Below, piece by piece: positions 1 through 64,000 of a stretch of 64,000 nt of DNA. The notes under the pieces were generated by a model, which was not told the DNA's origin, did not search any database, and saw only the letters and a program-made list of their open reading frames with translations. The first letter of the stretch is position 1, and the number at the start of each line of letters is the position of its first letter. The stretch is from Lysobacterales bacterium (lineage in GTDB: Bacteria > Pseudomonadota > Gammaproteobacteria > Xanthomonadales > SZUA-36). Where the stretch lies: NCBI GenBank assembly GCA_014238945.1, contig JABAAB010000078.1, forward strand, positions 1-64,000. The letters run 5' to 3'. The position numbers and the translations under genes are program-made.

Positions 1-250
1 GTCCGCTTCTCTAATCGGGCCTTGATGTCAAGCTCCCATGGTTTATAGGATAATACTGGTCGCGTCTTGGCGTGGGTCACGCTTCTCTTCGCAGTCGGCA
101 CTGGATACTAACTAGCCGCTGCAGGCATAGGTCGGACGGTTTGGAGAGCCAAGCTTTTGGGCGTGTTTAAAACACAGCGGACGTTTACGGCTTCATCCAG
201 ACCACGTCCACGCCGGGACGCATCTTTTGAGGATGGAGGCTGCTGTTATT

Positions 251-1285
251 TCATGACCTTGCTTCCTCCAAACCCCAGCAGAACTGAGTGTCATCAACCC
301 ACATACGGTGCAGGATGACGGCGAGTTTGCGGGCCACGGCGATAACGGCACGCCGGTGACCACGGGTTTTTGCTTTTTGCATGCCCCAGACTTTCAACGA
401 AGACCACCTGGAACTGCGTGTCATGAGTGCATTGGCGGCGGTGTAGAGCGTGCAACGCACATCTCGGTCGCCACATCTGGAGATATGCCCGTCGATGTCG
501 ATCTCCCCGGACTGGAAGCGCCGCGGGGTGAGACCAAAGTGGGCGGTCACTGTTCTGGAGCGTTTAAAGCGAGCGGGATCATCAACGCCTGCTTTATAGG
601 TCAGTGCGGTGATGAAGCCAACGCCCGGCGCCGACATGAGTCGCTGACAAACAGGATCAGCACGGGCCATGTTGCGGCTACGGTTATCCAGTTCCCGGAA
701 GCAGTGATACAACACCAGTCGTGCTTCAAGCAGCGGTAACAAGGTAAAAGACAAAGTCGCATCGGTTTTAATGATGCCGCGTACTGCAGCATCGAAGGCG
801 CCATGACCCAGCTTGGCGGGAAGTTTGATGCCGAACACCTTGAACAGGCCACGGATCTCGTGTTCCAGATCAATGCACTTGCTTAATACCGCTTTGCGAC
901 TCGATAGCAGCGCCCGGATCCGGTGACTGGCCATGCTTTTGATGTGCACCTGGCTGTACCAGCCGCTGCGCAACAGCTGGGCGATGCCTCTGGCATCGTT
1001 CTGGTCTGTCTTGTTACGCATCGCCGACAGTGCTGCCTTGACCTGGCGCGCTTCCATGCACACCACCTCGAAGCCGGCAGATTGCAGTCCGTAGGTCAGG
1101 TACTGGCAAAGCGTTCCGGCCTCGAGCCCAACGCTGGCGATCTCCAACTCGAGACTATCGAGGCAGGCAATGATGTCGGTGACTTCCGAGTCGAGCTTGG
1201 TCTCGGCTTGAATCTCGCCCTCATCATCAATCACACAGATATGGACAGAACGCAGTGATACGTCGAGTGCAGCATAATAAGTCAT
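251..1285 (-). CDS. IS110-family transposase (DEDD recombinase)
   Basis: This 344-residue protein catalyses excision and insertion of the element. The N-terminal RuvC-like DEDD domain starts with YYAALDVSLRSVHICVID (first Asp) and continues through a conserved Glu (VGLEAGT) to the signature RNKTDQNDARGIAQ. The C-terminal Transposase_20 domain follows, with LMSAPGVGFITALTY and a serine-rich stretch before HRRAVIAVARKLA. The length is normal for the family and no lesion is visible, so the enzyme may be active. A ribosome site AGGGAGA stands six bases before the ATG. In this family the protein works with a bridge RNA made from a non-coding end of the element, discussed for the flanking region. 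A TNP_IS110 N-terminal plus Transposase_20 assignment is secure; the IS110 versus IS1111 subgroup is not. Confidence 0.95.
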   Translation of the reverse strand: MTYYAALDVSLRSVHICVIDDEGEIQAETKLDSEVTDIIACLDSLELEIASVGLEAGTLCQYLTYGLQSAGFEVVCMEARQVKAALSAMRNKTDQNDARGIAQLLRSGWYSQVHIKSMASHRIRALLSSRKAVLSKCIDLEHEIRGLFKVFGIKLPAKLGHGAFDAAVRGIIKTDATLSFTLLPLLEARLVLYHCFRELDNRSRNMARADPVCQRLMSAPGVGFITALTYKAGVDDPARFKRSRTVTAHFGLTPRRFQSGEIDIDGHISRCGDRDVRCTLYTAANALMTRSSRWSSLKVWGMQKAKTRGHRRAVIAVARKLAVILHRMWVDDTQFCWGLEEARS

Positions 1286-1440
1286 GGCTTTCTCCCTGGT
1301 GGATGTACCACCATGGTAAGGGAGCAGGGCTAATATGAGCCCGCCCGATTACTAATGCTATTGGCCGGTTCCGGTTGTTCGAGAAAACCGATATATTTGC
1401 CTCTTCTGGTCAGGTTGCTGCCATTTAAAATTCTAAAAAT
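1286..1440 (-). other. non-coding IS110 flank, candidate bridge-RNA region
   Basis: This stretch upstream of the transposase has no convincing gene but several short perfect dyads: GGTGG/CCACC around ATGTA at 1298-1312, and GGGCT/AGCCC around AATATG at 1327-1342. A looser CGGTT/AACCG pair lies further upstream. In IS110-group elements the left-end region before the recombinase is transcribed into the bridge RNA that pairs with donor and target DNA. The position and hairpins fit that, but the loops were not matched to a target or donor. From here to 1732 there is nothing else recognisable; the later part should hold the promoter of the ureohydrolase gene. Confidence 0.35.
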
Positions 1441-1732
1441 TCATAAAGTATGCTCTCCGCTATGCTGATACCTCGTACCTCTCGTCAAAGGCGGGGGTTG
1501 TTTGTTGTCACGCGGGGCATCCCGGGCCATTATGGTGGAATGACAGACCGGTATTGGGCAGTAAGCAGCTATTCGACAGGCTTGATTTTCAATGATGCGA
1601 TAGGCTGCAATCGGCCAGAAGCTGCCGGTCGGTCGGCTTGGTGGATTTAAGCACTTCCCGTGATTCAGGCTGGTTGCATATAGTATTACGGCAACCAGAA
1701 TCGTAAGCAAACATCTACGGCGGATCAGAATA

Positions 1733-2695
1733 ATGACACAGAAATTGACTGTACCACCCGGAAACAAGAAAGGAACATTTCTCAACTTCCCATTGGCTTT
1801 GAACCTTGATGAATTGCAGGCAGATTTTGCCATCCTCGGTATACCGTTTGGGATGCCCTATAACGTTTCTTCAATGGCGAATGATCAGAGTACCGCGCCT
1901 GATATTATTCGCAATACACCGTCGGCGGCCGATATCGAATACACGAAAAACCACTTCGACTGGGATCTCGGGGGCCCCTTGTTTGCGGGAAAGAACATTA
2001 GGGTCGTTGACTGCGGCAATGTGAGCGCGGACTCCGCTGATCACGAAGCGCATTACCGCTACGCTGAACTTGCGGCGCGCAAGATCTTTTCAAGCGGTGC
2101 CATTCTAATCTCTCTCGGCGGCGACCACGGCATTCCGATTCCGGTGATGCGAGCGCTAGAGATTTTCAATGAGCCGGTAACACTGGTGCACGTCGATGCG
2201 CATCTTGACTGGCGTAATGAGGTCAACGGCGAAACGGAAGGTTATTCGAGCCCCATCAGGCGTGCATCCGAAATGCCCTGGATCAAAGACATCGTGCAAA
2301 TCGGATTGCGCGGAATTGGAAGTGCACGAGAAGGCGAAGTCGCGGACGCACGCACCTACGGGGCCGATCTGATTTCAGCGTACGAAATGCACAGCATCGG
2401 TATGGATGCAGTGCTCGATCGCATCCCAAATGGTGGGCCTTACTATTTGACCATTGATGCCGACGGAATTGATCCGACAATCATGCCCGCGGTGATGGCT
2501 CAGACACCCGGTGGCCTAAATTGGATTCAAACCAGGGAACTTGTACACGGTCTCGTCAACAAAGGCCGTGTAGTCGGTATGGATTTGGTCGAAATAGCGC
2601 CAAAATATGACGTCAGCAGTACAACGATAATTCATGCGGAGAGACTGATCTGCAATTTTATCGGCGCATCGATACGAGCCGGGCACTGCGGTTGA
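1733..2695 (+). CDS. agmatinase/arginase-family ureohydrolase
   Basis: This is a 320-residue cytoplasmic binuclear manganese hydrolase that cleaves the guanidino group of an agmatine-like substrate, releasing urea. All metal-binding motifs are present: GGDHGIP at about 129-135 (His132), DAHLD at 155-159 (Asp155, His157, Asp159), and IDADGIDP at about 241-248 (Asp242, Asp244). The usual third motif is SxDxDxxDPxxxPG; here Thr replaces Ser and the sequence after DP is TIMPAV. Agmatine, guanidinobutyrate and related guanidines are all possible substrates, so the exact activity is open. It stands alone, flanked by the IS element and a decayed kinase, so its neighbours do not help with the pathway. 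Confidence 0.85.
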   Translation: MTQKLTVPPGNKKGTFLNFPLALNLDELQADFAILGIPFGMPYNVSSMANDQSTAPDIIRNTPSAADIEYTKNHFDWDLGGPLFAGKNIRVVDCGNVSADSADHEAHYRYAELAARKIFSSGAILISLGGDHGIPIPVMRALEIFNEPVTLVHVDAHLDWRNEVNGETEGYSSPIRRASEMPWIKDIVQIGLRGIGSAREGEVADARTYGADLISAYEMHSIGMDAVLDRIPNGGPYYLTIDADGIDPTIMPAVMAQTPGGLNWIQTRELVHGLVNKGRVVGMDLVEIAPKYDVSSTTIIHAERLICNFIGASIRAGHCG

Positions 2696-3029
2696 CATTA
2701 CGATCTGCCAAGTTTCGCTCCTCGACGCCTGCGGTTATACACAGTTGCGGAATGTGGCGTTACGCTTTGCCATTGTGGATTCAACCGGCTTCAGCTTCCA
2801 TTGTATGAATTGCGGCTAACGGTCTGAAGCGGACGTTCAACAATGTTTAATAATGCAGATCAGGATCTAAACAAGGTGACTTTTTGACTCATCCATTGCT
2901 TTCAAAAGCATCCTTTGTTCGACCAGTTTCCTCACTTTTAACATGTATGAGGGAGCTCAATTTTTTACCACTATGGTATTATTCGGCGACAAATCGATAT
3001 CAAGCCACGGGTGCTGATCGGAAGCCAAT
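2696..3029 (+). other. non-coding stretch, nothing recognisable
   Basis: No convincing gene, repeat or structured RNA was seen between the ureohydrolase stop and the remnant of the histidine kinase. No U-tract hairpin follows the ureohydrolase. The second half presumably contained the promoter of the now broken kinase. Confidence 0.4.
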
Positions 3030-4716
3030 ATGACTTTCAGATTGACGCAGTTTCCCCGCTGGTTCTCACCACCAGGTATCGAGAGGACGTCACCACAGGG
3101 TCGCCGCTCAATCGCTGTAGCCCGCTCCTTCCTGAGAATTTCTCTGACCACCGCAGTGTGTAGCGGTCTTTATTTTGTCCTCAGAGAAGATTTCACAATT
3201 GCCGAAATCATCATTTTGCTTACGGGATTCACAGTTCCCATGATAGGCGCGTTTGCAATTCGATTTGGTTTTTACTTACCAGTATCGTTATTGGGGTGAA
3301 TTTTGGTGGGCTGACAAGCATGACTGCATTCGTAGCAATCACAGGTGGTATATCGTCCCCCGTTACGCCTTTGTACCTGGTATTCTTCGTGTTTTCCGGC
3401 ACCTATTGAAGCCGCCGGGTTCCCCGATTTGCAATTATGGGCACGGTGCTCTGTCTGGCTTTTCTCTACTGGATTGGAGCGACGGGCTTACTGCCGGAAT
3501 CGGTGTTGTTGCCCGGACAAATCGCTGACCTGCGAGCAATCAGCCTGTTGACGGCAGTTATTCTGACCTCGATTTCACTCAAAACCATGACCGATTACTG
3601 GCAAGAATCGAGAAGGAAACTTGCCATGTTGCTGAATGAATCAAAAATGGTTAACTTGGTTAAGTCTAAATTCCTGACCTCGATGAGCCACGAACTGCGT
3701 ACGCCACTGAACGCGGTACCCGGTTTCGCGCATGTGCTGCAGTTGGACTCCAGGGAACCCCTGACCGAAAAACAGCAACACAACGTTGACCATATCATCA
3801 AGAGCGGCCGGCACTTGTTGGGTTTAATCAACGACGTTCTCGACCTGGTCAAGATCGAGGAAGGCAAGTTGAAGTTGACGGTTCAAGCAGTCAATCCGAC
3901 TGCCGTTGTTGACGATTGCCTGATCATCGCGCAATCGATAGCGGAGCAACAGTCCATCTCGGTGATGGCCGGGTCGACTGTCAAGGACCTGCCCACCATC
4001 AGTGCCGATCTCACGGGCTTGAAGCAGGTGCTGCTGAACCTCCTGTCCAATGCAGTGAAATTCAATCGGGACGCGGGTACGGTAACGGTCGATGCTGAAA
4101 AGACCACTGCAGGCATGCTGCGAATCAGCGTCAGCGATTCGGGGCCGGGAATAGCGAAAAAGGACCACGCAAAAGTATTCGAACCGTTCGACCGTCTGGG
4201 CAGGGAATCAATGAATATCGAGGGTACCCGTATCGGCCTGGTGATCTCGAAACGCCTGATGAAAGCGATGGCAGGAGTCATAGGATGTGAATCCGATATC
4301 GGCAAGGGCAGCACTTTCTGGATTGAACTGCCTTTGGCCGAAGACGTCGATCCGGGAATTTCCGCCCTGGATCAGCTGCAAGTTAAACCGGGCCTGGCAC
4401 AACCATTGGGCGAGAACACGCCGTGCCGCCGTGTGCTTTACATCGAGGACGATTCAAGCAGCGCAGAACTGATGCGGATGATATTTAAGAACATACCAAA
4501 CGTTGAGTTGGTCGCCGCAGCGGATGCCGAGCAGGGTATCGTATTGGCGAACTCGGTGCCGCCGCCATGCAAGACGACGTCAAACGTGCCAGGAACGCCG
4601 GCTTCTTTGCCTACCTCACCAAGCCATTCGACGTCGAGAAGGTCTTGCAGGTTGTTCGCAGTTCTCTCGAGGAAGACAGCCAGGATTTTGACCGCGCTTC
4701 GTCACGGGACATATAG
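3030..4716 (+). pseudogene. decayed hybrid sensor histidine kinase
   Basis: The parts of a membrane hybrid histidine kinase are here but in different frames. The N-terminal hydrophobic segment (start at 3030) runs into a stop after a frameshift near 3275-3285. It continues in another frame as SIVIGVNFGGLTSM, then meets an in-frame TGA at 3407. From 3437 the kinase core reads openly: H-box SHELRTPLNA, N-box NLLSNAVKFN, G1 DSGPGIAKKD, F-box FEPFDRLG, but the G2 box reads GTRIGL instead of GTGIGL. The receiver starts with LYIEDD, then jumps frame near 4545-4555 straight to AAAMQDDVKRARNAGFFAYLTKPFD. This loses roughly 40 residues, including the phospho-accepting Asp. The multiple lesions make sequencing error unlikely and loss of function likely. 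Confidence 0.8.
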
Positions 4717-4986
4717 GATGTCCAGTTTACGGGTGAAGTGCGTATTCGCCTGATTAGAGGATCCAACCCGTAATACCATGATCAGCAACTGGGTCACGTT
4801 TCCGACGTTGGATATCCGGCAAATAGTCAGCAACAAGTTACGCATTGGCTTTGCTCTGATTGCTGCCTGTTATTTGAACACCTGTGTGTGGCTTGTAAAC
4901 GGGGCGGCATACATTAAATTTGAACTTTCTCTTTTGGCCAACTGCTGTTACTGGTTACACTGAATTTAATACTTGCAGAAGGAGTC

Positions 4987-5931
4987 ATGATGAAGCACAG
5001 CAAGAACCGCCCGGTAAAACTGGGCCTGATCCTGCCGGAGTCGGAAGGAGACCTCGGTGGCAGGACACCGCGCTGGAACGACTACGTGGAGATGTCGAGT
5101 CTTGCCGAAGACATTGGCCTCGATTCCATCTGGTTTGTCGACCATCTTCTGTACCGTGGAGAGGCGACGCAGGTTGGGCAACAGGGGGTCTGGGAATGCT
5201 GGTCCATCCTGGCCGCGCTGGCGGCGGTTACCAAGCGGGTGGAGATCGGTTCACTGGTCACGCCCACGTCCTTTCGCAACCCGGCCGTTTTCGCCAAGCA
5301 GGTCGACGTAGTGGAGGAGATCTCGGGCGGTCGCGTGGTCCTGGGTCTGGGAGCGGGCTGGCACAGCGATGAGTACCAGGCCTTCGGGCTGCCCTTCAAA
5401 ATGCGTGTGTCACGGTTCGAGGAGGCGTTCCACATCATCCGGTCACTGTTGCAGGAGGGGTCGGTGGATTTCGAAGGCAAATACTACTTTGCTCGTGATT
5501 GCGAACTGGCTCCGCGGGGGCCCAGACCAAACGGCCCGCCACTGATGATCGGCTCCAGCGGACCGCGTATGCTGGGTATTACTCTGCCCTGGGTGGACAG
5601 CTGGAATACCTGGTTGTGCGACGAAGGTAATTCGCCACAAGACATCCCACCGTTGCGCGAACTGGTCGACACCCGGTGCCGTGACGTAGGGCGCGATCCT
5701 GCCACGCTTGGGCGTAGCTGTGCCATTGCCATCGACCCCACCGGAAAGCGAGACATCCCACTCAATCTCGATGCGTCCCTCCATGCCCTGAGCGGCCCGC
5801 CAGAGGTGGTCGCGCAAACCATCCGGGCATTCGCTGAGGAAGGGATCGATCACATCCAGGTCTACATGGTACCGAGCACCATCGACAGCGTGGAGTGGCT
5901 GGCACAGGTGATCGAGATACTCGATCAATGA
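4987..5931 (+). CDS. luciferase-like (LLM class) flavin-dependent oxidoreductase
   Basis: This is a 314-residue TIM-barrel protein of the bacterial luciferase superfamily, which uses FMN or F420 for oxidation or monooxygenation. Supporting features are the N-terminal strand VKLGLILPESEG, GLDSIWFVDHLL, the central EIGSLVTPTSFRNPAVFAKQVDVVEEISGGRVVLGLGAGWH signature (about residues 98-137), GPPLMIGSSGPRML, and a C-terminal GPPEVVAQTIRAFAEEGIDHIQVY. The substrate cannot be inferred. Two ATGs stand side by side; the AAGGAG site is only two bases from the first but five from the second (4990), so the second is the likelier start. The gene is alone, with 270 bases of empty sequence before it and no terminator hairpin after it. 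Confidence 0.85.
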   Translation: MMKHSKNRPVKLGLILPESEGDLGGRTPRWNDYVEMSSLAEDIGLDSIWFVDHLLYRGEATQVGQQGVWECWSILAALAAVTKRVEIGSLVTPTSFRNPAVFAKQVDVVEEISGGRVVLGLGAGWHSDEYQAFGLPFKMRVSRFEEAFHIIRSLLQEGSVDFEGKYYFARDCELAPRGPRPNGPPLMIGSSGPRMLGITLPWVDSWNTWLCDEGNSPQDIPPLRELVDTRCRDVGRDPATLGRSCAIAIDPTGKRDIPLNLDASLHALSGPPEVVAQTIRAFAEEGIDHIQVYMVPSTIDSVEWLAQVIEILDQ

Positions 5932-6095
5932 ACTTCGGTCAGGTTCTTTCTACGCATTACAGAGAGCAGAATTAAAGCGCTTGTTCCCGACCCGCTTTTG
6001 ACCCGGGGCCGTCATTTTTCCGCCTTTTCATCCGCACAACCCGACTCTACACTTTGTAGATCAAAGTCAATCGATGGGAACAAAGAGGGATAGAG

Positions 6096-6482
6096 ATGCG
6101 AAAGATAAGTAGTTACCGATTCGCGGTCATTCTGGCGCTGCTGACACCATTCCTGCTGGTATGGGTGATCGGTGCCGTTGGTGTCCTCGGTGTCGATGGT
6201 GACCCCGCCGACCTGATGTATGTCGGTGTGTTGGCCATCGAACTCATCGGTGCCATCATCGCCCGGTTTCAGCCCCTTGGAATGGCCCGTACCTTGCTTG
6301 CCACCGCGCTCGCCCAGGCGTTGGTCGCCGTGATCGCTCTGTACGCCGGAATGCACCAGGCTGCGTACAGTTCGGTGGGTGAGATCCTGGGATTAAACGG
6401 GTTCTACGTTGCCTTGTTTCTCAGCTCGGCATGGCTGTTTCGAAAGGCAGCGCTTGAACAAGCTGCCGGCGACACACTGTAG
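6096..6482 (+). CDS. small four-helix membrane protein, function unknown
   Basis: This 128-residue, strongly hydrophobic protein has about four transmembrane helices (roughly residues 9-28, 38-58, 68-90 and 100-117), short loops and a basic C-terminal tail. An AGAGGGA ribosome site lies shortly before the ATG. I do not recognise a functional family; similar small uncharacterised inner-membrane proteins are common in gammaproteobacteria. It precedes the PadR pair by 86 bases, but the regulator appears to have its own promoter, so co-regulation is only possible. Codon use and frame look like a true gene. Confidence 0.7.
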   Translation: MRKISSYRFAVILALLTPFLLVWVIGAVGVLGVDGDPADLMYVGVLAIELIGAIIARFQPLGMARTLLATALAQALVAVIALYAGMHQAAYSSVGEILGLNGFYVALFLSSAWLFRKAALEQAAGDTL

Positions 6483-6511
6483 CAAATTTGCCTTTTTATA
6501 GAAGATATTTC

Positions 6512-6551
6512 TTGTATACCTAGATCATTTATGTATCATAGTTCTATGTAT
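6512..6551 (+). promoter_or_regulatory. putative promoter and operator of the PadR gene
   Basis: This AT-rich stretch has a TTGTAT/TATCAT pair (6512-6517 and 6534-6539) with 16 bases between. Two copies of TATGTAT (6530-6536 and 6545-6551) overlap and follow the -10 hexamer. PadR regulators commonly bind ATGT-containing sites over their own promoter, so autoregulation is plausible. No Shine-Dalgarno site precedes the PadR ATG at 6569, so the leader may be very short. Confidence 0.4.
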
Positions 6552-6568
6552 AAAAATCAACCAACCAA

Positions 6569-6943
6569 ATGAACCTGTCCAAAGACCTGATGGCTGCATC
6601 GTCAACACCCCTGGTGCTGGGAATACTGGCCGAGGGTGAAAGCTATGGATACCAGATCGTAAAACGGGTTGGCGAGTTGTCGGGGGGGGCACTCAAGTGG
6701 ACGGACGGAATGATGTACCCGTTGCTGCACAGACTGGAACACCAGGGACATCTGAAAGCCAATTGGCGTACAGCGCAGACGGGGCGCCGGCGCAAGTATT
6801 ACCAAATTACAGAGCACGGCCTCAAGACACTGAAAGTGCAATACCGGCAGTGGGAAATCATCAATGATGCACTGAGTGGTGTCTGGCGTGACTTGAGCGA
6901 ACGCTCGCAGTGGAGCAACCCCGACGGGTTACAGGCAGGATAA
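6569..6943 (+). CDS. PadR-family transcriptional regulator
   Basis: This is a 124-residue winged-helix DNA-binding protein. The PadR signature is clear: TPLVLGILAEGESYGYQIVKRV (helices 1-2), GMMYPLLHRLEHQGHLKANW (recognition helix and start of the wing), and the wing GRRRKYYQITEHGLKTL. The short C-terminal helix (residues 90-115) would form the dimer interface. The next gene starts four bases downstream with a GTG and encodes a HAAS-domain membrane protein. PadR-HAAS pairs are a recurrent arrangement in bacteria, so this regulator probably represses its own operon in response to an envelope or small-molecule signal that the sequence does not reveal. Confidence 0.9.
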   Translation: MNLSKDLMAASSTPLVLGILAEGESYGYQIVKRVGELSGGALKWTDGMMYPLLHRLEHQGHLKANWRTAQTGRRRKYYQITEHGLKTLKVQYRQWEIINDALSGVWRDLSERSQWSNPDGLQAG

Positions 6944-6947
6944 CGCT

Positions 6948-8309
6948 GTGAACGAATTCGATTTGGAATCAGGTATTTCGGAATGGAAGGCCTACCTGTC
7001 AGGCAAGGACGCGATCAAGGACAGCGATACCAGGGAACTGGAGGACCACCTGAGAATGCAGGTCGACGGGCTCATCGACGCGGGACTGGATAGCGATGAG
7101 GCATTCCTGATTGCAGTGAAAAGAATAGGCAACCTGGACGTGGTATCAAGAGAATATGCCGTCGTACACTCCGGACGGCTGTGGAAAAACCTGGTCTTCT
7201 CTGCACACACAGACAAGCGTGACACCACCGTTGGGCTTCGTGAGTTTGGAGTTGTTCTGATTCTTGCGCTGTGCGCAGCCACGACCTTCAAGTTGCCCTT
7301 CCTGGCCGGTATCGATTTTGAAGATGAAAACATTCCGTTTTTCATGCGAAATTTCAGCTTGTTTTGTCTGCCCTATCTGGCCCTGTACTTCATCTGGAAA
7401 AGACAACTGGAAATGAGCGGATTGCAGTTACTGGCAGCCGCGGCTTTCGCGGGGGTGCTGTTTGCCAATGTCTATCCATTTAGCCCACAGGGATCAACCG
7501 AAATTCTGACCGTCTTGCATCTGCCCCTGGCCCTGTGGTTCCTGATTGGAGTGGTCTATACCGGCGATTGGTGGCGATCCGGCTCAAGGCGTATGGACTT
7601 TGTGCGTTTTTCCGGAGAATTTGCCATTTACTATGTACTCATTGCCCTGGGCGGTGGCGTGATGACGGGGTTTACAGTCGGTATGTTTTCCATCATCGGT
7701 CTCGACATCGGGTGGCTTGCGGCGACCTGGATCATTCCCTGTGGGGCAGCGGGGGCCGTGTTGGTGGCTTCCTGGCTGGTGGAAGCAAAACAGGGCGCAA
7801 TTGAGAATATGGCACCGGTGCTGACCAGGGTGTTTACACCGCTTTTCACCCTGTCACTGCTTTCCTTTCTTATCACCATGCTGGTTACCGGCAACGGCAT
7901 TGATGTCCAAAGGGAGGTTCTGATTGGCTTCGACCTGGCACTGGTCCTGGTACTTGGCCTGGTGCTTTACGCGGTTTCCTCCCGAGACCCCGACACGGCA
8001 CCCGGCTGGTTTGACATTCTGCAGCTGATTCTGGTGCTGTCTGCCCTGCTGGTGGACTTGCTGGCGCTGGCGGCCATTGCGGGGCGAATTTCCGAACTGG
8101 GGTTCACACCCAACCGGGTGGCTGCCCTGGGTGAAAACATCATTCTGCTGGTCAGTCTCAGCGGGTCAGCCTGGTACTACTTTCGATTTATACGGGGTGA
8201 GAGTGGCTTTTCCTCCCTGGAGAAATGGCAGACCGATTACATACCGGTCTATGTCCTGTGGGCAGTCATTGTAGTCGTTGTCTTTCCACCGTTGTTTGGC
8301 TTTATTTGA
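6948..8309 (+). CDS. HAAS-domain (DUF1700-like) multi-pass membrane protein
   Basis: This 453-residue protein starts at GTG after a GCAGGA ribosome site. Residues 1-80 form a soluble alpha-helical HAAS-type domain (ISEWKAYLSGKDAIKDSDTRELEDHLRMQVDGLIDAGLDSDEAFLIAVKRIGN), as seen on membrane proteins co-encoded with PadR regulators. The remainder has about ten to twelve hydrophobic helices from residue 95 to the C terminus, with few charges between them. No transport or enzyme motif was recognised. It is translated from the same message as PadR, and the pair probably forms a regulated envelope-stress or permease module. Function unknown. Confidence 0.75.
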   Translation: MNEFDLESGISEWKAYLSGKDAIKDSDTRELEDHLRMQVDGLIDAGLDSDEAFLIAVKRIGNLDVVSREYAVVHSGRLWKNLVFSAHTDKRDTTVGLREFGVVLILALCAATTFKLPFLAGIDFEDENIPFFMRNFSLFCLPYLALYFIWKRQLEMSGLQLLAAAAFAGVLFANVYPFSPQGSTEILTVLHLPLALWFLIGVVYTGDWWRSGSRRMDFVRFSGEFAIYYVLIALGGGVMTGFTVGMFSIIGLDIGWLAATWIIPCGAAGAVLVASWLVEAKQGAIENMAPVLTRVFTPLFTLSLLSFLITMLVTGNGIDVQREVLIGFDLALVLVLGLVLYAVSSRDPDTAPGWFDILQLILVLSALLVDLLALAAIAGRISELGFTPNRVAALGENIILLVSLSGSAWYYFRFIRGESGFSSLEKWQTDYIPVYVLWAVIVVVVFPPLFGFI

Positions 8310-8355
8310 TTTTCAGGTGTGACTATCAGAGAGTTCATATCGGTCTAAAAAGGGG

Positions 8356-8685
8356 TCAGGCATCTTCCCAGCAGATGAAAACCGGGTCCTCAACCTGATG
8401 CCAGACGGCATGATGAATGGAGTTCAGCGGCTCATCTCCGGCTTTGACACGCCCGACCGACCGATCACACTGGTCTCTGTCCCTAAAGGTCATGATCACG
8501 AAGTACTGGTGGTCGCGTTCGCTGTCGGTATCCATGACGGGGTGATGTTGTCTGCGGCCGATCCTGCCGGTTGATTCAACCAGGTCGATCTTTCTCAGGT
8601 AATCATCAAGCTGTACCAGTGATCGGCTGAAACTTTCGATCGTGACACCCGGCTTCAGATTAAAACAACTTAACATGTGAAACAT
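8356..8685 (-). CDS. DUF6614-like small protein
   Basis: This 109-residue soluble protein begins MFHMLSCFNLKPGVTIESFSRSLVQLDDYLRKIDLVESTGRIGRR. The pattern resembles dimeric alpha-beta barrel (Dabb-like) proteins, in which an N-terminal strand is followed by a helix, and fits the uncharacterised DUF6614 family. The histidine-rich middle and HHAVWHQVEDP end are typical of that group as I know it. A GAGGAG ribosome site precedes the ATG at good spacing. Its 3' end faces the HAAS gene with 46 bases between. No enzymatic role can be assigned. Confidence 0.7.
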   Translation of the reverse strand: MFHMLSCFNLKPGVTIESFSRSLVQLDDYLRKIDLVESTGRIGRRQHHPVMDTDSERDHQYFVIMTFRDRDQCDRSVGRVKAGDEPLNSIHHAVWHQVEDPVFICWEDA

Positions 8686-8744
8686 CAGGACACTCCTCGC
8701 TGACTTCCGACTTCATATCAGCATTTCATTCCGTTTAAAGATGC

Positions 8745-8960
8745 TTACAATTTATCCTCTGCCCGCATACGGTCAACATTCTCACGTTGCACATCCAGGC
8801 GGCGTTCGCGCTCAGCCAGCACGGTGTCTGCCCGTAACCAATACCTGCCAGAATGCATTATGCCATGATCAACGATAACCAGAATATTCTCTGGAAACGA
8901 CTTTCCGCCGAGGCGATGGCGATCATTATCAATATCCTGCTGGAAGGTGAAATCCAACAA
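8745..8960 (-). CDS. short open frame, possibly a gene remnant
   Basis: This 71-residue frame is rich in charged residues (LAERERRLDVQRENVDRMRAEDKL at the end), unlike a random shadow. A second minus-strand frame just upstream (8858-9046) overlaps it in another phase, so the two could be halves of a frameshifted gene. There is no clear ribosome site and no recognised domain. The rest of the 470-base interval between the DUF6614 gene and the peptidase (8686-9154) holds nothing else I can name. Confidence 0.25.
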   Translation of the reverse strand: MLDFTFQQDIDNDRHRLGGKSFPENILVIVDHGIMHSGRYWLRADTVLAERERRLDVQRENVDRMRAEDKL

Positions 8961-9154
8961 GAATGAGATACCGAATGCGACACTGTCACGACCAGTTTCA
9001 CAATCACTTCCATTTGCTGCATGGAGACATCAACTATGGAGTGCAAAACACCGTCTATCGGATTTGTGACAAATATCGGGAATTAGACCTGACCAGATGG
9101 CCAATGTCCGTCCTGACGACCAATGACAATAACCATCACAGCTACAGCTGTCAT

Positions 9155-11377
9155 CTACGGTTGCAAATGCCGCTTGAAAAAGTCCAGGCGCATCTCGTTC
9201 AAATGGGTTCTTTCCGCTTCACCCCTGATGCCGTGACGCTTGCCCGGATAGGTCATCAGCTCAAATTGTTTTTTGGCTTGCTGCAGGGCGGCTATCAACT
9301 TGACCGAATTGTCGAAGAACACGTTGTCGTCCGCCATGCCATGGATCAACAACAAATTGCCTTCAAGACCATCCACATAACTGATGGGGCTGGATTGTTC
9401 GTAAAAATCACCCTCGGCTGGGTCCCCCATGTAGCGTTCGGTGTAATGGGTATCATAAAGACGCCAGTCGACCACCGGTGCACCGGCGATGCCGGCCTTG
9501 AAAATATCGGGTGCCTTGAACAGACACAGCAGGGTCATGTAACCACCGTAAGACCAGCCATAGACACCAATTCGATCGGGATCGACATAGGGCTTGTCCA
9601 TTAACCACCGGGCACCTGTGACCTGGTCATCGACTTCGATGTGGCCCATTTTCAGGTACAGGGGGTCATCGAAAGCGGTGCCCCGGTCACCGGTGCCGCG
9701 GTTGTCCACGGTGAATACCACGAAGCCATTTTGTGCCAGTACCTGATCCAAACCAACATTCCAGAATTTCTTGACCTGGGCACCACCCGGGCCGCCATAC
9801 AGGTAGACGATGGCCGGATATTGCTGTTTCGGATCAAACCCTGTGGGCAGGGTTAACTGGTATTGGAGTTCAACCTCATCCGGGGTTTTTATAACACCGT
9901 ATACCACGGGTCTGTGTTCAGACCAGTAAGGGTAGTACGGATGTTCTTCATCCAGATCATTTTCGGTGATATAGGTGAGAAGATTTCCATCCCGGTCGCG
10001 TATGGCGCTGTAAGGCGGACGACCGGGAGATTGCCCGTTGTCCACAAAGAATGAACCATCCGGTGCCACCGAGGCATTGTGCCAGCCTCCTTCCTGGGTC
10101 AGTCGGGTGACCACCCCATCACCCGCTAACGGTGCCCTGAACAGGTGCTGTTCGGTCGGAGTCACACTCCAACCGGTGAAATACACGAACCCATCCGTTT
10201 CATCCACGGCCTTGATGGCACCGCCCCGGCGTCCGGATTCTGCGACCGGCCAGTTACCCGAGGTCAATTGACGGACCAATTCACCATTCTTGTTATAAAG
10301 ATAAATATGGCGAAAGCCACTGCGTTCCGAGGACCAGGTAAAATGGCTGCCATCGGAATAAAAATTCAGGTCGCTGTGCAGGTTGATCCAGGTATCGGAA
10401 TTCTCTGTCAATACGACTTTCTGGTCGTAGCTAACCGGATCAACAAAAATCAGTTCAAGTCGTTTCTGGTCACGACTTTGACGCTGCAGTGCCAGTGTGC
10501 CATCCGGAGAAAATTTTACCCGTGGCAGATAGATGTCGCTGTTCTCCCCGAGGTCGACTTCCTGCCTGTCACCGCTGTTGATATCCATCACGAACAATTG
10601 CACGATGGGATTGGCCTCCCCGGCGAAGGGATAGCGTTGGGGTACGGTGGTAACGCCATCCGCACCGATTTCATAACGATTGACCAGTGTCACGCCCGAT
10701 TCATCGACCCTGGTAAACGCAATTCTTGCATCATCCTTTGACCACCAGTAACCGGTGAATCGGTACATTTCTTCCTGTGCTGCGAAATCGGCCATGCCAT
10801 AGGAAACAGGGCCGGCACCTTCCCGGGTCAGCGCTTTTTCTACACCGGTGGCAAGATCAATGATGTACAGGTTTTGCTCACGTATGAATGAGACGTGATT
10901 TCCTTCAGGTGAAATCTTCGCGCCGGTTTCGGTGGCCTCTGTTTCTGTCAGTTTGCGTGGTTTACCGCCAATTGGCAGGTAATACAGGTCACCGCCGAGT
11001 GGAAACAACAGGGCCTTTCCGTCGGGTGAGAAGCTGTATTCCACGATACCGGTGGCTGAAATTCTCTGCCGCTCACGCCGGGCCAGTTCCACCTCATCCA
11101 GCTCTTCTTCACCACCGAGCAGTTCGATACTGTCAACCAGTTTGCGCTTTTGTTGATCACCGATATGGTATTCCCACAGATCCTGTTGTTGCTTGTTTTC
11201 CTCCCGTCCCTGGAGGTAGGTGACCCGCTCACCATCGGGAGAAATCTGTACCCCCCGCGCAGTGGTACCGTTCAATGAAGGGCTGGCCTCGAGCCGGGCC
11301 ACGGTGAGTTTATCGGCCATGGCATGGGGTATCGAGAGGCTTGTCAACAGGGCAAGAACAGCGACTTGTTTTTTCAT
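9155..11377 (-). CDS. dipeptidyl-peptidase IV-type S9 serine peptidase, exported
   Basis: This periplasmic prolyl-type exopeptidase would release Xaa-Pro dipeptides. The chosen start (740 residues) begins MKKQVAVLALLTSLSIPHAMA, a standard signal peptide; a longer frame adds 12 residues but lacks a signal start. The N-terminal two thirds is an eight-bladed propeller with repeats such as ISPDGERVTYLQG and FSPDGKALLFP, including the DPP-IV active-site loop FAAQEEMYRFTGYWWSKDD. The C-terminal hydrolase carries GWSYGG (Ser about 609), HGMADDNV (Asp about 684) and KRHGI (His about 715). Length and order match gammaproteobacterial DPP-IV. It is a single gene, divergent from the broken gene beginning at 11585. 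Confidence 0.92.
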   Translation of the reverse strand: MKKQVAVLALLTSLSIPHAMADKLTVARLEASPSLNGTTARGVQISPDGERVTYLQGREENKQQQDLWEYHIGDQQKRKLVDSIELLGGEEELDEVELARRERQRISATGIVEYSFSPDGKALLFPLGGDLYYLPIGGKPRKLTETEATETGAKISPEGNHVSFIREQNLYIIDLATGVEKALTREGAGPVSYGMADFAAQEEMYRFTGYWWSKDDARIAFTRVDESGVTLVNRYEIGADGVTTVPQRYPFAGEANPIVQLFVMDINSGDRQEVDLGENSDIYLPRVKFSPDGTLALQRQSRDQKRLELIFVDPVSYDQKVVLTENSDTWINLHSDLNFYSDGSHFTWSSERSGFRHIYLYNKNGELVRQLTSGNWPVAESGRRGGAIKAVDETDGFVYFTGWSVTPTEQHLFRAPLAGDGVVTRLTQEGGWHNASVAPDGSFFVDNGQSPGRPPYSAIRDRDGNLLTYITENDLDEEHPYYPYWSEHRPVVYGVIKTPDEVELQYQLTLPTGFDPKQQYPAIVYLYGGPGGAQVKKFWNVGLDQVLAQNGFVVFTVDNRGTGDRGTAFDDPLYLKMGHIEVDDQVTGARWLMDKPYVDPDRIGVYGWSYGGYMTLLCLFKAPDIFKAGIAGAPVVDWRLYDTHYTERYMGDPAEGDFYEQSSPISYVDGLEGNLLLIHGMADDNVFFDNSVKLIAALQQAKKQFELMTYPGKRHGIRGEAERTHLNEMRLDFFKRHLQP

Positions 11378-11584
11378 ATTGATCTTCTTTGGATTGTCAT
11401 TTCGGGCTGACAACAGACCGAAGGCAACCGAGTATAGGGTGCCTCAGGATCATTTTCCATGTTGTACTTTTGAATGGCAACAAAGCCCCCCCGCCACACC
11501 TGGCCGGGTCAGAAATTCATTGTTCTGGTGTATATTTATTCCACTCATAGTGAAATCGCGGTAGCGGGAGCCGGAGGGCGTTCG

Positions 11585-12608
11585 ATGAAGTACCAAACGT
11601 TTTTTATGGCAGGAGCCACAGCAATCGTATTGTCTATGCCGGCTGTGCAGGCCAGGGAAGTGGTAAGAGAACCGGTAAGGACCTCAACCCATTTCGCCTT
11701 CTACAGTGACTTCGCCACCAACCTGAACGATGCACTGATAACCACGGGAAAGAACCGCAACGACGGCAAGCCGGAAATGTTTCAACTGGATGCCGGACGG
11801 GAGTGTATCAGCGCACTACCACCATCGGCACGTGAGGGTTGGAACCTGGCGGTCGACTACTATGCCCGGGTAATCTCCCCGGTCGAATGGAACGACCGGC
11901 AACAGTTCCTGCTACGCCAGGACCTGGCAGGAACCGGTCCTGATCTTGATGCAAGAGCACAACGATTCGCTGATATGGCAGAACATTTCAGGGCAGTGAC
12001 CACCACGGTTTACGGGGAGTGCCAATGGCGGGAACAGGATGCCAAGAACCGCGAATGGATCTTCATGCTGGACACCAGGGTGGATTTGCACGGTGCAGCG
12101 ATCTCAAGAAAGCTGGAGAATCTGTATGGCACCCCCTGGCACGGTCTGCCGCTGCGGGTCGATCTGGTCCCATTTGCACTGCCACACGGCGCCAATTCGA
12201 TCTACCTAACGCCTGAAGGCGGTCACCTGCTGGTTTCAGATTCCATCGATGAACGCCATGCCCTGGAAATTATCTTTCACGAAGCATCACACACGATTGC
12301 CGCCTCCGGGCGGAAGGACCCCGCTCAAGACGACCGCGAACGAACTTGACCTGGATCTTCCGGGTGATCTTTGGCACGTAGTGTTGTTTTACATGACTGG
12401 TGAGACCGTGCGTCGTACCCTGGTAGCGTCCGGTGCTGAGAACTACCGTATTTACATGGATGATCAGGGTCTGTGGGACGGACGCTGGGGCTGTTATCGC
12501 GGCGCCATTAAAGAAGTTTTGCCGGTATACATCGACGGCGAAATCTCACTGTCCGAGGCAGCCAGGGACCTTCTGAAAATTCTGGCAGAGACCGACTCTT
12601 CAAATTAG
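11585..12608 (+). pseudogene. frameshifted exported protein with metalloprotease-like HEASH motif
   Basis: The true start is the ATG after a GGAGGG site; it gives a signal peptide ending AVQA and a soluble periplasmic protein. The reading frame contains IIFHEASHTIA (an HExxH zinc-ligand pattern) near residue 240, then runs out of frame into a stop at 12349. A second frame, open to TAA at 12608, continues naturally as GGRTPLKTTANELDLDLPGDLWHVVLFYMTGETVRRTL. The phase change needs one extra base (or two lost) between about 12296 and 12325. Without it the product would be about 340 residues. Either a real frameshift or a sequencing error is possible. The family is not recognised beyond a zincin-like motif. 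Confidence 0.65.
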
Positions 12609-12638
12609 GTGACAAACCGGTAACCGCGCTGAGGGGGT

Positions 12639-13049
12639 TCATACCACCGGGGTGTGTTCAGATAGCCAGTCTATGACCACCGCCACGCGTACCACGTGCC
12701 TCTAATCCTGGTGGACGAGTACCCGTAGTCCCCGCACCATTTCAGGCTCTTTGCCAGAAATCCTTGGCAGGGCGGGATCGCTCTGACCCCGCACATCCGG
12801 AATCAGGCCCTTGCCGAGGCCGGCACGCACCGCCTGGTAGACCAGTCCCGCATCATTCGCCTCAAAAGCAAATGATTCACCTGCAGCACAGGCCTTTTCC
12901 TGCGAGGCCTGAGGTTGTGAGCAATTGAAGTCATCCACGTAACCAACCCACGGCAGACTGTCCACATCCGTTTTGCTGGAGCATCGTGTGAATACCCGAA
13001 ACTGGGAACTCAAAGACGCGGCGCATGCCTGTTTCACAAGTCTCGTCAA
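12639..13049 (-). pseudogene. LysR-family regulator, C-terminal remnant with amber stop
   Basis: The frame encodes the end of a LysR effector-binding domain: SSQFRVFTRCSSKTDVDSLPWVGYVDD, then ANDAGLVYQAVRAGLGKGLIPD and MVRGLRVLVHQD. A TAG at 12702-12704 interrupts it. Reading through gives RHVVRVAVVIDWLSEHTPVV and a natural TGA, exactly the kind of tail LysR proteins end with. The helix-turn-helix half and the first part of the effector domain are missing; beyond about 13050 the DNA instead carries another gene fragment on the opposite strand. This is therefore a truncated and nonsense-mutated relic. Confidence 0.7.
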
Positions 13050-13085
13050 TGGTCCTGAAACTGAAGATCCCGTCCACGATACCGT

Positions 13086-13433
13086 ATGGAGGGACCTGGG
13101 CGATTCGAGGTCAATGTGGCCAACCCCGACCCATTGCCCAATTCATTCCAATCGATCTGGCTCAGTAACAATGACGGGGAGCAATTACTGGCCCGGGGTC
13201 TTGAAACGGTTACGCTTGACAACCAGCAACAGGTTGTACTTGGATCATTTCTTGACTTCGGTATCAGTGAAGACGGATCCGGCAACGAAGATGGCAATCC
13301 CTCGGCCCTTAGCGACAATGACCAGGTAGTTTTCAGAACCACCATCGATGGTGTGAGGGCCATATTGATCACACCCGGACGCGGTGATCTACTGTTCAGT
13401 GATGGCTTTGAAGGTGATGGCGATGGTCCATGA
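13086..13433 (+). pseudogene. C-terminal fragment of a secreted choice-of-anchor-type protein
   Basis: The 115-residue open frame resembles the end of large exported beta-sandwich proteins (DUF7453-type): LETVTLDNQQQVVLGSFLDFGISEDGSGNEDGNPSALSDNDQVVFRTTIDGVRAILITPGRG, closing with LLFSDGFEGDGDGP. The alternation of D-N/D-Q-VVF repeats and the terminal DGFE tag are typical of gammaproteobacterial surface proteins. No signal peptide, ribosome site or upstream portion is present, so the N-terminal bulk has been lost. The left edge coincides with the edge of the LysR relic, suggesting one deletion or rearrangement joined them. Confidence 0.5.
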
Positions 13434-13460
13434 CGTCAACTCCGTTAACATGAATTGACG

Positions 13461-13823
13461 TCAGTTCGCAAAGCCTGCGCTCAGAATCTTCTTCCGGCCC
13501 ATCCGTATCCCCTTGAATCCCAACACCAGAATGCTGGCGATGTTGTTTATGGGTGAAAAGACAAACGCCAGCCAACCTTCACCCAGGTCAATCAGTGAAA
13601 TGGTAAGCAACTGCGATGCGAGTTGTGCAAATCCCTGAACGGGCAACGCCAAAAACCATGCAAATATTGCCACGATCAATCCCACACCGGCCCAGACCAA
13701 CCTATTGCGGTTTCGAAGCCTGCGGGTATGAAGCATGACCTCGGCAGTGAATTTTTCCGGGTCCAGATCCTGACGAGCCTCCTCGAATAGAGACTGTAAA
13801 TACAGAGTCCCATCGTCTGTCAT
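13461..13823 (-). CDS. small membrane protein, probable anti-sigma partner
   Basis: This 120-residue protein has a soluble N-terminal helix pair (TLYLQSLFEEARQDLDPEKFTAEVMLHTRRLRNRNR) and then two or three hydrophobic helices (about residues 42-62, 66-84 and 86-104). Its ATG overlaps the TGA of the upstream sigma fragment by four bases, the usual arrangement of an ECF sigma factor and its membrane anti-sigma factor. The assignment rests on this context and topology, not on a recognised zinc-finger motif. With the sigma partner truncated, the gene may now be without purpose although its own frame is intact. Confidence 0.5.
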   Translation of the reverse strand: MTDDGTLYLQSLFEEARQDLDPEKFTAEVMLHTRRLRNRNRLVWAGVGLIVAIFAWFLALPVQGFAQLASQLLTISLIDLGEGWLAFVFSPINNIASILVLGFKGIRMGRKKILSAGFAN

Positions 13824-14097
13824 GATGATTTCTCCGATACTTGATCGTCCACATAAGTGGACAACATTTGCTGTAAGCGTTTGGCGCCCCGTTTGATATG
13901 GGACTTGACCGTTCCCAGCGGCAGATCCATGACCTCCGAGATTTCCGGGTGACTCAGGCCTTCATGATAGGCAAGCACGACACACAGCCGAACCGGGTTG
14001 GGCAGTTCCGCCAGGGCACTGTCCAGATCCATACCTGCGCTGGTTTTATCGTGTTGTTCAAGATCCATGTCCTCAAGTTCATCGGCCGCGCGCAGCG
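13820..14097 (-). pseudogene. ECF sigma factor reduced to region 4
   Basis: The frame keeps a good sigma region 4: LAELPNPVRLCVVLAYHEGLSHPEISEVMDLPLGTVKSHIKRGAKRLQQML, whose helix-turn-helix would contact a -35 element. Upstream the frame extends in phase through a linker (ALRAADELEDMDLEQHD) to a TGA, but region 2, needed for -10 recognition and core binding, is absent. The DNA there instead encodes the end of a methyltransferase gene on the same strand. An ECF sigma factor is normally about 170-200 residues; this one has about 90. It is therefore probably a deletion product, although a stand-alone region-4 protein cannot be fully excluded. Confidence 0.65.
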
Positions 14098-14102
14098 CAT
14101 CA

Positions 14103-14353
14103 TTATATCCATCTTCGCACTCGCTTCAGATACTCCCGGTAACTCTCTCCAAACAGTGACTTCAGCGTCTTTTCTTCTGGTCAGATCTGAAATTGATTCA
14201 GATAGGCGGCAAATAATACCGGCAGCAAAGCGCTAAACAAATTGCCAAGAAACAACGCCAAACCAGCCAGCATATGCAGGAACCCGAGATACATGGGGTT
14301 GCGGGTAAATCGGTACATGCCTGCTATTACCAGTGATGTAGCCTTACCCGATA
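14103..14353 (-). pseudogene. isoprenylcysteine carboxyl methyltransferase-family remnant
   Basis: Minus-strand translation gives ATSLVIAGMYRFTRNPMYLG followed by a hydrophobic segment FLHMLAGLALFLGNLFSALLPVLFAAYLNQFQI. An in-frame TGA comes next, then PEEKTLKSLFGESYREYLKRVRRWI and a TAA. The RxTRNPMYLG and PEE..L..xFGexYxxYxxRVxRWI motifs are diagnostic of the ICMT/PEMT-like membrane methyltransferase family. The first half of the protein is missing (a TAA lies just upstream) and the internal stop disrupts what remains. It is too broken for automated gene callers, but the family signature is strong. Confidence 0.7.
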
Positions 14354-14362
14354 ATTATTGTT

Positions 14363-17017
14363 TCAGCGACTAAGCCACTTGGCGATGGTTTCGAACAGGT
14401 TGATGGGCTCGACCGGTTTGGCGACAAAATCAACCATACCGGCCTTGACGCACTGTTGACGATCCTCTTCGAAGATATTGGCAGACATTGCCAGGATGGG
14501 CATATCATTGGTGCCGGTTTTGGAATCTGTCAAAGACCTTATTCTGCGTGTCGCCTCAAGACCATCCATTTCGGGCATCTGTACATCCATCAGCACCAGG
14601 TCGTATACATTTTCGCGGACCGCGGCTACGGCCATCACACCGTCCTGCGCCGTGTCAACATCCAGACCCGCGCCGGTCAATAATTCCAGTGCAACCTCGA
14701 GGTTGATGTCATTGTCCTCCACAAGCAGGATTCGTGCTCCTTCGTGAACTGAACGCAGTTTCTCCTCTGCTTCTGCTGCGTCGACAGAGGCAGGGTTGCG
14801 CTGGGCGCTATCGCCCAGGCCAAACCAGGCGGTAAACCAAAACGTACTGCCCAGACCCGGCTTGCTCTCCACACCCGCCTCTCCACCCATTAATTGCGCC
14901 AGGTGTCGGGTGATTGCCAGTCCTAACCCGGTGCCACCGTACTCACGTGTCGTTGAAGTGTCAGCCTGTTGAAAAGCCTCAAACAGACCGGAGAGTTTGT
15001 CGGAATCAATACCAATGCCTGAATCCTGCATCTCAAACTTTACCAGGATATCATTGCCTCTTTCGTTCAGTTTTTTGGCACGTAGAAAAATCTTTCCTTT
15101 GGCAGTGAATTTGACCGCATTACTGACATAATTGATCAGGGATTGGGATAGACGTGTCGGGTCGCCCCTGAGCCAATCAGGCACATCCTCACGTTCGATA
15201 ATGAAGGTCAGACCCTTGGCTGTTATCTGCGACTTGAGCAATGACTGAATTTGATCAAATATTGTCTCAAGGTGGAAATCTGTTTGCTCCAGGCTTAACT
15301 TTCCCGACTCGATCTTGGACAAATCCAGTATGTCGTTGATGATGGAGAGCAAGTGGGCGGCGGCGATGTCAATCTTGGACAGGCGGTTCAACTGGTCCGT
15401 TGTGGGGTCGCCGCGTTTTAAAAGATGGGTAAGGCCGATAATCGCATTCATTGGGGTACGGATTTCATGACTCATATTGGCCAGGAATGCGCTCTTGGCC
15501 TGGGTTGCCGCCTCGACAACCTGCAGTTCAACCTCTGCTTGTTTGACCTCTGTAATGTCCTGCAACGTACCTTTCGTGGCAATGCGGTCACCCAGGGTAT
15601 TGCGAATCACCCTGCTGAATTTGCGCACGAAGCGGGTATTTCCGCCCTTGTCCAGTATTCGATATTCCAGTCGTGCTCCATCATCCTTTTTACTGGCCTC
15701 TTTCACCTTTGCCCAATCTTCCGGATAAATGGTTTCCCAGGACTTTTCCAAATTGCCAAAACGCTCCAGAAACTCTTCCACGCTGTAACCATGGATACGC
15801 GCATATTCCTCTGAAATTACGGTATATTCACCCTTAACCTCGTCCGCATACCAATGCCCCAGGTGGGCTACCTTGGCAGCCTGTCTAAACTGACGTTCAC
15901 GTTCCCGCAAGTTCTCCCCGGCAGCCTCGGCCCGCTGCCGGGCTTCCTTCAGCAACACGGTCCGTTCCTCAACAAGTTCCTCGAGGTGATGGCGATGATC
16001 GTTCAGTTCCTCCGCTAGTTGTTTTTTTTCCGTAATGTCTTCCTGAACCGCCACATAATGTGTAATCTCACCATCGGGTTCACTCATCGGTGCAATGCGG
16101 GCCATTTCGATGTACTCACTGCCATCTTTGCGTTGACTACAGAATTCCCCTTTCCATGGCAGCCCCTTTTTCAGCGCAGCCCACAATTCATCGTATGTCT
16201 CTGTTGCTGTCTTGTCCGAATGTGTGATTCTTGGATTCTGACCGATCAACTCTTCCCGACTGTAGCCACTGGCATTCACATATGCATCATTGACGTATTC
16301 AATCTCAGCATCGAGATTGATAATTAAAATACTTTCCGGACTCTGCTCCACAGCAAGCGCCAATTTGCGTAGTTCACTCTTGGTATGCCGTTGTTTCTGT
16401 TGATGATCGTAGAATTCCTTAATGCCCTGCAAATAAGTCTTTTTCGCCTGTCCGCCGTCCTGGACGAGAAAAGCCATCAACAATAAGTAGCCGAGAATGA
16501 GCGCCGCCTTGAATGGTCCGCCAACCAGAAATACTGAATAACCAAATGGCCCCAATACGCAGACCAGGAAAATCAGGTGGGCACTGCGCCGCACCGACAA
16601 TGCACTGGTTGAGGCGGCAATGACACCGGCGGACAGTACAATAGTGAGAACAATTTCCTGGGAGGCCCAATACTTGTGAATAACCATCGCGGCCAACACA
16701 CCAAGTGCCAGGCTTTGTAAGGCGGTAAGTACACTGAACTGAATCACGGCCTTTTCACCGATACGCTCATAACGTTCTTCAAAGCCCAACGCGAACCAAA
16801 CCCTGACCACACCCATCAAAATCAGCAGTGTTGCCTCGGTAGCCGCCCACCACCCGTAGTCCATAAGGATGGGTGTCCCTATCAGCATGATCAATGAAAT
16901 CAGAACATATACCGGTGCACCAAGTAATGAGCGACGCCCCAACTCAAGCGCGGAGGCCTGGTCCATGAAGGATTGTAGTTGCGGTATATGGTCTGATTTT
17001 TGTTCGGCTTCTTGCAA
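14363..17017 (-). CDS. hybrid sensor histidine kinase (MASE-like TM, PAS-PAS, HisKA, HATPase, REC)
   Basis: This is an 884-residue inner-membrane sensor. Residues 30-190 form about six helices; two PAS domains follow at about 215-345 ([23 protein letters not shown]..., closing with DITEKKQ) and 375-500 (closing with [10 protein letters not shown]), with a coiled coil between them. The HisKA domain carries [13 protein letters not shown] (His near 525). The ATPase has [24 protein letters not shown] and GGTGLGL. The C-terminal receiver has [18 protein letters not shown] and the Lys of FVAKPVEP, all intact. The phosphorelay needs an Hpt partner not seen here. A CheY-like gene lies 62 bases upstream on the same strand and may be co-transcribed. 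Confidence 0.93.
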
Positions 17018-17079
17018 AATTCATCCTAAATTATTAACTATCGCGCGACCCTGTACTCGGTGGTGCCCGCCCGATAGGT

Positions 17080-17442
17080 TCAGCTTTTCATTACCTGGTT
17101 TATGACTTTCAAAAGTTTTAAATGTCCGTCAAATTTTGCAACAAATGCTTTCGCCCCTGCTTGCAATACTCTTTCTTCCAGCTTGTGGTCACTCGATCCT
17201 GAAATCATTATTATCCTGGCATCAGGATCGTGACGGATTATTTCCTTGAGTGCGTCTTCACCGGATTTGTTTTCCATCAGGTGGTCCATGGTGACAAGTT
17301 CCGGTTGCAGATTTTTGTATAAAGACAAGGCCAGCACACCATCTTCAGCGTCCCCAACTACTTCATGTCCACTTTTTTCGAATAAATCCCTTAATCTGGC
17401 ACGGGCGAAAGTGGAATCGTCCACTATCAATATTTTTGCCAT
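17080..17442 (-). CDS. CheY-like single-domain response regulator
   Basis: This 120-residue receiver has no output domain. It shows MAKILIVDDSTFARARLRDLF (acidic pair near residues 8-9), the phospho-acceptor in LVTMDHLM (Asp near 53), the switch Ser in IIMISGSSD, and the conserved Lys in AFVAKFDG. It begins the minus-strand message that continues into the hybrid kinase, so it is a natural phosphorylation partner or branch of that system. Lacking a DNA-binding or cyclase domain, it would act through protein contacts. The sequence gives no hint of the target. Confidence 0.9.
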   Translation of the reverse strand: MAKILIVDDSTFARARLRDLFEKSGHEVVGDAEDGVLALSLYKNLQPELVTMDHLMENKSGEDALKEIIRHDPDARIIMISGSSDHKLEERVLQAGAKAFVAKFDGHLKLLKVINQVMKS

Positions 17443-17652
17443 AAAACAAAATCCTTTTATTTTTTGGACCAGGTTCCAACAGTTGTGTGGTATTGACGGC
17501 TTGTTCCCATGACCACCCCCACAGAGTCTTCGGCAGGTAAACTACAACAAACAAAGACTTCCCCAACAGTTAATTACAATCCCTCAATGAGTATAAGCCA
17601 GAAAATAGCCTCTCACCAGAATTTGGGCAATATCTCGGGGGGTCGTACCCGC

Positions 17653-18774
17653 TTAACGTACCGGTAAGTAGCCGCCATCCAGTCCTTTTTTCGAGTACAC
17701 GATCTGCCAAAGCTGGTTGCGTCTGGCGCGTGCAGACCCCGCTGCAGAGAGCAGCCAGTAGGTCCACATACGATACCATCGACTGTCATAACCGAGTTTT
17801 TCCAGTTGTTCCCGATTGGCCTTCACATTATCCACCCAGGCCATGATGGTGGGATCATAATCGGGACCGAAATTATGCCAGTCTTCCATGATGAATATGC
17901 CCTGCGTGGCTGCATCGATCTGCTTTTGTAATGGCAGATAGCCATTGGGAAATATGTACTTGATGGTCCAGGGATCGGCCTGCAGGTCGGGCGTATTGGT
18001 GCCAATGGTATGCAACAGAAACAACCCATCTTCTTCGAGGCATCGATCAACGGTGGTCATGAAGGTTCTATAATTCTTGTGTCCAACGGCCTCGAACATG
18101 CCAATGGAAACTACCCGGTCAAAACGGCCTTCGACATCACGGTAATCCTGGAAACGCAGATCTACATCAAGTCCTTGACACAATTCACTACCCAGCTCTA
18201 TCTGTTCCTTTGACACGGTTACACCAACGACTTTTACACCATAATTCTGTGCGGCATAGCGGGCAAAACTGCCCCAGCCACAGCCGATATCCAAAACTCG
18301 CATACCGGGTTTCAAACTCAACTTACGACAAACAAGATCCATTTTTGCCCGTTGCGCATCTCCAAGATTATCTGCCTCACGCCAGTAGCCGCAGGTATAG
18401 GCCATGGTGTCATCCAACATCAACAGGAACAGGTCATTGCCCATATCATAATGATGCTCACCCACCTGGAAGGCACGACGCTTGCTCTGCAGATTGACCA
18501 TCTTTGACCACAGAACCGGCCACAACAGACTCAACACAGAGATCTTGTTCTCAAGACCCGCGCGCAATACCTTGTAAATGAACACATCGATCTGTTCGCA
18601 ATCCCACAGACCATCCATGTAGGTTTCACCCAACGCGATTGAGCCCTGCCCCAGCAGCCGCCGGTAAAATTCCTTGCTGGACACCTTAAGGTCCCATGGG
18701 TGAACTCCATCTACACCAACATCGGCCAGGGCCAGGATGTCCCTGACGGTTTTTTCCGCTTTATCCATTGCCAT
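17653..18774 (-). CDS. cfa: cyclopropane-fatty-acyl-phospholipid synthase
   Basis: This SAM-dependent enzyme methylenates cis double bonds of membrane phospholipid acyl chains, usually on entry into stationary phase or under stress. The protein (373 residues from the chosen start, which follows a GAGGAA site; a longer frame adds 13) has the N-terminal lipid-binding part. The methyltransferase follows, with VLDIGCGWGSFARYAAQNYGVKVVGVTVSKEQ (SAM loop), VSIGMFEAVGHKNYRTFM and the C-terminal YDPTIMAWVDNVKANREQ and RMWTYWLLSAAGSARARRNQLWQIVYSK motifs. E. coli Cfa is 382 residues, so it is full length. The ATG overlaps the end of the GST-like gene by 14 bases, so the two are translationally linked. 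Confidence 0.93.
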   Translation of the reverse strand: MAMDKAEKTVRDILALADVGVDGVHPWDLKVSSKEFYRRLLGQGSIALGETYMDGLWDCEQIDVFIYKVLRAGLENKISVLSLLWPVLWSKMVNLQSKRRAFQVGEHHYDMGNDLFLLMLDDTMAYTCGYWREADNLGDAQRAKMDLVCRKLSLKPGMRVLDIGCGWGSFARYAAQNYGVKVVGVTVSKEQIELGSELCQGLDVDLRFQDYRDVEGRFDRVVSIGMFEAVGHKNYRTFMTTVDRCLEEDGLFLLHTIGTNTPDLQADPWTIKYIFPNGYLPLQKQIDAATQGIFIMEDWHNFGPDYDPTIMAWVDNVKANREQLEKLGYDSRWYRMWTYWLLSAAGSARARRNQLWQIVYSKKGLDGGYLPVR

Positions 18775-19720
18775 AATTCCTCGCCCTTTCCTGTTGATAC
18801 AAATGACCCACAAATTTCACCACGCCGGGGTAGTCATTGATCCATCGATTCACATCTGCGCGCATAGCCTCAGGCATACGCTCCCGTTCGATGCGAATAT
18901 CACTGGTCTTGCCATTACCGAATTCAGGGGGTCGCAACCAGAGTGCCGTCATTGCCGCAAATGCAATATCGGCAAAGTTGGGTGTTTCATCGCCGAGCAG
19001 GGAAACCTGGTCATCGATAATTTGTTGTTCTGTGTCCGCCAGTAGCTTCTCAATGTTGTCCACGACTTTTTTGTAATGGCTGCCAGAGATCTGGAATGCC
19101 CAGCGCATCAGAATGCGCAGCACCGGGAACAAAGCGATCACGGCATATCGTTGCCAGTGGGGAATCCCGGAATGCGTGCAACCCCAGGCATATTGCGTCA
19201 ATTCCCGGTCACCGAGTACATGGTAGTAAACCCAGACCTGCAGGTCACGGCCATAACGGTCCACTTTTTCTTCCAGTTCCAGCCTGTCCTTTGTTGGTCG
19301 CAGAAATCCTGCCCTGTGTTTCGGTTCGCTGCAATAGGCTCCCCATAGGTACCGCAGGATCTCGGGTGAATTTCCGATTTTTGACTGCACCCCACCGGTA
19401 CGGAACTTGAGTTGAGGAACCGATCGGCCGGTGAAAAACGCACCCAGAACACCGACCATTTGACGTTCGGTATATTCTATCCCCAGCCTGTCCATGCACC
19501 AGCGTACTTTCTCTGCATAGTGACTGAGCGTGATGGTTTCAAGTTCAAGTTCGGGGACCCGGGCAGGGGCAATAAATCCACTGAGGGTTATGGCCCAACG
19601 CCACAACAGAGCCAGTATCACCAGGGCCAACGCCCCGGCGGTCGAGATCCCGTACCACGCCACCAGAACCGGTAGCATCAATAGAAAAAAGGTATGTAGC
19701 AGTATGCGTTTGCCTGTCAT
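18761..19720 (-). CDS. membrane-anchored glutathione S-transferase-like protein
   Basis: This 319-residue protein opens with two hydrophobic helices (about residues 4-26 and 28-50), then a thioredoxin-fold GST N-domain (ELETITLSHYAEKVRWCMDRLGIEYTERQM, about 57-87) and a helical C-domain ending with a NFADIAFAAMTALWLRPPEF segment. The SHYAEKVRWC stretch is the usual start of this GST subgroup. Cytosolic GSTs lack such an anchor, so the fusion is unusual. It is the first gene of the pair with cfa, with which it overlaps; a role in repair or modification of membrane lipids is a reasonable inference but not shown. Confidence 0.8.
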   Translation of the reverse strand: MTGKRILLHTFFLLMLPVLVAWYGISTAGALALVILALLWRWAITLSGFIAPARVPELELETITLSHYAEKVRWCMDRLGIEYTERQMVGVLGAFFTGRSVPQLKFRTGGVQSKIGNSPEILRYLWGAYCSEPKHRAGFLRPTKDRLELEEKVDRYGRDLQVWVYYHVLGDRELTQYAWGCTHSGIPHWQRYAVIALFPVLRILMRWAFQISGSHYKKVVDNIEKLLADTEQQIIDDQVSLLGDETPNFADIAFAAMTALWLRPPEFGNGKTSDIRIERERMPEAMRADVNRWINDYPGVVKFVGHLYQQERARNYGNG

Positions 19721-19773
19721 GGCGACATAGTACCGTCAGCGGTGTTCAATTTATACAAACCGCTAAAGATCCG

Positions 19774-20010
19774 TTACCCTCTCCTGGCGCATGGTAACGG
19801 ACCCCGGACAGGCACACCCGATTTAGCAATTAGTGCCAGTTCCTGCCCGATTTCATCAACTGATTTAAAGCGAAAACGTTTCTGGGGTTGGGTATACATT
19901 CCGCAAAATGTGCAATTGTTCCAGGAACAATCAATGGTTACCCGCAGGACAAGGTTGTTTGCCTCCGAAGGAGGACGAAACAATGGTTCAACGTACCCGG
20001 CCTTGATCAT
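19774..20010 (-). pseudogene. radical SAM protein, N-terminal stub
   Basis: The frame starts MIKAGYVEPLFRPPSEANNLVLRVTIDCSWNNCTFCGMYTQPQKRFRFKSVDEIGQELALIA. This is the opening of a radical SAM family with a CX4CX2C cluster motif (CSWNNCTFC), where the three Cys bind the 4Fe-4S cluster. The sequence then diverges (KSGVPVRGPLPCARRG) and stops after about 78 residues, whereas such proteins have 300 or more. The TIM barrel and all later SAM-binding motifs are missing, so it is a truncated relic. An in-frame extension upstream reaches 20175 but does not look like this family. No ribosome site is evident. Confidence 0.65.
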
Positions 20011-20173
20011 GGGTAAATTATGCCGGAGTTCATTAATTGCAAAAACCTGTATACCGGTTGGAGGATTATTGAATTGAACAATCGGCTCATCTGACCGCTG
20101 GGAGTATTTTACATCTCCACTGGTTTCACCCAGAATAAACCTGTAATTTCCAAATATCCCAAGGGAGACAAAC

Positions 20174-21790
20174 ATGCTGGGTCTGATGCAGGACTACCCA
20201 TTGCTGGTGCATACGGTACTTGACCATGCCGCTTTGAACCATGGAGAGCGCGAAATGGTCACGCGCTCCATAGAGGGCCCGATGAGACGCTATAACTACC
20301 GGGACCTGCGGGTGCGATCACTGCGGGTCGCCAAGGCACTGCAACTCGAAGGTGTCGGTATCGGTGACCGCATTGCCACCATGGCCTGGAATACCGACCG
20401 TCATGTCGAAACCTGGTACGGCATCATGGGTCTGGGTGCCATCTGCCACACCTTGAATCCACGACTTTTTGCCGAACAGCTGATTTACATCATCAATCAC
20501 GCGGAAGACCGGATCCTGTTTATCGACCTGACCTTTGTTCCTTTGGCCGAGGCCATAGCGGCCCATTTGCCCACCATCACCAAGTACATCATCCTGACCG
20601 ATGACGAGCATATGCCGGAGACCAGCTTGGCCAACGCAGTTGCCTTTGAAACCTGGCTTGACGGTGCCGACGCGGATTTTTCCTGGGCATCCTTTGATGA
20701 AAACACCGCTGCCGCACTGTGTTATACCTCCGGCACCACCGGTAACCCCAAGGGTGTGCTGTATTCCCACCGCTCCAATGTATTGCATGGCCTGATGTGC
20801 AACCAACCGGATGTACTGGGGGTGAATTCTTCCGATAACATCCTGCCGATCGTACCGATGTTCCATGCCAATGCCTGGGCCTTGACCTATGCCGTACCCA
20901 CTGCGGGTGCCAGCCTGATCATGCCCGGAGCCGGAATGGATGGAAGGAGCATTTATGAACTGCTGGATACAGAAAAAGTATCCGCTTCGGCTGCCGTGCC
21001 GACGGTGTGGCTTGGTCTGCTCCAGCACCTGAAGGAAAACGACCTGGAACTGCCCTGGCTGAAACGTGTACTCATCGGTGGTGCTGCCTGCCCCCGCATG
21101 ATGATAGAAACACTGGAAAACAAATATGACGTGGAAGTGATCCATGGCTGGGGCATGACCGAGATGTCACCGGTGGGCACTACCGGCAAGATGAAGAATT
21201 CAACCATGCACCTCAAGGGTGAAGAACTCATCAAATTGAAATTGAAGCAGGGCCGCACACCGTACATGGTGGAAATGAAAATCGTGGACGACGATGGCAA
21301 TGAATTGCCACGAGATGGAAAAACCGCAGGGCACCTGCTGGTTCGCGGGCCTGCGGTTTCGAGTGCATATTACAATCACGACAAGAGTATTCTGCTGGAA
21401 GGTGGCTGGTTTGATTCCGGTGATATTGCCCACATCGATGAACTGGGCTACATGCAGATAACCGACCGGGACAAGGATGTGATCAAGTCCGGTGGCGAAT
21501 GGATATCATCCATTGAAATTGAAAATACGGCGATTGGTTGCGAGGGAATTGCAGAGGCTGCCGTGATCGGAATTGCACACCCCAAGTGGACAGAGCGGCC
21601 CTTGTTGATCGTGGTCCGAGAGACCGGGTCCGAAGTGAGTGAAAATGAAATCCTGGCCTACCTTGATGGAAAAATTGCTAAATGGTGGATCCCGGAAGCG
21701 GTGGAATTTATCGACGAGATCCCACACACGGCAACCGGCAAGATACAGAAAATGAAGTTGCGTGAGCAGTTCGGTGGTTACAGGTTTTAA
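20174..21790 (+). CDS. fatty-acyl-CoA synthetase (AMP-binding)
   Basis: This 538-residue adenylating enzyme activates a fatty or aryl acid to its acyl-CoA via an acyl-adenylate. The motifs are complete: P-loop [11 protein letters not shown] (about 187-197), PMFHANAW, the A5 motif [46 protein letters not shown] (A7-A8 hinge), and the A10 Lys in [15 protein letters not shown]. The pattern is that of medium/long-chain acyl-CoA ligases of the AlkK/FadD type. AAGGGAG lies six bases before the ATG. It is transcribed away from the radical SAM stub; the next gene, an S41 peptidase, begins 128 bases downstream. The true chain length preference is unknown. Confidence 0.92.
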
Positions 21791-21918
21791 TCGTCGTGGC
21801 AACCGGGCCATTGAGTATTGAACAGATCCTGAAGTAATTATTGCAACGAAACACCAGCGTAGTCCGTCTCCTTGGAAACAAGTTAACTTCCCAATTGATT
21901 CACAGGAGACCCCTACGA

Positions 21919-23238
21919 ATGAAATCCAGCTTGATCCATACGGCAATATTGACTGTCTTACTGGCGTTTTTGCATTGGCCTGCGGCGCAGGCTAGCCTTA
22001 CACCCGAACAACGGACCACCGCGGTCGAGGCCATTGCAAAGGTGATTGAAGAAGAATATTACGACGCCCAACGTGCCGAGGAAATTTCGACCAAACTGAC
22101 TTCTGCCCTTGGGTTCGGAGAATTCAGCAAGCTCTCAGAAGCCGGCGCGCTGGCAGATGAATTGACCCGGCGATTGCGCCAGGAAGATCGTCATTTCAAT
22201 GTCAGATTTAATCCACAGCAGAAAACAGGATCCCAACCGGGCCATGACGGTCATGACGAAGACCGGCAATCCGACCAGAGGCGGGCAATGAGTCGCGCCC
22301 ATTACGGTTTTGAACGGGTTGAAATCCTGCCTGGCAATATTGGCTATATTGACTTACGTATGTTCGCCCCGATCGAAGCCGGGGAGAAGACCGCCACGGC
22401 CGCATTGAATTTTCTCGCCAATACCGATGCGGTAATCATTGATCTGCGTAACAACGGAGGTGGCTCACCCTCCATGGTGCAGTTCCTGATCAGCCATTTT
22501 CTGAATTTGCAAGATCCCGTCATCATCAATACATTCGTTAGCCGCACACGTGAACACCCCAGACAAATGTGGTCTCCGCCCTCTCACCCGGCGGGATACA
22601 GACCTGACACCCCGCTGTTTGTTCTCACCTCGGCAGGAACGGGTTCGGCCGCCGAAGGGTTTTCCTACCACCTGCGTGCCATGGAAAGGGCAACCCTGAT
22701 CGGGGAAACCACCTATGGTGCCGGTAATCCGGGTGACACATTTTTTCTGGAAAGTGGCTTTTCAGTATTTGTATCTACGGGTTCGGCACGCAACCCGATA
22801 ACGAAAACAAACTGGGAAGGCACGGGTGTGCAACCACACATCAAGATCCCTGCCGATGGAGCACTCGATGAATCGCTGTCAATGCTCTATCAGGAATTGG
22901 AAGAAGCAACACAGGACCCGTTGCAATCGCTGGCGCTGAACTGGGCCGGGGAGATGTTGGCTGCCCGTAGAAATCCGGTTTCCCCGAAGACAACTGAGCT
23001 CGGGCGTTATGCAGGTGACTACGGAATACGAAAGACCTTTATTGAAGAAGACCGTCTAATGTACCAGCGCGAGGGTTCGGAGCCTTATGCACTGGTCGCG
23101 TTGGGCAACCATCGCTTTACGTTCCACAACGACAATGGTTACAGGATTGTTTTTGAAATGGACAACGATGGGCACAGCAAGCAAATGAACTTGCTGGTCA
23201 GCGACGGCAGTGAAATCCCCAATCAGCGGATTGACTAG
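21919..23238 (+). CDS. S41-family peptidase (tail-specific/IRBP-like), exported
   Basis: The chosen ATG follows AGGAGA and gives a signal peptide (LIHTAILTVLLAFLHWPAAQA) on a 439-residue periplasmic protein. The N-terminal helical domain (EQRTTAVEAIAKVIEEEYYDAQRAEEISTKL) matches IRBP-type S41 peptidases, which lack a PDZ domain. The catalytic core has IGYIDLRMF, DLRNNGGGSPSMVQFLISHF and the nucleophile region LTSAGTGSAAEGFSYHL; the last Ser is the presumed nucleophile. A beta-rich C-terminal extension (ELGRYAGDYGIRKTFIEEDRLMYQREG) is common in the group. It probably hydrolyses small peptides or processes periplasmic proteins; the substrate is unknown. Confidence 0.85.
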   Translation: MKSSLIHTAILTVLLAFLHWPAAQASLTPEQRTTAVEAIAKVIEEEYYDAQRAEEISTKLTSALGFGEFSKLSEAGALADELTRRLRQEDRHFNVRFNPQQKTGSQPGHDGHDEDRQSDQRRAMSRAHYGFERVEILPGNIGYIDLRMFAPIEAGEKTATAALNFLANTDAVIIDLRNNGGGSPSMVQFLISHFLNLQDPVIINTFVSRTREHPRQMWSPPSHPAGYRPDTPLFVLTSAGTGSAAEGFSYHLRAMERATLIGETTYGAGNPGDTFFLESGFSVFVSTGSARNPITKTNWEGTGVQPHIKIPADGALDESLSMLYQELEEATQDPLQSLALNWAGEMLAARRNPVSPKTTELGRYAGDYGIRKTFIEEDRLMYQREGSEPYALVALGNHRFTFHNDNGYRIVFEMDNDGHSKQMNLLVSDGSEIPNQRID

Positions 23239-23324
23239 CCGGACCTGGTCCTGCTCTGCTGCTAACAAGCATGACGGCACATTTGCTTGACAAGCAGGGA
23301 TTAATCTATCAATCTCACATTCGA

Positions 23325-23525
23325 GTCTGCAGGTGTCCTTCTGACTGCTCAGTCAGGGGATTAAACGGGAAGACGGTGCGCCAATCACAGGCTATTCCGT
23401 CGCTGCCCCCGCAACGGTAGGCGAAGGTATGGGTCATCGCAGCCACTGTGCTTGGGCATGGGAAGGCGACCCGTCAGAGGCGATCAAAATTCGCCCTTCG
23501 CAAGCCCGGAGACCGGCCAGCAGTT
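23325..23525 (+). promoter_or_regulatory. cobalamin riboswitch
   Basis: The leader of the BtuB-like gene contains the conserved blocks of a B12 riboswitch in order: GGTGTCCTT, TTAAACGGGAA (23371-23381), CCGTCGCTGCCCCCGCAACGG (about 23397-23417), GCCACTG (23441-23447), GGGAAGGC, and the B12 box CGCAAGCCCGGAGACCGGCC at about 23500-23519. Binding of adenosylcobalamin or its relatives would repress expression of the receptor downstream. About 145 bases separate the aptamer from the start codon, enough for an expression platform, but no U-tract terminator is evident, so control is likely at translation. Confidence 0.93.
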
Positions 23526-23669
23526 TTATTCACTTGTGCAATCGCGGCGGGCGGAGGCATGTGGGTACTGACTCCCCGGCACCACCAGTAACCAGGAACA
23601 GTCTCCCAGCTTCAACCGGCCACCAAGCGCAACCCCGCGCGTTCGGGTGAGAACGTCCTGGAAATTGAG

Positions 23670-25619
23670 ATGACAAAACAAACCACCACGGCCGGCACCG
23701 CCAGAGCCGCAATAATTTTTATGCTCTTGATCAGCTTGCAACTGCAGGCTGAGGAAGCCCTTAAGCTTGAGGATATGCTGGTTACCGCCGGTCTTTACCC
23801 GGTTTCCACCCGCGATGTCGCCAGTTCCATCACGGTGATTACACGCGCGGAGATCGAACAAAAACAGGCCAGCTATCTGTCCGACCTATTACGCGATGTA
23901 CCAGGATTTGCGGTAAGCCAGGCAGGTGGACCGGGTACGCAAACCCAGATACGGGTACGGGGCGCGGAAGCCAATCACCTGCTGGTTTTGATCGACGGTG
24001 TGCGTGCCAACGACCCGGCATTGAGTGACGAATTTCAGTACCAGTTTGCCCTGACATCCAATATTGAACGCATCGAAATCATTCGAGGCCCACAGAGCGC
24101 AACCTGGGGTGGTGACGCGGTGGCCGGTGTAATCAATATTATCCGCAGTAAAGACGTAGAGAGCCCTTATATGCGAAGCCACATCGAAGGCGGCTCCTTC
24201 GGTACATTCAACCTGGCAGCAGACGGTGGCTACGCGGGTGAAGTATTTCACCTGACCGGGGGTGCAGCGTGGCTGAAAACCGATGGCACCAACATATCCC
24301 GAACCGGTTCCGAAAAGGACGGATCAGAAAATGCCACGATCAATATTGCGGTCAAATCCGACCCCGGTGATGTCATCAGCCTGCGTTTCTCAGGCCAGGT
24401 TGTAGACAGTACCAACGAATTTGATGACATTGATTTCTTTGTCACGGGTCTACCCACAGATGCCGACCGGGAAACCGAATCCCGACAGTCCTTTCTGAGC
24501 GCCGAGGCCAGTACGGACCCAAATGACAGCCCCTGGTCCGGAACGTTTTCGCTCAACTGGATGGATTCTGAAAATGATAATTTTGGTGATGGACTCTGGA
24601 CCAGTTCCACCAGCGCGCAAACACTCGAATATCGACTGCGTGGGGGAGTGAACCTCGGTCAAGGTGCGATCAGTAACCACCGCATCAGTTTTGCTCTGGA
24701 GAGTGAGGATGTGGACTTCTCACAACGCGGCGAGGCCTCGCCTTTTGGTGACCCCAACCAGGACCAGTCCTACGATGTCGCGGGCTACGCGCTGGAGTAT
24801 GTTGGCAGACCGATCACTGGATTCAGTTGGACCCTGAGTGGCCGACTGGATGACTACAGTGACTTTGGTGACGCGCACACCTGGCAAGTGGCGGCATCCT
24901 ACCAACTGACCGACGGGCTGCGAATACGGGGATCAATGGGTACGGGTTCCAAGGCACCGACGTTTACCGAGAGATTTGGCTATTTTGAAGATTACTTTAT
25001 CGGCAACCCCGATCTGAAACCGGAATCTTCACGTAGCTGGGAAGTTGGTCTGGACAGTACTTTTGACGATGGCCGGTACCAGTTTCAACTGGTCTGGTTT
25101 GACCAGGATCTGCGTGATGAGATTGATGGCTTCGTATTTGATCTCGACACATTCCTGTTCACAGCCCGGAACAAAACCAGTGACAGCCAGCGAAAAGGAC
25201 TGGAAGCGGTCTTTGACGCAGTCGTAAGCGAAGTATTCACCCTTTCTGCCTCTTACACCTATACGGATGCAACCGAGGAAGATGCCGGCGGGCAGTCCCT
25301 GCGCGAAGTCAGACGTCCCAAACACATGGCCACTGTTGCAGCCAACTACGGTTTTGCTGACAATCGCGGCAATCTGAATCTCAATCTGAACTATAGCGGG
25401 ACGCAACTGGACCTGTTCTTCTCACCCGTGACATTTGCATCGGAACGGGTGGAAATGGGTGCCTACACCTTACTCGATCTGGCCACGTCCTGGAAATTGA
25501 CAAAAACCATGGAACTGACCGGCCGGGTCAGCAACCTGCTGGATGAAGACTACGAAGAAATCCTGGGTTTTGCACGCCCCGGACGTGCCGTCTTCGCTGG
25601 TTTGCGGGGACGGTTTTAA
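23670..25619 (+). CDS. btuB: TonB-dependent vitamin B12 receptor, BtuB-like
   Basis: This 649-residue outer-membrane receptor has a signal peptide (about residues 1-27), a TonB box region after EEALKLEDMLVTAG, and a plug domain carrying ITVITRAEIEQKQASYLSDLLRDVPGFAVSQAGGPGTQTQIRVRGAEANHLLVLIDGVRANDP. The barrel ends with the canonical aromatic C terminus FAGLRGRF. NPDLKPESSRSWEVGLDS and RVSNLLDEDYEE are typical receptor motifs. Control by a cobalamin riboswitch and similarity to BtuB make B12 or another corrinoid the likely ligand. No btuCDF or cobalamin synthesis genes are in the window, so inner-membrane transport must be encoded elsewhere. Confidence 0.93.
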   Translation: MTKQTTTAGTARAAIIFMLLISLQLQAEEALKLEDMLVTAGLYPVSTRDVASSITVITRAEIEQKQASYLSDLLRDVPGFAVSQAGGPGTQTQIRVRGAEANHLLVLIDGVRANDPALSDEFQYQFALTSNIERIEIIRGPQSATWGGDAVAGVINIIRSKDVESPYMRSHIEGGSFGTFNLAADGGYAGEVFHLTGGAAWLKTDGTNISRTGSEKDGSENATINIAVKSDPGDVISLRFSGQVVDSTNEFDDIDFFVTGLPTDADRETESRQSFLSAEASTDPNDSPWSGTFSLNWMDSENDNFGDGLWTSSTSAQTLEYRLRGGVNLGQGAISNHRISFALESEDVDFSQRGEASPFGDPNQDQSYDVAGYALEYVGRPITGFSWTLSGRLDDYSDFGDAHTWQVAASYQLTDGLRIRGSMGTGSKAPTFTERFGYFEDYFIGNPDLKPESSRSWEVGLDSTFDDGRYQFQLVWFDQDLRDEIDGFVFDLDTFLFTARNKTSDSQRKGLEAVFDAVVSEVFTLSASYTYTDATEEDAGGQSLREVRRPKHMATVAANYGFADNRGNLNLNLNYSGTQLDLFFSPVTFASERVEMGAYTLLDLATSWKLTKTMELTGRVSNLLDEDYEEILGFARPGRAVFAGLRGRF

Positions 25620-25904
25620 TGTTCACACCTATCGGATGACGTCGGACCTGTATACTGCACCCCAGCCAAGCCCCGATTTTCGGTCAAATCTGGTCTCGGC
25701 CACGTCGACCGGCCAGGGTTAACTGCCACTTAAAAATTCAACATCGATATACTGATGGAGGGCCGGAATGTACACCAGCAGGGTCATCTCAATTATGATT
25801 TTTGCACATCACACGTCTAATTCACTGTGATGCCAGTCTCCGGCCTGACCCATGAGGCAGTTACATTGCATAAAGCTCCAAACATAAAGCAAATCAGTTG
25901 ATCC

Positions 25905-26600
25905 ATGACGAAGAAGAACGCACCCAGACCTTACACACTGATACTGACCATCGGTGTCGGTGCGTTGGTATTGCTGTCACTGGCATGGCCACGCTTGAGG
26001 GCAAGTTTCAGTTACCTGCCTGTGGACACAGCCATTTCCAACTATTGGAAAGACAGGACCATGGACCAGCAACAACTCACCGGTCTGATTGCAAGAGCAC
26101 GTGAATCGAACGGCTTACATGATCACTACCGATACTGGGAAGGACTCAGCGAATTGCAAATGCTCTCCGCCCAGGATCCGGAAAAATCATTCTGGCAACG
26201 CCGCCAGGCATTAGAACAAACCATACTTGCTGCAGAGGAAGTGGTCAGTAGGGCTCCTGCAAAGCCAAGAACCTGGCTACGTATAGCCCGCGTCAAAGCG
26301 TACCTGCAGTATCCTGATGAGCAGGTGACCGTGGCCCTGAAGATGTCCATTCTTACCGGCAGAGTGGAGCCCACGTTGATGATAACGAGACTTGAGTTGG
26401 GTCTGAACTATCTGGCCAGGCTGGATACCGAGGCCGTATTATTGATCCGCGACCAGGTAGTATTGACCTGGTCACTTCACAGAAATCTGATGTTGAGCCA
26501 GATGAAGTCCGGAGCGCTGGATTTCAAACTTATTCATGACTTGCTATCCGGGTATAACGACTCCTTCCTCGCTGAACTGGGAGCCGGTCTTGATGAGTAA
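25905..26600 (+). CDS. membrane-anchored helical protein next to O-antigen ligase
   Basis: This 231-residue protein has one N-terminal transmembrane helix (YTLILTIGVGALVLLSLAW) and a soluble, mostly helical domain with TPR-like segments (PAKPRTWLRIARVKAYLQYPDEQVTVALKMSIL). No enzyme motif is visible. It lies directly before an O-antigen ligase-like gene on the same strand with 57 bases between, and small TPR-like partners are often encoded with such polymerases. A role in surface polysaccharide assembly is inferred from context only. The 285 bases before it are empty apart from a weak presumptive promoter. Confidence 0.6.
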   Translation: MTKKNAPRPYTLILTIGVGALVLLSLAWPRLRASFSYLPVDTAISNYWKDRTMDQQQLTGLIARARESNGLHDHYRYWEGLSELQMLSAQDPEKSFWQRRQALEQTILAAEEVVSRAPAKPRTWLRIARVKAYLQYPDEQVTVALKMSILTGRVEPTLMITRLELGLNYLARLDTEAVLLIRDQVVLTWSLHRNLMLSQMKSGALDFKLIHDLLSGYNDSFLAELGAGLDE

Positions 26601-26657
26601 TCCATTGCCAGAGTTCAGGCGACCAGTGCACGGACGGTCCAGGGCTCGGGTACAGGG

Positions 26658-28013
26658 GTGAGTATCTTGCTTCACAGACTGCTGTTAATACTGGTGATAC
26701 TGGCACCCCTGCCGCTGGGTAGTAACAGAGAATGGTCATGGACCCTGTGTGCCTTTGTCGTATCAGTTATTTCGCTGGGATGGGTGTTACAGTCGATAAT
26801 CAATCCCGGCAGGGTTCATCGATTCCCGCCGCTACCCGTGACCGTTTTGTTCCTTTCAGTCTGTACCTGGGCCTGGGTGCAAACCTGGAACGTGGTACCG
26901 CTGAATTGGCAGCATCCGCTCTGGAACATGGGTGCCGAGGCACTTGGTCTGCCACTTTCAGGCAGTGTTTCACTTTCCGCTGAAGACAGTGTTACTGCCG
27001 TCATGCGACTGCTTTGCTATGGCCTGGTATTTTTTCTGTCCTTCCAGTTTGGCCGGCAACGTGGATTGGCGCTTTCGGCTTTCAAGTGGCTGGCTTTTGC
27101 CGGTTTCTGCTATGCCATTTATGGTCTGGTCATATTTTGGGGGGACAACCCGAGCCTGCTCTGGTTTCATGATGAAAGTTTCAGGGGTGATGTCAGAAGC
27201 ACCTTCGTCAACCGAAATTCCTTCGCAACCTACCTGGGATTGTCGTTATTGTGCGCGATCGCAGTCTTTTATCAACAGGTCATGGGCAAAAGGCTTGCAG
27301 CCTATACCCTGCCAAGAGACAGACAATCGCAGATCGAACAGTTTGTATTACAGGTATGGAAACCATTGGCAGCGATACTGCTGATGACTTCGGCACTAAT
27401 TCTGACCCACTCCAGGGGTGGGTTTCTGAGTACGCTGTCTGGCGGTCTGGTGCTGGTGTTGCTTTTGAATCATCGTCAACGCATCAAGAGCAACAGGTCG
27501 AAGGTGGTACTGGGAGGGGCAGTGCTGGTATCCATAGTTGCCTTTGTTTTGACCTCTGAAGTGCTGTTGAAAAGAATTGACCGCCTTACCGTCGACAGCG
27601 AATCCCGCATGCAGGTTTATCAACTGACCACAGATGCCATTACGGACAATCCGGTGCTTGGTTTTGGTTACGGAACCTTTACTGACAGTTTCCGGCTTTA
27701 CCGGGATGACAAGCTGGGCGCCCACTTTGACAAGACCCACAATACCTATCTTGAAAATATCTTTGAATTGGGCTGGCCAGTGGCCGGTGCCCTGTTTCTT
27801 TGCATCATATGGATAACGGTCCTGTGTCTGATTGGCGCCCGGGTTCGCGGCAAGGACTGGGTATTTCCCGCCACGGGTGTTGCGGCGAGTGTGCTTGTCG
27901 GTATTCATTCCCTGTTTGATTTCAGTCTGCAAATGCCGGCAATCGCCATCACCTATGCGTGCCTGCTCGGCACTGCATGTGCGCAATCCTATTCGTCAAG
28001 GCTGTCTGTTTGA
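26658..28013 (+). CDS. O-antigen ligase/polymerase-family membrane protein
   Basis: This 451-residue protein (GTG start) has about eleven transmembrane helices and the large periplasmic loop of the Wzy_C/WaaL family. Diagnostic stretches are RSTFVNRNSFATYLGLSLLCAIAV, ALILTHSRGGFLSTL and the catalytic-loop region NPVLGFGYGTFTDSFRLYRDDKLGAHFDKTHNTYLENIFELGWP, including the conserved Arg and His. Such proteins join undecaprenyl-linked glycans to lipid A core or another acceptor, or polymerise them. Which reaction this copy performs cannot be read from sequence. No other glycan genes surround it, so it may act on a polymer made elsewhere. Confidence 0.85.
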   Translation: MSILLHRLLLILVILAPLPLGSNREWSWTLCAFVVSVISLGWVLQSIINPGRVHRFPPLPVTVLFLSVCTWAWVQTWNVVPLNWQHPLWNMGAEALGLPLSGSVSLSAEDSVTAVMRLLCYGLVFFLSFQFGRQRGLALSAFKWLAFAGFCYAIYGLVIFWGDNPSLLWFHDESFRGDVRSTFVNRNSFATYLGLSLLCAIAVFYQQVMGKRLAAYTLPRDRQSQIEQFVLQVWKPLAAILLMTSALILTHSRGGFLSTLSGGLVLVLLLNHRQRIKSNRSKVVLGGAVLVSIVAFVLTSEVLLKRIDRLTVDSESRMQVYQLTTDAITDNPVLGFGYGTFTDSFRLYRDDKLGAHFDKTHNTYLENIFELGWPVAGALFLCIIWITVLCLIGARVRGKDWVFPATGVAASVLVGIHSLFDFSLQMPAIAITYACLLGTACAQSYSSRLSV

Positions 28014-28239
28014 ACTTTCCTGACTACTTGTGTTGATTACAACCGCTTCTGAATCAGTGAATTCCTGACAGATACGAAGTTATACCCCGGTAGAAATGTA
28101 ATATTTGTAACATCGCACCCATTTCCGCGAGCCCCGATTTGACACCCCGGCACCATCTCCGGTGGTCACAATTTCAAAACCGGAAAAAATTCGCTCCGTT
28201 GGCTCAGACGAGATTGCGGTGGCGGGTAACAGTTTCGCC

Positions 28240-29763
28240 CTAGTATTTTGCTGATTGATTCCGTTCAGGTGTCGTAGTCAAAATGAACTCCCTGATATGC
28301 TCATTTGCAGTTTCCAGATCCTCGCGCCGCAGGTACATCATGTGACCACTGCGGTAGCCTTCAAACCGTAACCGGTCCTGCATTTTTCCACTGGGATCGA
28401 TCTGCCACATGGTGTACTTCGCATCGAAATAATTGGTCGCGCCATCGTAATAGCCTGACTGGACCATGACCTTCATATAGGGATTTTCTGCCATGGCCAG
28501 GCGCAGGTTTTCCCCGGTCTGGTCGTCCTCACGGTCCCAGGGACGAACATCGCCAAACATGTTGTACTTGATGTCAGTGCGGTAGTTCAGCACCTCGCGT
28601 AAATAGTAATTGATTGCCGGTGTGAAAGAGTGCAGCCAGGAAGTCAGCTCCGCATTGTAATCAGGCCTGTCACCTGCATCTTTTTTGTCGATTCCCAGAT
28701 AACGTGAATCCAGTCTTCCAATCGTCAGGCTCCTGTCACGCAGCAATTCCTTCCAGAAATAGCTGGTCGGCACATCAAGATTATTCTGCAATACCGCCTC
28801 AACCGATAACCCGGAATAATGTGCCATTTTCTCAGCAATTGCCTGTCTTTCCTGCGCGTCGATAAACCCACCCCTGGCCAGTGCCGGCATCAGCTCGTCA
28901 ATGGCGAAACGCTCGGCCCCGGGCAGGATTTCGTCCAGGTCACGGTTTTGGAGATCTTCATCCAGCGCTTTCTGATACCAGGCTGCGGCCGTAAAATAGG
29001 GTAGCCTGTTGGCCGCCCGTACCGGTCCATCACGCTCCAGACCCAGACCGGTGGGTGAGACCAGGATGACGCCATTGAGATACATCCACTGGGCGTTTTG
29101 CAGTTCCAGCGCCAGACCTGAAACTCTCGTCGTGCCGTAACTTTCCCCGATCAGGTATTTTGGCGAGCGCCAGCGGTTGTTTCTTGTAACGAAGGTGTTG
29201 AGCCACTCGGCCAGGTACCTGATGTCGGCGTTGACACCGAAGAACAACTCGCGTTTTTCCTTGTCTGACTTGCCTTTCTTTTCATCTCCGTCATCAGCAT
29301 CGATCATACGTGAATAGCCGGTATTGACCGGATTGACGAAAACAATATCGGCAACATCCAGTATTGAATACGGGTTTTCCTTTATCCCGTAGGGCTGCAC
29401 CGGGTAGCCCTCGTCATCGACCTGCAGAATTCGTGGACCGGTATAGGCAATGTGCATCCACACGGAAGCCGAACCGGGGCCGCCGTTGAAGGAGATGATC
29501 AACGGTCTGGTTTCACGATTCCTGATTCCATCACGCTGATAATAGGTATAGAAAAGTGACGCGATCACCTCGCCTTTCTTGTCCCAGACGGGTTGTGTAC
29601 CGGCGGTCGCCGTATATGAGAACTTTTCACCTTTGACGGTAACCGAATGCTCCGTCTGAACCGTGGTGTCAACTTCCAGGTAACGGCCATTGGCGGACAC
29701 CGGACCCGTGAAGGACAGAATTAATACTCCAAGTGCCACACCCCTGCTAATAGTTATTTTCAT
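28240..29763 (-). CDS. S10-family serine carboxypeptidase, exported
   Basis: This 507-residue protein begins at the ATG after GGAAGAAA and carries a signal peptide ending PVSANG. S10 motifs are clear: FNGGPGSASVWMHIAYTGPR (about 92-111, oxyanion region), LIGESYG (nucleophile Ser208), and the C-terminal GYYDGATNYFDAKYTMWQI and FEGYRSGHMMYLRREDL, holding the Asp and His of the triad. The family removes C-terminal residues at acidic pH. A long upstream frame exists but lacks any reason for use. It shares a 25-base gap with the upstream DUF2165 gene, so the two probably form one message. Confidence 0.88.
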   Translation of the reverse strand: MKITISRGVALGVLILSFTGPVSANGRYLEVDTTVQTEHSVTVKGEKFSYTATAGTQPVWDKKGEVIASLFYTYYQRDGIRNRETRPLIISFNGGPGSASVWMHIAYTGPRILQVDDEGYPVQPYGIKENPYSILDVADIVFVNPVNTGYSRMIDADDGDEKKGKSDKEKRELFFGVNADIRYLAEWLNTFVTRNNRWRSPKYLIGESYGTTRVSGLALELQNAQWMYLNGVILVSPTGLGLERDGPVRAANRLPYFTAAAWYQKALDEDLQNRDLDEILPGAERFAIDELMPALARGGFIDAQERQAIAEKMAHYSGLSVEAVLQNNLDVPTSYFWKELLRDRSLTIGRLDSRYLGIDKKDAGDRPDYNAELTSWLHSFTPAINYYLREVLNYRTDIKYNMFGDVRPWDREDDQTGENLRLAMAENPYMKVMVQSGYYDGATNYFDAKYTMWQIDPSGKMQDRLRFEGYRSGHMMYLRREDLETANEHIREFILTTTPERNQSAKY

Positions 29764-29788
29764 TTTTCTTCCAGAATGATGTTGGTTT

Positions 29789-30286
29789 TCAAGCGGTCTG
29801 TTCATCTCTCGAACTGAGAATAATAAACACCAGTGTACAGGACGCTGAGAACTGGAATGCACCCTCCAACGAGGCAGAACCGGCGGCAGTTTGCCACATT
29901 TGAAAACCTGCCCCCCCAATCACCGCGAAAAACCCCAGCCAGACAACGACACCGAGACCACTGCCAATGAGCGCGTATTTCTTCGCATCCCTGAACACCC
30001 TGGCATCTGCCTTTCTGGCAGCCCACATGGCCAGGGCACCCCTGGCCGAAAGTACACCGGCTGCAAACTCGCAGCCAACGACGACTACCACGGCCAGCCA
30101 GATCAAGGCAGGACTGGTGATGGACTGCAGGAATGATGCCGGGTAAATGCTATGCTCCGCGTTGCTCATCACATAGGCGAATGACTGATAGCACGCTTCC
30201 AGGTTGGCGACATTCTGACCTGCGTAAACCAGGCACAACAGGGCAATTAATACGACGAAAACAACCTTCAGATACCGGACATACAT
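29789..30286 (-). CDS. DUF2165-family small integral membrane protein
   Basis: The 165 residues hold four hydrophobic helices (about 7-26, 59-80, 104-126 and 138-156). The CYQSFAYVMSNAEHSIYPASFLQSITSPALIWLAVVVVVGCEFAAG and arrangement of the small loops match DUF2165 (predicted small integral membrane proteins). Function unknown. GGGAAG precedes the ATG at good distance. It lies between the exported methyltransferase-like gene upstream and the S10 peptidase downstream, all on the minus strand with gaps under 30 bases, which suggests a three-gene operon. Confidence 0.85.
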   Translation of the reverse strand: MYVRYLKVVFVVLIALLCLVYAGQNVANLEACYQSFAYVMSNAEHSIYPASFLQSITSPALIWLAVVVVVGCEFAAGVLSARGALAMWAARKADARVFRDAKKYALIGSGLGVVVWLGFFAVIGGAGFQMWQTAAGSASLEGAFQFSASCTLVFIILSSRDEQTA

Positions 30287-30314
30287 GGGTTCTTCCCTGT
30301 TAATAGTTCATTGA

Positions 30315-31166
30315 TTATTCGGGCTTGCGAAAACGGAGCGTCATGCGATTTGATTCACCGATGGCTTTCAATTGGGCCATCAGTTCCTCGTTGTCACCGG
30401 AGGTTGCCAAGGTCGGCGGGAGACGCCAGACGATATCGTCGGTGGTCGGTTGGTCTGCCGGGTTATTGTTCATGTCACTGGAGGCTTCCAGCACGAAGCC
30501 CGCTTTTTCCATGTGCTCAATAACAAAACTTTGCTTCAGATATCCGCGGCTTCCGTTGGCCCAGTCATCCGGCATTTCGTCACGTGCCTTGTGCTGTACC
30601 ACACCCACCACACCACCAGGCTTCAATACGTCAAAGGCGTTTGCGAGTGCCGTGGTCAGGTAACCACCCTTCTCCTCAAAACGCGCCAGGTTGTGAAGGG
30701 CCCGAATCAACACCACGGCATCGGCGGTTCCTTTCATTTTCTCCGGCATGGAACCCAGTTGAAAAGCCGCCACGTCAGCACCATCATCGCCACTCCACCC
30801 ACTGGCCTCACCGGTCCAATCCGCTACCCAGGTTTTCTTGGCGGCAATATAGTCTTCACCAAAGAAACCAAACAGGGGATACATGTCCTCGGCATAATCC
30901 GCCCCGATCAGCTCGCCATCAGACCCAAGGTAAGGCAGCAGGATCTTTGAATACCAGCCACTACCCGGAAGTCCTTCAACCACGGTCATACCCGGTTTGA
31001 CCTCAAAAAACTCCAGCGTTTCTCCGGGGTGCCGATAACCATAACGTGCCTGTACCTTTTCCTCCTGGGCCAGTAACGCATCCTGTAGTGCGGTGGGTTT
31101 GTCCCCAGCGGAAATTGTTGTGCAGACCAGGCCTGCTGACAGCAGCATAATCAGGTTCTTTAACAT
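30315..31166 (-). CDS. exported methyltransferase-like protein (COG4798-type)
   Basis: This 283-residue protein has a cleavable signal peptide (LKNLIMLLSAGLVCTTISAG) followed by a class I methyltransferase fold. It starts FFEVKPGMTVVEGLPGSGWYSKILLPYLGSDGELIGADYAEDM (motif I and the acidic end of strand 2), then ADAVVLIRALHNLARFE and DVLKPGGVVGVVQHKARDEM. This combination is known in the COG4798 predicted methyltransferases, whose substrate and even activity in the periplasm are unknown, because SAM is not expected there. A GAGGGAG site precedes the ATG. It is the first gene of the probable operon with DUF2165 and S10 peptidase genes. Confidence 0.8.
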   Translation of the reverse strand: MLKNLIMLLSAGLVCTTISAGDKPTALQDALLAQEEKVQARYGYRHPGETLEFFEVKPGMTVVEGLPGSGWYSKILLPYLGSDGELIGADYAEDMYPLFGFFGEDYIAAKKTWVADWTGEASGWSGDDGADVAAFQLGSMPEKMKGTADAVVLIRALHNLARFEEKGGYLTTALANAFDVLKPGGVVGVVQHKARDEMPDDWANGSRGYLKQSFVIEHMEKAGFVLEASSDMNNNPADQPTTDDIVWRLPPTLATSGDNEELMAQLKAIGESNRMTLRFRKPE

Positions 31167-31327
31167 GACGGGCTCCCTCTAATTTTTTCGGATTGAAATT
31201 GCAAAAAATGACAAAAAACATTGTGTACTGTTTAAATTAAAGCACGTATTGAAAAAAAATGGTTTCAAATCGCCTGTTGGCGTAGTCTGGTACCCACAAT
31301 CCAAGACCCAGGAAGCCAGTTTTACCC

Positions 31328-34300
31328 ATGTCAATTGTCCGTTTTTTTATTCTTATTGCACTGGCGTTGTTACCAGCCCTGTCATCTGCTTCGCCGGCCA
31401 CTGATGGTTGGCGCGGTCTGCCTGCGGCGGCCTATACAAGACTTGATGACAAATCGTTCACAAGATCTGCTTCACAGTTCGGTATCGCAATCAGTGGAGA
31501 AAAAGAACTTCAGTTCAATATCTCCAGTCAGAAACAGCACGCCAACGGCGATGTCAGTATCCATGGAAAATCTGCTGACAAACGCAGTTCAATCAATGCC
31601 ACTTTGGGTCGTGAATCTGGTCGTGAAAGTATTTATGGGCACATGCACGATGGCGATAAATTTTATCTGCTGACCACGGACTTTTCGGGGAGCAGGGCAA
31701 TCGAATTGCCAGCAACAGGTATCACTTACAACAGTTGTGAGACCGAACACCATGTGGCAGACCAGGGCAAGAACAACCGTCACACAACTGCCACCCCTTT
31801 TGCTGTATTGAGAGATACTGAAGCCGATGCCGTGCTCGACATCCTGTTGATTTATAACCAGGCTTTTGCACAGCGCTACCCCGGAGAACTGATTGAAACC
31901 CGATTGAATCATATCGTCCAGCTTGCCAACCAGGCCATGTCCAATTCGGAAATCTCCATGGCGGTGCGCGACGTGGGTAAGGAGTTTTTTGATTACCGCA
32001 ATGACAATACCAATGCGCAATTGCTGAACGACATGTCCAGCGCGCTGTCTGGCCAGAATGTGCCCGGACTGGAGGGACTGCAGGCATTACGTGACGATCG
32101 GGGTGCTGACCTGGTGATCATGTTCCGTCCACACGATATTGAAACACGCGGCAGTTGTGGCATTGCATATTTCCCGACCGGTGATCCGAACGTGGGGGTC
32201 AACGTGGTCAGCGACGGCATGAGCAGCTGGTCTGCGTGCCTGGATGATGTGATGACCCATGAGATTGGCCACAACCTGGGTGCGGCACACCAGGCGGGCT
32301 CCGGCGGTGGAGCATTTGATCCACGTGGTGCTGCATTTGTAAAGCTGGATCAATTCGGTACCATGATGGGCTCATTTGGCACCGGCAAAGCCGACCGGTT
32401 TCGCGGTTTGCCGTTGTTTTCCAATCCCGATGTGTTCTGTGGTGGTCAGGCCTGTGGCTCGGATGGTCCGGGCAGTCTGGCCAACAATGCCGCGGTAATG
32501 CGGGACCAGGTGGCCTCGGTAACCGGTTACCGAACCGAGGTCAGTGTCACTGAGGTACTGCTGCCTGAACGTTCCGCCGATGACAGTGACGGTGATGGAA
32601 CTGTGGACTGGGAGGACCATTTCCCTTTCGATAGCGATGAGCAGGCGGATTCAGACATGGATGGCAGCGGGGACGCCAGCGACGCGTTTCCTGATGATCC
32701 CGCTGAATACCTGGATACCGATTCCGATCAGACGGGAGACAATGCAGACACCGATGATGACAATGACCTGGTAGAGGATTCAAGCGACAGTTTTCCGAAA
32801 AATGAGAATGAATCCGCCGATGACGACGGTGACAGTATTGGCAACAACGCCGATGTTTTTCCACAGGACGCGGACGAGTTTGCCGATTTTGACTCGGATG
32901 GTACGGGCGACAATGAAGATGACGACGACGACAACGACGGCTTCACTGAGTTGAATCCGGTGGGCGAGGACGTTCTCGTAATCAGCGTGGATAATAATCG
33001 TGTGCTGCGATTTGACGCTCAAAGCGGGGCTTCCAGGGGCATTGAAATTCTCCCCAGGGACGGACTGCTGACTTTTCAGTCCGCACTGAGTTACCGGGGC
33101 AGCGACCACAGTCTTTTCTATACCAGTTCCAGTGCGATCAAGCGCTTTGATCTCATCAACCGTCAACCACTGGGTGTCTTTGTACCGCCCTATAGTGACA
33201 ATGGCGGTGTGCAACTGGGTACCGGGTTTCCAACCGGCATCGCCAATCTTGCCGGAGACTTCCGGATTACAGCCACCCTGATGGGCAATAACAACATCGG
33301 TATTTTCCGTGGGAGCAATCAGGCTGCACCGGAAACATCACTGACCTGGAGTATCAGCTCAGGGGACGCTCCGATCGATATAATATCAGAGGATAATTCG
33401 GCCATCATTCTGGGTCAGGCCAGCCGTACTCTGTATCGTGCAAATGCGCTGGGAATCCAGTTCCTGGGTGACCCTGGTGCCGAATGGATGCAGGATCCAC
33501 ACAGAATGGCCCTGACCGGCGACGGACGCTTGCTGGTGACTGACCAGGGACGCAACAGCGTGGTCGCGGTTGACCTGTCGAGTGGTGATTTCCTCGGCGA
33601 TGTCGCGATTCTTGCAGAACAGGGATATAGCAATCCCACCGGCATCGCCGTTACTGCCGAGGGCCAATTGCTGGTGGCCGCCGCCGATCAGAACACCATA
33701 TTAAAATACGACCTGCAAAGCAGTGCTTTTGAAGGCGAACTGGTGGCATCAGGCAAAGGTGGTCTGAGTGCACCCCACGCGATGACCATTGTGCCTCGAT
33801 GGCTGGACCGGCTGGGCAACGACCCGGACCGGGTCATCCGACCGAACGCCGGTTTCTGGTTCAACCCCGCCACCAACGGACGGGGTTTTGATATAGAGGT
33901 ATTCCATGACCGTCTTTCTGCCATCTGGTTTACCTTTGATGAATCAGGCCAGCCCCTGTGGTATCTCAGCGCGGGTTACCTGGTGGGATTTGACTACGAA
34001 GCCGAATTACTGTTAACCCGACTGAATGAACAGGGTGAGTTCGAGTTTGAGCAGGTCGGCACCCTGAGTCTCAATTTCTCCTCGGAACGACAGGCCGACA
34101 TGCATTGGACCATTGGTGAATCAGCCGGTGCCGAACCACTGCAATGGATCGAATTCAGCACCGAGCCGGCCGATCAGGACTACACCGGTCAATGGGGCCG
34201 TGCCGATGGCCCGGGCTGGGGGGTGTCGCTGGCCACGGAGGGAGATCTGACCGTGGCGATTGCATTTATATACGACAGTGCAGGACAGCCACGCTGGACC

Positions 34301-34552
34301 ATCAGTGACCCGGCACAGGGAGCTTCCCCGCTAAATTTTCATATGAATGCGGTATTCAGTGACAGCCTGTGTCCGACCTGTTCGGGTGAATCTGACTACC
34401 AGTTTGTGCCCGCCGGCGACATGGATGTGGTGGTATCTGAGGAAAACCACTGGAGCAGCGACATGGTTTTCCCTTTGCCCCTCAACGGTGTGTGGGACCT
34501 GGATATGACCTCGATTATCCGTTTTTCAGATGAGCCACAACGGCCACGCTAA
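31328..34552 (+). CDS. large secreted reprolysin-like metallopeptidase with Ca-binding repeats and propeller
   Basis: This is a 1074-residue exported protein. After the signal peptide (residues 1-21) and propeptide-like region comes a zinc peptidase domain with the full metzincin motif HEIGHNLGAAH (near 313-323). Its Met-turn-like region is TMMGSFG. An Asp-rich segment (about 415-540: SDGDGTVDWEDHFPFDSDEQADSDMDGSG...) matches thrombospondin type 3 calcium-binding repeats. A six-bladed NHL/SMP-30-like propeller follows (about 545-830), and a C-terminal domain starts GFWFNPATNGRGFDIEVFHD and recurs once in variant form. The architecture fits a degradative or surface-acting protease released from the cell. 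It is a single gene with no visible partner. Confidence 0.85.
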   Translation: MSIVRFFILIALALLPALSSASPATDGWRGLPAAAYTRLDDKSFTRSASQFGIAISGEKELQFNISSQKQHANGDVSIHGKSADKRSSINATLGRESGRESIYGHMHDGDKFYLLTTDFSGSRAIELPATGITYNSCETEHHVADQGKNNRHTTATPFAVLRDTEADAVLDILLIYNQAFAQRYPGELIETRLNHIVQLANQAMSNSEISMAVRDVGKEFFDYRNDNTNAQLLNDMSSALSGQNVPGLEGLQALRDDRGADLVIMFRPHDIETRGSCGIAYFPTGDPNVGVNVVSDGMSSWSACLDDVMTHEIGHNLGAAHQAGSGGGAFDPRGAAFVKLDQFGTMMGSFGTGKADRFRGLPLFSNPDVFCGGQACGSDGPGSLANNAAVMRDQVASVTGYRTEVSVTEVLLPERSADDSDGDGTVDWEDHFPFDSDEQADSDMDGSGDASDAFPDDPAEYLDTDSDQTGDNADTDDDNDLVEDSSDSFPKNENESADDDGDSIGNNADVFPQDADEFADFDSDGTGDNEDDDDDNDGFTELNPVGEDVLVISVDNNRVLRFDAQSGASRGIEILPRDGLLTFQSALSYRGSDHSLFYTSSSAIKRFDLINRQPLGVFVPPYSDNGGVQLGTGFPTGIANLAGDFRITATLMGNNNIGIFRGSNQAAPETSLTWSISSGDAPIDIISEDNSAIILGQASRTLYRANALGIQFLGDPGAEWMQDPHRMALTGDGRLLVTDQGRNSVVAVDLSSGDFLGDVAILAEQGYSNPTGIAVTAEGQLLVAAADQNTILKYDLQSSAFEGELVASGKGGLSAPHAMTIVPRWLDRLGNDPDRVIRPNAGFWFNPATNGRGFDIEVFHDRLSAIWFTFDESGQPLWYLSAGYLVGFDYEAELLLTRLNEQGEFEFEQVGTLSLNFSSERQADMHWTIGESAGAEPLQWIEFSTEPADQDYTGQWGRADGPGWGVSLATEGDLTVAIAFIYDSAGQPRWTISDPAQGASPLNFHMNAVFSDSLCPTCSGESDYQFVPAGDMDVVVSEENHWSSDMVFPLPLNGVWDLDMTSIIRFSDEPQRPR

Positions 34553-34559
34553 TACAGGG

Positions 34560-35507
34560 TCAATAACCCGCCTCAAAATCTATCAGATGCAATAACCGTC
34601 GACCTGCAACGAAGCGGGCATAGTTGTTGACAAATATTTCAATGACATCTTCCGGAAAACTTTCAGCGGCATTGTGCGGGGTGATAAAGACATTGGGCAT
34701 GGTCCAAAGCGGGCTATCGAGAGGCAGGGGCTCCACTTCAAACACATCCAGTACCGCGCCGCCAATGACACCTTCTCGCAGCGCCTCGACCAGGTCAGAT
34801 TCATTGACAACTGCACCCCGGCCAACATTGATCAATACGGCGGATGACTTCATCATTTCCAGTACCTTTGCGTCAATCAGATGACGGGTTCTGGCAGTAT
34901 CAGGCAGTGTTACAACCACGTAATCGGCAGTGGACAGGAATTGACTCATCGTCTCTTCGGTATATACGGCACGGACCTCATCACAGGGTTTGCCTGAACG
35001 GTTGAGACCGCTTACCTGGATTCCAAAGTGGCTTGCTGTACGTGCAAGACTGCGCCCGATCGAACCCAGGCCGATAATCCCCATTTGGATGTCGGATGAT
35101 GGACGGTAACTGAACGGTTGCCACTTTTTGGCTGACTGATTGGCGCGTGTCTCGAAAACGCGCCGCTCCATCATGTACACCCAGCTAATCACGTATTCTG
35201 ATATCAGGGGTCCGAAAATCCCCTTGGCCCCCGTCAAGAAATAATCCCGGCGCATGCCCTGCTTGCACAACAGATCGATTCCAGCCCAACTGGATTGAAC
35301 CCACTGCAACCGGGCTGCATGGGGTAACACTTCTCTGATTAGTGGTGGTTCACCAAGAATGATATTGCAATCGGGAACCAGTCTGGATGCAGATTCTGAT
35401 TCATTTCCTACCAGCACATCAAGATACTGCAGTTTCGTGTTACCCAGCATTCGGGCGAATTCATTGGGGTCCTCCGCCAGAATGAGTAATTTATTCAGTG
35501 AAGTCAT
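34560..35507 (-). CDS. D-isomer-specific 2-hydroxyacid dehydrogenase
   Basis: This 315-residue NAD(P)-dependent oxidoreductase of the D-2-hydroxyacid dehydrogenase family probably reduces glyoxylate, hydroxypyruvate or a related 2-oxoacid. The Rossmann domain has MGIIGLGSIGRSLARTASHFGIQVSGLNRS (dinucleotide loop), followed by VVTLPDTARTRHLIDAKVLEMMKSSAVLINVGRGAVVNESDLVEAL (catalytic Arg in GRGA). PLWTMPNVFITPHNAAESFPED carries the catalytic His. The loop after the second strand (NRSGK) suggests NADPH rather than NADH, because no Asp follows; this is an inference. It is the last gene downstream of hemN-fnr, 71 bases from fnr, so transcription may continue into it. Confidence 0.85.
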   Translation of the reverse strand: MTSLNKLLILAEDPNEFARMLGNTKLQYLDVLVGNESESASRLVPDCNIILGEPPLIREVLPHAARLQWVQSSWAGIDLLCKQGMRRDYFLTGAKGIFGPLISEYVISWVYMMERRVFETRANQSAKKWQPFSYRPSSDIQMGIIGLGSIGRSLARTASHFGIQVSGLNRSGKPCDEVRAVYTEETMSQFLSTADYVVVTLPDTARTRHLIDAKVLEMMKSSAVLINVGRGAVVNESDLVEALREGVIGGAVLDVFEVEPLPLDSPLWTMPNVFITPHNAAESFPEDVIEIFVNNYARFVAGRRLLHLIDFEAGY

Positions 35508-35578
35508 CGGGAAATCTCACTAGACATTGAGTGACCGTTTTTTAAATCACACGGTTGTCCGGTATCGGCCAATGCTGG

Positions 35579-36349
35579 CTATCCAGTGTCCCGGTGTGCC
35601 AGTTCCCTGAGTTTGTCCAGGTCGACCAACTCCACCTTTTTCCGGTTAACCCGGATAAGACCCGCACTTTGAAAACGTGCCAGTACCCGGCTTATGGTCT
35701 CGGTTGCCAGACGCAAATTGCTGGCTATATCCCGGCGTGACATGCTGAGATTGAATTCGGTTGGTGAATACCCGCGCCTGGCAATACGGGTCGAAAGTGA
35801 ACACAGTAAACGGGCAATCCGTTCCTCCGCGCTCAGATCGGCCGCATTGGATTCGAGTTCGGAGATCTGGGCACTCATGACGCGGAACAATTCTTCCTGC
35901 AGTGACGGTAACTGGCGGGCCATATCCGCGACAGAATCAAAACTGAGTCCGCAAACAGAGCTGGTATCCAGTGCAATAACATTGGCCTTGTGAGTTTTGC
36001 CGTCAATGGCGTCAAAGCCGATAATCTCACCGGGCAGATAAAAGCCCAGCACATGCTCTTCGCCATTCTTGTCGATTACGTAGCTCTTGAAACACCCCGC
36101 ACGGACCGCTGCGATGCAGTCGAGCGGATCACCAATTCGGAAAATATGTTCCCCGGCATGAATGGGGCGTGACTTGTTTACAATATTTTCAAACTGTTCT
36201 GTTTCATCTTCGTCGAGGTTGCGTACGAGACACAGTTTGCCGAGTGTGCACTTGCTGCACGCAATCTGTGATCTTTTCCGAAAATGTGGATTTTGCTGGG
36301 CCAGTGTACTCATCGCGTTGCTAGGTATCACTCCTGATGCATTAGACAT
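35579..36349 (-). CDS. fnr: Fnr-type oxygen-sensing Crp family regulator
   Basis: This 256-residue dimeric DNA-binding protein switches respiratory genes when oxygen is absent. Cys31, Cys34 and Cys40 (in ACSKCTLGKLC) with Cys133 (DTSSVC) match the four 4Fe-4S ligands of E. coli FNR. The cyclic-nucleotide-like barrel runs about 50-145, the dimer helix about 150-180, and the helix-turn-helix contains MSRRDIASNLRLATETISRVLARFQSAG, whose ETISR matches the base-reading ExxSR motif of FNR. This predicts binding to TTGAT-N4-ATCAA-type sites, several of which occur nearby. It follows hemN by 21 bases on the same strand. Confidence 0.93.
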   Translation of the reverse strand: MSNASGVIPSNAMSTLAQQNPHFRKRSQIACSKCTLGKLCLVRNLDEDETEQFENIVNKSRPIHAGEHIFRIGDPLDCIAAVRAGCFKSYVIDKNGEEHVLGFYLPGEIIGFDAIDGKTHKANVIALDTSSVCGLSFDSVADMARQLPSLQEELFRVMSAQISELESNAADLSAEERIARLLCSLSTRIARRGYSPTEFNLSMSRRDIASNLRLATETISRVLARFQSAGLIRVNRKKVELVDLDKLRELAHRDTG

Positions 36350-36370
36350 AAATTATAACTCACGGGGTGA

Positions 36371-37762
36371 CTAAATTACTTTTGAGTAAGCATTGCGCTG
36401 GTGATCATCAATCAGATATTCGTCAAATCGCATCGCAATTGCGCGTAACAGCATGAGGCCGGCGGATGTAACCACCAGACCATCATCATCCAAGTCGATC
36501 AGGCCGTCTTGTTGCAAGGGTTTGAGCGACTCGAGTTCCAGTGCAAAGTGATCACCGAAATCGAGTTTGTAGCGGTGCTCAAATTCGATAAAGCTGACTT
36601 GTCCCCGGCACATGATGGCGAGGATAATCTGCTGACGTAAACGGTCTTCGTTGCTGAGGCTGATGCCCCGCCAGACCGGCAGTTGATTCTGTTCCAGTTC
36701 CTTCTGCCAGGTTCGGATATCCTTGTGATTCTGTACAAAACTGTTGCCTACTTTTCCAATTGCACTGACCCCCAAACCCACCAGGTCGGTTTCACGGCAA
36801 GTTGAATAACCCTGGAAATTGCGTTGCAAGCTGCCCTCTCTCAATGCGATTGACAACTCGTCACTGGGGAGCGCGAAATGATCCATCCCGATGTATTCAT
36901 AACCCGCACCGACCAGCTTGTTGACGGTCGATGCCATTAACTGCACGCGCAGTTCGGGTGTGGGTACGTCATGGATGCCGATCATGCGTTGTGCGCGAAA
37001 CAGTTGGGGCAAATGAGCATAGTTATATACTGAAATACGGTCAGGGCGGGCCGTTAAAACCGAGTCAATGGTGACTTCAAAAGACTTTTCCGTCTGTAAT
37101 GGCAGACCATAAATCAGATCAACAGATACTGAGTTGAATCCTGAATCACGAGCCGCATCGATCAAGCCCAGAGTCATCTCTTCATCCTGCACACGGTTAA
37201 CCGCTTTCTGAACTGCAGGGTTGAAATCCTGAATCCCCATGCTGACCCGGTTAAAGCCGATGTCGGCCAGGAACTCAATGCGTTCCCTGTCCACCGTACG
37301 TGGATCTATCTCTATAGAGAATTCCCGGTTCGCCGCCCGGCTCAGAAAAAAATGCCGGGACAATTTTGCCACCAGGTGTTGAAGCTGAGAATCACTGTGG
37401 TAGGTCGGCGTCCCGCCACCAAAGTGCAGTTGGATTACCTGTCGGTCCGGATCAAACAACCGTCCCTGTTTGTCTATCTCCAGGTCCAGGTGCTGCAGAT
37501 ACACCTGAGCCTGCGATTGGTGACGTGTAACTTTCTTGTTACAGGCGCAGTAATAACAAAGTGATTTGCAGAAAGGCAGATGTACATACAGTGATAGCGG
37601 CCTGGGGATCAAGTCGTCGTTGCTGAATTGAACGTGCCGGCAATATGCCTCTGCATCAAATCCTTCATGAAACTGTAATGCGGTCGGATACGAGGTATAG
37701 CGCGGACCGGTCATACCATACCTGGAGATCAGTTCTGTTGGAAAAGAGGTGCTTGGTCCCAT
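36371..37762 (-). CDS. hemN: oxygen-independent coproporphyrinogen III dehydrogenase
   Basis: This radical SAM enzyme converts coproporphyrinogen III to protoporphyrinogen IX without oxygen, a step in haem (and haem d1) supply during anaerobiosis. The 463-residue protein (from the ATG after AGGAAG) has the start ISRYGMTGPRYTSYPTA and the cluster motif CKSLCYYCACNK (Cys65, Cys69 and Cys72, plus Cys74 as in E. coli HemN). Further motifs are HFGGGTPTY, SIEIDPRT, GFNRVSMGIQDFNPAVQKAVNR and IYGLPLQT. Full HemN length and the C-terminal HemN_C domain set it apart from HemW-like proteins. It is the first gene of the hemN-fnr pair, divergent from a haem-type TonB receptor. Confidence 0.95.
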   Translation of the reverse strand: MGPSTSFPTELISRYGMTGPRYTSYPTALQFHEGFDAEAYCRHVQFSNDDLIPRPLSLYVHLPFCKSLCYYCACNKKVTRHQSQAQVYLQHLDLEIDKQGRLFDPDRQVIQLHFGGGTPTYHSDSQLQHLVAKLSRHFFLSRAANREFSIEIDPRTVDRERIEFLADIGFNRVSMGIQDFNPAVQKAVNRVQDEEMTLGLIDAARDSGFNSVSVDLIYGLPLQTEKSFEVTIDSVLTARPDRISVYNYAHLPQLFRAQRMIGIHDVPTPELRVQLMASTVNKLVGAGYEYIGMDHFALPSDELSIALREGSLQRNFQGYSTCRETDLVGLGVSAIGKVGNSFVQNHKDIRTWQKELEQNQLPVWRGISLSNEDRLRQQIILAIMCRGQVSFIEFEHRYKLDFGDHFALELESLKPLQQDGLIDLDDDGLVVTSAGLMLLRAIAMRFDEYLIDDHQRNAYSKVI

Positions 37763-38001
37763 AACCAGTCTTCCTACGCCGTTTGATCCGGGTTGTTTGT
37801 ATATCCCATGCAACTACAGTTTCCGTGGAACACGAAGCCGTGGGAGACCGGCTCCAGTGTTCCGATTGTGATCAGGAGGACCCGATTCAGCGGGTGCATG
37901 ACCGCCGTGATTGGAACACCTGATGTCAGAATCAATACTTTCCGTGGCTGCAAGGCCAATTTCATGATCATTGACGTTTTCTGTAAGCAATATGTGAGCG
38001 C

Positions 38002-38043
38002 ACGATAGCACCGCCTCACCCATGTACAAATGACACAGGTCAA
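38002..38043 (-). promoter_or_regulatory. putative Fnr/Dnr-activated promoter of hemN
   Basis: ATGAC-ACAG-GTCAA at 38030-38043 matches the Fnr/Dnr consensus TTGAC-N4-GTCAA at nine of ten positions. Reading toward hemN, a TATCGT hexamer lies at 38002-38007, exactly where a -10 box would be if the site is centred at -41.5, the class II activator position. The predicted start, near 37995, leaves a leader of about 230 bases before the hemN ATG, which is long but possible. Confidence 0.5.
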
Positions 38044-38119
38044 TAAGATTGGCAGATCACGACTTGGGGGTTTCCTGCTACCCGGTTCCAGCGGTCATCG
38101 CAGGGCAATTGAGCAAATA

Positions 38120-38133
38120 TTGACCTAGATCAT
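38120..38133 (+). promoter_or_regulatory. putative Fnr/Dnr site before the TonB receptor
   Basis: TTGAC-CTAG-ATCAT matches the Fnr half-sites TTGAT/ATCAA at eight of ten positions. It lies 56 bases upstream of the receptor start, but no good -10 hexamer is placed at class II distance, so it may act from another position or serve the hemN side. Apart from the sites named here, the interval from 37763 to 38188 holds no gene. Confidence 0.4.
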
Positions 38134-38188
38134 TTCGCCGTCATCACCCTGCCAATAAGCTACGCGCAATGAACAACAGGAAACGACC

Positions 38189-40387
38189 ATGTTAAAAAAA
38201 TGGCACCCCGTATTACTGCTACCGATTATCTCAGGCTTGTCACTTGCTGAAGAGCTATCCGACACTACCGAATTGAAAGCCGTGCAACTGGACCCAATTG
38301 TCGTGGTGGCAAGCAAGGCTCCCAGGCCCCTGTCTGACGTGGTTGGTCAGGTCAGTGTTATTGACTCTGAATTCATTAAGCACTACATCGTTGAGGATAT
38401 CGACGGCCTGTTACGATATGAACCCGGACTGGATCTTGAATCTTCTGGTACCCGTTTTGGTGCCAATGCCATCAATATCCGTGGGATCGGTGGCAACCGG
38501 GTAGCCATGGAAGTAGACGGAATTCCGGTGCGGGACAGGTTTGCAATCGGAAGTTATTCTGATGGTGGCCGGATTCTGACAGAAACCGACCGGATCAAAC
38601 GTCTGGAAATCCTTTATGGCCCCGCCTCCACCCTGTACGGCTCCGATGCATTGGGCGGCGTGCTGGCAATCACTACATGGGATCCGGATGACCTGCTTGC
38701 CAGGGGAAATGGCAGGACCTGGTTTTCGTTGCGTGGTGGGTACCAGGGCGCTGACGATTCCATGGTTGGTTCTGGCGTAGCTGCCTGGGGTGATGAAAAC
38801 AATGGGCTGGCATTTGCTGCCACCTGGCGTGACGGACATGAGCTGGATAACCAGGCATCTGCAGACGCTCCGCGCGACAATCAAAACTGGAACAGCAGAG
38901 ACTATCTGCTTCGGTACAGCCACGAAACACAGGCTGGAAACCGTCTGCGGTTATCAGTGGCTGACTATCAAAGAGACACCACGACCTCCATAGAGTCCCT
39001 GCCGGGCTGGAACCGCTTTCGAAGAACCACCTCTCTTACCGGCGAGGATAAAGACAAGAATCGACAGGCAAGTGTTGAATATCAGTTTTCCGGTGACTGG
39101 GGGAACGGTGTGATACGAGCGTTTAATACCCACTCCAGGACCCAACAGCTTACACACGAAGAACGCGCTGCATCCAGTAAGCCGGTGTTATTGCAACGTT
39201 ATTTTGAGTACGAGCAGGATTTCAGTGGCGTGGAGCTTAACTTGTTCCGGGACTTCATGCTGACCAGCAGTGACCACCATCTTGGCATGGGGATTGAGCT
39301 GCTGCGCACAGATTCCAGTGAATTCAGGGATGGCTTCCAGCAAAGTCTGATCGACGGTTCTTTGACCAGGACCGTACTGGGTGAAAACCTGCCGGTACGC
39401 GATTTTCCGGTTTCCCGCACCGACGAGATGGGTATATTCATACAGGATGAAATCAGACTGGGTGACGGCAGTTGGGTGATTGTTCCGGCCATAAGGTATG
39501 ACCGCTACCAACTGGACCCGCGTCCGGATGAAATTTATCTTGAGGACAACCCTTTGACACAGGTCGTTTCTGTGGATGAGAACAGGGTTAGCCCCCGTAT
39601 CGGTTTGTTGTACCGCATCAACGATGAAGCAGGTGTGTACCTTCAATATGTCAACGGCTTCAGGGCAGCGCCGTTCGAAGATGCCAATATTGGCCTGGAC
39701 ATACCGCTCTTCAATATCCGGGCCATTCCCAATCCCGATTTGAAATCCGAGACCTCCAGAGGACTCGAGGCCGGGTTCCGTTATATCTCATCGGGTACCC
39801 GTCTTACACTGGCAGTATTTGACACCCTTTACGACGACTTCATCGAAACCAAGGCCAGGATTGGCCTTGACCCGGACAGCGGTGTGCTGTTGTTTCAGTC
39901 CCGTAACATCGACCAGGCAAGAATTTATGGCGCAGATCTGAGACTGGAACAGGACCTGCAAGCCTGGAATCCGGCGTTTGAAGGCTGGACCCTGAGCGGC
40001 GGCCTGTACTGGTCCAGGGGTGAAAACCTGGAAAGCAATCAGCCACTGAACACGGTTTCGCCACCACAAATGGTGCTGGGTGGATCGTGGTCATCCTCGG
40101 ACGGTCGCTGGGACGCCCACCTGACCGGAACGTTTACCGCACGCCAGAACCGCGTTGATGAATCCGCAGGTGAGCGCTTTCACACACCTTCATGGAACAC
40201 CTTTGACCTGACAGCCGGGTGGAAAATAAATGATCACCTGAATCTGCGTGCGGGTATCTACAACCTGACCGATAAACAGTATTGGAGATGGTCGGATGTC
40301 CGCCTGTTCAGCCCTGACAACCCGATGCTGGAACTGATGAGCCGGCCGGGCAGGAATTATTCAGTAACTGCCAACTTCCTGTGGTAG
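38189..40387 (+). CDS. TonB-dependent receptor, probable haem/haemoprotein uptake
   Basis: This 732-residue outer-membrane receptor has a signal peptide (LLLPIISGLSLA), a TonB-box region near VQLDPIVVVASKAP, a plug with GIGGNRVAMEVDGIPVRDRF and YGPASTLYGSDALGGVLAI, and a 22-strand barrel ending in RNYSVTANFLW. The barrel segment YVNGFRAAPFEDANIG carries an FRAP-like motif and is followed by AIPNPDLKSETS (the NPDL box), a combination found in haem and haemoprotein receptors (HemR/HmbR group). Its position beside hemN and nirS, both concerned with haem, supports that ligand. Siderophore uptake is an alternative. AGGAAA precedes the ATG. Confidence 0.85.
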   Translation: MLKKWHPVLLLPIISGLSLAEELSDTTELKAVQLDPIVVVASKAPRPLSDVVGQVSVIDSEFIKHYIVEDIDGLLRYEPGLDLESSGTRFGANAINIRGIGGNRVAMEVDGIPVRDRFAIGSYSDGGRILTETDRIKRLEILYGPASTLYGSDALGGVLAITTWDPDDLLARGNGRTWFSLRGGYQGADDSMVGSGVAAWGDENNGLAFAATWRDGHELDNQASADAPRDNQNWNSRDYLLRYSHETQAGNRLRLSVADYQRDTTTSIESLPGWNRFRRTTSLTGEDKDKNRQASVEYQFSGDWGNGVIRAFNTHSRTQQLTHEERAASSKPVLLQRYFEYEQDFSGVELNLFRDFMLTSSDHHLGMGIELLRTDSSEFRDGFQQSLIDGSLTRTVLGENLPVRDFPVSRTDEMGIFIQDEIRLGDGSWVIVPAIRYDRYQLDPRPDEIYLEDNPLTQVVSVDENRVSPRIGLLYRINDEAGVYLQYVNGFRAAPFEDANIGLDIPLFNIRAIPNPDLKSETSRGLEAGFRYISSGTRLTLAVFDTLYDDFIETKARIGLDPDSGVLLFQSRNIDQARIYGADLRLEQDLQAWNPAFEGWTLSGGLYWSRGENLESNQPLNTVSPPQMVLGGSWSSSDGRWDAHLTGTFTARQNRVDESAGERFHTPSWNTFDLTAGWKINDHLNLRAGIYNLTDKQYWRWSDVRLFSPDNPMLELMSRPGRNYSVTANFLW

Positions 40388-40410
40388 GTGCAGAGCGCCG
40401 TAGAAGGTGA

Positions 40411-42651
<2,241 letters not shown>

Positions 42652-42660
42652 CCACTTTGG

Positions 42661-42688
42661 GCCTGGCTGCAGAATGCTGCGGCCAGGC
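42661..42688 (+). other. strong stem-loop after nirS
   Basis: GCCTGGCTGCAG and CTGCGGCCAGGC form a 12-base-pair stem (one G-U pair) around an AATG loop, 9 bases after the nirS stop. No U-tract follows, so it is more likely an RNA-stabilising or processing hairpin between nirS and the porin gene than a Rho-independent terminator. Confidence 0.6.
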
Positions 42689-42722
42689 AAGGCCTTAAAC
42701 TGATAATTATTGGGGTATCGTC

Positions 42723-43958
42723 ATGAACAAAAGACGATTAATGGCCAGGACACCGATAGCTATTTTGACTGCGATTCTGGTTTCCAGCGGCCCTCCCGTA
42801 AACGCAGCAGACAGTTTCTCCACAGCGGTTACCAAGGGCAATCTGGATGTGAGCCTGCGTTGGAGACTGGAAAACGTTGACCAGGACCCGTTTGCCCACG
42901 ATGCGACCGCCATACCATTGCGCTTACGCCTGGGCTACACCACCGCGGAGTTGAACGGGTTTTCAGCCATGGCCGAGTTTGACTATGTCGCCGACTTTGG
43001 TCTGGACAACTACAACGAGGGCGGGGGAAATACCCCTGACCGGGGCGATTACCCGGTTATTGCCGACCCCTCGGGCGCCGACATAAACCAGGTCTACCTG
43101 CAATACAAACAAAATAGTGACGCTCAGTTCCGCATCGGACGCCAACGGATCATTTACGACAATGCCCGGTTTGTAGGTAATGTTGGCTGGCGCCAGAATG
43201 AACAGACCTATGATTCTGTCTCCTTCAATCACACCTTCAACAAGGTCGTGCATGTCCAGTACGCCTTTGTTGACAATGTCAATCGAATCTTTGGGAACGA
43301 AGTTGACGAGGGTGACCATGAGCACAACACCCATCTGTTTAATTTGGGCTACAGCATCGAAGACGTAGGAAAGATAGGTGTCTATTATTACGATATTGAT
43401 GACGAGGATGCCGCTTCGTTGTCCAACCGAACCTGGGGTGTCCGTTTCAACGGCTCATCTGTCATGAGCGGTACGAAGATCGGTTACGGACTGGAATATG
43501 CCAGCCAGAAGGATGGCGCCGGCAACCCCGTCAGCTATAACGCCGATTACTGGCGCCTGGACCTGTCCGTTGGCATCGGGGCAGCGACGGTGTACGCCGG
43601 ATACGAGTCACTGGGTGGAGATAAAATCGAACCCGGGCAGGCATTCATAACACCCCTGGCCACCCTGCATGCATTCAATGGTTGGGCTGACAAGTTTCTC
43701 GGAACCCCAGCGACAGGCCTGGATGATGTCTTCGCAGGTGTCAAAGGCAACGTGGGCACATGGAACTGGAATGTGCTTTATCACGATTTTTCTAACCAGT
43801 CAGACTCAACAGACATTGGCTACGAGATCGATGCTTACGTATCACACAAGTTCACGGACCGTTACAGCATCCTTTTCAAAGCCGCAGATTTTAATTCAGA
43901 CCGTTCCGCGTATGGAGATACGACCAAATTGTGGGTACAGCTAACCGCAACCTATTGA
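42723..43958 (+). CDS. outer-membrane porin-like protein
   Basis: This 411-residue protein has a signal peptide (residues 1-28, ending PPVNAAD). It is built of alternating beta strands with Tyr and Phe at the membrane edges, such as VSLRWRLENV, RLRLGYTTAEL, FSAMAEFDYVADFG, IGRQRIIYDNARFVGNVGWRQNEQTYDS and a final aromatic TKLWVQLTATY. This matches 16-18-strand porins of the alginate-export/OprD-like type. It lies 71 bases after nirS on the same strand, separated by a stem-loop, and shares no promoter signal, so it is probably co-transcribed and may pass nitrite or nitrate; that role is inferred. A Rho-independent terminator ends the unit. Confidence 0.8.
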   Translation: MNKRRLMARTPIAILTAILVSSGPPVNAADSFSTAVTKGNLDVSLRWRLENVDQDPFAHDATAIPLRLRLGYTTAELNGFSAMAEFDYVADFGLDNYNEGGGNTPDRGDYPVIADPSGADINQVYLQYKQNSDAQFRIGRQRIIYDNARFVGNVGWRQNEQTYDSVSFNHTFNKVVHVQYAFVDNVNRIFGNEVDEGDHEHNTHLFNLGYSIEDVGKIGVYYYDIDDEDAASLSNRTWGVRFNGSSVMSGTKIGYGLEYASQKDGAGNPVSYNADYWRLDLSVGIGAATVYAGYESLGGDKIEPGQAFITPLATLHAFNGWADKFLGTPATGLDDVFAGVKGNVGTWNWNVLYHDFSNQSDSTDIGYEIDAYVSHKFTDRYSILFKAADFNSDRSAYGDTTKLWVQLTATY

Positions 43959-43996
43959 CACCGCCTTCGTCAGCCTCTCCACAGGCTGAGACCATT

Positions 43997-44023
43997 AACC
44001 CGGACAATATGCCGGGTTTTTTT
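43997..44023 (+). terminator. Rho-independent terminator after the porin gene
   Basis: AACCCGG and CCGGGTT form a short stem around an 8-base loop (43997-44018), followed by a run of T. It ends the nirS-porin unit and also faces the minus-strand NhaD gene, which ends 87 bases further on. Confidence 0.75.
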
Positions 44024-44109
44024 GCCCGCGAAATTCTGGGGCACTGGGCCGAATTGCTGCGCAGGGGAGCGGGCAAGGCACGAATCAAAATAAGCAACAA
44101 CCAGCCGTT

Positions 44110-45474
44110 TCAAACGTCGAATAAATCCGCGTTTACCAGGAAATGTACCCATATACTTGCGATATAGCCCAGGGCAATCGCCCAGGTCCATTTCAAATGT
44201 CCGAAAAACGTGTAAATTCCCCGGGCCTGACCCATGACCGCTACCCCTGCGGCCGAACCGATGGACAACATGGAACCGCCAACACCGGCCGTAAGTGTCA
44301 CCAGTAACCACTGGCCCTGACTCATTTCTGGATTCATGGCCAGGACCGCGAACATAACCGGTATGTTGTCCACAATGGCAGACGCGACACCCACCAGCAC
44401 GTTGGAGGTGGTGGCGCCAAGACCCGCGTACATCCACTCAGAGCCCATCGCCAGGTATCCGAAAGCACCCAGGCCGCCCACGCACAGAATCACGCCGTAA
44501 AAGAACATCAACGTATCCCATTCGGCCTTTTGCAGGTTGGTGTAAATATCGTAAAAGTCCTGGTTGGTTACACCATCGCTGCCATGCATGGCTTCCACGC
44601 CCAGTGCCGAGTCGTCCACCAACTTGTTGGTCATTTGGGTGCGGTCCCTGCGTTGCAGGTAATAACCGAAAAATTTCAAAAATCCCAGACCGGTCATCAT
44701 GCCGATGACCGGGGGCAGGTGCAGGAAATTGTGCACTGAAACCGCCATTGCGATGGTCACCAGGAACAGTGCCACAACCGTCCACGCACCGTGTTGTAAA
44801 TGCGCCTTTTCGTTGACAGGATCTGGTTGGCCATCCGGTAGTGCAAACGACAATATGGCTGCCGTAACCAGCCAGTTAACCACCGAAGGTGCGATCAGCG
44901 CAAAGAACTCCGAGAACTGCACCACCCCCTTCTGCCACACCATCAGGGTGGTAATGTCACCAAATGGACTGAATGCGCCACCCGCGTTGGCCGCCACTAC
45001 AATATTGATACATGACAGCGCAACAAAACGGTGATTGGTTCCGCCAACTGAAATCGCCACGGTGGACATCAATAGGGCTGTGGCCAGGTTATCGGCCACC
45101 GGTGACATAACGAATGCGATTCCACCGGTGATCCAGAAGATTCGACGCAGCGTGAAGCCCTGGTTCACCAGCCATGCCCGCAGTACTTCAAATATGCCGC
45201 GCTCCTCCATGGTATTTATGAAAGTCATGGCAGCAAGCAAAAACAAAAACAGCTCTGCAAATTCCAACAGGTTATGACGAACCAGTTCCTCCGCCGCATG
45301 GCTGTTGCCTGCATTGGCATAGGCAAAAGCAACCAACATCCAGATGATACCCGCAGCCACGATTACCGGTTTGGATTTACGCAGGTGAATATTCTCTTCG
45401 AGAATAACCAGAACATAGGCGCCTGCGAATACGACAATCGCCAAAATACCAGTCCAGTGTGTGGTCAGATCCAT
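44110..45474 (-). CDS. nhaD: Na+/H+ antiporter NhaD
   Basis: This is a 454-residue inner-membrane exchanger of the NhaD family (ion transporter superfamily). The start at MDLTTHWTGILAIVVF follows GGGGA. About 12 to 13 helices carry the NhaD signatures: LLEFAELFLFLLAAMTFINTMEERGIFEVLRAWL, GGIAFVMSPVADNLATALLMSTV, VVAANAGGAFSPFGDITTLMVWQKG and VGVASAIVDNIPVMFAVL. The Asp and Asn residues in DNLATA and DNIPVM are the likely ion-site residues. It would expel Na+ (or Li+) in exchange for protons at alkaline pH, in keeping with a marine or saline habitat. The longer upstream reading frame lacks a ribosome site. Confidence 0.93.
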   Translation of the reverse strand: MDLTTHWTGILAIVVFAGAYVLVILEENIHLRKSKPVIVAAGIIWMLVAFAYANAGNSHAAEELVRHNLLEFAELFLFLLAAMTFINTMEERGIFEVLRAWLVNQGFTLRRIFWITGGIAFVMSPVADNLATALLMSTVAISVGGTNHRFVALSCINIVVAANAGGAFSPFGDITTLMVWQKGVVQFSEFFALIAPSVVNWLVTAAILSFALPDGQPDPVNEKAHLQHGAWTVVALFLVTIAMAVSVHNFLHLPPVIGMMTGLGFLKFFGYYLQRRDRTQMTNKLVDDSALGVEAMHGSDGVTNQDFYDIYTNLQKAEWDTLMFFYGVILCVGGLGAFGYLAMGSEWMYAGLGATTSNVLVGVASAIVDNIPVMFAVLAMNPEMSQGQWLLVTLTAGVGGSMLSIGSAAGVAVMGQARGIYTFFGHLKWTWAIALGYIASIWVHFLVNADLFDV

Positions 45475-45881
45475 ACTAATCCCCATGAGCAAATAATAAA
45501 TAATGACAAAACGCAGTTCGCGTCGAACACACTCAAAGTCGTGAAGACCCGATGGACAACATCGGGCCGCACAGCCGGCCTTATTCACAAATCCCGTTCA
45601 TCCAATAGTCTGACCGGGTATTTGACCCATGCAACACGACGCATGCATGCCCCCGGGTTGATTCAGACCCGGGCAAGTATCTGCTTGTCATGTATATCAT
45701 GGATGGGATCGATCCCGAGGTCAAAACCTCGAGGTCAGCACAGGTTTATTCCGGCCTGTCAGTCAACATTCCGTAATTTCTTCCCCCTCGAGCGACGTCA
45801 TCTGTAACCGGTTTTTTTAAGCACTCTGCTATCCATATCGGTTTATAATTCACAATCTTCTAACTGAACCATTCGACACAA
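45475..45881. other. divergent intergenic region with dyads
   Basis: This space separates nhaD (minus strand) from the TatT lipoprotein gene (plus strand). On the minus strand the nhaD leader holds two perfect short hairpins: CCCGATG/CATCGGG around TTGTC, and GTTCG/CGAAC around ACG. Toward tatT, GGGATCGATCCC (45705-45716) is a 12-base palindrome that abuts CGAGGT-CAAA-ACCTCG (45716-45731). Any of these may be a binding site or leader structure; no known riboswitch was recognised. Confidence 0.4.
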
Positions 45882-46742
45882 GTGAAATCACCTGCCGCCA
45901 ATTTAGCAATTTTTGCCCTGTCCCTGTCATTGATGGCCGGGTGCTCAACCATTATGGAGTCCGCCACCAATGGCATGGCCAGCAATCTCAGCGCCGCCAT
46001 TTTGAACCAGGACGATCCGGAAACCGTGCGTGATGGTGCACCTGCATACCTGTTGATGCTTGATAGTTTTGTGCGTGAATCACCTGATGATGCCGTTATG
46101 TTGAGCGCTGCCGCTGAACTGTATGCCGCCTACGGGGTGGTTTTTGTCGAGGACGAGCAAAGGGCGCACAGGCTGACCACACGTGCACGTTGGTATGGTG
46201 AACGGTCATTGTGCGCAAGTAATGCATCTGCCTGTGGCATTGAAAGCCTGTCTTTCAATGATTTTAACAACGTACTGGCTCAACTCGACGGCAAGAACGC
46301 AGCCAGTCTGTACACCTTCAGCCTGGTCTGGATTGCATATATCAAAGTGCACAGCAGTGACTGGGGTGCCATGGCCAAACTGCCACGAATCGAGGCCGCA
46401 CTCAGTCGCATCAGGGCATTGAACCCGAATTACCAGGCGGTGGAGGTCGAACACTTTCTGGGCATATTGAAAACCATCAGGCCGCCTGCTCTGGGGGGCG
46501 ATTTTGATGCGGGGAAAGCACATTACGAACGTGCCCTGGAACTGTCGGGGGGACGTGATCTGTCCATCAATGTCGACTATGCCCGTTACTATGCACGGAC
46601 CCTTTATGACCGTGAATTGCACGACCGGTTGTTGAACGGTGTCCTGTCTGCGGAACCCGTACAGGATGGCTATACGCTGTTTAACATACTGGCACAACGC
46701 GAAGCACAGGAATTGCTGGATGCCGCAGACGACTATTTTTAG
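45882..46742 (+). CDS. tatT: TatT-like TRAP-associated lipoprotein
   Basis: This 286-residue lipoprotein (GTG start) has the lipobox LMAGC with Cys near residue 21. It is all-helical with TPR-like units and matches the TatT family, which forms a ring-shaped complex with a TRAP substrate-binding protein. Conserved stretches include YLLMLDSFVRESPDDAVMLSAAAELYAAYGVVF, RALNPNYQAVEVEHFLG and FDAGKAHYERALELSGGRDLSINVDYARYYA. It precedes the DctP-like gene by 15 bases, which supports the assignment. It would sit in the outer membrane or periplasm and help deliver a hydrophobic ligand; the ligand itself is unknown. Confidence 0.88.
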   Translation: MKSPAANLAIFALSLSLMAGCSTIMESATNGMASNLSAAILNQDDPETVRDGAPAYLLMLDSFVRESPDDAVMLSAAAELYAAYGVVFVEDEQRAHRLTTRARWYGERSLCASNASACGIESLSFNDFNNVLAQLDGKNAASLYTFSLVWIAYIKVHSSDWGAMAKLPRIEAALSRIRALNPNYQAVEVEHFLGILKTIRPPALGGDFDAGKAHYERALELSGGRDLSINVDYARYYARTLYDRELHDRLLNGVLSAEPVQDGYTLFNILAQREAQELLDAADDYF

Positions 46743-46757
46743 GATAAAGGAATACCA

Positions 46758-47798
46758 ATGAGGTCATATCAGACAAAAGCGGTACCGGTAAGTGGAATTA
46801 TTTTCACCCTGTTGTTGCTGACAATAGGGTCTGTTGCCCACGCCCAAACCATAAAGATCGCCACCATTGCTCCCGAGGGATCCAACTGGATGGAGTCCAT
46901 GCGAGCCGGCTCGGCAGAAATATCCGAACGCAGCCAGGGCCGGGTGAAGATCAAGTTTTATGGTGGTGGCGTACAGGGCAATGATAACCAGGTCGTACGC
47001 AAGATGCGTATCGGACAACTACACGGCGGGGCATTTATATCCACGGCCCTTGCCGCGTTTCAAAAAGACTCCGTTCTGTTTGGCATGCCGATGCTGTTTA
47101 CCGACATTGAAGAAGTCCAGTTCGTGCGTCAGCGTATGGATCACCAGTTACGTGAACTATTGGAAAATGCAGGATATGTCAATTTTGGCTTTGCGGGAGC
47201 CGGATTTGCACACCTGATGTCTACCGAGCCCATTGCAAGCCTGGACGACATGCGTGGTTTGAAAGTCTGGATTCCGGATGGTGATGAAACCTCATACAAT
47301 GCCAGCCGGGCTCTTGGCATATCACCGGTGACCATGCCATTGACCGATGTGTTGACGGGTCTGCAAACGGAGTTGATAGATACGATCATGGGCCCGCCCG
47401 CCGCAACCATTATCCTGCAATGGAATACCGGTGTCAGCTATATCACCGAGCTCCCGCTTGCCTATGTTTACGGCATGTTGATTGTTGAGAAGAAATATTT
47501 CGACCGGATCAAAGCAGAAGACCAGTTGGTGGTACGCGAAGTCATGGAACGGGTTTACCGGGGTTTTGATGAGCAGGGTAATCATGATAACCAAATGGCA
47601 TACCAGGCTCTGCTGGATGATGGCATGCAGGCCATTACACCCGAGCAGGGCCAGATCGAGAGCTGGCGCGACATCGTCCGGGTTGCGAATCACGAGCTCG
47701 CCGGCAGCGGTGTGGTAAATGTAGGGCTTCTAAATGAACTGGAATGTTACCTCACCGCACTGCGTTCAGATGATATCGAAAAAGACTGTAGTCAGTGA
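46758..47798 (+). CDS. dctP: TRAP transporter substrate-binding protein (DctP family)
   Basis: This 346-residue periplasmic protein has a signal peptide (GIIFTLLLLTIGSVAHAQ). It shows the DctP architecture: TIKIATIAPEGSNWMESMRAGSAEISERSQGRVKIKFYGGGVQGNDNQVVRKMRIGQLHGGAF, then DMRGLKVWIPDGDETSYNASRALGISPVTMPLTDVLTGLQTELIDTIMGPPA. The latter contains the Arg/Lys site that usually contacts a carboxylate ligand. With the TatT lipoprotein this belongs to the TatT-linked subgroup, in which the ligand is thought to be larger or more hydrophobic than C4-dicarboxylates. The next gene starts four bases before its stop. Confidence 0.92.
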   Translation: MRSYQTKAVPVSGIIFTLLLLTIGSVAHAQTIKIATIAPEGSNWMESMRAGSAEISERSQGRVKIKFYGGGVQGNDNQVVRKMRIGQLHGGAFISTALAAFQKDSVLFGMPMLFTDIEEVQFVRQRMDHQLRELLENAGYVNFGFAGAGFAHLMSTEPIASLDDMRGLKVWIPDGDETSYNASRALGISPVTMPLTDVLTGLQTELIDTIMGPPAATIILQWNTGVSYITELPLAYVYGMLIVEKKYFDRIKAEDQLVVREVMERVYRGFDEQGNHDNQMAYQALLDDGMQAITPEQGQIESWRDIVRVANHELAGSGVVNVGLLNELECYLTALRSDDIEKDCSQ

Positions 47799-48304
47799 GT
47801 CGTACCACCTCAATATTTAACAAACTTGAAAAGGCCGGCTCACTCGCAGAGGACGGCATAATATTTGTCATACTCCTGAGCATGATTCTGCTTGCAGGCA
47901 CTCAAATTTTTCTGAGAAACCTGTTTGATTCCAGCCTGTTTTGGGGTGACGAAATGTTGCGCATGATGGTCTTGTGGCTGACGGTGACCGGTGGTCTTGC
48001 AGCCAGCAGAATGAACAAGCACATCTCAATCTCCGTTCTGGACCGTTTTCTTCCGGCCAGATTCCATGTAGTGACCCATGTCGTCACCGAGTTGTTCACC
48101 TCTATTATCTGTGCGTTGCTGTGCTGGCACAGCGCCAGATTTGTCATCGGTTCCTATGAATTTGGAGACAAGTTGCTACAAAATACACCGGCCTGGATAC
48201 TACAGATTATCGTACCCATAGCATTCGGATTGATGGCCTACAGGCACCTGATCAATACGGTCAGGCATGTGTTCGCATTGCTTGAAAAGGAAGTGCCGTC
48301 ATGA
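47795..48304 (+). CDS. dctQ: TRAP transporter small permease (DctQ family)
   Basis: This 169-residue membrane protein has four helices (about 20-40, 57-75, 93-113 and 134-154) and the DctQ motif IFLRNLFDSSLFWGDEMLRMMVLWLTVTGGLAASRMNKHISI. Its GTG start overlaps the DctP stop by four bases and its stop overlaps the DctM start by four, so translation is coupled across the unit. It forms the transport complex with the large permease and does not move solute alone. Confidence 0.92.
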   Translation: MSRTTSIFNKLEKAGSLAEDGIIFVILLSMILLAGTQIFLRNLFDSSLFWGDEMLRMMVLWLTVTGGLAASRMNKHISISVLDRFLPARFHVVTHVVTELFTSIICALLCWHSARFVIGSYEFGDKLLQNTPAWILQIIVPIAFGLMAYRHLINTVRHVFALLEKEVPS

Positions 48305-49557
48305 TGCTGATGGGTTCCCTGCTGATCATTCTGACCTTGTTGGGAACACCATTGTTTGCAATCATCGCAGCGGCCGCCCTGTGGAATTTCTATCACGCAG
48401 GTATAGATCTGCAGGCGATCGCCATCGAGTTTCTGGGTATAGCCGAAATGCCCATTCTGCTGGCCATTCCCTTGTTCACTTTTGCCGGTTACCTGCTCAG
48501 TGAAAGCAACGCACCGAAGCGACTGGTACGACTGACCAGCGCCCTGCTGGGCTGGATGCCTGCGGGACTGGCCATTGTGTCACTGGCCGCGTGTGCATTT
48601 TTTACCGCGTTTACCGGTGCGTCCGGGGTGACCATTATTGCTCTGGGCGCCATATTGTTCCCCGCCATGTCACAGGCCGGATATCCTGAAAAATTCAACC
48701 TTGGACTGGTAACATCGGCTGGTAGTCTTGGTTTGTTGTTTGCGCCTTCATTGCCCCTGATTCTGTATGGTGTTATCGCCGAGGTTCCCATAGAAAGTCT
48801 TTTTCTCGCCGGATTGTTACCTGGTTTCCTGATGTTGTTCATTTTGTCGGGCTACAGCATTTGGAAAAACCGTGCAATTCGCACTCCCCTGGGTGATTTT
48901 TCCTGGCTCGAAGTCCGACAGGCACTACGTGAGAGCATTTGGGAAATTCCGCTGCCCATCGTTGTGCTTGGCGGAATTTACAGTGGCTATTTCGCGATAT
49001 CAGAGGCTGCCGCGGTCACCGCTTTGTATGTTTTGATCGTCGACGTGATTGTATTGAAGGAGGTATCGCTAAAGAAACTGCCATCAATCGTGCGTGAGTC
49101 CATGGTCCTGGTTGGGGGCATCATGATGATACTGGGTGTTTCGCGGGCATCCACCAACTACATGATAGATGCCGGTGTGCCACAACAGCTGTTGCTGTGG
49201 ATCAGTGGTTTTGTCACGGGTGAAACCGCATTCATCGTGATGTTGCTGGTGTTCCTTTTGATACTGGGCGCCATTCTGGATATATTTTCAGCCATCGTCC
49301 TGGTCGTACCGCTGATACTCCCGGTAGCTACCCAGTTCGGGGTTCATCCGATCCACCTGGGAATTGTTTTCCTGGCGACCATGCAACTTGGCTACATAAC
49401 CCCACCGGTAGGTTTGAACCTGTTCATTGCGGGGTATCGTTTCGACAAACCCATTGTGGACATTTATATGTCCACGCTACCGTTCTTTGCATTCCTTATG
49501 ATTTCAGTTGTGGTGATTGCTTTCTGGCCGATGCTATCACTGGTTTTGGTGGGCTGA
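48301..49557 (+). CDS. dctM: TRAP transporter large permease (DctM family)
   Basis: This 418-residue protein has about eleven to twelve helices. Family signatures are PILLAIPLFTFAGYLLSESNAPKRLVRLTSALLGWMPAGLAIVSLAACAFFTAFTGASGVTIIALGAILFPAM and the C-terminal GAILDIFSAIVLVVPLILPVATQFGVHPIHLGIVFLATMQLGYITPPVGLNLF. It provides the ion-driven transport path for the solute captured by the periplasmic protein; sodium or protons power it. Its end overlaps the facing nucleotidyltransferase gene by 21 bases, tail to tail. Confidence 0.93.
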   Translation: MMLMGSLLIILTLLGTPLFAIIAAAALWNFYHAGIDLQAIAIEFLGIAEMPILLAIPLFTFAGYLLSESNAPKRLVRLTSALLGWMPAGLAIVSLAACAFFTAFTGASGVTIIALGAILFPAMSQAGYPEKFNLGLVTSAGSLGLLFAPSLPLILYGVIAEVPIESLFLAGLLPGFLMLFILSGYSIWKNRAIRTPLGDFSWLEVRQALRESIWEIPLPIVVLGGIYSGYFAISEAAAVTALYVLIVDVIVLKEVSLKKLPSIVRESMVLVGGIMMILGVSRASTNYMIDAGVPQQLLLWISGFVTGETAFIVMLLVFLLILGAILDIFSAIVLVVPLILPVATQFGVHPIHLGIVFLATMQLGYITPPVGLNLFIAGYRFDKPIVDIYMSTLPFFAFLMISVVVIAFWPMLSLVLVG

Positions 49558-50592
49558 AGAGACCCGGCACTCAGTTTCCGGATCAACTGCTCGGGTAATC
49601 GTTGACCAGTCATGAAAGCGTCTGTCCAGTACCTCAAAGTCTTCCTGATCGTCCACATCAAGACTTAAGCCACCGAAAGGTGTGACGACGAGTTTCACCG
49701 GACCGCCGAGCACTTCACTGACGCATTTTTCAACCTTGCGCTCGGTATTGCCGGCTTTCAGGTGTCTGTACAACCATCCTTTACCCCCGGACAGCTTGAG
49801 GGTGAGTTGAACACGTGCCGTCATCCACGCCGCCTGCCAGCCACCTGGTTGTTTGAAAAAACTGATAATCAGCAATATCACGTTTCGCCATGATTTGGCT
49901 TTGCGATAAGAAAAGCCGGTTTGTAGAAATTCCTGGTGGGAGAGATTGCGTGGTCGTCCCACATAAATATTGGCAAGCCGGACCCGAGCGGCTGCCAATT
50001 CAACGAAAGGCCGACTGATACCCTTCAGGTCGGCCTGTGGATAAAATGGTCTCACACCGGGTTCATCAGCAACACCTACCAGCATGGCCCCCGGCACATC
50101 GGAATTGTTGTCGATGTATGCACAGCGGCTGACAAAATCGTCCACGGCCCTGCCCGTGACCAAAGGCAGATCACAGGAGATTATCAACAATGGCCGGTCT
50201 TTGACCGCAATGCCGCTTTCGTCATTGTGAAAGGACTCCGCAGCCTCTATGCCGGCCCAGGAATTGGTCAGCATCTTCCCCCGTTGAGCAACAAAAACAA
50301 GTTTAGGAGAAACCTCACCCAATTCACTGGTCAACTCATCTGCCGGGCCGACGATTATGATCCGGTCGATGCTTTCCGCATCCAGCAGCGCATCCACCAC
50401 GTAGCGTATCAATGCCTTGCCTGCGACCTTGAGAAAGGCCTTGTTGCGACCACAGATCAACCGTTTGGGATTGCGGTGGGTACCGGCCAGAACAATCGCA
50501 TCCAACGGAAACGGATAACACGCAGTCCGCCGCCCGGGCTTCGCTTCGAAACCATCCTGATTGAGTATTGGCTGTTTCTGTTCCAATTGCAT
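49537..50592 (-). CDS. MobA-like NTP transferase-domain protein
   Basis: This 351-residue protein from the chosen ATG has a nucleotidyltransferase fold at about 30-230. It contains LDAIVLAGTHRNPKRLICGRNKAFLKVAGKALIRYVVDALLDAESIDRIIIVGPADEL, where a signature Gly-rich loop, an Arg and the NK pair bind the nucleotide, and LIISCDLPLVTGRAVDDF, with the metal-binding Asp. The C-terminal 120 residues, of unknown fold, end with a DVDDQEDFEVLDRR segment. Molybdopterin guanylyl- or cytidylyltransferases, or sugar nucleotidyltransferases, are possible; the typical MobA LAGGxSxRMG loop is altered to LAGTHRNPKR. The ribosome site is weak. Context gives no pathway. Confidence 0.7.
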   Translation of the reverse strand: MQLEQKQPILNQDGFEAKPGRRTACYPFPLDAIVLAGTHRNPKRLICGRNKAFLKVAGKALIRYVVDALLDAESIDRIIIVGPADELTSELGEVSPKLVFVAQRGKMLTNSWAGIEAAESFHNDESGIAVKDRPLLIISCDLPLVTGRAVDDFVSRCAYIDNNSDVPGAMLVGVADEPGVRPFYPQADLKGISRPFVELAAARVRLANIYVGRPRNLSHQEFLQTGFSYRKAKSWRNVILLIISFFKQPGGWQAAWMTARVQLTLKLSGGKGWLYRHLKAGNTERKVEKCVSEVLGGPVKLVVTPFGGLSLDVDDQEDFEVLDRRFHDWSTITRAVDPETECRVSSAHQNQ

Positions 50593-50891
50593 AATTGTTC
50601 GCCGTTGACCGGGCGCGTACCAACCGGACCTGTCACAATACAGTCCAGTAGCCACCCATACCCGGAATCAAAGTTCCCAGTTCTTCCAAACACAATTTTA
50701 TAGACTCACGCGCTGCTTTGGAACAGTAAAATTGTGTCGGACTCCCCACTGGACGAGGCGGATTTCTGCTCAATGTCGGAAAAATACCTCTGATTTATTT
50801 CATGAACAGCTAATCTGGGGTACTCTATTGGCAGGCGGTATTTCCGCCCTCATCATTCACTACAATAACCTCTAAGAGGGAGGGTCTGAAC

Positions 50892-51563
50892 GTGGAACTC
50901 GCATTATTTAGTCAAAACTCTCTGGCCTTTTTGCTGCGCTGGATACATCTGCTGGCCGGAATCACCTGGATAGGACTGCTTTATTACTTCAATTTTGTGC
51001 AGGGTGAATATTTCAAGGAGGCGGACGGCGGTGCCAAGTCGGATGTCATTCAAAAACTGGTACCACGGGCGTTGTGGTGGTTTCGCTGGGGGGCCATGTT
51101 TACATTTCTCAGCGGTGCCTTGCTCATTTATCTTAAGCAACTTTCCGGAATGGGTATATTGGTTGGCGCGGTTTTGGGCACGATCATGTTTCTTAATGTC
51201 TGGGCGATCATCTGGCCAAATCAGAAGATCGTGATTGCATCCGCAAAGCAGGTTGCAGGTGGCGGTGAAGCCCTGCCAGGTGCCGCCGAGGCGCTCGGCA
51301 AAGCCGGGCTCGCATCTCGAACGAATACACTTTTCTCCATTCCGATGCTGTTCTTCATGGCCTCATCAATTCATCTCGCACAATTGCAGACCTCGGTGCA
51401 TGACACCGGATTTGCATCCCTTGCCGTGGTGTTCGGATTAATCGGTGTCCTGGCACTGAATGGGATAGTGGGCAAAACCGGACCATTTACCACCGTCAAG
51501 GGCGTCATCGGCAGTGGTTTTCTACTCACCCTTGTTTTATACATCCTCGTAGAGATGCTCTGA
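50892..51563 (+). CDS. urate hydroxylase PuuD-like membrane protein (no cytochrome domain)
   Basis: This 223-residue protein has about six helices and matches the N-terminal membrane part of PuuD/urate oxidase-like proteins (COG3748). It contains LLRWIHLLAGITWIGLLYYFNFVQGEYFKEAD, LVPRALWWFRWGAMFTFLSGALLIYL, IWPNQKI and FSIPMLFFMASSIH. True PuuD proteins carry a C-terminal cytochrome c domain; here it is absent. The His residues in the helices are probably haem ligands. The start is GTG after GGGAGGG. No purine catabolism genes are nearby, so urate hydroxylation is uncertain. A strong terminator follows the gene. Confidence 0.75.
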   Translation: MELALFSQNSLAFLLRWIHLLAGITWIGLLYYFNFVQGEYFKEADGGAKSDVIQKLVPRALWWFRWGAMFTFLSGALLIYLKQLSGMGILVGAVLGTIMFLNVWAIIWPNQKIVIASAKQVAGGGEALPGAAEALGKAGLASRTNTLFSIPMLFFMASSIHLAQLQTSVHDTGFASLAVVFGLIGVLALNGIVGKTGPFTTVKGVIGSGFLLTLVLYILVEML

Positions 51564-51589
51564 ACCAGAAAAATGTTTTTCAATAAAAA

Positions 51590-51615
51590 AACCGGGGCAA
51601 TGCCCCGGTTTTTTT
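51590..51615. terminator. bidirectional-looking Rho-independent terminator
   Basis: AACCGGGGC and GCCCCGGTT form a nine-pair stem with a three-base loop, followed by seven T in total and preceded by six A, so it could act in both directions. It ends the PuuD-like gene and insulates the RNA locus downstream from it. Confidence 0.85.
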
Positions 51616-51776
51616 GTTCCTTGAAAGTTAATTCGAGTCATTTTTAACCATTCTTATTCGCTTCATCGCAAAGCTGAAGATGACGTATTTTTCATGTTGT
51701 TTTTCTATTCATAAGCTTGTGTTTTTTTACTCATGCACAAGTTGAGAAAAGCGCTCTAACTGTTGATTTTTAATCT

Positions 51777-51805
51777 TTGACATTGGGTTCATCCGGTAGT
51801 AACTT
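51777..51805 (+). promoter_or_regulatory. sigma-70 promoter of the candidate RNA gene
   Basis: A perfect TTGACA (51777-51782) is followed after 17 bases by TAACTT (51800-51805), which keeps the three most important -10 positions (first T, second A, last T). The predicted start is near 51812. No reading frame with a ribosome site follows, which points to a non-coding transcript. Confidence 0.55.
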
Positions 51806-51811
51806 AGATCC

Positions 51812-52229
51812 CCCGTTACATGAAACCCAACAGCCGAAAGGCTGGAGTCGCAGGAAGAACGGAAGCGGTCGAAAGACCGGATTCGAACGGAAAGCGAGTC
51901 AACTGGAAGGCCGACCCGCCGGAAGGTTGAAAGGGTAGAAGACAACGGACAGCGCCCAGGTGGTACAGGGCGCGTCACCCGGACCGGGTTCTGCCAAAAG
52001 AAGCGGTCGTACCATAAGGGTGGCTCGAGAGGGATACGCGGTTCCTTGAGATAGACGTGAAACACGTCGATAAATAAAAGCGGGGAGAAGACTCGCGACC
52101 AGAAACCGAAGGGCAGAACTGATCGGAACTGGACAAAGTTGGAAAGGCCTAGGAGGATCTGCAGTCCACCGTAAGCGGAGTTCCTACACTTCTACGACGA
52201 GGGAGGCGCAAGCCTCCCTCGTTTTTTTT
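51812..52229 (+). ncRNA. candidate structured non-coding RNA, about 415 nt, unassigned family
   Basis: A stretch without any supportable protein gene is packed with stable hairpins. CAGCC-GAAA-GGCTG (51831-51844) and CGGTC-GAAA-GACCG (51866-51879) have GNRA-type loops. GATTCG pairs with CGAGTC. GCGCCC/GGGCGC enclose a 10-base loop, ACCCG/CGGGT flank GAC, and GACGTG/CACGTC surround AAA. A perfect ten-pair terminator with a GCAA loop and eight T closes the transcript. About eighteen GGA trinucleotides are scattered through it, which recalls CsrA-titrating RNAs, but most do not sit in the AGGA loops of those RNAs. It does not match the conserved blocks I know for tmRNA, RNase P RNA, 6S RNA or SRP RNA. 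It has its own promoter and lies between two terminated units. Confidence 0.6.
52198..52229 (+). terminator. Rho-independent terminator of the RNA gene
   Basis: CGAGGGAGGC (52198-52207) and GCCTCCCTCG (52212-52221) make a perfect ten-pair stem with a GCAA loop and eight T. There is no gene within 600 bases upstream on this strand other than the terminated PuuD-like gene, so the terminator must belong to the RNA transcript. Confidence 0.88.
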
Positions 52230-52403
52230 GGCCCCGATATATCTGCTCACAATACCCCCTTAACTTGCCGTCAGCTGCGCAGATGACCTCTGGCACCCTA
52301 TGATTCCACAATTTTCATAATACAATTGCATATCGTACTATTGAAATAAATCACATTGTCCAACGGTCTGATCTTCGGTCATTGTGGAGAAAGAGGGAAA
52401 TTA

Positions 52404-53201
52404 ATGAGGGATCCAATCATCCGCATCAGCAATCTGGTCTTCCACCGGGACTCGCAGGTGGTGCTGGATGATGTCAGCATGGACATCAAACGGGGCAGTA
52501 TTGTGGCCATCATGGGTCCGAGCGGTGTTGGTAAAACAACCATCCTGAGATTGATTTCCGGTCAGTTGGCTCCGCTCAGTGGGAGTGTTGAAGTCAACGG
52601 GCACCTGGTTTCCGCCATGACACGCAGAGAACTTTACAACTGCAGGAAAGAAATTGGGGTGTTGCTGCAAAACGGTGCACTGTTTACCGATTTGACAGTA
52701 TTTGAAAATATCGCGACACCACTACGAGAACACACCGACCTGGAAGAAAAGGAAATCAGGCAACGTGTCATGGAGAAATTGGAATCCGTCGGATTGAGTG
52801 GCACCGAGGACCTGATGCCACACAGCCTGTCCGGTGGTATGGCCCGTAGGGTCGCGCTGGCGCGTGCTGTAATAATGAACCCAAAGATCGTATTGTTCGA
52901 CGAACCGATGACCGGACTGGACCCGATTGCGATGTCCACCGTTGGCAGATTGATACGTGAAACCAATGACCGCCTGGGTCTTACCAGTGTCATTGTCACC
53001 CACAACGTGGCACAGATGAAGAAACTGGTGGATTACTGTTTCATCCTGGCCTCGTCAAAACTGGTGGCCGAAGGCAGCCCGCAAACATTGATTCACAGCA
53101 GTGACCCGGCCGTAGACCAATTCATGAACGGTCGTGTTGAAGGGCCCATCTCATACAAGTACCAGGGCAACCCGGATTCGGCAAGCGGGACACCATCCTG
53201 A
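52404..53201 (+). CDS. mlaF: phospholipid transport ATP-binding protein MlaF
   Basis: This ABC ATPase drives the Mla system, which moves phospholipids between outer and inner membrane and keeps outer-leaflet asymmetry. The 265-residue protein (start after AGAGGGA) has Walker A GPSGVGKTT (about 34-42), the Q-loop, signature LSGGMARRVALARA, Walker B IVLFDEPMTGLDP and the switch His in VTHN. The GMARR variant of the signature is usual for MlaF. It is the first gene of a five-gene operon, mlaF-E-D-C-A, with gaps from minus four to 49 bases. Confidence 0.95.
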   Translation: MRDPIIRISNLVFHRDSQVVLDDVSMDIKRGSIVAIMGPSGVGKTTILRLISGQLAPLSGSVEVNGHLVSAMTRRELYNCRKEIGVLLQNGALFTDLTVFENIATPLREHTDLEEKEIRQRVMEKLESVGLSGTEDLMPHSLSGGMARRVALARAVIMNPKIVLFDEPMTGLDPIAMSTVGRLIRETNDRLGLTSVIVTHNVAQMKKLVDYCFILASSKLVAEGSPQTLIHSSDPAVDQFMNGRVEGPISYKYQGNPDSASGTPS

Positions 53202-53203
53202 AA

Positions 53204-53974
53204 ATGAACGCACCTGGCTCAAGAAAATCCAGACTGATGGCGCCCATAGCGGAAACCGGACATTGCGGTTTGTTCCTGATCAGAATGCTCGCCGGTCTCC
53301 GATTCGAACACCAGCAACTCATCAGTGTTCTGCAACAGATATACCTGGTCGGGGCCCGTTCACTGGTCATTATCATGATCTGCGGTTTCTTTGTCGGCAT
53401 GGTGCTGGCGTTACAGGCCATCAATGCCCTGCAACAATTTGGTGCGTCCGACCAGGTAAGTCTGCTGGTAGGAAAAACACTTTTTCGTGAGCTGGGACCG
53501 GTATTGACAGCTTTGCTTTTTGCCGGCAGGGCCGGCACTTCTATTGCCGCTGAAATCGGCCTGATGAAAGCCACCAGTCAAATCGATGCCATGCAATTAA
53601 TGGCCATTGATCCGATTCAGCGCATTGCCCTGCCCCGCTTCCTTGCAGGACTTGTGTCGGTACCTTTACTGGCAGCCATGTTCAATGCTTTCGCGATTCT
53701 CGGGGCGGTTATATTTTCCATAGGTGTGATGGGTATAGACCCTGGCATTTTCTGGAGCAAACTGCAGACGGGAATTTATTTTGGCAAGGACTTTGTAGGT
53801 GGCATCTGGAAAAGTGTTGTATTTGGTGGTCTGGTAAGCCTGATCGCCGTATATTTTGGTTATTATGCAAAACCCACCAGCGAGGGTGTTGGAACTGCAA
53901 CAACCAGAACAGTTGTGCTGAGTTCTGTGCTGATACTCATTTTTGACTTTATCATGACATCGTTCCTTATCTGA
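53204..53974 (+). CDS. mlaE: phospholipid transport permease MlaE
   Basis: This 256-residue inner-membrane permease has five to six helices. The conserved MlaE/YrbE features are LLVGKTLFRELGPVLTALLFAGRAGTSIAAEIGLMKATSQIDAMQLMAIDPIQRIALPRFLAGLVSVPLL and GVGTATTRTVVLSSVLILIFDFIMTSFLI. It forms the transmembrane core between MlaF and the MlaD hexamer. It begins two bases after the mlaF stop. A possible longer N terminus before the first helix is rich in basic residues. Confidence 0.95.
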   Translation: MNAPGSRKSRLMAPIAETGHCGLFLIRMLAGLRFEHQQLISVLQQIYLVGARSLVIIMICGFFVGMVLALQAINALQQFGASDQVSLLVGKTLFRELGPVLTALLFAGRAGTSIAAEIGLMKATSQIDAMQLMAIDPIQRIALPRFLAGLVSVPLLAAMFNAFAILGAVIFSIGVMGIDPGIFWSKLQTGIYFGKDFVGGIWKSVVFGGLVSLIAVYFGYYAKPTSEGVGTATTRTVVLSSVLILIFDFIMTSFLI

Positions 53975-54023
53975 ACGAGCTGATTATTACTGCTAATATT
54001 TATCGTAAGACGGGATTTGAATT

Positions 54024-54494
54024 ATGCGTGCAAACTACCAGGTTGAAGTAACTTCCGGCGTGTTCCTGTTGCTGGGAATTGCAGCCATGCTTTGGTTGGC
54101 CACCGAGGCCACCGACTACGGCATGCAGGTAGGTGATGATACCTACCGGGTGACCGCACGCTTCTCTAACGTAGCCGACCTGAAAGATGGTGCACCGGTT
54201 AAAATCGGTGGTGTGACCGTCGGCCTGGTAGAACGAATTTCACTTGACCCTGTCACATTTGATGCCATCGTTGAATTACAGATTGACGGGCGCTATGCGG
54301 ATATACCAACCGATACCAGTGCCTCCATTCTGACCAGTGGCATTTTGGGTGATCGCTATGTAGGTCTGGAACCCGGTGGCGCATTGGAAGCTCTGGCGGA
54401 CGGTGACCAGATTTTGATAACACAATCCGCCGTGGTCCTTGAATCACTGGTCAGCAAATACCTGTTCAATACCGGTAAAGAGGAAGGTGAATGA
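54024..54494 (+). CDS. mlaD: MCE-domain protein MlaD
   Basis: This 156-residue protein has one N-terminal helix (VFLLLGIAAMLWLAT) and an MCE domain (about 40-120): YRVTARFSNVADLKDGAPVKIGGVTVGLVERISLDP, then IPTDTSASILTSGILGDRYVGLEPGG. It forms a hexameric periplasmic ring on MlaE, through which lipid passes. The length agrees with E. coli MlaD (183 residues, which has a longer tail). Its end overlaps the mlaC start by four bases. Confidence 0.94.
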   Translation: MRANYQVEVTSGVFLLLGIAAMLWLATEATDYGMQVGDDTYRVTARFSNVADLKDGAPVKIGGVTVGLVERISLDPVTFDAIVELQIDGRYADIPTDTSASILTSGILGDRYVGLEPGGALEALADGDQILITQSAVVLESLVSKYLFNTGKEEGE

Positions 54495-55111
54495 ACATCC
54501 AGTTTAAATTTTTGATCCTGTTGGCAGGCTTCATGGTCAGCTCAATGCTTCATGCCCAGGACATTGAGCACGACCCTGCAACATTGCTCAAGCAGACAAC
54601 GAACAACATCTTTATCAAGTTGAACGAAAACATGGAAGAGTTCACGGCAGACCCGAGTGGGCTGCAGCAACTCATCAAAACGGAGCTGATGCCCTTACTG
54701 GATATAGATTACGCCGCCCGTTTGATACTTGGACGCGCTGGCCGGGGCATTGAAAAAGAGAAGATTGACAGCTTTTCCCAATGTATGAGCACGCTGCTGA
54801 TTTCCCGCTATGCAACCGGATTGCTGGAATTCCGCAGCACTGAACAACTACAGGTGCTGCCCCTGAGGGGAGAACTGAACGAAAAACTGACCCGGGTGCG
54901 TTCCCGTTTACAGCTGTCCAAGGGTGGGTACGCTCCCATAGACTATGCATTTCACAAGACAGCCGCGGGCTGGAAGGCATTTGACGTAATTGTTGAGGGA
55001 ATTTCTTATGTCACCACCTACAGAAACCAGATCATGCCCGATGTTCAGGCCAATGGAATCGATTCCGTGATTGCGCGTCTAAGCAGCGGTGAACTGGAAC
55101 TGACTGACTGA
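54491..55111 (+). CDS. mlaC: periplasmic phospholipid carrier MlaC
   Basis: This 206-residue soluble carrier has a signal peptide ending MLHAQ and the Tol_Tol_Ttg2 fold: FIKLNENMEEFTADPSGLQQLIKTELMPLLDIDYAARLILGRAGRGIEKEKIDSFSQCMSTLLISRYATGLLEF, then VRSRLQLSKGGYAPIDYAFHKTAAGWKAFDVIVEGISYVTTYRNQI. It shuttles lipid between MlaA in the outer membrane and the MlaFED complex. The start overlaps the mlaD stop. The mlaB (STAS) gene that normally follows mlaC is absent, and mlaA occupies its place. Confidence 0.94.
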   Translation: MNIQFKFLILLAGFMVSSMLHAQDIEHDPATLLKQTTNNIFIKLNENMEEFTADPSGLQQLIKTELMPLLDIDYAARLILGRAGRGIEKEKIDSFSQCMSTLLISRYATGLLEFRSTEQLQVLPLRGELNEKLTRVRSRLQLSKGGYAPIDYAFHKTAAGWKAFDVIVEGISYVTTYRNQIMPDVQANGIDSVIARLSSGELELTD

Positions 55112-55116
55112 TTGTC

Positions 55117-55890
55117 ATGCGCACAAAAAAACCGGCAGGCCTGTATTGTTTGATTTTTCTCAGTATGCTGATGTCAGCATGTGCCGGTACACAAAACCGA
55201 CATACCGACCCGCAGAACGACCCTTGGGAAGGATTCAATCGCAAGGTCTATGCTTTCAACAACGGTATGGATAAAGTGGTGCGCCCGGTCGCCGTGGCCT
55301 ATGACACGGTGATCCCGGATCCTGTTCAACGCGGGGTCGGTAATTTCTTCAGAAATCTTGAATATCCGGTGACTTTTGTCAACCAGGTGCTACAGGGGAA
55401 ATTCAAACAGGGTGCTGCCAGCACCGGTCGTTTCCTGGTCAATTCAACCGTTGGCTTACTGGGGTTCTTTGATGTCGCCTCACGAATGGGTATACCGTTC
55501 TATAACGAGGACATTGGTCAGACACTCGCGACCTGGGGTTATGAAGACAGCCGCTACCTGATGCTGCCAATTTTTGGCCCTTCCACATTGCGGGATGGAA
55601 TCGGTCGTTACGCAGACAGTTTCTATCATCCGGTAGGTTATTACACACGCAAGGAAAAGACCTACTGGCCTTTCATTTTGCGCGGAGTCGATCAACGGGC
55701 CCGCTTCCTGTCACAGGACGCTGAACTGGAACAGGCCTACGATCCGTACGTGCTGATGCGTGACGTTTGGTTGCAAAACAGGAAGTACCAGATACATGAC
55801 GGCGACCCACCCCTGACAGACTATGACCTTTATCTCGAGGACGACGTAGCTGAACCTGACCCGGAACCTGATACGCCGGATCGGCAATGA
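55117..55890 (+). CDS. mlaA: outer-membrane lipoprotein MlaA (VacJ)
   Basis: This 257-residue lipoprotein has a lipobox at about residue 20 (LMSACAG). The VacJ domain is unmistakable: DPWEGFNRKVYAFNNGMDKVVRPVAVAYDTVIPDPVQRGVGNFFRNLEYPVTFVNQVLQGKFKQGAASTGRFLVNSTVGLLGFFDVASRMGIPFYNEDIGQTLATWGYEDSRYLMLPIFGPSTLRDGIGR. It removes mislocalised phospholipids from the outer leaflet and hands them to MlaC. In E. coli mlaA is separate from mlaFEDCB; its inclusion here is seen in several other gammaproteobacteria. The acidic C-terminal tail is unusual but not informative. Confidence 0.95.
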   Translation: MRTKKPAGLYCLIFLSMLMSACAGTQNRHTDPQNDPWEGFNRKVYAFNNGMDKVVRPVAVAYDTVIPDPVQRGVGNFFRNLEYPVTFVNQVLQGKFKQGAASTGRFLVNSTVGLLGFFDVASRMGIPFYNEDIGQTLATWGYEDSRYLMLPIFGPSTLRDGIGRYADSFYHPVGYYTRKEKTYWPFILRGVDQRARFLSQDAELEQAYDPYVLMRDVWLQNRKYQIHDGDPPLTDYDLYLEDDVAEPDPEPDTPDRQ

Positions 55891-56022
55891 CCTGAATCCG
55901 GCCGTTGTATCGCTGCTGATGGCTGTGGTAGCTGAATCCCAGAGATTGTGAGTACAGATTGGCACCCACTGCTCCACTGGGATAAGCTTTCACTTCGGGA
56001 AATTCCTCGTGTGGCAGGCTTT

Positions 56023-57834
56023 GTGGTGGGCAAAGTACAAACAAATACTAAAACTGCATTGCTGCTGGCATGCTTGATGCTCAGCGGTTGCGGCGAACCT
56101 CCGTCCACTCAATCTGAAAAACCGGTCAAAGTCTATCGCCACGCCATGGACGGCGCTCCGGGTTCGCTTGATCCGGCACAGGCGGCATCCGTTTACGCCA
56201 ATTTCATGGTCGTAAATCTGTACGACACACTTTATCGATACAAATACCTGGCCCGCCCGTACCGCTTGCACCCCAATCTCGCTGCAGATATGCCGACAAT
56301 ATCAATGGATGGCTTACAGCTGACGATTCCAATTAAAAAGGGGGTGCATTTCATTGATGATCCTGCTTTTGAAAATGGCATCGGCAGGGAGGTAAGAGCG
56401 CAGGATTTTGTATATTCCATCAAACGGCATTTCGACCCGAAAACGCGTGCCCAGGGTGCCTGGTTATGGCAGAACCGTATCGAAGGCCTGGATGAATGGA
56501 AGTCCCGGGGTTCCAACTATGACAACGAAATTTCTGGTCTGCGAGCTCTGGATGACCATACCATCCAGATTACCCTGACACGACCGTTTCCTCAATTGCT
56601 ACACACCCTGACACAGGGTTACTCATCGGTGGTACCCCAGGAAGCCATTGACCTGTACGGGCAGCAGCTATCCAGTCACCCGGTCGGTTCCGGTCCATAC
56701 CAGATGGTCAGCCGGGACCCCGTACGGGCAGTACTGGCCAGGAATCCGGCCTTTCGTGCGGAGCCCTTCGATCTGCAAACCGAAGGATTCGACAAGCCAA
56801 CTCAGGGCGGTTTGGGACTGGAAATATTGCAAGGTCGTGTGCCCCCGTTCACAGACCGTCTCGAACTGGAATTCATCACCGAGGACGCTGCGCGCTGGAA
56901 CGCATTTTCAGCAGGCGAGGTGCACTTCATCAAGGTTCCGGTAAGCCAGTTTGATAGCGTGTTGAGTGGCCGTGATCCACTGGCCCTGAGTCCGCAATTT
57001 GAGAACATCTACCAATTCCGGGCCTCGCAGGATGCAGGTTTCATTTACACCAACTTCAATATGGCCGATGAAAGTATCGGCTATCATCCCGACCAGCGAC
57101 AGAATGACAGAAACCGCCTGCTGCGTTGTGCGATGGTAAAGGCCTTTGACTGGGAAAAAAGAAACGAGATCTTTTTTTACGGCATCGGGCGCGTATTCCC
57201 CGGTGTCCTGCCACCGTCGGTTCCCGAATATGATGCAAACGGCGACAGCGGTTATATCCTTCGCGACCTGGAAGGCGCACGAAAATTACTTCAGGAAGGT
57301 GAATGGAATGAGGATAATCTGCCGGTACTTGAGTATGGTTTCCCCAACAGTGTGACCGAGCGACAGATCTTTGAGCAGTTTCGAAACTTCATGATGGATA
57401 TTGGCTATCCCCCAGAAAAGATCCGACCACTGATATTTGCTACTTACGGTGATTACCAGCGGGCTTACTCTCAGGGAAAAGTGACCTTGATCAACAGCAG
57501 TTGGACAATGGATTACCCAGATGCAGAAAACAATATGCAACTGTATTTTGGACCCAACGCAGCACCCGGTTCCAATTCGTCCAATTATGATAACCCCGAG
57601 TACAACCGGCTTTACCGGTCTGCCTCTTCCCTGCATGAATCACCTGAACGCACCCGTATTTATCGCCAGATGAACCAGTTGTTGATCAATGATTGTGCGA
57701 GTATCACCGGTATCTCCAGGACCCTGTTGTTTCTGTGGGACAAGCAGGCACTGATGGTACCCGACCGGTCTTTTCTCGGCGGCTACTATCTGAGGTTTGT
57801 TGAGATATTGGACTCCACAACCGTTGTCCCATGA
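56023..57834 (+). CDS. peptide ABC transporter substrate-binding lipoprotein
   Basis: This is a family 5 solute-binding protein. The GTG chosen as start gives a lipoprotein signal (TALLLACLMLSGC) with Cys at 23; another GTG is 75 bases upstream. The domain begins VYRHAMDGAPGSLDPAQAASVYANFMVVNLYDTLYRYKYLARPYRLHPNLAADMP and includes VRAQDFVYSIKRHFDP, LTRPFPQLLHTLTQGYSSVVPQEAIDLYG and SHPVGSGPYQMVSR. The length (about 600) resembles YejA/OppA-type binders. Two permease genes and two ATPase genes follow with overlapping ends, so the five encode a complete di- or oligopeptide importer. Confidence 0.88.
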   Translation: MVGKVQTNTKTALLLACLMLSGCGEPPSTQSEKPVKVYRHAMDGAPGSLDPAQAASVYANFMVVNLYDTLYRYKYLARPYRLHPNLAADMPTISMDGLQLTIPIKKGVHFIDDPAFENGIGREVRAQDFVYSIKRHFDPKTRAQGAWLWQNRIEGLDEWKSRGSNYDNEISGLRALDDHTIQITLTRPFPQLLHTLTQGYSSVVPQEAIDLYGQQLSSHPVGSGPYQMVSRDPVRAVLARNPAFRAEPFDLQTEGFDKPTQGGLGLEILQGRVPPFTDRLELEFITEDAARWNAFSAGEVHFIKVPVSQFDSVLSGRDPLALSPQFENIYQFRASQDAGFIYTNFNMADESIGYHPDQRQNDRNRLLRCAMVKAFDWEKRNEIFFYGIGRVFPGVLPPSVPEYDANGDSGYILRDLEGARKLLQEGEWNEDNLPVLEYGFPNSVTERQIFEQFRNFMMDIGYPPEKIRPLIFATYGDYQRAYSQGKVTLINSSWTMDYPDAENNMQLYFGPNAAPGSNSSNYDNPEYNRLYRSASSLHESPERTRIYRQMNQLLINDCASITGISRTLLFLWDKQALMVPDRSFLGGYYLRFVEILDSTTVVP

Positions 57835-58784
57835 AAGAGATTTCTTTTATAACCCGCAGATTGTTGTATGGCATCGTGTTGGTCGTAGGGGTGACATTCA
57901 TCAGTTTCCTCCTGATGGTGTATTTTGGCCCGGACAAGACCTTTGAGTTGATCGGTAAAAACCCGACTTCACAACAGATAGCAGAAGTACGGCAGTCATT
58001 GGGTTATGACCGGCCATTCCTGTTGCGTTATGTTGATTACCTGTTCGAACTTGGCACACTTGACCTGGGTCTGTCAGATACCAGTGGTGAACCGGTGGAG
58101 TCGGTTCTTGCCCGTAGCCTGCCGATATCGATCGCACTGGTTGTACCGGGATTCATACTGGGAAACCTGCTGGGTCTGGGCTTTGCACTGTTTGCTGCCT
58201 GGAATCGTGGCCGCTGGCCGGACAAGCTGATCATGGGTGCATCCGTGATGGGTATGAGTATCAGCTTCCTTGTTATCATCATCGTCTTGCAGGTGTTCTT
58301 GTGCACACCGTACGGCCTTAATATCTTTCCTGTCCGTGGCTGGCAGGTCCACGATTTCTCTTCCTACCTGCACTACGTGAGCGTACCCACACTGGCGCTG
58401 GTGCTGGTCACGCTGGGTTACAACACCCGTTTTTACCGTGCAGTGATGGTAGAGGAAATCGCGCGTGACCATATCCGGACTTTGCGCGCATTCGGGGCAT
58501 CATCCTTTGAAATCCTGTTCAGGCATGTATTAAAGAACAGCCTGATACCGGTATTGACCAGGGTGATGTTTTCCGTACCATTTGTGTTGATATCAGGCAG
58601 TCTTTTACTGGAAAGTTTCTTTGGTATACCGGGTATTGGCCTGGTGACATTTAACGCGATCACCAGTGGCGACCAACCCATATTGAAAGCGGTTGTTGGC
58701 CTCACAGGTGTGCTGTTCGTGATGGCATTGACGTTGAACGACCTGCTTTACGGTGTGGTCGATCCCAGGGTGGAAAGCAGCTGA
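57831..58784 (+). CDS. peptide ABC transporter permease (DppB/YejB-like)
   Basis: This 317-residue inner-membrane permease has six to seven helices and the binding-protein-dependent loop YHVSVPTLALVLVTLGYNTRFYRAVMVEEIARDHIRTLRAFGASSFEILFRHVLKNSLIPVLTRV, carrying the EAA-like motif contacting the ATPases. The N-terminal part (RRLLYGIVLVVGVTFISFLLMVYFGPDKTFEL) is typical of DppB-like subunits. It starts inside the end of the binding-protein gene (four-base overlap) and shares a one-base overlap with the next permease. Confidence 0.9.
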   Translation: MKEISFITRRLLYGIVLVVGVTFISFLLMVYFGPDKTFELIGKNPTSQQIAEVRQSLGYDRPFLLRYVDYLFELGTLDLGLSDTSGEPVESVLARSLPISIALVVPGFILGNLLGLGFALFAAWNRGRWPDKLIMGASVMGMSISFLVIIIVLQVFLCTPYGLNIFPVRGWQVHDFSSYLHYVSVPTLALVLVTLGYNTRFYRAVMVEEIARDHIRTLRAFGASSFEILFRHVLKNSLIPVLTRVMFSVPFVLISGSLLLESFFGIPGIGLVTFNAITSGDQPILKAVVGLTGVLFVMALTLNDLLYGVVDPRVESS

Positions 58785-59620
58785 TGCACTCTGTCTGGCA
58801 ACGGCTGAAATCCGACCACTACGGTATGGGTGGCCTGCTGGTCGTGGCACTTTTTGCGCTAGCGACACTAACGGTATGGACCGGATTGTTTGGCCAGGGT
58901 TGGGCGGAAGTCAGTGGCAATAGTTGGGAAAGCACCAGCGCCGCGCACTGGTTCGGCACCAATCTGCTTGGCCAGGATATTTTTCAACGCACACTGTTCG
59001 GTGCTGCAACCGCGTTTGAAGTCGGTTTGGTGGTGACGGGCTTTTCGACCCTGCTCGGTGCCATACTCGGGGGCCTGTCAGGTTGGTACAGCAAGGGCTG
59101 GGTGGACGAGATCATCCTGTGGATCAAGGGTGTACTTGACTCGATTCCTTTTTACCTGTTTGCAGCAGCGGTGGCTTTTGCCCTGCAGGGCAGACCGTGG
59201 GCCATGCACCTGGCCATGATCGTTACCTTCTGGACCACCACTGCTCGAATTGTGCGTGGGGAGGTGATACGCATTCGTCAACAGGAATTCATTGAGGCCG
59301 CACGTGCCATCGGTCTGAGTCAATTGACCATACTGTTCCGTCATGTATTACCCAATACCGTTCACATTCTGCTGGTGCAGGCCACCATCGTGTTTGTCGC
59401 AGCAATCAAAACCGAGGTCATTCTCAGCTTCCTCGGTCTGGGTATCCAGGACGGCGTCAGCTGGGGTCTGATGCTGGCAGAGAGTTCACAGGAGGTGCTG
59501 GCCGGTCATTTCGGAAACTTCATCGCAGCAAGTGCAGCCCTGTTCCTGTTGCTGATGGGTTTCAATCTGCTGGCTGATGCCTTGCAGGACGCAACCGACA
59601 CACGTGGAGCCATGACATGA
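58784..59620 (+). CDS. peptide ABC transporter permease (DppC/YejE-like)
   Basis: This 278-residue partner permease has six helices. The EAA-like motif EFIEAARAIGLSQLTILFRHVLPNTVHILLVQATIVFVAAIKTEVILSFLGLGIQDGVSWGLMLAES is characteristic of the second permease in peptide importers. Its N-terminal soluble segment (HWFGTNLLGQDIFQRTLFGA) carries the conserved GTNxLGQD motif. It overlaps both neighbours by one and four bases, which implies coupled translation. Confidence 0.9.
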   Translation: MHSVWQRLKSDHYGMGGLLVVALFALATLTVWTGLFGQGWAEVSGNSWESTSAAHWFGTNLLGQDIFQRTLFGAATAFEVGLVVTGFSTLLGAILGGLSGWYSKGWVDEIILWIKGVLDSIPFYLFAAAVAFALQGRPWAMHLAMIVTFWTTTARIVRGEVIRIRQQEFIEAARAIGLSQLTILFRHVLPNTVHILLVQATIVFVAAIKTEVILSFLGLGIQDGVSWGLMLAESSQEVLAGHFGNFIAASAALFLLLMGFNLLADALQDATDTRGAMT

Positions 59621-60588
59621 GTGCGCCGGTGCTTGAAATTGCGAACCTGAGTATATGGCTCGACACCACCACGGGCCGCAGGCAGGTGGTGGACAACATC
59701 AGCTTCAGTATTGAAGCAGGTGACACCACCGGGCTTGTCGGCGAGTCCGGTTGCGGCAAGACCATGACAGCACTTGCCATTTTGGGTCTGTTGCCCGCCT
59801 CCAATACACATATGCGCTGCTCTTTCATCAAGGTCAAAGGAAGAGATATGCTCGGATTGGATGGGCAACAGCGACGACAGGTTCTTGGCCATGACATTGC
59901 CATGGTATTTCAACAACCCGGTACCGCACTCGATCCCGTATTCACCATAGGTCAGCAGATCAGTTCCGTTTACCGACGTCACATCGGAGGCAGCAGGGAA
60001 AGCGCCAACAGGGCCACATTGAAGTCCCTTGAACAAACCGGCTTTGACCACCCAGAAGAAATCGTCCGGACCTATCCGCACCAGTTGTCCGGTGGAATGA
60101 AGCAACTGGCCATGATCGCCATGGCTTCCATATGTCATCCCGCGGTGTTGATTGCCGATGAACCAACCACCGCCCTGGACAACACCACGCAGGCCTTGAT
60201 CATAAAACAGCTGCAGCGTTTAAGAACCGCACATGGCACTGCAATATTATTGATTTCTCATGACCTGGCAGTGATTCGAAGCCTGTGTCGGGAGGTACTG
60301 GTCATGTATTGTGGCCGCTTACTGGAAAAAACCGATTGCACCCGGTTGTTTTCAACACCCCGTCACCCCTACAGTGCAGGATTGATATCGTGCATCCCGA
60401 TTATCAGCCCGCAAAGACCTGGGAGTATCAATACCATACCTGGACAGGTGCCGGTATCCACGGATCTGCCGACAGGCTGCCATTTTTCGCCCAGGTGTGA
60501 CCGGACGGTGGACCGGTGTCAGCAATCCGTGCCTCAATTTGAAACCGATGGCGACCATCAGGTTGCCTGTTTCAGGCCGTTGCCATGA
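59617..60588 (+). CDS. peptide ABC transporter ATP-binding protein (DppD-like)
   Basis: This 323-residue ATPase has Walker A GESGCGKTM, a FQQPGTALDPVF Q-loop region, the signature LSGGMKQLAMIAMA, Walker B VLIADEPTTALDNTTQ and the switch His in SHDLAV. The DppD-type C-terminal oligopeptide-binding extension ends GCHFSPRCDRTVDRCQQSVPQFETDGDHQVACFRPLP, where four Cys could hold an iron-sulphur cluster as in DppD-family proteins. A small change from the usual ALDVTTQ to ALDNTTQ is noted. The gene overlaps both neighbours by four bases. Confidence 0.9.
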   Translation: MSAPVLEIANLSIWLDTTTGRRQVVDNISFSIEAGDTTGLVGESGCGKTMTALAILGLLPASNTHMRCSFIKVKGRDMLGLDGQQRRQVLGHDIAMVFQQPGTALDPVFTIGQQISSVYRRHIGGSRESANRATLKSLEQTGFDHPEEIVRTYPHQLSGGMKQLAMIAMASICHPAVLIADEPTTALDNTTQALIIKQLQRLRTAHGTAILLISHDLAVIRSLCREVLVMYCGRLLEKTDCTRLFSTPRHPYSAGLISCIPIISPQRPGSINTIPGQVPVSTDLPTGCHFSPRCDRTVDRCQQSVPQFETDGDHQVACFRPLP

Positions 60589-61373
60589 ATCCTCCCGGCC
60601 AGCCATTGCTCGATATACGCAATCTCAGTTTGAGCTATAACCGCCGTGGTACGAGTATTGACAAACGGATGGCGGTGGACCGGGTCAGCTTCAGCATCCA
60701 ATCTGGAAGGATACTCGGACTGGTGGGTGCATCAGGTGCTGGCAAAAGCAGCATCGCAAGGGCAATCCTGCGTCTGATTGAAGCGGATTCCGGTGAAATT
60801 CTTTACCGGGGCAATGATATCCGAGTGATGAATTCCAGCCGGTTAATGGAACTGCGTGGCCAGGTTCAGATCATTTTTCAGGACGCTGGAGCTTCTTTGA
60901 GTCCAAGACGCACCATAGCCCGGACATTGCTTGAGCCAATGCAGCATTTTTCAATCGGCGATCCGGCTTCAAGACAGGAAAAAATGTGCAGGGTATTGGA
61001 AACCGTGGGATTGGATAGTGAAGTGTTACGTCGTTACCCGCATCAATTTTCCAGTGGCCAGCAACAACGTATTGCCATCGCCCGGGCGCTTGTCACCGAC
61101 CCCGGGTTACTGATTGCCGATGAAGCGGTTGCGGCACTTGACGTCTCGGTTCAGGCACAGATTCTTCAGCTGATACAAAAGCTTCAAGTGGATCATGGAA
61201 TCACATGCCTGTTTATATCTCATGACCTGTCGGTGATCCGCCAGATCGCTGATGAAGTGGCCGTAATGTTTGAGGGTCGCTTGGTCGAGCACACGCCCGT
61301 CGACGATTTTTTTACCCGGCCATCTCATCCATACAGCGCAAGTCTGTTGGATGCAGCGGTCCGTTTTGCGTAG
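60585..61373 (+). CDS. peptide ABC transporter ATP-binding protein (DppF-like)
   Basis: This 262-residue ATPase has Walker A GASGAGKSS, signature FSSGQQQRIAIARAL (Ser where Gly is usual), Walker B LLIADEAVAALDVSVQAQ (Ala where Pro is usual), and switch SHDLSVIRQI. These are conservative changes and the nucleotide-binding residues themselves are present, so it is probably active. It lacks the long C-terminal extension of many DppF proteins and ends in SASLLDAAVRFA. It closes the peptide importer operon. Confidence 0.88.
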   Translation: MNPPGQPLLDIRNLSLSYNRRGTSIDKRMAVDRVSFSIQSGRILGLVGASGAGKSSIARAILRLIEADSGEILYRGNDIRVMNSSRLMELRGQVQIIFQDAGASLSPRRTIARTLLEPMQHFSIGDPASRQEKMCRVLETVGLDSEVLRRYPHQFSSGQQQRIAIARALVTDPGLLIADEAVAALDVSVQAQILQLIQKLQVDHGITCLFISHDLSVIRQIADEVAVMFEGRLVEHTPVDDFFTRPSHPYSASLLDAAVRFA

Positions 61374-61403
61374 AATGCCAGTATGACTTCTCCGGGGAAA
61401 CCA

Positions 61404-61871
61404 ATGACCGCACAAAAGCCCAAGACGTGGGTCTTGTTAATAAGCTCAGCGTTACTTTGCATTGCATGTGGCGACAAGCTAATTCGCGGTGCATCACCCA
61501 TAGTACGCATGAATGAGCTCAGTCATCAGAGCCAGGTAATCAACCTGCAACTAAGTATTCGTAACCTCAATGGCGTACCTCTTGATGTTCAAAATATAAA
61601 TGTCAGCCTGTCTGCCAAAGACGAGTTGCTGTTTTCCTACAATGGTCCGGCGCAGACCAACATTGTCGCCAATGGCACCGAAGTGTGGGCTATGCAAGAT
61701 GAAGAACGTGAGGCCGGCCGTGTGCTGCTCGACAAGTTGCAAAGCGGGGATATCAACAGCCTGCCTTACACGCTCAAGGGTTCGGTCACGAGTGTTGAAG
61801 ATGGCACGCTCAATTTTGAGCACACGGGTCATATCTACAACGTTCCGGGACGATCTGGTCATTTTCGCTGA
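61404..61871 (+). CDS. LEA14-like (WHy-domain) lipoprotein
   Basis: This 155-residue protein starts at the ATG after GGGGAAA (an upstream ATG at 61383 is less well placed). The N-terminal signal TWVLLISSALLCIACGDK places a lipobox Cys near residue 22. The rest resembles the late-embryogenesis-abundant type 2 (WHy) fold: SPIVRMNELSHQSQVINLQLSIRNLNGVPLDVQNINVSLSAKDELLFSY, followed by LPYTLKGSVTSVEDGTLNFEHTGHIYNVP. Related bacterial lipoproteins are linked to desiccation or envelope stress, but the function of this one is unknown. It begins 31 bases after the peptide importer. Confidence 0.65.
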   Translation: MTAQKPKTWVLLISSALLCIACGDKLIRGASPIVRMNELSHQSQVINLQLSIRNLNGVPLDVQNINVSLSAKDELLFSYNGPAQTNIVANGTEVWAMQDEEREAGRVLLDKLQSGDINSLPYTLKGSVTSVEDGTLNFEHTGHIYNVPGRSGHFR

Positions 61872-61965
61872 TACCGTTCAACCGTTGTTTGACGCTCGCG
61901 GATACGCCAGTTAACCTGTACTCCCTGAATTTCAACAATCCAAAGAATTACCCACAGGAATCACG

Positions 61966-62529
61966 ATGTCTTTGCATATCAGTTTTGAGCTCAGTGAATC
62001 GGACGTGAATCACTTCCGCGAGGTGATGCAACGCGGATGCCAGACCAACCAGGGCGCTAGCAGCCAACAAATTATTGACCAGGCAAACAAACTGCTGGAT
62101 GAAATCAATCGCTCTGATGCCTCGGATTTCATTCGCGACCGTATGAATCAACTGGAGGTACTTGTCGCCATGATTGTTGACACGGGTTGGGGTCTGATAG
62201 AAGAAGACAGGGAACGTGTATTGGCCGCATTATCATATTTTTCCGAACCGGAAGACCTGATTCCGGACGACATTCCGGGACTGGGTTTTCTCGACGATGC
62301 CATCATGATCGAAATCGCCTGCAGTGAACTAGAATTCGAAATTCATGCATACAAGGAATTCGTCATGTACCGCGCTGCTGAAGCCGGCCGGCGTGGTGAG
62401 GATGCACCAACACCAAGACGATCCGACTGGCTGGAAGAACGCCGACAACAATTGCATTCAAGAATGCGCCGGCGGCGTAAGGGCCGGCGTGGAAGCGGCA
62501 CCTCCAAGTCACCTTTTTCATTGCTCTGA
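61966..62529 (+). CDS. YkvA/DUF1232-family protein
   Basis: This 187-residue protein has the DUF1232 signature in the middle: AALSYFSEPEDLIPDDIPGLGFLDDAIMIEIACSELEFEIHAY. In other family members this segment is a membrane-associated helical hairpin. Before it lies a helical domain with SSQQIIDQANKLLDEINRSDASDFIRDRMNQLEVLVAMIVDT, and after it a strongly basic tail (SRMRRRRKGRRGSGTSKSP). AGGA precedes the ATG. Its end overlaps the next gene, so the two are probably translated together. No cellular role is established for the family. Confidence 0.8.
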   Translation: MSLHISFELSESDVNHFREVMQRGCQTNQGASSQQIIDQANKLLDEINRSDASDFIRDRMNQLEVLVAMIVDTGWGLIEEDRERVLAALSYFSEPEDLIPDDIPGLGFLDDAIMIEIACSELEFEIHAYKEFVMYRAAEAGRRGEDAPTPRRSDWLEERRQQLHSRMRRRRKGRRGSGTSKSPFSLL

Positions 62530-63805
62530 TCTCCACACCCGGGCGCTGGCCCTACAGCCCGACCACCCGGCACCACGGCTTGCCTGTGTGTTTGATCAGC
62601 TGCAATACCAGCCAACACATCTGTTGAGGAAACCCGCACACGGTATGACATCGATCGGGCATCGATACATCCTGGTTGGTATTGAGACCGACCCAGGCCG
62701 CTATCACGGCGAGCATGCCAGTCGGCCAATGCTGCTGGATCGTAGTGCCGCTGAGCAAGTACTTGCACACATTGCTGCTGACCTGAAAAAGCTGTTGCCG
62801 TTGGTGCATCAATGTTCGATGACGATGGCGGGCGCCCTGTTTGACCAGACCCAGGTGCTGAGACCTCAGCTACCGGTATTTGCCGCTCTTGAAACTCTGC
62901 AGAAATCCAGTAATCCCGGCAATGATTTTCAACCGCGAGTGTTGAGTATCGGTGCATCTGAAGATCAGATGCCACTGGCAGACCTGCAACCATTTAAAAA
63001 CATCCCGCTTGGACTGCTGCAAATATTACCGGTCCTGATCAGCGGCCCCGCCGAATTCCTAAATCCCCTGGCAGATGAAATGGAGCACCGGTTTCTTGAA
63101 CATGGCCAGTTGTCTGCCCAATCCGCCATGGGTCTGGAATCTCATTTCCGGGTGTCGGTAAACCACACCCGTCTGATGACCCTCACCGACCTCAACGCAC
63201 TGTTGCGTCTGCAACTGGAGCACTACGGCTTTCTTCCATTGTGGGAATTGCTTGATGCGGCCATCACAAACCCGGCGGAAGAACTCGAGGTTGAAACAAT
63301 CGGTGGAATCAGGTTCAGTAGGCGAAATGGAGCGGTTCATGTATTCTTTGAATCTTTTGACTACTGGGCGAGCCAGGGTGGTGGTGCCGCAATTGCAGCT
63401 GAGAAACAGCGCTTGCAGTCAGCTTATGTGGACTGGACACGTGAGTACCGGCGTTACCTGACCATGCTGACCGCACACGGTGTCGAGGTCGTCCAGCATC
63501 TGCCCGGTCAGCCCGATGTCGCCCTGGCAGATACCTATTTGGTCGAAAAATCCACCATGGCGCCTGGCTGCCGTCCGGCAACGGTAACCGAACACAGCGC
63601 CGGAGACCTGGGCACCGTCGCGATTACGGTTATTGACCGGCAACGCCAGATTAATTTTTATCCATTGCTTGCCAGGGGGCTCAACGATGTGCAGCAGCAT
63701 ATTCGTGACCGGGGCATGGACGGTGATGCTGCCTTTCCTGGCAGGATTTGTTACGACGAAAATTCCCGTCAATTGGTTGCGGATAATTTACCCCGTGAAA
63801 TATGA
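62489..63805 (+). CDS. conserved protein of unknown function
   Basis: The start is not certain. A GTG with AAGGGC five bases before it gives 438 residues; an ATG further upstream lies inside the YkvA-like gene and would add 48 basic, low-complexity residues that look wrong. The protein is soluble, with no transmembrane segments and no recognised catalytic motif. Notable stretches are LLEVWEL-like LLRLQLEHYGFLPLWELLDAAI, GGIRFSRRNGAVHVFFESFDYWASQGGG and a tail ending in RDRGMDGDAAFPGRICYDENSRQLVADNLPREI. Its stop overlaps the following SET-domain gene by four bases. The three overlapping genes here (YkvA-like, this one, SET) probably form one functional unit. Confidence 0.65.
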   Translation: MEAAPPSHLFHCSDLHTRALALQPDHPAPRLACVFDQLQYQPTHLLRKPAHGMTSIGHRYILVGIETDPGRYHGEHASRPMLLDRSAAEQVLAHIAADLKKLLPLVHQCSMTMAGALFDQTQVLRPQLPVFAALETLQKSSNPGNDFQPRVLSIGASEDQMPLADLQPFKNIPLGLLQILPVLISGPAEFLNPLADEMEHRFLEHGQLSAQSAMGLESHFRVSVNHTRLMTLTDLNALLRLQLEHYGFLPLWELLDAAITNPAEELEVETIGGIRFSRRNGAVHVFFESFDYWASQGGGAAIAAEKQRLQSAYVDWTREYRRYLTMLTAHGVEVVQHLPGQPDVALADTYLVEKSTMAPGCRPATVTEHSAGDLGTVAITVIDRQRQINFYPLLARGLNDVQQHIRDRGMDGDAAFPGRICYDENSRQLVADNLPREI

Positions 63806-64000
63806 ACAGTGCCACTTCAGCTCAAAGTAAAAACCGCCTGGTCTATGTCGCAGACTCGGAAATCCATGAACGGGGGTTGTTCGCAGCACAGAACATTCCT
63901 GCAGGCACGCTGATAGGTCACTATGATGGACCTGAGACACGGCAAAACGGCAGGTATGTCCTGTGGGTCCAGGCCAGTTCAGACGGTGAACATGTAAAAA
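63802..64000 (+). CDS. SET-domain protein, 5' part (cut by the window end)
   Basis: The first 66 residues read MNSATSAQSKNRLVYVADSEIHERGLFAAQNIPAGTLIGHYDGPETRQNGRYVLWVQASSDGEHVK. The pattern VxxSxIHxRGLFAAxxIPAGTxIxxYxG...YVLWV is the start of a SET domain, a lysine-methyltransferase fold best known from eukaryotic chromatin and present in scattered bacteria. The catalytic NH and Y motifs lie beyond the window, so activity cannot be judged. The ATG overlaps the stop of the preceding gene by four bases (ATGA), so it is translated from the same message. Confidence 0.75.
   Translation, partial: MNSATSAQSKNRLVYVADSEIHERGLFAAQNIPAGTLIGHYDGPETRQNGRYVLWVQASSDGEHVK

What the first reader, a model, noticed from the sequence alone, without database searches (positions are those of the whole stretch)
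51777..52229. Stand-alone 415-nt structured RNA gene of unknown family
Sequence shows a perfect TTGACA with a -10 at 17 bases, no supportable reading frame, many perfect short hairpins (two with GAAA loops) and a perfect ten-pair terminator with eight T. The flanking terminators isolate it. It does not fit the housekeeping RNAs I can recall. About eighteen GGA motifs are dispersed, raising a CsrA-titration hypothesis, but the hairpin-loop placement is not that of CsrB. I infer a trans-acting or protein-sequestering RNA that is new or little described.
Basis: partly seen in the sequence, partly recalled or inferred. Interest (0 to 1): 0.8.

Follow-up and report, generated by a model that had tools for sequence, protein, structure and literature searches.

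The report
New large structured bacterial RNA family
This looks like a free-standing, intricately folded RNA gene of about 415 bases from an uncultured bacterium; it has relatives in dozens of related species, matches no catalogued RNA family, and in some species carries a string of repeated hairpins, but what it does is unknown.

Summary
The RNA (about 51815-52229, +) has no Rfam match above chance. Covariance models find it in 33 of 39 sampled genomes of its own family, in 3 of 4 of a second family of the same order, and convincingly nowhere else sampled. A 94-pair structure with two proposed pseudoknots is 95% paired over 19 sequences; 38 pairs show changes on both sides, against 5-13 in slid controls. 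The gene lies in three different neighbourhoods, so it is not simply a leader of the downstream mla operon. Two sites of the fold hold lineage-specific hairpin arrays; in one species 13 copies of a 28-nt unit largely keep their stems by compensatory change. CsrA titration is weakly supported: GGA is mildly enriched, the CsrA-type ANGGA context is not. Best guess: a trans-acting RNA scaffold that binds a partner multivalently through the arrays. Expression, partner and function are untested.

The parts
51590..51616 (+). terminator-like inverted repeat with T run that closes the upstream gene
   Evidence: sequence read
51657..51671 (+). conserved upstream element TTCGNTTYRTCGCAA, ending 105 bp before the -35
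   Evidence: exact in 27 of 35 loci (own and fetched context loci); where measured with the promoter it ends 103-106 bp before the -35, 95 in L093
51707..51719 (+). second conserved upstream element (ATTCA-N3-RSTTG type), ending 57 bp before the -35
   Evidence: ends 56-57 bp before the -35 in 23 of 24 loci, with a loose pattern chosen after seeing the sequences
51777..51805 (+). promoter: TTGACA, 17 bases, TAACTT, followed by a C-rich stretch
   Evidence: conserved among homologues; weak -10
51815..52229 (+). the RNA gene (start inferred, end = T run)
51831..51844 (+). 5' GAAA-capped hairpin
51848..51897 (+). site I: domain closed by UCGC/GCGA; holds one 28-nt hairpin unit (51859-51886) here and 13 in relative L086
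   Evidence: fold of 51840-51920 alone is not better than shuffles
51899..51930 (+). helix 1 (51899-51904 with 51925-51930) around the GGC/GCC hairpin
   Evidence: 6 of 6 pairs with changes on both sides, 88.6% of cells paired
51906..52056 (+). conserved 5' core (model R1)
51935..52195 (+). long-range closing helix, 51935-51941 with 52189-52195
   Evidence: 78.2% of cells paired, 3 of 7 pairs with changes on both sides; the weakest helix
51952..51973 (+). hairpin with the conserved GGUGGUAC loop
   Evidence: 6 of 6 pairs with changes on both sides
51960..52015 (+). proposed pseudoknot 1: loop 51960-51966 with 52009-52015
   Evidence: at least 5 Watson-Crick pairs possible in 35 of 35 sequences (no shuffle control); 5 of 7 pairs never vary and none has changes on both sides
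51988..52119 (+). proposed pseudoknot 2: 51988-51995 with 52112-52119
   Evidence: 94.0% paired, 2 of 8 pairs with changes on both sides
52030..52046 (+). hairpin AGGGA/UUCCU
   Evidence: 100% paired, 4 of 5 pairs with changes on both sides
52047..52075 (+). site II: GAGAUAGACG...CGUCGAUAAA hairpin; its apical loop is replaced by 200-559 nt in nine relatives
52065..52221 (+). conserved 3' core (model R2)
52198..52229 (+). intrinsic terminator
   Evidence: 6 of 10 pairs with changes on both sides
52321..52326 (+). TACAAT, likely -10 of a separate mla promoter (not part of the RNA)
   Evidence: TACAAT after the terminator in 24 of 28 loci; no shuffle control run

Best explanation
An independently transcribed, non-coding, highly structured RNA of a new family. 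A conserved core (about 315 nt, closed by a long-range helix and tied by two proposed pseudoknots) forms a fixed platform. Two surface sites accept strings of short hairpins with purine-rich CGGAA-like flanks. I infer that it acts in trans as a scaffold: the core folds and probably binds one conserved partner, while each hairpin unit is a docking site for a second, so that array length sets valency. Shown by comparison of DNA sequences: gene borders, structure, independence from neighbours, maintenance of array stems. Inferred: expression, any partner, action in trans, valency.
For: Covariation: 38 of 94 pairs with changes on both sides against 5-13 when slid, 95.0% of cells paired. Distribution: 33 of 39 sampled genomes of the own family and 3 of 4 of family f5. 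Three different neighbourhoods, a conserved promoter and terminator, and TACAAT between terminator and mlaF in 24 of 28 loci. Arrays: in L086, 13 units at a 28-nt step, 10 with all four stem pairs, and 4 of 4 stem positions with changes on both sides, 12 cells against 4.9 in shuffles. Over 13 arrays, 5 at site I and 8 at site II, CGGA and GGAA are on average the most over-represented four-letter words (mean z 2.4 and 2.2) and occur in all 13. The site II array lineage is one side of a branch of the core tree, support 92/87, with hand-assigned labels. Two upstream elements keep fixed distances to the -35.
Against: No expression or binding data. By my labels 14 of 28 cores in the tree carry one site I hairpin or none, the window's own copy among them, so multivalency is not universal. 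The site I stretch of the window folds no better than shuffles when taken alone. The number of further pair types in the L086 units is not above shuffles (395 of 500 reach it). The RNA was not found in G012, a 96% complete family member. The closing helix fails in 22% of cells. RNAalifold on the set with divergent members did not keep two helices found in the closer set.
Confidence: 0.5

Rival explanations
1. CsrA/RsmA sponge: a counterpart of CsrB or RsmZ, unrelated in sequence, that sequesters CsrA on its GGA motifs.
For: The genome has one csrA match and no CsrB match (the control rings in E. coli). GGA exceeds the shuffled mean in 21 of 24 RNAs and in 13 of 13 arrays (z 0.6-2.8), and is denser in the array than in the core in 12 of 13.
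Against: ANGGA, the context CsrA prefers (recalled), is not enriched: window 5 against 4.5 +/- 1.8; arrays z -1.8 to 1.7. GGA falls below the shuffled mean in 3 of 24 RNAs. In the L086 units GGA flanks the stem rather than sitting in the loop. The conserved core is unexplained. RF00166 was not found either, but its controls were uninformative; RsmY was not searched in the whole genome.
Confidence: 0.15
2. RNA-only homo-oligomer of the OLE/ROOL/GOLLD sort, with hairpins making contacts between copies.
For: Size, proposed pseudoknots, GNRA loops and strong core conservation resemble the large ornate RNAs reported to form multimers (PMC12286853, passages seen).
Against: No Rfam match to any family. 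ROOL and GOLLD are described there as phage or prophage RNAs, while this one has no match in the phage or plasmid collections. Arrays of variable length would change the geometry.
Confidence: 0.15
3. Catalytic RNA or large ligand-binding RNA.
For: Stretches conserved down to the divergent members, such as GAGAUAGACG, CGUCGAUAAA and UGGUA.
Against: No match to any Rfam family, ribozymes included (that ribozymes are in Rfam is recalled). A metabolite sensor would normally sit in an mRNA, which this probably does not.
Confidence: 0.1
4. Cis-acting leader or attenuator of the mlaFEDCA operon.
For: mla genes follow the RNA in 29 of 29 f1 loci outside genus g8 that have downstream sequence (read from its protein clusters).
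Against: In 3 of 3 g8 loci and 3 of 3 f5 loci other genes lie on both sides. There is a conserved terminator and a TACAAT between it and mlaF in 24 of 28. I did not test for an antiterminator pairing.
Confidence: 0.05
5. A coding sequence, on either strand.
For: Minus-strand open stretches of 94 and 127 codons in the window, and longer ones on either strand in some homologues.
Against: Open stretches differ in frame and length among homologues and single-base gaps occur in the alignment. A purine-rich strand leaves its complement poor in stops.
Confidence: 0.02

Closest known systems
Large ornate bacterial RNAs (OLE, ROOL, GOLLD)
   Same: Long, structured, pseudoknotted, function poorly understood (PMC12286853, passages seen).
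   Different: No Rfam match. No match in the phage and plasmid collections. Has hairpin arrays of variable copy number at two sites; I know of none such in those families (recalled).
CsrB / RsmZ-type CsrA sponges
   Same: GGA-bearing repeated hairpins, own promoter and terminator.
   Different: No CsrB match. In L086 units GGA flanks stems; ANGGA not enriched. Conserved core with proposed pseudoknots.
RsmU of Xanthomonas campestris (RsmA-sequestering sRNA, PMC7694677)
   Same: An RsmA-binding RNA reported from a relative in the same broad group (title and start of abstract seen in the listing).
   Different: Described there among mRNA-derived sRNAs; no sequence comparison was made here.
STAXI motif (tandem pseudoknot repeats, PMC2864571)
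   Same: Repeated small structured units, often with UUCG loops (passage seen).
   Different: Here the repeats are simple hairpins inserted in a larger conserved RNA; no Rfam match.

Membership tests
Any Rfam 15 family (4227 models) | score at or above the family's gathering cut-off | tested here: not met
   for the window RNA; for ten loci with homologues (only two tRNAs); at E up to 10 two chance fragments
CsrB | match to RF00018 | tested here: not met
   for the window; none in the own genome, control rings in E. coli
CsrA sponge (functional class) | many ANGGA motifs, more than composition gives | tested here: not met
   window 5 against 4.5 +/- 1.8; z -1.8 to 1.7 in 13 arrays
CsrA sponge (functional class) | binds CsrA | not testable with these tools
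   needs a binding assay
OLE / ROOL / GOLLD | match to the family's covariance model | tested here: not met
   scans all Rfam families; that these three are among them is recalled
OLE / ROOL / GOLLD | homo-oligomer | not testable with these tools
   needs native gel, mass photometry or cryo-EM
Cis-regulatory leader / riboswitch | consistently upstream of one kind of gene, in its transcript | tested here: not met
   mla in 29 of 29 f1 loci outside g8, but not in 3 of 3 g8 and 3 of 3 f5; terminator and TACAAT in between
New structured RNA family | compensatory changes in homologues beyond controls | tested here: met
   R-scape itself was not available
New structured RNA family | a transcript | not testable with these tools
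   no RNA-seq available

The most novel reading that the evidence does not exclude
A bacterial counterpart of repeat-bearing long noncoding RNAs: a conserved folded core with a modular, copy-number-variable hairpin array, at either of two alternative sites, whose length tunes multivalent recruitment of a protein.
Probability: 0.25. Interest if true: 0.9.

Novelty: new variant of a known kind. Interest (0 to 1): 0.76.

Why it matters
Few large structured bacterial RNA families are known and several lack a function. This one has a covariation-supported model, clear borders, a defined range within one bacterial order as far as sampled, and natural variation (0 to 13 hairpin units, two alternative sites) that works as a ready-made experiment on what a repeat array in an RNA does.

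Tried and rejected
CsrA titration as the main reading: GGA enriched only mildly, ANGGA not. Cis leader of mla: other neighbourhoods in g8 and f5. Coding: no conserved frame. Phage or plasmid origin: no match in those collections. The one viral-contig hit of a core pattern (L115) is taken as chance: no match to R1. The blastn hit in G090 covers only 36 bases at the terminator end and its locus gave no R1 match. The R3 hit in G238 (E 7.5e-4) aligns only the first hairpin and the 3' end of the model and gave no R2 match, so I count it as chance. A first alignment (A1) mixed orientations and was not used. Two R1/R3 places each in G004 and G006 lie at contig ends and are read as assembly breaks, not second copies. 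One search dropped 4 of 28 loci that failed an exact promoter pattern; seven more (g8, g10, contig ends) were left out beforehand. One search used the 13 arrays among the 24 RNAs.

Prior description: searches listed none that I recognise (one found no paper, 78 one genome announcement). Papers were seen as listings with the start of the abstract, plus passages of PMC11109978, PMC12286853 and PMC2864571. No supplements were read.

Limits: the order, class and phylum searches used Infernal's stricter filters and scored only six to eight candidates per genome, so distant relatives can be missed. Helices were drawn partly from the same sequences, which favours them over slid versions. Group labels were assigned by hand.

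Full report
Observation. The stretch 51777-52229 carries TTGACA (51777-51782), a weak -10 (TAACTT, 51800-51805), short hairpins and an intrinsic terminator with eight T. The inferred 415-nt RNA folds at -156.5 kcal/mol against -129.8 +/- 5.1 for shuffles, z = -5.3, 0 of 100 as low. The GGA count of 18 is right. The strict promoter scan finds nothing, so the promoter rests on conservation: 24 of 28 loci by an exact pattern.

No known family. A gathering scan of the 64-kb window gives one hit, a cobalamin riboswitch elsewhere. At E up to 10 the RNA region gives only two fragment matches. Ten loci with homologues, divergent ones included, give only two tRNAs.

Homologues. Blastn finds 30 of 101 genomes (own included), 29 of them in the own family f1. 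Three covariance models were built: R1 (5' core), R2 (3' core), R3 (centre, with divergent members). R1 finds 33 of 398 genomes of the order, all f1. R3 finds 37 of 398: 33 of the 39 f1 genomes, three f5 genomes (E 2e-7 to 5e-7) and one partial hit counted as chance. The f5 hits also match R2 at the expected place, and 3 of 4 f5 genomes have the RNA. The six f1 misses and the f5 miss stay empty at E 0.5, in a call without a positive control; one, G012, is 96% complete. Only the own genome matches among 369 of the class (R1, R3) and 339 of the phylum. Eighteen named contigs hold an exact core word; all are MAGs, 14 of 18 labelled Lysobacterales, Xanthomonadales or Gammaproteobacteria, one being isolate SZUA-36. 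That f1 is the GTDB family SZUA-36 is recalled, not a result. The own genome has one copy by blastn.

Structure. On 19 contiguous sequences a 94-pair structure in 17 helices has 95.0% standard pairs, with 38 pairs and 137 cells changed on both sides, against 21.8 and 42.2 in shuffles (0 of 500 as high) and 5-13 pairs when slid; for further pair types 2 of 500 shuffles reach the observed value. RNAalifold on the larger core sets gives 14 of 27 and 16 of 32 pairs with double changes. Pseudoknot 1, the GGUGGUAC loop with GUACCAU, can form at least five Watson-Crick pairs in 35 of 35 sequences, f5 included (no shuffle control), but is nearly invariant and shows no double change. Pseudoknot 2 (51988-51995 with 52112-52119) has two pairs with double changes; by eye I did not find it in the g8 and g10 members. 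The closing helix is the weakest, 78.2% paired. On the set with divergent members RNAalifold did not keep two helices of the closer set.

Gene, not leader. In f1 outside genus g8, mla genes follow the RNA in 29 of 29 loci with downstream sequence (my reading of the clusters). Pfam names an ABC ATPase, MlaE, MlaD, MlaC and MlaA in the window. In the three g8 loci the RNA lies beside an aspartokinase-like gene, with ychF- and pth-like genes on the other side in two; in the three f5 loci it lies between glnE-like and mnmC-like genes, with a transposase-like gene in two (names from reading translations, not searched). TACAAT lies after the terminator in 24 of 28 loci. Upstream, TTCGNTTYRTCGCAA is exact in 27 of 35 loci and ends 103-106 bp before the -35 in those measured (95 in L093); a second element ends 56-57 bp before it in 23 of 24. 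In g8 and g10 near forms of the first word lie directly before the -35. This suggests regulators.

Arrays. Site I, inside a UCGC/GCGA helix, holds one 28-nt unit in the window. In genus g1 the stretch before the core measures 95, 152, 209 or 431 nt, read as 1, 3, 5 and 13 units; L095 and L083 have a different repeat. In L086 the 13 units mostly keep their stems (10 with 4 of 4 pairs, 2 with 3, 1 with 2), and GNRA loops occupy 7 of 7 odd-placed and 0 of 6 even-placed units. The stem shows double changes at 4 of 4 positions, 12 cells against 4.9 in shuffles; further pair types are not above shuffles. Site II holds 200-559 nt in nine species, with 34- and 58-nt tandem units in L076, and a longer loop also in g8. 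Of the 24 RNAs measured none has both sites expanded (its site II value of 58 for L073 is a pattern artefact, 237). On the core tree the site II group is one side of a branch (92/87), next to the two array-free RNAs. CGGA and GGAA are on average the most over-represented four-letter words over 13 arrays. Taken alone, the window's site I stretch folds no better than shuffles.

Function. Nothing was measured. The most economical reading is a folded platform with repeated docking sites for a partner. CsrA is a candidate because the genome has csrA and no CsrB match, but ANGGA is not enriched and GGA flanks the stems. RNA-only assembly as in OLE, ROOL and GOLLD (PMC12286853, passages) is not excluded.

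Verdict. I put about 0.95 on a real new RNA family and about 0.4 on the scaffold mechanism; the 0.5 given is for the combined statement.

Noticed in passing
window 23314-23535: Cobalamin riboswitch, 109.5 bits.
   Followed up: no
window 51657-51671 and 51707-51719, and the same places in f1 loci: Two upstream elements at nearly fixed distances from the -35 (ending 103-106 and 56-57 bp before it in most loci); likely regulator sites.
   Followed up: partly
L067, L070, L071, L089 upstream of the -35: DnaA-box-like words (TTATCCACA, TGTGGATAA or TGTGGACAA) near the promoter; among the 24 loci only these four, all genus g11, have them.
   Followed up: partly
L086:175-538: Thirteen 28-nt units alternate GNRA and non-GNRA loops without exception, and the unit counts read in seven genus g1 RNAs are odd (1, 1, 1, 3, 3, 5, 13).
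   Followed up: partly
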